Virus record (IMG/VR): IMGVR_UViG_3300045256_000566
Coordinates: 1-25,013 of that record
Direction: 5' to 3' (one strand)
Length of the DNA stretch: 25,013 nt
Source: a virus
Made by a program: the position numbers and the translations under genes. The stretch's first letter is position 1. Every line of letters starts with the position of its first letter. Under the pieces are notes generated by a model, which worked only from the letters and a program-made list of their open reading frames with translations, did not search any database and was not told the origin of the DNA. Of this stretch, positions 1 through 25,013 are shown in pieces.

Positions 1-22
1 TAAATTATCTATTTTTTTACTC

Positions 23-955
23 TCAGGTAAATACCCAGATGTGACCTTGACTATTATTCCCGCTAGCTTTATATGTATCGCCAGCATTTACGAATCCTGA
101 GCAAGGAGCGCTCGAAGCACCTTGTATTATCACTCCATTAATAGTCAAACTAGCTGTATTACTTACGGGAACGTAATATATGTATGCTAGACTTGTAGCC
201 GTGTATAATACATTCACGTCAAACCTACTATAAATAACGGTTGGAATCTTATTCTGTTTAACAAACGCTGTAGTTGCAATTTGCGTAGTGTTGGTGCCAG
301 CCGCTGCTGTAGGTGCGGTAGGAACTCCTGTGAAGGCTGGGGAATTAATAGGTGCGGCATTCTGTTTAACAAACGCTGTAGTTGCAATTTGCGTAGTGTT
401 GGTGCCAGCCGCTGCTGTAGGTGCGGTAGGAACTCCTGTGAAGGCTGGGGAATTAATAGGTGCGGCAACATTTGCAGTAGAACCTGTTGCCATTAAGACT
501 GTACCCTGCTTTGTTGTTGTAGCTGATTGAAGATTTTGTATATCTCCGTATTGTGTCCAATACTTACTATTGGTCAAAGCATTATTATAATTATTATCAA
601 CTAAAGAAATATATACTTTAGTTGAGTTAGGAGCCAAAACCATAGCATTTTGATTATAATAAATTCCTGCGTTCCACGGCAAAATTCCATATTGTTGAAT
701 GGCGGCTATATTTTGACTCATGACAAAAGCAGGAGCAGTTTGGCTTTCTTGTATAGGTTGTTTTAATAATGTTCCAACGGTGGCAACCATAGAAGCGGCC
801 CCATTCAAAAAACTATTATTTTGTAATACATTGCCATCTGTACTATATTGTGGGGTCCCCGCAGCTGTTGAACCAGGTATTCCAACGATTTCTTGACCAG
901 AGTTTCCTATGGCATTACCGCCAAAAATTTTTTGTGGTGTAAAAGTTGAAGGCAT
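23..955 (-). CDS. Tail fibre / receptor-binding protein
   Basis: A 310-residue protein at the distal end of the tail gene block, read as a tail fibre. Residues about 90-138 look like a small carbohydrate-binding module: W94, then aromatic and Val residues, ending in KYWTQYGD. A short ATTTKQGTVLMAT segment (about 145-157) resembles fibre shaft starts. Residues 164-199 and 200-235 are two identical 36-residue copies of the SPAFTGVPTAPTA...TTAFV phage fibre repeat. The C-terminal domain of about 75 residues is rich in Tyr, Ser and Asn and would be the tip. ATG start at 955 with no Shine-Dalgarno sequence; TGA stop. It lies 15 bases after the DUF2612-like gene. The fibre role rests on the repeat family and position; the receptor is unknown. 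Confidence 0.85.
   Translation of the reverse strand: MPSTFTPQKIFGGNAIGNSGQEIVGIPGSTAAGTPQYSTDGNVLQNNSFLNGAASMVATVGTLLKQPIQESQTAPAFVMSQNIAAIQQYGILPWNAGIYYNQNAMVLAPNSTKVYISLVDNNYNNALTNSKYWTQYGDIQNLQSATTTKQGTVLMATGSTANVAAPINSPAFTGVPTAPTAAAGTNTTQIATTAFVKQNAAPINSPAFTGVPTAPTAAAGTNTTQIATTAFVKQNKIPTVIYSRFDVNVLYTATSLAYIYYVPVSNTASLTINGVIIQGASSAPCSGFVNAGDTYKASGNNSQGHIWVFT
251..466 (-). repeat. Perfect 108-bp tandem duplication in tail fibre gene
   Basis: Copies at 251-358 and 359-466 are identical base for base. Each encodes one 36-residue fibre repeat in frame. The absence of silent differences indicates a recent duplication or gene conversion, so copy number may vary between close relatives. Confidence 0.97.
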
Positions 956-970
956 AAATAAAAAATAAAA

Positions 971-1561
971 TTATATTGTGATTACTAAATCTAAAGTTCT
1001 TGCGCTTACATTATCATAAGCATAGATCATAGAATTTAATTCAGTGGAATCCACAAAAACTATATCAAAAGTATTAATAAATAAAGTAACCTGTATATTG
1101 GTAGGCAACGGTAATAAGTTTTGCTGGATTGCTAATTCAAGTAAATCATTAGGATAATTTGCATAAATAAAGGCGGTCATATTTTGATTCCATTGAATAA
1201 AAATATCAGTGCCAAAAAATTGGTATAGTAAAGTATCTATATTATATAAAGTGCAATTTATATTATTGGCAATAATCCTAAAATCCAATAATAGTCTTAA
1301 ATCATCATCTGAAATATAGACCCCATCAATATATCTATTTATATTTTCTTCTTTTGCAATTCTTGTTAATTGGTCTCCGATTGCTGTTCTGTAGTCTATA
1401 GATTGCAAAATAACATTATAAATCCAATTGTCAGATAAAAAATTACCTTGCCCATATACTAAGGAAACAATTAAATTTATCATTGCACGGGCTTTCGGTT
1501 TATTATTGTATTGGATTATGAGTAAATTCACATAACTTTGTATGATTTCATCAAAATTCAT
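971..1561 (-). CDS. DUF2612-like tail/baseplate protein
   Basis: A 196-residue protein starting with a helix that carries YVNLLIIQYNNKPKARAMI. The QY..KPKA motif near the N-terminus is typical of the DUF2612 phage tail family, which lies between the J-like baseplate protein and the fibre in many myophages, equivalent in position to P2 gpI. Its ATG at 1561 overlaps the stop of the baseplate J gene as ATGA, so the two are translationally coupled. It is inferred to link the baseplate wedge to the fibre. The family call comes from the motif and gene order. Confidence 0.75.
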   Translation of the reverse strand: MNFDEIIQSYVNLLIIQYNNKPKARAMINLIVSLVYGQGNFLSDNWIYNVILQSIDYRTAIGDQLTRIAKEENINRYIDGVYISDDDLRLLLDFRIIANNINCTLYNIDTLLYQFFGTDIFIQWNQNMTAFIYANYPNDLLELAIQQNLLPLPTNIQVTLFINTFDIVFVDSTELNSMIYAYDNVSARTLDLVITI

Positions 1562-2769
1562 ACAACATTAATGTTAATATTGGCCGTAGAAAGAGAGAAT
1601 TTCTCTTGCAAACTACCCAAAGCTAGATAATTGTGCCAATTCGTGTTATTATTTGAAATTTGCAAATTTAATGGCACTCCTCCTCCTCCTAAAGAATTTA
1701 TGCCATCCAAAGCAATAGAAGTTAAAGTACCACTGTCAGCATTAACTCCTAGTTTGTAATTTATATTATTAATTATATAATTCTGTATTCCTAATATATT
1801 AAATGTAAATGGAAAAACAGTTTGTTTCAAATTAAATTTTATATATAATGGAATATAAATTGGTCGATCAAATTTGACAACAATAGAAGCAATCCCATTA
1901 ATACTAGGTATAGTTACAGAAACAGTTCCCCTCATTCCACTTCCGTGGATATTTTGATAAATAATATTTGCAATTGCAGTATTATCACCACCTTCCACAA
2001 TTGTCCACAAGGTAAAAATAGGAGTTCCTGTACTGTCTACGGGTGATGTATTGTTGTTTGACCACGTCAAGACATCTGTTACCCCAGCTAAATTTAATAA
2101 TTGGGAATAAACAGCATCTACTTGATTTTGAGATGAAAAGGCGTAAGATTGGAAAGCTCTTATCCGTAAAGCGGTATCGGTTTCTTCATTTGAGCCAATT
2201 GTTAATACTTCATTCGGATTAGTTACACTTACAACACCTACTACAACAGATAAAGATATAGTGATAGTATTGGGATTGGCTAAATTTACTCCATAAGTAG
2301 CAGATCTGAAAAGCAAATTCACTGTTGTGTTAGCTGGTATTGTAGTAGTAGCAGTTAAAATCCATTGATTTCCTATATTATCTTGTACAATATAACCAGT
2401 GCCATTAACATCATTTATATTTCCATCTAGCCCTTGCAATGTACATAATGCGTTTGTTACGATTTGAATCAATATAGTGGAAAAAGTACCTCCTTTTCTT
2501 TGTATATTTTTTCTTCCAACGACCATATCTAAAGCACGACCTTGTGCATAATCTAAGAAATAAGAATTAAAAAGAGATTGCTGAGCTTCGTAACTATCTA
2601 TTAGGGCCTGTGCTAATATCAAAACTCTTTGGCCATCGGGCGAATTAGAATCATAATTTGTATCAGTTCCATAAATCACTTGTTCCGAAGTAACTATACT
2701 ATTAAATACATCGTTTAAAGTAGGTAAATTAAACCCCGTAGCATCAATAAAAGGTGTAATTATTGCCAT
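1558..2769 (-). CDS. Baseplate J-like protein
   Basis: A 403-residue protein of the baseplate J/gp47 family, the outer wedge component of contractile tails. The N-terminal part has the usual helix and SPDGQRVLILAQAL..., followed by a LDMVVGRKNIQRKGGTFS segment leading into a beta-rich domain. Residues about 190-235 carry the GSNEETDTALRIRAF signature, the family's strongest hallmark. The C-terminal third contains the GTV.V.IPSINGIASIVVKFDRP strands. ATG at 2769, 7 bases after the preceding gene; its end is coupled to the DUF2612-like gene. Length is normal for the family. Confidence 0.92.
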   Translation of the reverse strand: MAIITPFIDATGFNLPTLNDVFNSIVTSEQVIYGTDTNYDSNSPDGQRVLILAQALIDSYEAQQSLFNSYFLDYAQGRALDMVVGRKNIQRKGGTFSTILIQIVTNALCTLQGLDGNINDVNGTGYIVQDNIGNQWILTATTTIPANTTVNLLFRSATYGVNLANPNTITISLSVVVGVVSVTNPNEVLTIGSNEETDTALRIRAFQSYAFSSQNQVDAVYSQLLNLAGVTDVLTWSNNNTSPVDSTGTPIFTLWTIVEGGDNTAIANIIYQNIHGSGMRGTVSVTIPSINGIASIVVKFDRPIYIPLYIKFNLKQTVFPFTFNILGIQNYIINNINYKLGVNADSGTLTSIALDGINSLGGGGVPLNLQISNNNTNWHNYLALGSLQEKFSLSTANININVV

Positions 2770-2776
2770 ATGTCAG

Positions 2777-3130
2777 TTAAGGCATAAATGATATTTCCGT
2801 TTGCAATCCATAAATATCTCTATATGTAAAATTTATGGTTATATTTCTAGTGCTTGGGTTAAAAACAGAAGTATAATTTAGAACTTCTTGGACTCCTTCC
2901 AATGATTGTACTAAACTTATGATATCTGATTTTAATAATGGCTCTTGTGCTTCGTCGCCAATTCTACTTGCCCAATCTATTCCGTTATTTAATGCAGCAA
3001 AACAGTCCCTTTTCCATTCTCTTAATTTTGTATAAATATTTAATTTTATCCCCTCACTTTGAGTTGCAAAGTTGGAAAAGCCTAGACCATACATCCAATC
3101 TCCGTTAATGTCTAATCCTCTTTGTTTCAT
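2777..3130 (-). CDS. Putative gp25/gpW-like baseplate wedge protein
   Basis: A 117-residue protein directly upstream of baseplate J, the normal place of the gp25/gpW-type wedge subunit. It contains LKWN-like N-terminal text (DINGDWMYGLGFSNFATQSE), a central WKRDCFAALNNGIDWASRIG helix, and a closing beta section (NPSTRNITINFTYRDIYG) like the end of gp25-type folds. No lysozyme catalytic residues are expected or seen. The assignment is from length, layout and gene order. A candidate promoter lies in the 84-base gap upstream. Confidence 0.6.
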   Translation of the reverse strand: MKQRGLDINGDWMYGLGFSNFATQSEGIKLNIYTKLREWKRDCFAALNNGIDWASRIGDEAQEPLLKSDIISLVQSLEGVQEVLNYTSVFNPSTRNITINFTYRDIYGLQTEISFMP

Positions 3131-3160
3131 ACATCAAACTAATTAAAACTATCCCTGATT

Positions 3161-3189
3161 TTGATATAAATAAATATTACTTTTGTCAA
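3161..3189 (-). promoter_or_regulatory. Candidate promoter before baseplate wedge genes
   Basis: On the minus strand TTGACA (3189-3184) is followed after 17 bases by TATCAA (3166-3161). Transcription would begin near 3154, about 24 bases before the ATG at 3130. The -35 is perfect and the -10 is a 4/6 match. This is the only gap of any size within the tail gene block. Confidence 0.4.
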
Positions 3190-3214
3190 TAAGTTTTTTG
3201 TTTTTATAAAAGAA

Positions 3215-3910
3215 TTATTTTAATAAAGCATTAAAAGCAGATTGTGCCGATGCCACATTGTTCAGAGCATTTGAAATATTTGCTTGCGTATTGCCATCTA
3301 ATGCTAAAGCAACCCCACTAACAGCGGGAACAGTCATAGCGGATTTTACTGCATTCCCTAATTCTGTTATAGCATTTGTTAAATTAGTGATTGCACTCAA
3401 TAAACTTCCGCTGGCATTTTTTATTCCTACTTTTGAATCTAAAGATATTTTAGTGGTTTGCTGATAAAACATTTCGGTAGCATTATTATTATGTAACCAA
3501 CTGGTAAAATCAAAAGGAATCGCTATAGCATTGTTTATATCATGCCTTATATCATTGAACGGTTGTTGTATAGTTTGATTTTGGATGAAATTATCAATAT
3601 TTGTGTCATTGAATAATAATAATACAGAATCCCCCGCTAAAATGGGTTTTGTGAACCCCGCATTTTGGGTCGCATAGCGAAATACAGGAACTTCTATCAA
3701 AGGTGCAAATTGTCTATCTATAGAAGTATTTACATTAACTATGTAATTATCAATATCTACTATTGAAATAGTAGCTGTGTTATTGCTTGGGTTATAAACA
3801 TTAATTATTCCTATTCTGTGGGCAAAAAAATCCCTGAAAATTTTGTCTTGTAATAATTCAAAATTTGAATAATAAGTGGGCGGTGAAATATAATTTTGTT
3901 GAGATTGCAT
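3215..3910 (-). CDS. Gp138-like membrane-puncturing spike protein
   Basis: A 231-residue protein between hub and wedge genes. The N-terminal domain (about residues 20-125) fits the Gp138 OB-fold family: RIGIINVYNPSNNTATISIVD, then a PVFR segment, then the GDSVLLLFNDTNIDNFI motif at about 96-112, which is very typical. Residues 125-160 form the expected linker with FYQQTTKISLDSKVGIKNASG, the start of a trimeric spike. The C-terminal 60 residues form an Ala/Asn-rich helical heptad region (LTNAITELGNAVKSA...) instead of a metal-binding HxH apex. It ends a two-base gap before the hub gene, suggesting coupled expression. Good match in motif and order. Confidence 0.75.
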   Translation of the reverse strand: MQSQQNYISPPTYYSNFELLQDKIFRDFFAHRIGIINVYNPSNNTATISIVDIDNYIVNVNTSIDRQFAPLIEVPVFRYATQNAGFTKPILAGDSVLLLFNDTNIDNFIQNQTIQQPFNDIRHDINNAIAIPFDFTSWLHNNNATEMFYQQTTKISLDSKVGIKNASGSLLSAITNLTNAITELGNAVKSAMTVPAVSGVALALDGNTQANISNALNNVASAQSAFNALLK

Positions 3911-3911
3911 A

Positions 3912-4826
3912 TTAAGAATTAGAAATAATGTTAAGAATTGTTGTACCTAAAAATAAATTTAATTTTGTAATTCCTTGGGAAGATGTTCCTTCCGAAATAG
4001 TAAGATCATGGCTCAATCCTTGGACTTTCCATTGGCCATTTATATTGCGGAATGTAGTACTCCGTACTTCTATCACTTGGCCTACGACAATTTGTGGCTC
4101 AAATAACACTTCTACATCTAAAGAATTGTCTTGTATTACTGGAGTATTCAATAACCCTGTTGCACTAGAAATCAAAGGTACAAATCCAACAAAAGCATCA
4201 TTAACGTTCATAAGGTTAATAAATCCGTTATCTATAAAAAACTGATGTTTAAAGTATTTATTTGCAAGTGTCCATGTATTAGAATTAATGGTGATGCCTC
4301 TTGTGAAAATCTTTTCTGGCGCACCAACATTGCCCATAACACCTTTCGTTAGACCAGTTTCTACAGTGCCGCTAGGCGTTTGAACATTTGATAAGCTTCC
4401 GATTATTTCTAATGCGAAATCCTGAAGAGAAAATCCTTTGTTATAAGTTTTATTTATAAAAGCGTTATTGGCGGCGAAGACACCTTCGCTAGCTAAAATT
4501 CTAGTCTCAATATTGTTTCCAACCCGTACCGAATAGGCCTGCAAAATATTTCCTGAAAATATTTCTACTAAGTTACCCGCACTATAACCAGCAGATAATG
4601 AAACAAAAGTAAAATTTGCTGTATCATATCTTGGTTTTGCTATTGCATTCCTCAAGTGTTCACCTAAATTATATACAGTAATATTAGCAGAATTAAAAGT
4701 TGAGCCAATTCCTTTTTTTATATTTGCCATAAGAGTAATGGGATAGTTAATAATCACAGCTGAACTTTTAGTCTGGTTCATTTGTACTGTTAAACTATAA
4801 AATAAATTAAATTTATCATTGCCCAT
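3912..4826 (-). CDS. Baseplate hub protein (gp27/gpD-like)
   Basis: A 304-residue protein of the phage hub type that holds the spike and connects to the tube. Features: N-terminal strands ending in IKKGIGSTFNSANITVYNLGEHLRNAI, which is a typical opening of Pam3-like hub proteins; then beta-rich sections (LVEIFSGNILQAY...); a segment FSLQDFALEIIGSL; and a C-terminal EPQIVVGQVIEVRS...GQWKVQGLSHDLTI..., the last domain of tail hub proteins. The start overlaps the plug gene by 11 bases. Assigned by motif layout and by its place between plug and spike. Confidence 0.72.
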   Translation of the reverse strand: MGNDKFNLFYSLTVQMNQTKSSAVIINYPITLMANIKKGIGSTFNSANITVYNLGEHLRNAIAKPRYDTANFTFVSLSAGYSAGNLVEIFSGNILQAYSVRVGNNIETRILASEGVFAANNAFINKTYNKGFSLQDFALEIIGSLSNVQTPSGTVETGLTKGVMGNVGAPEKIFTRGITINSNTWTLANKYFKHQFFIDNGFINLMNVNDAFVGFVPLISSATGLLNTPVIQDNSLDVEVLFEPQIVVGQVIEVRSTTFRNINGQWKVQGLSHDLTISEGTSSQGITKLNLFLGTTILNIISNS

Positions 4827-5172
4827 AAATTGCCTTATTGAAAATCGCTATATCATTTGGATTCAAAATATACAAAGACACCCTGGCTGGTAATCCATTT
4901 TGACTAGTAAAATCAGTTATCTGAAAAGGGTCCACCCCATCATTTGAAAAACACATTAAACCAAAAGGAATAAGGTTAACATATTGCCTTAATAAATTGA
5001 TGGTGACTACAATATTAAATCTCATTACAGGAAATGTTTGATACTGAATACTACCTTGCCATGTATTTTGCGTAGGTAGAAAGCGCAAATTGAAAGATAT
5101 TGTTTCTTTAGTCTCCAAAATAACAGTAAGTGTTTGATTGGGAATAGGTTTTAAGCTAGGGATAGTTAACAT
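4816..5172 (-). CDS. Pam3 gp18-like baseplate plug protein
   Basis: A 118-residue protein. It begins IPSLKPIPNQTLTVILETKETISFNLRF, continues with a WQGSIQY strand, an INLLRQYVNLIPFGLMCF segment and a final strand set ARVSLYILNP. This is the layout of the cyanophage Pam3 plug family (PIPNQTF.V.L.G..Y.L.L...). In Pam3 the plug closes the tail channel at the hub. The gene overlaps the hub gene by 11 bases, which fits the conserved pairing. ATG at 5172. Confidence 0.72.
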   Translation of the reverse strand: MLTIPSLKPIPNQTLTVILETKETISFNLRFLPTQNTWQGSIQYQTFPVMRFNIVVTINLLRQYVNLIPFGLMCFSNDGVDPFQITDFTSQNGLPARVSLYILNPNDIAIFNKAIYGQ

Positions 5173-5188
5173 AGGCTACGAAAAGAAA

Positions 5189-6091
5189 TTACGAAAGAGC
5201 ATTTTTAAATTTTGTCCAATTATCTTTTATTAGAATATTAAATATACCACGCGAAGTAGGAGGAGTATTAACTTTTCCTACTGGTTGTTCTTCTTGTTTT
5301 TGTGCATTCACTCTTCCTTGATATGCTGTATTATCAAATACAACCATATCAATTGAAGCAAATCTCAATTCTTTCAATGTAATCTCTATATCTGAAATCT
5401 GTCGTGTGTTGTCTCTTGCACTGATTCTAACACTTTCTATATACATTTTATCATAATACCCTAGTCTAGTATCTATCCCTAAGCCAATTTTTGCTTGCCA
5501 TAAACTTTTTATAAATTGAGTAATTTTCCCTTGAGTGGTGCCCAATGACAAAAGATTTTTGTAAAGTGAATATAAATTGGTTGCAGCTTGGGTAGCGCTA
5601 GAAGTAATCAAACTTGATTGTTGACCAGATGACCCAAATTCTATTGGCATTGTGCTAATTTCTATTGCATTTCTGATATTTTGATCAGTTTGGCTTATTT
5701 GGGGTGCCAATGCTGAGATTGTTGTCAATTTTTCCGTAACATTTTGTAAAATTCCTGTACTAGAATCAGTTTGCGTTAAAATTACTAATTCATGAAGTTC
5801 CCCTGTCAGCGTTATGGAAATAGGTTTATTAGTGATATGTTGCGCCACTGGTGTATTATTTTCTAAATAATGCTCCGTAATATCCGAAGAAAAATTTATA
5901 GTTTCATTTTTTCTAATAGAAAATTTTAACCCAGCCAACCCCAAATTAAGTACTGGCGCAATCACCGTAGCGTTAATTGCATCTTTTATATTTTGTAAAT
6001 CAGTTCCTGATTCCGTACCAAGAGTATAATTTGTTGACTCACTAGGTGCAGAATTACTAGGTGCAGAATTACTAGGTGCAGAATTTAACAT
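5189..6091 (-). CDS. Tail protein between tape measure and plug (hub adaptor-like)
   Basis: A 300-residue protein placed between the tape measure and the plug, where Pam3-type phages encode the hub adaptor / Dit-like protein. It opens with three NSAPS repeats, then a beta section (about 55-110, IRKNETINFSSDITEHYLENN...AQHITNKPISITLTGELHEL) typical of proteins that fold as tail-tube adaptors. A helical middle region follows, then RLGYYDKMYIESVRISARDNTRQISDIEITLKELRFA (about 207-243), which resembles the closing strands of LysM-less adaptor proteins. The exact family is not certain; the location and beta pattern support a baseplate-tube junction protein. Confidence 0.55.
   Translation of the reverse strand: MLNSAPSNSAPSNSAPSESTNYTLGTESGTDLQNIKDAINATVIAPVLNLGLAGLKFSIRKNETINFSSDITEHYLENNTPVAQHITNKPISITLTGELHELVILTQTDSSTGILQNVTEKLTTISALAPQISQTDQNIRNAIEISTMPIEFGSSGQQSSLITSSATQAATNLYSLYKNLLSLGTTQGKITQFIKSLWQAKIGLGIDTRLGYYDKMYIESVRISARDNTRQISDIEITLKELRFASIDMVVFDNTAYQGRVNAQKQEEQPVGKVNTPPTSRGIFNILIKDNWTKFKNALS
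6041..6085 (-). repeat. Three 15-bp repeats encoding NSAPS
   Basis: Three identical units (actaggtgcagaatt on the plus strand) at 6041-6055, 6056-6070 and 6071-6085. They encode the Asn-Ser-Ala-Pro-Ser repeats at the N-terminus of the hub adaptor-like protein. Confidence 0.95.
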
Positions 6092-6094
6092 AAA

Positions 6095-7486
6095 CTATCT
6101 CAATAATTGACTTTCTAATAATACATTCTCTACTTCATTTCCTACTTTTGTGGCGATTTCTTTCGCATTATGGCCTTGAACAAGAATTTCTACTTTGTTA
6201 TTTATATTATTTTTTATATTATTATTAACATTTCGGCCATGTTCTGTTTTTACTTCACTCTCAAAGAGAGGTTGAATATAGTTCCGAACAAAATCCTGAG
6301 CTTTTTTCATATCCCTTTCTACTTTCTGTTCCATTTCCTCTGGCGTAGCTGGGGGAAGTGAGAACATTTGGGATAATGTTAGCTTGCCGAATGCTGCTAG
6401 AGCTTCCAAAGTGAGTGACAATTTGTAATTTGAAACTCTATCTAACCAATCATAAAATTCTTTTAAATTCTCCAATGCACTCATTATAATGACATTTATT
6501 TTACCAAAAACTATTGCAACTGATTCATAAAGCCAACCAAAAGTATTTTCTTTCCCCGTCTTCCACAAATATATATCTTCTAACAAGCCCAAGATGAATG
6601 TTAATATTAATGCGAAAGGCTTAAATGGAATTAATAAAGCTCCTAGCGCTGCTGCCAAGATGGTAAAGCCATTTTCAGTCTTTATTATGGTTTCAAATAA
6701 GTCAGCAAATAGAGCTGCGCCTCTTCCTACCGCAGTACCGATTTTTGCAATGATATTCGCTAAACCTGAAAATGTATCTATAATTTTTTTACTATTTCTC
6801 TCAACCCATTTTAGCAAATCTGTTAACAATTTCATAAAAGGGGGGGCAAGTTTGGCTACAGCCTGATCTTTCAAACTTTCAAGTTTACTTTTCAAATCAT
6901 TCATAGTATTGCCTAACATAGCGACTGTTTGAATCTGGTCTCCATTTAAAAAAGAATTTTGCCCTAGTTTTTCAAATTGTTCATCTGTTAATCTTAAAAC
7001 ATTTATGAAATTTGGATCTAAACCTAATTGTTGAATTAGATTTACTGCTTGTGGATTAGAAAGCCCTTTTATATTTTTTCTTATTTGCTCTAATACGCCA
7101 AATGCATTTGTATTGATATCTATTCCTAATAATTGAAAAGGCGCTATATTACCTTGTCCTATTTTTATTTGTTCTAATTGCTTTTGAATCCCAGCGATAT
7201 TATTTTTAACTGTCTCAAAAGTTAATGCACTATTTGTCTTTTTTCCCGCTGAAGCCCACTTATTTAATTCTTCTATCGCAAGGCCTGTTTGATTTTTAAA
7301 ATTTTCTATAGAAGTTGAATTTTGCACAGTGGAACTTATAAATTTGTTTATAGCATAAACAGAACCCACAAAAGCAATTTGCATTCCTATCACTGCTTTT
7401 TTTGTATTATCAATCAGATTAGTAATTTTTTTTATGCTGTTCTCGCCTGTAACGCCTATTTTAACAAAAAATTCTGCAATATTCAT
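6095..7486 (-). CDS. Tail tape measure protein
   Basis: A 463-residue protein that sets tail length and is passed into the cell at infection. The N-terminus (NIAEFFVKIGVTGENSIKKITNLIDNTKKAVIG) is a common tape measure opening. Residues about 1-250 are mainly helical and polar. Residues about 270-306 form a strongly hydrophobic stretch (ILAAALGALLIPFKPFALILTFILGLL) that fits the membrane-inserting segment. The C-terminus has an Asn/Lys-rich NNNIKNNINNKVEILVQG segment. At 463 residues it is short, so the tail should be short for a myophage (order of 70 nm if about 0.15 nm per residue applies). ATG at 7486; it follows the frameshifted chaperone gene as expected. Confidence 0.85.
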   Translation of the reverse strand: MNIAEFFVKIGVTGENSIKKITNLIDNTKKAVIGMQIAFVGSVYAINKFISSTVQNSTSIENFKNQTGLAIEELNKWASAGKKTNSALTFETVKNNIAGIQKQLEQIKIGQGNIAPFQLLGIDINTNAFGVLEQIRKNIKGLSNPQAVNLIQQLGLDPNFINVLRLTDEQFEKLGQNSFLNGDQIQTVAMLGNTMNDLKSKLESLKDQAVAKLAPPFMKLLTDLLKWVERNSKKIIDTFSGLANIIAKIGTAVGRGAALFADLFETIIKTENGFTILAAALGALLIPFKPFALILTFILGLLEDIYLWKTGKENTFGWLYESVAIVFGKINVIIMSALENLKEFYDWLDRVSNYKLSLTLEALAAFGKLTLSQMFSLPPATPEEMEQKVERDMKKAQDFVRNYIQPLFESEVKTEHGRNVNNNIKNNINNKVEILVQGHNAKEIATKVGNEVENVLLESQLLR

Positions 7487-7496
7487 TTAGTTATAA

Positions 7497-7727
7497 TTAT
7501 TTAGATAAATCTATATTTTTTGTATCATTTACAAAATATATATAGTCAAGAGTTTTTTTGGCCCATTTCGCGGACATCTCAGAATATATTTTTTGTGGGT
7601 CGCCGCCCAAAATACCTTTTGCCGCTAACATTGTACACCAATATTCAACCGTAGTTAAAGAATTTTTATAATTAAAATGCGGGACTTTATTCAACCTGGA
7701 ATCTGTTACATAGATTGAAGCCCGCCC
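7497..7727 (-). CDS. Frameshift extension of tail assembly chaperone (T domain)
   Basis: A reading frame of 76 codons with no good start of its own: the first candidate start is a TTG at 7694. It lies in the -1 frame relative to the upstream chaperone and stays open back through its slippery site at 7727-7733, which is how lambda G/GT and many other phages make a long chaperone. The extension reads GRASIYVTDSRLNKVPHFNYK..., with a Trp/Tyr-rich middle part (VEYWCTMLAAKG...SAKWAKKTLDYIYF). It ends 10 bases before the tape measure gene. The short form would start the complex and the long form would load it on the tape measure. Confidence 0.8.
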   Translation of the reverse strand, partial: GRASIYVTDSRLNKVPHFNYKNSLTTVEYWCTMLAAKGILGGDPQKIYSEMSAKWAKKTLDYIYFVNDTKNIDLSK

Positions 7728-8248
7728 AAAAAAACTTTCAATTCTTTAACAACAATTCTTATCCAAAGAGGTAATAAAAATTTTCTATATTCAGGAGAAT
7801 TGAAATTATGAATTGAAGAATCTATTTTTATAAAATTTCCATCTCCTAATTTAATATGTACGTTATTTATAATTAAATCCCTAGTTAAGAATTTTGTTAA
7901 TTCTTCATTTTTAATAATCTCTAGGGCAATTTTAAATAATATTTCTAACCATTCATTTTGACTTGAAGACAAAGTTTCATCTTGATTTAATAATTTTGCT
8001 ATTTCAGAATTCGAAACCTTTTTACTTTTCAAAGATGAAATTTTTCCTTGCAAATTATCAACAGATTTTTCTTCTAAAGAAAATAAATTACTTAATCCAT
8101 TCTGAATAGAAGCACCTACTTTAGAATAAAGAATTAAAGCTTGCTCTAGGGTTAAATCATAAATTTTAAATTCAATATTTTTTTGCTTGCCGTCTTTCTC
8201 TAAGATTACACCCGCAATATTTTTATCAAAACTGTCAATATCAAACAT
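7706..8248 (-). CDS. Tail assembly chaperone, short form
   Basis: A 180-residue, mostly helical and acidic/polar protein encoded between tail tube and tape measure, the fixed place of gpG-type tail assembly chaperones. The N-terminus (DSFDKNIAGVILEKDGKQKNIEFKIYDLTLEQALIL) has the beta strand followed by helix seen in these proteins. Normal termination gives ...VFLGGLQSM. A -1 shift at codon 174 gives a 250-residue product. Neighbours on both sides are 7-11 bases away, so this is one transcription unit. The family call is by position and frameshift architecture; sequence identity to a named chaperone cannot be shown here. Confidence 0.8.
   Translation of the reverse strand: MFDIDSFDKNIAGVILEKDGKQKNIEFKIYDLTLEQALILYSKVGASIQNGLSNLFSLEEKSVDNLQGKISSLKSKKVSNSEIAKLLNQDETLSSSQNEWLEILFKIALEIIKNEELTKFLTRDLIINNVHIKLGDGNFIKIDSSIHNFNSPEYRKFLLPLWIRIVVKELKVFLGGLQSM
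7727..7733 (-). promoter_or_regulatory. Slippery heptamer for -1 ribosomal frameshift
   Basis: The minus strand reads GTT TTT TTG GGC GGG in the chaperone frame, which contains the heptamer T TTT TTG (7733-7727) in the correct X XXY YYZ phase. Slipping back one base leads exactly into the 7497 frame (GGG CGG GCT ...). The zero frame stops 19 bases downstream at TAA (7708-7706). A GCGGG just after the site could pair with CCCGC at 7683-7679, but the spacing is tight and no stimulatory structure is proven. Confidence 0.82.
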
Positions 8249-8255
8249 ATAATTA

Positions 8256-8702
8256 TTAAGATTTAGTTATATTATAAACGCCAACAAATTTAAATTCAAG
8301 TTCTATTGCATCTTTTACATTAGAATTACTAGATTGGAATCCTGATAATACATTAGGAAAAAATGCATCAAAAAACATAGTATAAGTCCCTCCCTCATTG
8401 TCCGTTGATTTGGTAGCTGAAAAGGTACTATTTCCCAAAGAAGTAGGGTCATTAATCCAATTTCTTTGTAAGCCTATAAATTCATTGGCTAAAGGTGAAC
8501 CTGCGAATACTCTGAAAACTATTTCTGCCTTTTTGCCATTTAATAATAAACCTGCCCCTATACTTCCATCATACCCAACAATTGTATCCGATATAGGATT
8601 CGGGAAAGTAATTGATACAGCTGTGTCCGATGCTAGACCTTCGGGGAAGGGAACGTCTGATAAAAGAAAGGTATCATTTCCTGTAAAAGTTATAGGTTGC
8701 AT
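8256..8702 (-). CDS. Tail tube protein
   Basis: A 148-residue protein made of beta strands with little helix, directly downstream of the sheath and upstream of the chaperone, the conserved position of the contractile tail tube. Seen features: PITFTGNDTFLLSDVPFPEGLASDTAVSITFPNP, a central GAGLLLNGKKAEIVFRVFAGSP strand pair and a C-terminal AIELEFKFVGVYN strand typical of tube subunits. Short spacers (7 and 14 bases) tie it to its neighbours. Assigned mainly by gene order and fold pattern. Confidence 0.7.
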   Translation of the reverse strand: MQPITFTGNDTFLLSDVPFPEGLASDTAVSITFPNPISDTIVGYDGSIGAGLLLNGKKAEIVFRVFAGSPLANEFIGLQRNWINDPTSLGNSTFSATKSTDNEGGTYTMFFDAFFPNVLSGFQSSNSNVKDAIELEFKFVGVYNITKS

Positions 8703-8716
8703 ATATTTATAAATAA

Positions 8717-10213
8717 TTAATTTTCTAATAATGCTGTTAAAGTAAATGTCTGTAATGCACCTGCACGCTTCGCCGCTACTTGTATTGTAGGGGCAATTCT
8801 ATTATCTCTGAGTGATTGTAATTGTTGCGAAATAGGTTGGCTATAAATATAATATCCCAATGTTTCTATGTCGTTAAGGAATTGATTTGTATTCCCGAAA
8901 GTTTGGCTACTATTCCATTGCCCTGGCGCTATAGTTCCATTTGCTACAAATAATCCTAAAATTGTTTTCACGGCATTTTTAGCGGCAATCATACCTTGCT
9001 CTGTTTGAGGTACTTTCGTGTTTGTTGTTCTAAGGAAATTAAATAAAGCATATTGGCAATAAAATTCAAGAGCTAAATCATTAATGACATTATCAGCAAA
9101 ATCATTACCTGAAGTGGAAATTGCAAATGCTGTTCCTCCAACTGTTGGGTAATAATCACACCCAGCCTGATCAAGGATAGGATATAGGGCATCATATACC
9201 AATAGGTCGGGTGCTAAACCATTTACTTGCTTAGCCTGCATAGTTTTTGTAGTAAAACTTCCTGTATAATCTACGCCCGCCATTAGAGAAATTCCAGCAG
9301 CTAAAGCTTGCATAGTTTTAGAAGGGTCAGTATATAAAAAGAACCTACTCTTTCTTTGTCCAGCGATTGCATTAGGAAGTGCTAAATTATTAATGTCGGC
9401 TAAACTAGAAATCACATTCTGTAGATACTTTCCAGGTAACCCGTTGACAAAAGCACATGCGGCTTGTACTGCTGCATCTTCTTGAGCTAAATTAGTGGCA
9501 ATCCCGCTGTATTGTATAGAATACATTGTTCTTGTAATAGCCTGTGGCAACGTTTCCCCGACAGAATCAACGCCAATAGTATTTATTCCTAAGCTTACAT
9601 TTAAATACAACGCGTTTGTAAGATCTGTACCACTGCCTTGGGGTGATATAATGATTGTTGAATTAGCACCTACTTTTTTTGAAGTGAAAAGAATGGAATT
9701 TACAGAGACGGTAACGACTACATTTTGTAAATAATTTTGGATAATGTTAGCGATATCCTGCAAAGTGTTTACTGTAGTAAAATTTAAATTTATTACATCA
9801 AATGTTGAACCATCAATATTTATCGTGAAAGCTCCATCTGTTACAATTTGAAAATTGACAATATTATCAGAAATATCAGGGGTAATGAAACTTCCTGATG
9901 TGGCACTCACTGCACCTTGATAAGGTATAGCGTATAAAACACCTCCTGCAGTAGTAATATTTGGATTTTGTTGAAATAACACATTAGAAAAATTAGAAAT
10001 ATCCGCATCTGTGCCATAATCAGCAATAACTGCAGGATATGAAACATAACTTCTATAAGGATCACTGTTTGAAGGTAATTGGGTTGTAAAAAAAGCTATA
10101 TTATTAACATTTGGGGTTGGGATTGCTACTGGGACGGAGCTAGTCGCAACACTAACTATTCTGTTAATATCTATTCCAGCAATAGGATTTTCTGATAAAA
10201 TAGGATTTGCCAT
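8717..10213 (-). CDS. Tail sheath protein, DUF3383 family
   Basis: A 498-residue protein, the contractile outer sheath. The C-terminal part has NDLALEFYCQYALFNFLRTTNTKVPQTEQGM followed by AIL-type helix and APGQWN, a motif set I recognise from DUF3383 proteins, the sheath family of many non-P2 myophages. The N-terminus (ISENPIAGIDINRIVSVATSS) and the FQNPNITTAGGVLYAIPY region also fit. Ala/Gly-rich middle region NNLALPNAIAGQRKSRFFLYTDP. It is the largest structural gene of the tail, 8 bases after the terminator gene. Length is normal. Confidence 0.88.
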   Translation of the reverse strand: MANPILSENPIAGIDINRIVSVATSSVPVAIPTPNVNNIAFFTTQLPSNSDPYRSYVSYPAVIADYGTDADISNFSNVLFQQNPNITTAGGVLYAIPYQGAVSATSGSFITPDISDNIVNFQIVTDGAFTINIDGSTFDVINLNFTTVNTLQDIANIIQNYLQNVVVTVSVNSILFTSKKVGANSTIIISPQGSGTDLTNALYLNVSLGINTIGVDSVGETLPQAITRTMYSIQYSGIATNLAQEDAAVQAACAFVNGLPGKYLQNVISSLADINNLALPNAIAGQRKSRFFLYTDPSKTMQALAAGISLMAGVDYTGSFTTKTMQAKQVNGLAPDLLVYDALYPILDQAGCDYYPTVGGTAFAISTSGNDFADNVINDLALEFYCQYALFNFLRTTNTKVPQTEQGMIAAKNAVKTILGLFVANGTIAPGQWNSSQTFGNTNQFLNDIETLGYYIYSQPISQQLQSLRDNRIAPTIQVAAKRAGALQTFTLTALLEN

Positions 10214-10221
10214 ATCTATTG

Positions 10222-10884
10222 TTAATTTGTTATAAGGGTAGTATCTAATTTATTATAATTGTCAATAAATTTTTTCGTTTCATATCTACAAAGAGTTTGA
10301 ATATCAAATTGAAAACGTTCTTGAATCTGTCCTCCTTCTAAAAAAGATAAATTCTTAATACCAGCTACATTATCATTTTGAATTTTAACATTACCTATTT
10401 CTAATTGGTTTTTGGCATACACTGAGAGCAATGCGTTATAAACATCATAAATAACATTGCTTGCACTGTGAGATTTATAAAAAGCAGAAGTTGGATCAGA
10501 AAATAATGAATTACTCTGAAGTAACGCAGGATTAGGTTTATAAGAGAAAACGCAAAAAGTAAAAGTTATCATTTCTTTTCTGATTATATGTTCTATTGAT
10601 TTTGGAACATCTGATGAAAGAGGTATAAAATTATTTGTTCTTGAAATAGTTTTTGTTTCAGAGGTTAAGATTCTTATATGAAAGGGGTTGACGTCAGAAC
10701 TATTATATGAATTATTATTTGGTATAATATAATCTTGGTTTTCTAGTACTATATTTTCATTATTGAATAATGGATATTTTAATGTATTCGGGATAATAAT
10801 CCCATTATTATTAAGTAAGGGTAATGAAGACAGCTCTGTTAAAATTATATCTTGTAAATAATCTATAGGATAAACTAAAGCCAT
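10222..10884 (-). CDS. Putative tail/neck terminator protein
   Basis: A 220-residue protein directly upstream of the sheath. In phages of this order the gene here encodes the tail terminator or neck completion protein that caps the tube and sheath. Visible features: an Asn-rich segment (about 30-70), a central strand region around MITFTFCVFSYKPNP and a final YNKLDTTL tail; the part SNVIYDVYNALLSVYAKNQLEIGNVKIQN...ERFQFDIQTLCRYETKKFID shows the alternating helix/strand layout of gp12-like neck terminators. No decisive motif, so the call relies on position. Separated by 8 bases from the sheath and 2 bases from the upstream gene. Confidence 0.55.
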   Translation of the reverse strand: MALVYPIDYLQDIILTELSSLPLLNNNGIIIPNTLKYPLFNNENIVLENQDYIIPNNNSYNSSDVNPFHIRILTSETKTISRTNNFIPLSSDVPKSIEHIIRKEMITFTFCVFSYKPNPALLQSNSLFSDPTSAFYKSHSASNVIYDVYNALLSVYAKNQLEIGNVKIQNDNVAGIKNLSFLEGGQIQERFQFDIQTLCRYETKKFIDNYNKLDTTLITN

Positions 10885-10886
10885 AT

Positions 10887-11363
10887 TTATTTTTCATTAA
10901 TAATATCGTATGATACACTTTTTCTAAGTTCTCCTTCCTGTATCAAGGGGGCTGAACTTTTTTTCCTTTTGATAGTTTGCGGTTTATTTGGCGCCCATGT
11001 GCCAAAGCCCCTTGAGTCAAATGCTTCTTGAATTTTTGCCACACAAAACAATCCTACTTGGTTCAATAAATATTTTATATTTTTTCCATTTTTTAAAGTT
11101 GCTTTTAAAGCATTGCCAACAAAATTATTAATCGCTTTTTTAGTTTTTTCAATTGGCATCTTCAAAAAAGAACGGGCAGGGATTTTTTTACTTTCTGAAC
11201 CAAGTTCTTGAATTGCGGCTATAGTGGCATTATTTAACCCGTCATCTCTGGAACTATCTTTACCTAAAACACCAACTCTTAAAGCTAGTTTAGTTTTTAA
11301 TAATATTTTTTCTAAATTATCTAAACCTTTGGTATTTATCTCAGTATGAACATTAATTTTCAT
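10887..11363 (-). CDS. HK97 gp10 / Mu gpG-like head-tail completion protein
   Basis: A 158-residue basic protein. The segment LALRVGVLGKDSS...NNATIAAIQELGSESKKIPARSFLKMPIE (about 26-75) is the hallmark of the phage virion morphogenesis/gp10-like family: a G.LG strand, an A..QE.G helix and IPARSFL. The C-terminal part is lysine-rich (PQTIKRKKSSAPLIQEGELRKSVSY), also normal, with the LI..G.LR..V motif seen in Mu gpG relatives. It connects the filled head to the tail. ATG at 11363; 7 bases from the upstream gene. Confidence 0.82.
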   Translation of the reverse strand: MKINVHTEINTKGLDNLEKILLKTKLALRVGVLGKDSSRDDGLNNATIAAIQELGSESKKIPARSFLKMPIEKTKKAINNFVGNALKATLKNGKNIKYLLNQVGLFCVAKIQEAFDSRGFGTWAPNKPQTIKRKKSSAPLIQEGELRKSVSYDIINEK

Positions 11364-11370
11364 TTATATC

Positions 11371-11730
11371 TCATTTAACAGTTTGTATTGCATCGGCTTG
11401 AGCATACCCATAATCATTATAAATCCATTTGCCAATAACTTTGTAAGTATAATTTTGCTTTATAGCAAAATAATTAGTAGCTACATTAAGAATAATATTA
11501 TTTTGCTTCAATAATGTTTGCCTTATGTGTATCATATGCGTGCCGAACTCTCTTTCCTCAATTGGTGTAATTTTCAATTTTCTCTCGTTCAATGGTTGGA
11601 TAACCCCAAATAGATTGTAAGAAACTTTACTAGGAACTGGGATTCCTTGATTGATGGTATTAGTGACAATTAATAATTGAAATGGTTGCTCCAATCCATT
11701 AAATGCAGGACTAATATCAAGAATGTTCAT
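11371..11730 (-). CDS. Putative head-tail stopper/connector
   Basis: A 119-residue beta-rich protein placed between the DUF4054 connector and the gp10-like protein, where a head-completion stopper is expected. It shows QLLIVTNTINQGIPVPS, a FGVIQPLNERKL strand and a TYKVIGKWIYNDYGYAQADAIQTVK end; the last part (Y.V.G...w...Gy.....A.Q) is like the end of small phage connector proteins. No unique family signature recognised. 9-base spacing to the upstream gene supports shared transcription. Confidence 0.5.
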   Translation of the reverse strand: MNILDISPAFNGLEQPFQLLIVTNTINQGIPVPSKVSYNLFGVIQPLNERKLKITPIEEREFGTHMIHIRQTLLKQNNIILNVATNYFAIKQNYTYKVIGKWIYNDYGYAQADAIQTVK

Positions 11731-11739
11731 ACATAAAAA

Positions 11740-12339
11740 TTAATTTCTTATCCCCCCAAATGAATAAAGCATTCTCCATTTACTTCTAGGCTCAATAAGT
11801 AATAAATATTGTTGACCATATAAAGTTGAGTTCAAAGAAGAAGCAAAAACAGAATTCGTTATTGCATCTGGAACTACTCTACCTAAACTAACATTACCTA
11901 CATGTTGAGTATTCACAGTCCCTATACTGGAGGGTGTTTGCCCTGTATATGTGAACTGTTGCGGTTTAATAAAGTACAATATTATATGGGCCACTAACAA
12001 ACAATAAGCATAAATAATCAGATCGTCTGTATCATTAATGAAACGCGTGGAAGGAAAAAATCCTACTGAACCCGACGCTAACAAAAATGCAGTTGTAATA
12101 TCCATGTCGCTAATATAAGAATATATATTATCATTATAAGTTTCCCAATAGGTAGCATTAGGCGGAACTTCGTTAGTATTTGCTAGTATACATTTGTAAA
12201 ATTCATTGTTGGCAAAAACGATGTCTCCTATATTGTAATTTTGAGTTTCTACCCAAACTGGAAGGTATGAATACCCTCCTATTCCTTGAGGAAATTGATT
12301 TTGAAATTGAGTTATTGTGATTTTGCTAACATCTATCAT
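11740..12339 (-). CDS. DUF4054-like head-tail adaptor with inserted domain
   Basis: A 199-residue protein. The opening ITQFQNQFPQ and the sections about 70-199 (DITTAFLLASG..., LIIYAYCLLVAHIILYF, VGNVSLGRVVPD, STLYGQQYLLLIEP) follow the DUF4054 family, small helical connector proteins at the portal exit. Residues about 24-69 do not belong to that fold: VW...YNIGDIVFANNEFYKC...PPNATYW reads like the short carbohydrate-binding module also found in tail fibres. The family is usually about 120-150 residues, so the extra length equals the insertion. ATG at 12339, a 24-base gap after the upstream gene. Confidence 0.72.
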   Translation of the reverse strand: MIDVSKITITQFQNQFPQGIGGYSYLPVWVETQNYNIGDIVFANNEFYKCILANTNEVPPNATYWETYNDNIYSYISDMDITTAFLLASGSVGFFPSTRFINDTDDLIIYAYCLLVAHIILYFIKPQQFTYTGQTPSSIGTVNTQHVGNVSLGRVVPDAITNSVFASSLNSTLYGQQYLLLIEPRSKWRMLYSFGGIRN

Positions 12340-12363
12340 TGATTATTTTATAATTTTTATCAA

Positions 12364-12828
12364 TTACTTTTTGTTTTTTTTATCATAAGTTTTTTCCTCC
12401 ACAGATCCCGAATCTATTTTTTCCTCCACAGATCCCGAATCTACAATTTCATTAGTTTGTTTTTTAGGGACTAAATCATATTGCTCTAGCAATTTTTTTA
12501 GTTCTAATTGAATAGCACTTTTAATGTTATCTTCTATATCATTTTTTGGCGTAGAATTAGACTTTAAAGTTTGTTTTTTTACCTCAAATGAATTAAGATT
12601 TGTCAAATCAGGTATAAATTCATTACTTTTATCAAGTATTTTTATCCTTTTTGGGTGTTGCCTTGCTAATTTAATCCCCATTTCATAAGGAACTTTAGCC
12701 AAACAATGAGGGTTTAAATCAAAATATTTGACTTTACCTTCTTTGTTATCTATGTAAGGCAAAACAATCACAGAACGATAAATATTTTGTATAGCTACAC
12801 ATTTAGATTGGTTTAATTCAATTGTCAT
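12364..12828 (-). CDS. Unknown protein between capsid and connector
   Basis: A 154-residue protein that I do not recognise. The first 70 residues could fold (IYRSVIVLPYIDNKEGKVKYFDLNPHCLAKVPYEMGIKLARQHPKRIKIL) and contain a VPYEMG.KLA segment like small phage head proteins. The rest is charged and helical with a Lys-rich end (KTYDKKNKK) and a duplicated IDSGSVEEK. Codons and spacing match the structural operon: 10 bases before the capsid stop region upstream and 24 bases before the connector. A virion or assembly role is inferred from its position only. Confidence 0.7.
   Translation of the reverse strand: MTIELNQSKCVAIQNIYRSVIVLPYIDNKEGKVKYFDLNPHCLAKVPYEMGIKLARQHPKRIKILDKSNEFIPDLTNLNSFEVKKQTLKSNSTPKNDIEDNIKSAIQLELKKLLEQYDLVPKKQTNEIVDSGSVEEKIDSGSVEEKTYDKKNKK
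12390..12443 (-). repeat. Two 27-bp repeats encoding IDSGSVEEK
   Basis: Units at 12390-12416 and 12417-12443 are identical and encode nine residues each near the C-terminus of the unknown head-region protein. Confidence 0.92.
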
Positions 12829-12838
12829 ATATTAAAAA

Positions 12839-14146
12839 TTATGCTACTTGGAATATTATTGCTTCTTGCGGTCTTTTAAAGAATACATGGCTAAATTGGG
12901 CATAAGCCATTTGAATAAAGTGAACTCCATTTGGTGTCGCCATAGACGCCAGAGTAAACGGAATACTTTCAATCATTTCCAAAGTATTCGGATCTTTTCT
13001 GTACAGCATATATGCGTAATACCCTAATGATTCAACGCCGAAAGAATTTGCTTGTAAATAAGATGTTCCGTGAATTTTAAAATCTGACCCAAAAATCATT
13101 TTAAAATATATTTCCATATATGCCAACCTATTGGCAGCATAAGCAGAGATAGCACCCAAATTCACTAAAGCGTTTGTTATCACAAGTGGCTCACCTGCTA
13201 ACGCTACTCTTTCATCTTCGGGAATGGCAAATATATTAGCTGGCCGCATTTTGTGAGTTTCTTGTACATTTGCTATATAAGCATTCGCTATATTTTGTAA
13301 AGCAAGAATGAATTCTAAATCAGTCATATCCGACATTTTGGTTGGCATACCCAAAGAGTTTACCATCACCGCTGTATTTAGAGTAACATCAGGATTATTA
13401 AATAACCCAGGAAAAGGTTGCCCATTTGGTGAATCTGGTATTCCTAAAAAGGCAGTTTCCATCCTCCCATATTTAAACATTTCCATTAGAGCATAGATTT
13501 TCTCTGCAATGACATCAAGTGGTATTCCATTTGCTAATGAAGAATTTGCTTCAAATATATCATATTGATATCCTTGAGACCATGCTTGTAATTTAACAGT
13601 CTGTTGAAATAATTGAACATTTACCAAATTACTTGAACTAGTCTGCCCTTGTCCTTTCAATCCTTTTCTGAATTGTTCGGCACCAATAGGCTGTGCAGCA
13701 TATTGGTATATGTCTGTTTTCCATGCCCCGAATCCTTGCCTTATAGGTATGAAATCCTCTACAGGCCAATCTTGGAATACAGTTCTAGCTATCTCAGGCA
13801 ATGTTATCCCTCCTGTTGTAATGTTTTGAACAATACCAGATGAAGTATTATATGCATTATGTTTGATTAGATTGTCTGCTTTTTCGTCATCATTTGTTGC
13901 TAATATTAATCTTGCTTGATCGTCGAAAATCTCTACATCACCAAGAGGTTTTGTTTTGTAATCGCTGATTGAGGAAACGGCAGTAAAAAACCCTGGAATT
14001 CCTCTTCCTCCATAAGCGGGCATTTTTGTACTTCCTTGGCTGGTTTTCGCAGAAATTAAAACATGCGCTATATCATCCACCAAATGCGCATAGGGTGAGA
14101 GTAGAATATCGCATTCACTCTTAAAGAAAGTGTCTAATTTTGCCAT
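12839..14146 (-). CDS. Major capsid protein, DUF2184-like HK97 fold
   Basis: A 435-residue protein, the main head subunit. The ATG at 14146 (MAKLDTFF) is chosen; an extension to 14155 would need TTG. Features: GGRGIPGFFTAVSSISDYKTKPLGDVEIFDDQARLILATNDDEKADNLI... (N-arm), a long central region with FQDWPVEDFIPIRQGFGAWKTDIYQYAAQP, YDIFEANSSLANGIPLD and a C-terminal FKIHGTSYLQANSFGVESLGYYAYMLYRKDPNTLEMIESIPFT, which fit the DUF2184 capsid family. Next to the cement protein (21-base gap), as usual. No cleavage site can be set with confidence. Confidence 0.85.
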   Translation of the reverse strand: MAKLDTFFKSECDILLSPYAHLVDDIAHVLISAKTSQGSTKMPAYGGRGIPGFFTAVSSISDYKTKPLGDVEIFDDQARLILATNDDEKADNLIKHNAYNTSSGIVQNITTGGITLPEIARTVFQDWPVEDFIPIRQGFGAWKTDIYQYAAQPIGAEQFRKGLKGQGQTSSSNLVNVQLFQQTVKLQAWSQGYQYDIFEANSSLANGIPLDVIAEKIYALMEMFKYGRMETAFLGIPDSPNGQPFPGLFNNPDVTLNTAVMVNSLGMPTKMSDMTDLEFILALQNIANAYIANVQETHKMRPANIFAIPEDERVALAGEPLVITNALVNLGAISAYAANRLAYMEIYFKMIFGSDFKIHGTSYLQANSFGVESLGYYAYMLYRKDPNTLEMIESIPFTLASMATPNGVHFIQMAYAQFSHVFFKRPQEAIIFQVA

Positions 14147-14167
14147 AAATATCAAATAAAAGTTAAA

Positions 14168-14671
14168 TTAAGCTGTCAAGTTGTTTACGTTAGGGACTAG
14201 AAGAAGAACATCTATAACATCACCCACCAAACCAGTTTCCTGTGCTACACCTAATATCTGGTTTGCTGTTGAACTAGGTGTGACGCCATTATTTACTAAA
14301 TCCCATTGCACTGGTTGGCCTGCATTAATGTTAGATGTAGCCAACATTTTCACTCGTGCTTGTAGTCCTTGTTGTAAAATAGTTACAATACTACCTGGCT
14401 GCAAGCTGGATTCTTGGATGTAAGAATTTGCTAAAATAATACCGAATACTGGATCAATGTTTGAGGAAATGGCATCAACAATAATTAAACCTTTCCCCGA
14501 ATTTTGTCCTACAATTTTAACAGGTAATCCATAAAGCCAAACTTGATTAGGATTAGCTGGCGTGTTAGTCAATTGTACTGTTTGCAAATTTAAATTAGCT
14601 AAATCTGCGTTAGTGTATCCCATGGGCAACCCTTGAGGTGTCCCCGCATTTAATGTAGGTATAAAAGTCAT
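14168..14671 (-). CDS. Structural cement / head decoration protein
   Basis: A 167-residue beta-rich protein upstream of the capsid gene. It shows the repeated short strands and Gly-rich turns of Gp24-like cement proteins: GLPVKIVGQNSGKGLIIVDAISSNIDPVFGIILANSYIQESSLQPGSIVTILQQGLQARV, then NINAGQPVQWDL and a final DVLLLVPNVN strand. It would bind the outside of the capsid and stabilise it. ATG at 14671, with no Shine-Dalgarno sequence. Assigned by pattern and by its place beside the major capsid protein. Confidence 0.72.
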   Translation of the reverse strand: MTFIPTLNAGTPQGLPMGYTNADLANLNLQTVQLTNTPANPNQVWLYGLPVKIVGQNSGKGLIIVDAISSNIDPVFGIILANSYIQESSLQPGSIVTILQQGLQARVKMLATSNINAGQPVQWDLVNNGVTPSSTANQILGVAQETGLVGDVIDVLLLVPNVNNLTA

Positions 14672-14696
14672 ATATCAAATTATTTAAAGTTAAAAA

Positions 14697-16049
14697 TTAA
14701 ATTTTCTTTTTATATTGCTCATATCTATTAATTATATTTTTGCAATGTTGTCTAAAATCAGACATCTTGGTCGTTAATAGAGAATTGTTTTCTGAACCTT
14801 GCTGTTTTACAACATCAGCATAGCTATTATATTTAATTGCTTTGTTTTCTTTAACTATATGGTCTCTAGGCTTTTCTGTGTTATATTTTGGTAATTTTGA
14901 TAATTGAGTAGCCATTCCTCTAAGCCTTCTGAAGTCATTTTTCATCTCTTCTGTGTTATGTTTTGAAGTTTTCATTTTCTCATGAGTTTTATTATGATGT
15001 TCGTCAATATTATTATGCTTTTCTTCATTATGATACCTCTCTTCGTTGTTATGCTTTTCTTCATGATTATACCTCTCTTCGTTGTTATGCTTTTCTTCTG
15101 GAATGTCAGCGTCGTCGTAATATTCAAGCTCAGCAATTTCTTCCGCCATATCATTAATTAATTCCATTGCCTCTTTTAAAGTCATTTCAATTTCTTCACC
15201 ATCATACTCTATTTTAATCAGAGAATGAAGCGCTTCTTCATCTTCAGACAAATCAAAATTATGTTTTGCACGGTAAGCTTCCAATAATCTTTTTTTGAAA
15301 TATTCTCCATCCATACCATTTATTCTTTTTCCTTCTAAGGAAAGATATTTTTTCGATGTATTATCTTTGTTGTTTTCATGTGTTTGCTTGGTTTCATGCC
15401 AATTTTCATTGTATTTTTTACCTATTTTAAACATATTATTCATTTTAGTTAATTTTTTATTATCATAAGACATATTTATTTTGTTGTCAAGCATTATATT
15501 TGTTTTTGTTTTTTTTATTGAGTTATGTTTTTTATACTGGCCACATATCAAAATTTCATCGCTTCCTTTTTCTGAGTTATGCTTTAACCCCGCGCCATTA
15601 TAGCGGGGGTTATCCACAATAGCTACGTGATCAGGCTCTAAATCCCCGATTCTATAATCATATTGTATACCTTCTTTTTTGTCTTTTTGATTATTTTGTA
15701 AAGCTTTCAAAACTTTATATGAAATAGATAGTCCTTTTCCATTAGACAATAAATTCAAACCTTCATCATCTAAGAGTGCCGTCGCGAATGCCCAATCTCC
15801 CTCTACCCACGTGTCCCCTATTTTGCCTACAATTTCGTCTTGATGATTTTCTATTCCATCATCAAAATGCCCTTTCTTTGTAATGGGAACATTCTTATAT
15901 TTTTTAGCTAACATTTTTAAATCTTCAGGCGCTATATATGCAATATCATTATTTGTATAGTCTATGGGATTGATTCCCTCTAGATTAACAACGCCAGCTT
16001 TAAAAAGCTTAATAATTTTAGAATGTATGTTGTTTAAATTATTTTTCAT
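14697..16049 (-). CDS. Prohead protease-like (DUF2213) fused to scaffold-like C-terminus
   Basis: A 450-residue protein. The ATG at 16049 (MKNNLNN) lies 5 bases after the end of the upstream head gene; an upstream TTG at 16109 would overlap that gene and is not needed. Residues about 20-165 follow DUF2213 protease-like proteins: DIAYIAPEDLKML, PITKKGHFDD (candidate His), GKGLSISYKVL (candidate Ser), EPDHVAIVDNPRYNGAG (second His). The rest is highly charged and helical with Glu/His/Asn-rich repeats and an Arg/Lys-rich end (HCKNIINRYEQYKKK), like an internal scaffold. A strong promoter match lies inside the gene at the junction. Confidence 0.75.
   Translation of the reverse strand: MKNNLNNIHSKIIKLFKAGVVNLEGINPIDYTNNDIAYIAPEDLKMLAKKYKNVPITKKGHFDDGIENHQDEIVGKIGDTWVEGDWAFATALLDDEGLNLLSNGKGLSISYKVLKALQNNQKDKKEGIQYDYRIGDLEPDHVAIVDNPRYNGAGLKHNSEKGSDEILICGQYKKHNSIKKTKTNIMLDNKINMSYDNKKLTKMNNMFKIGKKYNENWHETKQTHENNKDNTSKKYLSLEGKRINGMDGEYFKKRLLEAYRAKHNFDLSEDEEALHSLIKIEYDGEEIEMTLKEAMELINDMAEEIAELEYYDDADIPEEKHNNEERYNHEEKHNNEERYHNEEKHNNIDEHHNKTHEKMKTSKHNTEEMKNDFRRLRGMATQLSKLPKYNTEKPRDHIVKENKAIKYNSYADVVKQQGSENNSLLTTKMSDFRQHCKNIINRYEQYKKKI
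15013..15095 (-). repeat. 36-bp repeats encoding EEKHNNEERYHN
   Basis: Two and a third units with 36-bp period, starting at about 15013, 15049 and 15085, almost identical. They give the His/Asn/Glu-rich stretch of the scaffold-like part. In-frame length changes would leave the gene open. Confidence 0.88.
15462..15490 (-). promoter_or_regulatory. Internal promoter in protease/scaffold gene
   Basis: On the minus strand TTGACA (15490-15485), 17 bases, then TATGAT (15467-15462): 11 of 12 consensus positions and ideal spacing. Predicted start near 15455. In-frame ATGs follow at 15443 and 15434, giving a possible 248- or 245-residue protein made only of the scaffold-like C-terminal part. Confidence 0.5.
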
Positions 16050-16053
16050 ATTA

Positions 16054-17037
16054 TTAATAATAGTTAAAATCAAATACCGCCGAAGCTGTGCACCTACAAC
16101 CATGGGCAACCCCTGGCATTCCTCTTTCGCCCGTTCTACTATCTATTATTGGCAAATTATCCCAAAAAAATATTTTGCCATTCAGTACTTTATGATCCAT
16201 TCGCACTTTTTCATCTTCAGAAGTGTGCCATTTAAATTTTTTAGCCCCATACTCTCTAAATTCCGCCTCTTGCAAACTAGCAAAAAAAAGGCTAGTTTCT
16301 TGTCTGGCTAACATTTTTGCTTTAGTTTTAGCGATTCCGTATTCTTTAATTAGCAAATCCTTTATGCTAGACGAACGATATCCGCTTAAAACATTTTGTT
16401 CCACCATTATTCTTATTTTTTTGATTTCCTCTTGCGAAAAATTTTGTATATATTTGTTTAAGTCATCTGAATAAAGTTGACTTATTTTATCCCTCATGCT
16501 ATTAGATATTTCTTTTTTAATCACTGGGATGGGACTTATTCTTTTTTGATATTGTTCTTGAAAAAAAGTATTAAATTTTTCACCTGCTTCGTAAAAATAT
16601 ATTGAAAAATCTTTCTTCTGCTGAAATTGGTTTGATAGATTGTAAGTTTCTTGAATAATCTTCTTGCTGCTAATTATTGCGTTTGTGTCTATCGTATTAA
16701 TAATGGTTTGTAAAGATGGAGGTAAACGAGAAAATGAAATTTCAAAATTTCCTGTTCTTTTATTTAATTTACCTCCCAATTTTTGCAATGCTTTAAATAA
16801 ATTTGATCCATAGGGTTTTTTTGAGTAAAAAATATTTAATACTTTATTAAAAAAAATTTTCTCTTTTATTAATGCATTTCTAATTTCCTCTATTGAATTA
16901 TGTATTAAGAAATCTTGCGATTTTGTTAATATACTCACTAAAGGTTCAAAAATTTCTTCCATGAATATTTGTTTTATTTTTTCCTCTAAAAATTTTTCAT
17001 AAGAAAAAGGAATACGGAAAGGTTTGAATTCTATCAT
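16054..17037 (-). CDS. MuF-like minor head protein (phage head morphogenesis)
   Basis: A 327-residue protein directly downstream of the portal, overlapping its stop by one base (TAATG). The last about 60 residues carry the head-morphogenesis signature: KWHTSEDEKVRMDHKVLNGKIFF, then GMPGVAHGCRCTASA with Cys at about 314 and 316. The N-terminal 230 residues are helical and lysine-rich (LLIKEYGIAKTKAKMLARQETSLFFASLQ before the domain is also family-typical). MuF proteins sit inside the head near the portal. No added C-terminal toxin domain is present: the protein ends just after the CRC motif. ATG at 17037. Confidence 0.88.
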   Translation of the reverse strand: MIEFKPFRIPFSYEKFLEEKIKQIFMEEIFEPLVSILTKSQDFLIHNSIEEIRNALIKEKIFFNKVLNIFYSKKPYGSNLFKALQKLGGKLNKRTGNFEISFSRLPPSLQTIINTIDTNAIISSKKIIQETYNLSNQFQQKKDFSIYFYEAGEKFNTFFQEQYQKRISPIPVIKKEISNSMRDKISQLYSDDLNKYIQNFSQEEIKKIRIMVEQNVLSGYRSSSIKDLLIKEYGIAKTKAKMLARQETSLFFASLQEAEFREYGAKKFKWHTSEDEKVRMDHKVLNGKIFFWDNLPIIDSRTGERGMPGVAHGCRCTASAVFDFNYY

Positions 17038-18485
17038 TATCTGCCAAATAATCTATCAAAGATATTTTTCTTTTTGTCCCCCTCCAATGGCAAAGATGAT
17101 ATTTCATCCAATTGAATCGGTAAAAGTTCACCTTCATTTATTATCTTTCTCACCATTTCATCAGATATTATTTCTGGAAAGGCACTTTTGAGGGTTATTA
17201 ATCTATTACACTCTCCTGTTTTCCTAGCCTCTTCTTGCTCAGGGGGAGGAGTATATAAATTTTCAAACATAATTGTTAGATTTTCTATCGGTTCGTTTAA
17301 ATAGAATAGACTGAGGTAATTGTAAATGGTTTTTATATAATATACACTATCATTTTGTATTGTTTTGAGATATAATAAATAATCAGCGTTTTCTTGAGAC
17401 TGATTTGGATGTCCCCCAAATCCTGGTCTATTTGGGGCTGAACCAAAGATTTTTTGATAAGGATAGTAGGTACTGGCTGGTATTTGTTCCATTAAAAGGT
17501 CGGCAATTTCTCTAACATCTCCTACGCTTAATTGTCTTTGTTCGAATTCGTGCTTTAATTTATCAATAGTTAGACTTCCTGTGAAATCTTTGACATATTG
17601 TATAAAATCCATTTGCGCTTTTATGTTTCTTTCTTGACCTGCCATAATGCCGTCTATTAAACCATCAATCTTAAACACATCTATTTTCTTTTCATTAGCT
17701 AATTCCAAAGATAATGTTAAAATCAAGATATACGCTCTAAGAGGCTCTAACACACCTTCTAGTAAAGATTTCCCCCATCCTCTATAAATTGGTGCATATA
17801 GAGATGGTGCTGATTCCCCTCTAAAAATAATTAACCTGCTTCTGTGTATTTTTTTTCCATAGTAATAAAAGTAAGTTTCTTTTGCGTCTAAATTGAATTT
17901 TTGCGGATTACTTGCTGTGCCAAAAGTCGTTGATAGTAAAGATAATTCCCATAAATCGGCGGCTTGGAAATCTAACCCCGCTGCCTCCGATACTTCTTCG
18001 TTGGTTAACGGCTCTATCCATCTTGCATCCATAGCCTGCCTCCCTTCTACTGTTCCAAACTCATAGCCTTGCGGTAAAATATCAATAATGATTGCACTCC
18101 CTCCATATAAGCGTGCTTTCCAAAGAGCTTCTAGTAAAATTTTGTGTGCATTCGTTTCTTCATATCCATGAGCCAAAATATCTAATTCTTCTTGAGAATA
18201 TTGCCATGAGTGAAAAATAAGCTTTTTGCTTAAGGCTTCTGTAGGGGCTAATTTAATAATCTTTTCCACTAAAGGAACTTTTAAAAATAAAAAATCTAGA
18301 AGAGGTCTATTTAGAGAAATATAAGTGTCAAGATTTTTTAACCTCTCTAACAGCTCTTGATTCACTATACGGCCATTGAAAGTTCCGTAACCTTGTATAA
18401 AGGGATTATAGTAATTTTGGAATCCATTACTATTATGCTTTAAACTGTTTTGTTTTTGATTTGTTTGGATTTTTTTTTTTGCCAT
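17037..18485 (-). CDS. Portal protein, DUF1073 / HI1409-like
   Basis: A 482-residue protein, the dodecameric head vertex through which DNA is pumped. ATG at 18485 is used; an extra Met from TTG at 18488 is unlikely. Motifs: ARLYGGSAIIID (about 124-135), which is diagnostic for DUF1073 portals; KIHRSRLIIFRGE; YRGWGKSLLEGVLEPLRAYI; and QKIFGSAPNRPGFGGHPNQSQENADY (about 350-376), the family's late Gly-rich segment. It starts the late head gene block just downstream of the divergent promoter region. Length is standard. No sign of an Acb1-type domain is evident in what I can read. Confidence 0.87.
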   Translation of the reverse strand: MAKKKIQTNQKQNSLKHNSNGFQNYYNPFIQGYGTFNGRIVNQELLERLKNLDTYISLNRPLLDFLFLKVPLVEKIIKLAPTEALSKKLIFHSWQYSQEELDILAHGYEETNAHKILLEALWKARLYGGSAIIIDILPQGYEFGTVEGRQAMDARWIEPLTNEEVSEAAGLDFQAADLWELSLLSTTFGTASNPQKFNLDAKETYFYYYGKKIHRSRLIIFRGESAPSLYAPIYRGWGKSLLEGVLEPLRAYILILTLSLELANEKKIDVFKIDGLIDGIMAGQERNIKAQMDFIQYVKDFTGSLTIDKLKHEFEQRQLSVGDVREIADLLMEQIPASTYYPYQKIFGSAPNRPGFGGHPNQSQENADYLLYLKTIQNDSVYYIKTIYNYLSLFYLNEPIENLTIMFENLYTPPPEQEEARKTGECNRLITLKSAFPEIISDEMVRKIINEGELLPIQLDEISSLPLEGDKKKNIFDRLFGR

Positions 18486-18520
18486 CAATTAAAAAGTTAT
18501 GATTTAGATATATTTAATGT

Positions 18521-18550
18521 ATTCTATGATAAAAAATTATTTATTGTCAA
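18521..18550 (-). promoter_or_regulatory. Promoter of portal/late operon
   Basis: On the minus strand TTGACA (18550-18545) is followed after 18 bases by TAGAAT (18526-18521), 11 of 12 consensus positions. The predicted start near 18514 gives a leader of about 29 bases before the portal ATG. Its -35 is the left arm of the palindrome at 18544-18565. Confidence 0.6.
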
Positions 18551-18565
18551 GAAAAATCTTGACAA
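18544..18565. promoter_or_regulatory. Perfect palindrome joining two divergent -35 boxes (operator candidate)
   Basis: TTGTCAAGA (18544-18552), AAAA spacer, TCTTGACAA (18557-18565): the arms are perfect inverted repeats of 9 bases. Each arm holds a complete TTGACA -35 box, one per strand. A dimeric regulator or a symmetric sigma-factor arrangement would act on both directions at once. Confidence 0.6.
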
Positions 18566-18586
18566 AGAAAATATTATGTTTATTAT
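18559..18586 (+). promoter_or_regulatory. Promoter of moron-like gene
   Basis: TTGACA (18559-18564), 16 bases, TATTAT (18581-18586), 11 of 12 consensus positions. Predicted start near 18593 gives a leader of about 97 bases before the ATG at 18690, including a hairpin at 18645-18661. Confidence 0.55.
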
Positions 18587-18644
18587 CTCTTGCTAAGCAA
18601 AGCAAATTACACAGACAAAGTGTATAAATTAGTTAAGCTGTTTC

Positions 18645-18661
18645 GGAGAGGAATACTCTCC
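18645..18661 (+). promoter_or_regulatory. Hairpin in leader of the plus-strand gene
   Basis: GGAGAG, loop GAATA, CTCTCC, a perfect 6-bp GC-rich stem in otherwise AT-rich DNA, ending 28 bases before the ATG at 18690. It could be a 5' leader stabiliser, an attenuator or a weak terminator; the downstream bases (CTTAATTTT) are only partly T-rich. Confidence 0.4.
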
Positions 18662-18689
18662 CTTAATTTTAAACTTTAAATTATTATTT

Positions 18690-18992
18690 ATGCCATTGAT
18701 AGAAGGAAAATCTCAAAAAGTTATAGGGGAAAATATTAAAAAGGAAGAAAATGCTGGAAAGCCACATAAACAAGCTGTTGCTATTGCTTTAGAGAACGCA
18801 AGAAAGTCAAACGAACAAGAGGCTGATATTAAAGAAGCCGTTAGGCAAAATCTTGCTACTTTCTTAGAAAACACAGCAAAGTACAGTGAACAAAATATTG
18901 ATAGTGTCTTACAGCAAATTAAGAAAGATCATCAAGAAATTATGGAGAAGCATCAAACTTTTGCCGAATTCTTACATAAGTGGGAAAAGTAA
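18690..18992 (+). CDS. Small phage protein of the MPLI..GKSQK..IGENI type
   Basis: A 100-residue protein on the strand opposite to its neighbours, lying between large terminase and portal. The first 40 residues (GKSQKVIGENIKKEENAGKPHKQAVAIALENARKS) match a short basic protein I know as widespread in phage genomes, usually about 45 residues, of unknown function. The remaining 60 residues form a charged amphipathic helix (coiled-coil like), an added part. It has its own promoter. Opposite orientation, own control and no obvious structural role are the marks of a moron. No Shine-Dalgarno sequence is visible before the ATG. Confidence 0.75.
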   Translation: MPLIEGKSQKVIGENIKKEENAGKPHKQAVAIALENARKSNEQEADIKEAVRQNLATFLENTAKYSEQNIDSVLQQIKKDHQEIMEKHQTFAEFLHKWEK

Positions 18993-19099
18993 AAATACTA
19001 AATATATAATTTGTATCTTAATATACCCAATCCATTCTTTAAATGCTGTGAATGTTCGTTGCAATAATGCTAGCTGCTCTAATATAAATGTCAATCATG

Positions 19100-19162
19100 T
19101 TAATTTTTTCCTTTAGTTAATTGCCTAGGTGTTGGTTTAAGTGGTTGTGCATTATTACCCAT
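19100..19162 (-). CDS. Possible micro-ORF downstream of terminase (20 residues)
   Basis: On the minus strand an ATG at 19162 gives MGNNAQPLKPTPRQLTKGKN before TAA. A second micro-frame of 19 residues starts at 19098 with AAAGGA upstream. Polar and basic composition is compatible with a tiny phage protein, but both frames are so short that chance is likely. Between 18993 and 19197 I see nothing else apart from a weak AT dyad at the terminase stop. Confidence 0.2.
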   Translation of the reverse strand: MGNNAQPLKPTPRQLTKGKN

Positions 19163-19189
19163 GCTAGAATTATATTATACTAAAATGAA

Positions 19190-19204
19190 TAGATAAATTA
19201 TCTA
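19190..19204 (-). terminator. Weak AT dyad over large terminase stop
   Basis: TAGATAA, A, TTATCTA, a perfect 7-1-7 inverted repeat overlapping the stop codon of the large terminase gene. The stem is AT-only with a one-base loop and has no T run after it, so terminator function is doubtful. Confidence 0.15.
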
Positions 19205-20565
19205 AAATTTGCAATAGCTTTTTGCCAATCGTAAGATGTCATATACTTACGTGCTAGCATCCCATTTTTTATTAAATCAGAAAGACTATATCGTAAAGCG
19301 TCAATATAGTGGTCAACTCCTGCTTTATCGTCTACTTCGGGCAATATTTTGCCATTATTTTTATTTATTTTGTAGCTATAGTTTTGAAATTCTCTTATAG
19401 TCTCTTTACAACGAGGATGTATATAGATCTTATAAAAACTTTTTAGAAAATCAATTCCGTCTTCAATTTTTGTTTTATAGCATTCATATAAAGGCAGACC
19501 TTCATTACGTAAAAAGGAAATAATATCAGGTCTTGAACTATCCCCATAAATTGTAATAGGTCCTAATTGGTTTTCAAGCCGATATTCTGTTTTTCTTTCA
19601 AAATACTTTTCAATATCAGGGATTTTTTGAAACATAGCTTTTATTTGGGTCAATTCTATTCCTATGCCTCCTACCTCATAATCTATATATAAATTTTTGA
19701 CTTTAACTTCTGTATTTTCTAATAATTCTTCCTTAATAAAACATCTTATTAGGCAAGTTGGGTCTTTTGCGAAACCCCAATCGGCCCCATAATAAAATTT
19801 GTGCCCTAAAGTTTCAGCCCAATTATGTTCTTTAAACTCTTTTATTTGAAATTTATTTTTAAAAATTAACGCCTCTGAATATTCCTTAACTTTGCCCAGA
19901 AAAATGTGTTCATAATCCTCTGGGCGAAATAATTTCCAATTTTTAATTTCTTTTAAGGTGTCACTATTATTAAAAGGGTTATCATAAAAATTTACGTTGA
20001 CTACAATACTATCAGGATGAGGATTAGCTACGAATCTTTGATAAGTTTCATCTAAGGCGTTTATCGGATTAAAAGTTATCCATATCTCAGACCCTTCGGC
20101 CCGAATAGTTGGAATCAATATATCCCAGCTATTCCGCGAAACATTCGCTGCTTCTTCTACCCAGCATCTCATTACTCCTTGCAAGGATTTAATTTCTGTG
20201 GGTCTATTCCTTATACCTTTAAAAATAATATAAGAATTATTTATAGTGCAAATGATTTTGTTTTCTGTAATTTTAAAAAATTTATTTAAATTATAAAGAT
20301 CTATATATTTAACAAAAGTCGCATGGCAACTATCAGCTATAGATTCTAAAGTTTCCCGAACGACTAAAACAACAAAAGGAGTGACTTTATTTTGCATTGT
20401 GCTGACGGGTGCCCGCAACATTTCTATTAATAGCATCACCGCCACACTATCTGTTTTTGCACCTGCTCTTCCACCGTATGCTATTTTATAACGTTTTTTT
20501 TCTGTGATAAAAAATAAAAGCTTTTCGGGGATTGTGAAAGTTGTGTTATTTATATTTCCGTTCAT
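19198..20565 (-). CDS. terL: Terminase large subunit (PBSX/Terminase_3-like)
   Basis: A 455-residue DNA packaging motor. ATPase: Walker A variant YGGRAGAKT (residues 30-38; Ala where many have Ser/Gly), Walker B CWVEEA (134-139), coupling motif TFNP (164-167), then YDNPF (194-198). Nuclease: GADWGFAKDPT with D262, YGDSSRPD with D342, and DHYIDALRY with D418 and D422, forming the RNase H-like metal site. Length is typical. The ATG at 20565 overlaps the upstream stop by one base (TAATG), which indicates coupling. All catalytic residues appear intact, so it should be active. Confidence 0.95.
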   Translation of the reverse strand: MNGNINNTTFTIPEKLLFFITEKKRYKIAYGGRAGAKTDSVAVMLLIEMLRAPVSTMQNKVTPFVVLVVRETLESIADSCHATFVKYIDLYNLNKFFKITENKIICTINNSYIIFKGIRNRPTEIKSLQGVMRCWVEEAANVSRNSWDILIPTIRAEGSEIWITFNPINALDETYQRFVANPHPDSIVVNVNFYDNPFNNSDTLKEIKNWKLFRPEDYEHIFLGKVKEYSEALIFKNKFQIKEFKEHNWAETLGHKFYYGADWGFAKDPTCLIRCFIKEELLENTEVKVKNLYIDYEVGGIGIELTQIKAMFQKIPDIEKYFERKTEYRLENQLGPITIYGDSSRPDIISFLRNEGLPLYECYKTKIEDGIDFLKSFYKIYIHPRCKETIREFQNYSYKINKNNGKILPEVDDKAGVDHYIDALRYSLSDLIKNGMLARKYMTSYDWQKAIANFR

Positions 20566-21509
20566 TATTCTTTTTGTGATTGGGTTAATGTTTCTAATAT
20601 TTCTTCATCATTGCCTTTAACGGGAAGTATATTAAAATTCATTTCAGACTTATTTTCAAAACTTTTATGCGAGGTAACAATCCCGTTAATTTTAGCTAAT
20701 TGGTCCGCTTCTATCAAAGTTTTCAGAGTTTTGGCAACTAAAATTATGTTACTTCTTTCTCTTTCAGTAATACGACTCTTAATTTCATATATCTCTAAAT
20801 ATAATTTATAATCTTCTAATGATTCTCTTAAGTTCGCCTGAATCCTACTCAAATTTGCTATCTCTTCGGTAATTTTTAATTTATCTTCAAAAGCTATATT
20901 TTCTTTTGCTTTCTCAAATAATGCACTTTTCATTTGTCGCAACTCCGTTAAATCATTTAATATTTGCTCTCTTTCAGCTTCTGTTTTTTCAAAATCAGAA
21001 TTTATTTTTTTTATATGTTTATAGCTATTTTCTAATAAAACATTTTCTTCGGCGAATACTTCATTCCCCATCTTCATAGCAAAACTAACTTGAGGTAAAA
21101 TAGTTTCGGAGATAGTTTCCGAAAGAGTTTCCGAAATAGTTTCCGAAATAGTTTCACATTCTTTATTTGATGGTTCTTTATTTGATGGTTCTTTATTTGA
21201 TGGATTTTTCTCTTCTGCTTGCTTTTCCTTCCATAAATTTTTTTGCTTATATAATGTTCTTTTTGCTCTTTCAATTTTAATTTCTTTCACACTCTTCCTT
21301 TTTTTTCTTAAGGCATTGAAATAATTTTTAGATTTTATGTATTCATCGCTGTCTTTTTCCATAACTTTCGTTATATCAATTCCATATAAATTGCAGTATT
21401 TTTTTAGCAACGGAGTATTAGTAAAAACATTTTCTGCTACGTTAGTTCTTAAAAAAATTGTTAACTCCATATCTCTGAAATCTTTTATTTCCTTAGACAA
21501 TCTAGGCAT
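20565..21509 (-). CDS. Putative small terminase subunit-like protein with low-complexity repeats
   Basis: A 314-residue, charged and largely helical protein that overlaps the large terminase start by one base, the standard place of TerS. I find no clear TerS helix-turn-helix signature, and the protein is longer than usual TerS (about 150-200). Visible parts: basic N-terminal third (RKKRKSVKEIKIERAKRTLYKQK), three PSNKE repeats, a run of TISE/TLSE repeats, then a long coiled-coil region (about 155-265, LTELRQMKSALFEKAKENIAFEDKLKITEEIANL). The N-terminus could bind DNA and the coil could oligomerise. The function is inferred from position. Confidence 0.6.
   Translation of the reverse strand: MPRLSKEIKDFRDMELTIFLRTNVAENVFTNTPLLKKYCNLYGIDITKVMEKDSDEYIKSKNYFNALRKKRKSVKEIKIERAKRTLYKQKNLWKEKQAEEKNPSNKEPSNKEPSNKECETISETISETLSETISETILPQVSFAMKMGNEVFAEENVLLENSYKHIKKINSDFEKTEAEREQILNDLTELRQMKSALFEKAKENIAFEDKLKITEEIANLSRIQANLRESLEDYKLYLEIYEIKSRITERERSNIILVAKTLKTLIEADQLAKINGIVTSHKSFENKSEMNFNILPVKGNDEEILETLTQSQKE
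21101..21203 (-). repeat. 12-bp and 15-bp in-frame repeats in terminase partner gene
   Basis: From 21101 to about 21157 a 12-bp unit (tagtttccgaaa and near variants) occurs four and a half times and encodes the TISE/TLSE run. From 21159 to 21203 three 15-bp units (ttctttatttgatgg; the third differs slightly at its end) encode PSNKE. Confidence 0.88.
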
Positions 21510-21539
21510 ATAATATTATTTAAATTTACAATAAACCAA

Positions 21540-21568
21540 ATTTTATTTACATTTTATCATATTGTGAA
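21540..21568 (-). promoter_or_regulatory. Candidate promoter of terminase operon over a DnaA box
   Basis: On the minus strand TTCACA (21568-21563), 17 bases, TAAAAT (21545-21540): 10 of 12 consensus positions. Start would be near 21534, 25 bases before the ATG at 21509. The -35 lies inside the TTATTCACA box at 21563-21571, so an initiator protein bound there could repress the terminase genes. Confidence 0.35.
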
Positions 21569-21735
21569 TAATTTTATTTGTATTGTCAATAATTGATTTA
21601 TACTGTAAATCATTGTATTAATGTGAATGATTGTATTTATATTGTGAATATATTGTGAATAATTTTAATAAATTGTGAATAATTTTAATAAATTGTGAAT
21701 AAAATTGTGAATAATTTATTAAAAATGTCAATAAA
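21561..21735. other. Candidate replication origin: cluster of DnaA-box/iteron repeats
   Basis: The 350-base gene-free region 21510-21859 is filled with repeats. TGTGAATAA (TTATTCACA on the other strand, a perfect fit to the DnaA consensus TTATNCACA) occurs at 21563, 21654, 21674, 21694 and 21706, always in the same orientation. One- or two-base variants are at 21584, 21622, 21643 and 21726. Copies at 21654, 21674 and 21694 are 20 bases apart. Between them the DNA is almost pure A+T, as in an unwinding region. It sits between the terminase and dnaB genes, a usual place for a replicon origin. Whether host DnaA or a phage iteron-binding protein uses it cannot be told. Confidence 0.6.
21652..21691 (+). 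repeat. 20-bp tandem iterons
   Basis: attgtgaataattttaataa is repeated exactly at 21652-21671 and 21672-21691, followed by shorter copies at 21692-21703 and 21704-21715. A 16-base match is at 21561-21576. Confidence 0.9.
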
Positions 21736-21778
21736 ATAAAGGATTACTTCACAATGTTAATAAAATAAAGGATGACTT
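21724..21778 (+). repeat. Two 25-base direct repeats, 29-bp period
   Basis: aatgtcaataaaataaagga at about 21724 and aatgttaataaaataaagga at about 21753 continue as ttactt and tgactt. Only two bases differ over 25. They lie between the iterons and the dnaB start and may be binding sites for a second factor. Confidence 0.75.
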
Positions 21779-21831
21779 ATTTAACAATTCCGTTCTTTTA
21801 AATAATTTCACTTGATTAATCTTTTTTTTAA

Positions 21832-21837
21832 TATAAT
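21832..21837 (+). promoter_or_regulatory. -10 box and ribosome site before dnaB remnant
   Basis: TATAAT at 21832-21837 with no good -35 at normal spacing (TTGATT is 14 bases upstream). AAGGG at 21846-21850 is about 9 bases before the ATG at 21860, one of the few Shine-Dalgarno-like sites in the window and a reason to choose that start over TTG at 21812. Confidence 0.35.
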
Positions 21838-21859
21838 TTTAAGAAAAGGGAAATTTGAT

Positions 21860-22386
21860 ATGAAGGAATTTGATGAGAATGTTTTTTATAATCTTGCTGC
21901 GGAAGTAGATGTAATAGGGGGGCTATTGTTTGATAATAACTCAATTAATGCGGTTTCTGAATCTGTAAAAAAATCTCACTTTTATAACCCGATTCACGGG
22001 GAAATTTTTGAAGCAATAGAAAGATTGATAAACAGAAGAAGGGTGGCAGATCCTATGACAGTTGCGAATAATCTTGCAGGAAATAAAGAATTTATAGAGG
22101 CAGGCGGAATAGAATACTTATATAAAATTGCAAGCAAATACGCCGAAAGCTCTTTTGCTATAAACCTACCCGAACGTGGAAGACTTATTAAATCCCTTCA
22201 TATTGAAAGGAAATTTTTAGATGTTTTAGAATAGGAACGGCGGTGCTTCACTTTGACGCAAAAACCACTAAATTCACAGATTTTAATCCTGTTGATTATG
22301 ATGCTGTGCCAAAGCAAACTTCAGGTTACTTTTCAAATCCAAGTCAAGCAAAAGTAAAGCAAGCTTTGAAAGAGAAATTTAATTAA
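21860..22386 (+). pseudogene. dnaB: dnaB replicative helicase with ATPase core deleted
   Basis: Residues 1-124 (MKEFDENVFYNLAAEVDVIGG, GLLFDNN, HGEIFEAIERLINRRRVADPMTVANNL, EAGGIEYLYKIA) are the DnaB N-terminal domain, intact up to its last helix (LHIERKFLDVLE), then TAG at 22232-22234. Starting within that stop, in another frame, 22234-22386 encodes GTAVLHFDAKTTKFTDFNP... to ...ALKEKFN, 50 residues that read as the end of a DnaB C-terminal domain. The RecA-like ATPase with its Walker motifs, normally some 250-300 residues, is absent. The junction is near 22220-22236. It is most simply an internal deletion with a frameshift. The 124-residue N-domain can still be made. Confidence 0.78.
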
Positions 22387-22431
22387 TCATATAAACGCCT
22401 ATGAATCGGTCAAAATTTTTTACTAAATATA

Positions 22432-22459
22432 TTGTAATTTTAAAAAAGGTTTATATTTG
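22432..22459 (+). promoter_or_regulatory. Possible TTG-N17-TATATTTG promoter
   Basis: TTG (22432-22434), 17 bases, TATATTTG (22452-22459), matching the Bacteroidota-style TTG...TAnnTTTG pattern. A single instance in AT-rich DNA is weak evidence. Confidence 0.2.
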
Positions 22460-22492
22460 TAATTATGGTTGAATAAAATAATAAATAAATTT

Positions 22493-22738
22493 ATGACACA
22501 ATCCAAAAACCCAAAATATATTTTGCTTCAATTAGGGGAAAAAGATATTAAAAACCATACCTGTAGTGTATCATTTCTATCAACACTAATAGACTCAAAT
22601 CCTCCATCTTTATATCACGTATTACGTGGTGGAATATTCACATTGAAAATGTTAAATAAAATAAAAAAAATCTTCCGACATTGGAATGAGGGCGAACATT
22701 ATCAATTATATGCACCTGACATTCCAAAAACAAAATAG
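22493..22738 (+). CDS. Small protein, possible helix-turn-helix regulator
   Basis: An 81-residue protein from ATG 22493; a TTG at 22469 could add eight residues. The middle part SVSFLSTLIDSNPPSLYHVLRGGIFTLKMLNKIKKIFRHW resembles a Cro/XRE-type layout, with FLSTLI...PPSLYHVLRGG as a possible recognition helix and LKMLNKIKKI as the following helix. The identity is not certain. It lies after the dnaB remnant and converges with the recombination genes. If it binds DNA it is the only regulator gene seen in the window. No Shine-Dalgarno sequence precedes it. Confidence 0.45.
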   Translation: MTQSKNPKYILLQLGEKDIKNHTCSVSFLSTLIDSNPPSLYHVLRGGIFTLKMLNKIKKIFRHWNEGEHYQLYAPDIPKTK

Positions 22739-22834
22739 AACTTTTTTATAATAATGTTTTTCCTGCAGGTATATGATGAATAATTATATTCTTCTAAACC
22801 ATATCCTACCCTCTTTATCTCTATAAGTTTTAGA

Positions 22835-22860
22835 TTTTTTCTTAAAAAACCAAGAAAAAA
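22835..22860. terminator. AT-rich hairpin between convergent genes
   Basis: TTTTTTCTT (22835-22843), 8-base loop, AAGAAAAAA (22852-22860), a perfect 9-bp inverted repeat in the 164-base gap between two convergent genes. Its place fits a shared terminator, but the stem is nearly all A-T and has no T run on either side. The rest of 22739-22902 shows nothing I can name. Confidence 0.3.
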
Positions 22861-22902
22861 GAGAAAAAAATAAGGTTCGTCATTGTGTAAAATTTTATTA
22901 AA

Positions 22903-24048
22903 TTATGCTCTTGCTTCTATTTGTTCGCCTTCAATCGCTTTTGCTTTTGGCTTTTTTACCTTCGGTTCGCCATCTGTGAAGGTAAAGAATGTTTTTAAAG
23001 CCCCCTTTCTTTTGACGGCTCCAATGACAATCTTTGTTAAATCCTCTTCGGTATAGAAGGAGTCGGACTCCTTTTTATGTTCCAGTTTGGCAACTTGTCT
23101 TCCATCGTGATAAATCAAGATACATCCACCAAAGGCTTTATTGATTTGTGCTTGCTTTGTAAGTTGTTCATTTATCTCCTTATCCTCAATCTCAATTTCT
23201 GCCAAGTATTTTTTTACTGTTTCTATTTCATCTTGAAGCTCTTTCTTTCTAAGTAGAATTTCGGTAAGTTTGTTTTCTTTTGTTGCTTCAAGCTTAACAG
23301 CTGCCTGCTTCTTTCTTAAGAATGCCTCAATTTCCTCCTCTTTCTTTAATCCTGCTTTTTTTGGGGCTTCAGTTTTAAATTCCGTGAAAAAGAAGTAAGA
23401 TGAATACAGAATTGCTTCTTGCAGCTTTTTATCAACCTCATATTCAAAAACCTTAAAATCAGTTTGAGTAAATTTTTCTGCTTCATCCTTTCCTACAAGA
23501 ATTGCTAAAAAACCCTTCTTCGCGCCAGTAAGCATCATTTGCATTTGAAGTTGCAAAATCCACCCAAAGTATGGCTCCCCCTTGTAGTTTTTATTAAAGG
23601 TAAAATCGTTTGTTGATTTGCATTCCAAAACAATTTCTTCCCCAATCTTATAATCAAGAGTTGCTGAAATCCTCCCTATGATATTGCCATTTTGGTCGTT
23701 TATCTCTCTAATTTCTTGTATTTGTTCTTTTATTTCAAGTTCTGCAACTTCTGGACGGAGTTGAAGAAATGTATTTTTTATTTCTTCCTCTAGTTTTTGC
23801 CCCCTTTTTGTAAAATTGTTGCTTATGGAAGCTTGATATTCAAGGTAAGTTTCATCATCCATTTGCATTTGTAGCCATGTTGAATATAAACTTGAATAGC
23901 AGGGTTGCCCTTTCATTAAAAGCACATCTTCCGCTTGAAGGATTTTTGCTTCAAATAGTTTTTCCGCAAATCCTAAAACTACAGGTGCAATACTGGAAGC
24001 GCTTAAAGTATTTTTACGGCTAAGTAGCCATTCTTTTTTGTTTGTCAT
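22903..24048 (-). CDS. YqaJ-like viral recombinase exonuclease
   Basis: A 381-residue protein of the lambda-exo/YqaJ nuclease group, which chews 5' ends to make single strands for RecT. N-terminal LLSRKNTLSASSIAPVVLG is the usual substrate-binding start. Active site pieces: E87 in KRGQKLEEEI, D132 in ISATLDYKI, E142 and K144 in LECKST, and Q166/Q168 in ILQLQMQMMLTG. All are present. After about residue 230 a long Glu/Lys coiled coil follows (KLTEILLRKKELQDEIETVKKYLAEIEIEDKEI), then a beta part and a basic KPKAKAIEG tail. It follows recT by 12 bases, as in many phages. Confidence 0.88.
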   Translation of the reverse strand: MTNKKEWLLSRKNTLSASSIAPVVLGFAEKLFEAKILQAEDVLLMKGQPCYSSLYSTWLQMQMDDETYLEYQASISNNFTKRGQKLEEEIKNTFLQLRPEVAELEIKEQIQEIREINDQNGNIIGRISATLDYKIGEEIVLECKSTNDFTFNKNYKGEPYFGWILQLQMQMMLTGAKKGFLAILVGKDEAEKFTQTDFKVFEYEVDKKLQEAILYSSYFFFTEFKTEAPKKAGLKKEEEIEAFLRKKQAAVKLEATKENKLTEILLRKKELQDEIETVKKYLAEIEIEDKEINEQLTKQAQINKAFGGCILIYHDGRQVAKLEHKKESDSFYTEEDLTKIVIGAVKRKGALKTFFTFTDGEPKVKKPKAKAIEGEQIEARA

Positions 24049-24060
24049 AAAATAAACAGA

Positions 24061-24972
24061 TTAAATTAAACTTGCTTCCGTTTCCTTCAAGGATGAATGA
24101 GGCAAGGCGCCATTTGGCACTAAAATTTCCTCTGCTTTTAAACTTTCTTTTGCTGTTATTTTTTCTTCTTTTATCTCCTTTTCTATTTTAGGTTTTGAAA
24201 GTGTTAAGATTGGTTTTTCCTCCGCTTTATTTGAAACATCTTTAATCTCAGCCATTCCGCCAAATTCTCTTGCATCGTCTTCTGCTATCACATCCAAAAT
24301 ACCACTTTCATTATCGTATCTTTTGTAAAGAACCTTAGTTAATTCTTTAATGACGGTTTTAAGCACCATCTTATCTTCCCATGTTTTCCAAAACATAGTT
24401 TCCTTTCTGTGTCTTTGAATTTGCATCATATCCATGTAAAGAATATAGCTGTTGCCATCATCTAGCAAAACATAGCAGTAAGCCCCTATGATTTTAGCAT
24501 TTCCTTTGGCTTTTCTATCAAAGTTATAGCTTGCAACTGACTTAATACCATCTTCTGTTGATTTTTTATTTAAGTTCCAAGAAAACTCATCTCCTTCACG
24601 GATAACATCTTCATCTCTTGATTTTATTTTAACTACTCTTTTTAAAAGCTCAACAAATCCTTCATACCCTACTTGAAAAGATGCCTTACTTCCGTAAGGA
24701 ACAAGATTTGCTTTATTTTTTCCAATTGTAAGCCCATATCCACAAGCTCTCATCGACGCATCAAAGATGCTTTCAGGGGTGCAGGCTTGAAGTTCTTTAC
24801 TATTTGAAACTTCATACCAAACATCGTTAAAGTAATCACTGAAGCTAGAATTTAGCCCTGCAAGCTTCATTCGGCCTTCAAAGAGTTGTTGTTTATTCTC
24901 TGCCACCTTCCATAGTTGGCTTTTAAGGTTTTCTATTGGGGTTGTAATTTGTGTTTTTTGTTGCATTGTCAT
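24061..24972 (-). CDS. recT: RecT-family single-strand annealing protein
   Basis: A 303-residue protein that anneals complementary single strands after resection by the YqaJ nuclease. Family features: ESIFDASMRACGYGLTIGKNKANLVPYGSKASFQVGYEGFVELLKRV (about 67-113; the ..A...GL......A.lvPyg..a.fq.GykG..el..r pattern is diagnostic), then YMDMMQIQRHRK and WKTWEDKMVLKTVIKELTKVL (about 195-215). The last 70 residues are Lys/Glu-rich and disordered. The ATG at 24972 overlaps the stop of an upstream frame as ATGA. All core motifs intact. Confidence 0.92.
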   Translation of the reverse strand: MTMQQKTQITTPIENLKSQLWKVAENKQQLFEGRMKLAGLNSSFSDYFNDVWYEVSNSKELQACTPESIFDASMRACGYGLTIGKNKANLVPYGSKASFQVGYEGFVELLKRVVKIKSRDEDVIREGDEFSWNLNKKSTEDGIKSVASYNFDRKAKGNAKIIGAYCYVLLDDGNSYILYMDMMQIQRHRKETMFWKTWEDKMVLKTVIKELTKVLYKRYDNESGILDVIAEDDAREFGGMAEIKDVSNKAEEKPILTLSKPKIEKEIKEEKITAKESLKAEEILVPNGALPHSSLKETEASLI

Positions 24973-24987
24973 AAGGTTACAATTAAA

Positions 24988-25013
24988 TTAATATTGATTT
25001 TCCAGTGCTTCAT
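24988..25013 (-). CDS. 3' end of an upstream gene (partial)
   Basis: At the right edge the minus strand reads ...GAA GCA CTG GAA AAT CAA TAT TAA (EALENQY then stop), which looks like the end of a gene entering from outside. Another frame from 25013 (MKHWKININLIVTL) ends in a TGA overlapping the recT start. Too little sequence remains to choose. Confidence 0.3.

Follow-up and report, generated by a model that had tools for sequence, protein, structure and literature searches.

How a phage comes to carry what look like the beginning and the end of a replicative helicase gene, with the middle gone, is the question raised by positions 21860 to 22386 of this viral record, whose 25,013 bases (the whole stretch analysed, hereafter the window) may be only part of a phage genome. 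The likelier answer is that a phage-encoded dnaB was disabled by one internal deletion of about 0.9 kb, the junction being read in a single contig. The minus strand carries a tail and head module that is apparently intact, approximately 94% of the window falls within listed ORFs with no further lesion noticed, and no Rfam families or tRNAs were found. The dnaB piece lies on the plus strand, 3' of an AT-rich repeat stretch, and the features that matter for the argument are as follows.

19198-20565: terminase.
About 21540-21770: AT-rich repeat stretch.
21563-21714, minus strand: five perfect DnaA boxes (TTATTCACA), all in one orientation, located by pattern scan in the AT-rich repeat stretch.
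21860-22234, plus strand: 5' dnaB remnant of 124 aa, comprising the globular head and part of the first hairpin helix, recognised by PF00772, NCBIfam and solved DnaB N-domains.
22220-22243, plus strand: junction, lacking about 296-334 codons for the linker and ATPase core, placed by mapping on six full DnaBs and by three-frame translation.
22231-22386, plus strand: 3' dnaB remnant of ~50 terminal residues, read in the +2 frame with respect to the 5' part, identified by a C-terminus profile, alignment at the DnaB C-end and codon-position GC.
22493-22738: small unknown ORF.
Minus strand: genes for a YqaJ-like exonuclease and RecT.

Elsewhere in the record, a perfect 109-base tandem duplication (window 251-467) sits inside a tail-fibre-like gene (23-955) and encodes a repeated 36-residue unit. 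Between the portal and terminase genes is a small plus-strand ORF (18690-18992), the first ~40 residues of which match phrog_2423 (E 2.5e-17), with 60-62% identity in L053 and L064. Upstream of the terminase, a 314-aa gene (20565-21509) contains short peptide repeats (PSNKE and ETISE units) and had no family match above cut-offs.

The 5' part is the better marked of the two remnants. Its 124-residue frame opens with the ATG at 21860, nine bases after an AGGG that would make a plausible ribosome site, and closes with a TAG at 22232-22234. PF00772 matched the frame with an E-value of 6.3e-23 (81 bits against a cut-off of 23) over profile positions 4-91 of 103, NCBIfam returned DnaB models only, bar one marginal chance match, a PDB search with the same residues matched solved DnaB chains, and there was no match among defence families. 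In that PDB search, residues 11-113 aligned to residues 30-129 of the E. coli DnaB chain. The globular head of E. coli DnaB spans residues 32-123 and its hairpin residues 124-173 (PMC6391071), and the N-part ends at about E. coli residue 140, that is, ~17 residues, or about a third, into the 50-residue hairpin; the frame thus stops within the first hairpin helix, without the second. In H. pylori, a construct of residues 1-121 (head plus helix 7) was dimeric in solution and bound primase poorly, while a construct with both hairpin helices bound it well (PMC2761005). By its extent the N-part can be likened to the poorly binding construct, and the “intact” N-terminal domain of the preliminary description is therefore an overstatement where primase binding is concerned; by the published boundaries what survives is the globular head and some of the first hairpin helix. 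The 124-residue frame may still yield a protein, probably one without function.

Directly downstream, an open frame that is +2 with respect to the N-part extends from 22207 up to the stop at 22386; read from 22231 onwards, it gives IGTAVLHFDAKTTKFTDFNPVDYDAVPKQTSGYFSNPSQAKVKQALKEKFN. This tail is too short and divergent to have found a match in Pfam or NCBIfam, or among phages by tblastn, and there was none among PDB sequences either. It was therefore set against a profile built from 15 DnaB C-termini, where it came first among the window's 322 open frames (E 0.006, against 3.5 for the second) and scored 11.3 bits, compared with 10.8 or less for 20,000 of its own shuffles. The GC content at its codon positions (0.47/0.35/0.26) resembles that of the phage's own genes, and the closest visible parallel is found in L192, TRFSNLAPADYDV against TKFTDFNPVDYDA. 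Taken alone the tail match would count as weak; it is the profile rank and the shuffles, together with the L192 parallel and the phage-like codon-position GC, that point to both halves having been one gene, and the proposal that the last ~50 residues of a DnaB lie directly downstream in a shifted frame was thereby upheld.

When both parts were mapped on six full DnaBs, ~296-334 residues proved to be missing, so that the central loss first described is real and its size slightly larger than the 250-300 residues originally given. No match to DnaB_C (PF03796) was found elsewhere in the 25 kb record, and the three-frame translation at the junction contained no residues of the ATPase core. The locus consequently lacks the RecA-like ATPase domain (PF03796) with the Walker motifs expected of a replicative DnaB helicase, and it has no continuous single reading frame, as there is a stop at 22234 and the tail lies in another frame. 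Both ends of dnaB are nonetheless present, in the right order and on the right strand, as in a pseudogene, and the description of a dnaB gene with its ATPase core removed is borne out, the N-part and the tail being DnaB-like and PF03796 absent from the record. An intein, an intron and a programmed frameshift were considered and set aside: each would leave the core interrupted, whereas here it is missing. As a separate observation, the DnaB motif NRNGG can be read in the third frame at 22229-22243, overlapping the GTAV of the tail frame; this looks like a second, 14-base repeat collapse, and may be chance.

The sequence upstream offers a setting in which such a loss could be borne. A scan with the pattern TTATNCACA gave seven matches in the window, where 1.6 would be expected for its whole length, and five of these fell within 21563-21714. 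The five boxes span 152 bp between the gene on the small-terminase side and dnaB, several near matches occur besides, and the GC content over 21515-21859 is only 0.16. The cluster is origin-like and could possibly be a phage replication origin, which makes a dependence of the phage on host DnaA and DnaB plausible.

On the favoured reading, the deletion would have taken the remaining hairpin, the linker and the entire ATPase core and shifted the tail out of frame, leaving no helicase to be made. It would have been a single event, and a recent one, since both ends are still clean coding sequence. The phage can probably use host DnaB by way of the DnaA-box origin, and would tolerate the loss of its helicase because such an origin would let host DnaA load host DnaB. 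What counts for the deletion is the strong N-domain match, the rank and position of the tail, the clean coding on both sides, the lack of an ATPase domain elsewhere, the five DnaA boxes, a window that is ~94% coding, relatives that are full-length with sporadic broken copies, and the full-length dnaB of Vibrio phage 1.123.O. Counting against it are the single sequence across the junction, with no independent confirmation, the weak tail match and the failure to find a relative whose dnaB is intact at this position.

The search for such relatives was broad. Scans of viral contigs with the N-part, the tail, RecT, YqaJ and terminase singly brought up no relative but one near-identical contig (L001), found by its terminase, which is 99.8% identical over 4,451 bases and ends at window 21638, within the repeats and 222 bp before the dnaB piece. 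A terminase scan of genome contigs and of 101 genomes from a single phylum turned up no close relatives, and a megablast of 10 kb against phages gave no match. Syntenic relatives (L090, L091, L095 and L097) were found through the sheath protein. A further syntenic phage contig is G001:C66 (L188/L189) of 45,199 bases, which has a 93-base end overlap and is probably circular. None of these five syntenic records has a DnaB N-domain, and for that reason they give no example of an intact dnaB in this position; no close relative that does was found in either the viral contig scans or the syntenic records. The bin of G001:C66 was named Ca. Dependentiae; as it amounts to 2.4 Mb, contains three DnaBs and could be a mixture, that phylum is doubtful as the host.

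Nearly all viral loci with a similar N-domain turned out to encode full-length DnaBs (about 450-560 aa), a good number of these being near-identical P1 Ban, and the six reference-phage genes that were opened, most of them vaguely annotated, were all of full-length size. The exceptions are L202, which has a frameshift with the remainder present, L193, with a C-terminal loss, and L207, which runs into a contig end. The first of these, a P1-like ban gene at 2977-4345 with its frameshift at ~codon 150, provides a separate instance of a phage dnaB that has broken. Among these relatives, then, there are full-length genes and isolated lesions, and no recurrence of a short stand-alone gene. Several PHROG families are pieces of DnaB, and one of them, phrog_20000, has 132 positions and covers the N-domain only; ordinary full DnaBs also match it. 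The literature yielded nothing direct on stand-alone or truncated phage DnaB N-domains.

An artefact of assembly or amplification is possible, if clearly less probable than a deletion: the phage would have a full dnaB whose ends were wrongly joined through a chimeric read, a minority deletion variant or a collapsed path. The record is a single metagenomic contig, L001 stops short of the gene, and the coding ends are undecayed, as they would be with an intact gene. Against this, 21500-22900 showed no repeat that could account for a wrong join, although one shared with the absent sequence would be invisible there. A real deletion was favoured over such an artefact because no repeat is visible near the junction and the loss of the helicase would be tolerable with a host supply.

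It is quite improbable that the N-domain is a kept small protein, acting by itself as an adaptor or inhibitor in contact with host DnaB or DnaG close to the phage origin. Its frame is indeed open, with a plausible ribosome site, and adjoins the DnaA-box cluster, and the extent of phrog_20000 means that phage collections may contain short DnaB-N proteins, but that family may simply gather fragments, given its matches to ordinary full DnaBs. No relative with a like short gene was found, the out-of-frame 3' end is still present, as expected of a lesion, and the N-part lacks the second hairpin helix, as does the comparable H. pylori fragment that binds primase poorly (PMC2761005). The bolder version, in which a stand-alone N-domain would redirect host DnaB or DnaG to the adjoining DnaA-box origin, is a shade less credible still. 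A reading in which the 50 residues downstream do not belong to a DnaB, and the N-part is a short gene from some other source, can appeal to the missing database match of the tail and is scarcely believable in view of its first place among the 322 frames, its score above the shuffles and its parallel in L192. Of the options offered at the outset, deletion or decay and an assembly gap both stand, while the kept small protein is left without positive support.

If real, the locus is nothing out of the ordinary, a phage that has lost the replicative helicase it once encoded, and an origin with host-type DnaA boxes makes such a loss plausible; internal deletion or assembly gap, it is ordinary either way. 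Its main value is as a caution: even where an N-domain reads cleanly and could be translated, annotating it as a helicase or a regulator calls for a second sequence that spans the junction. A novel means of capturing the host replisome would be indicated only if the short gene turned out to be conserved.

Among known systems, the phage DnaB helicases (PHROG 19; NCBIfam TIGR03600 and TIGR00665; P1 Ban) resemble the window gene in the N-domain (about 27-37% identity), in a DnaB-like C-terminal end and in the order of the two, but they also have the linker and ATPase core, for about 450-500 aa in all, whereas the window gene has neither and its end is out of frame. The N-domain constructs of E. 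coli (1B79, 1JWE) and H. pylori (1-121, 3GXV) are of near-equal extent, with the head and little or part of the hairpin, but these are laboratory constructs from working helicases, not natural genes. The broken genes L202 and L193 are likewise phage or prophage dnaB copies unable to give a full helicase, although the former keeps the whole remainder and the latter loses its end, whereas the window gene loses its middle. P1 ban is itself dispensable in dnaB+ hosts. In Vibrio phage 1.123.O, dnaB is also divergent from the small terminase gene, but there it is full-length.
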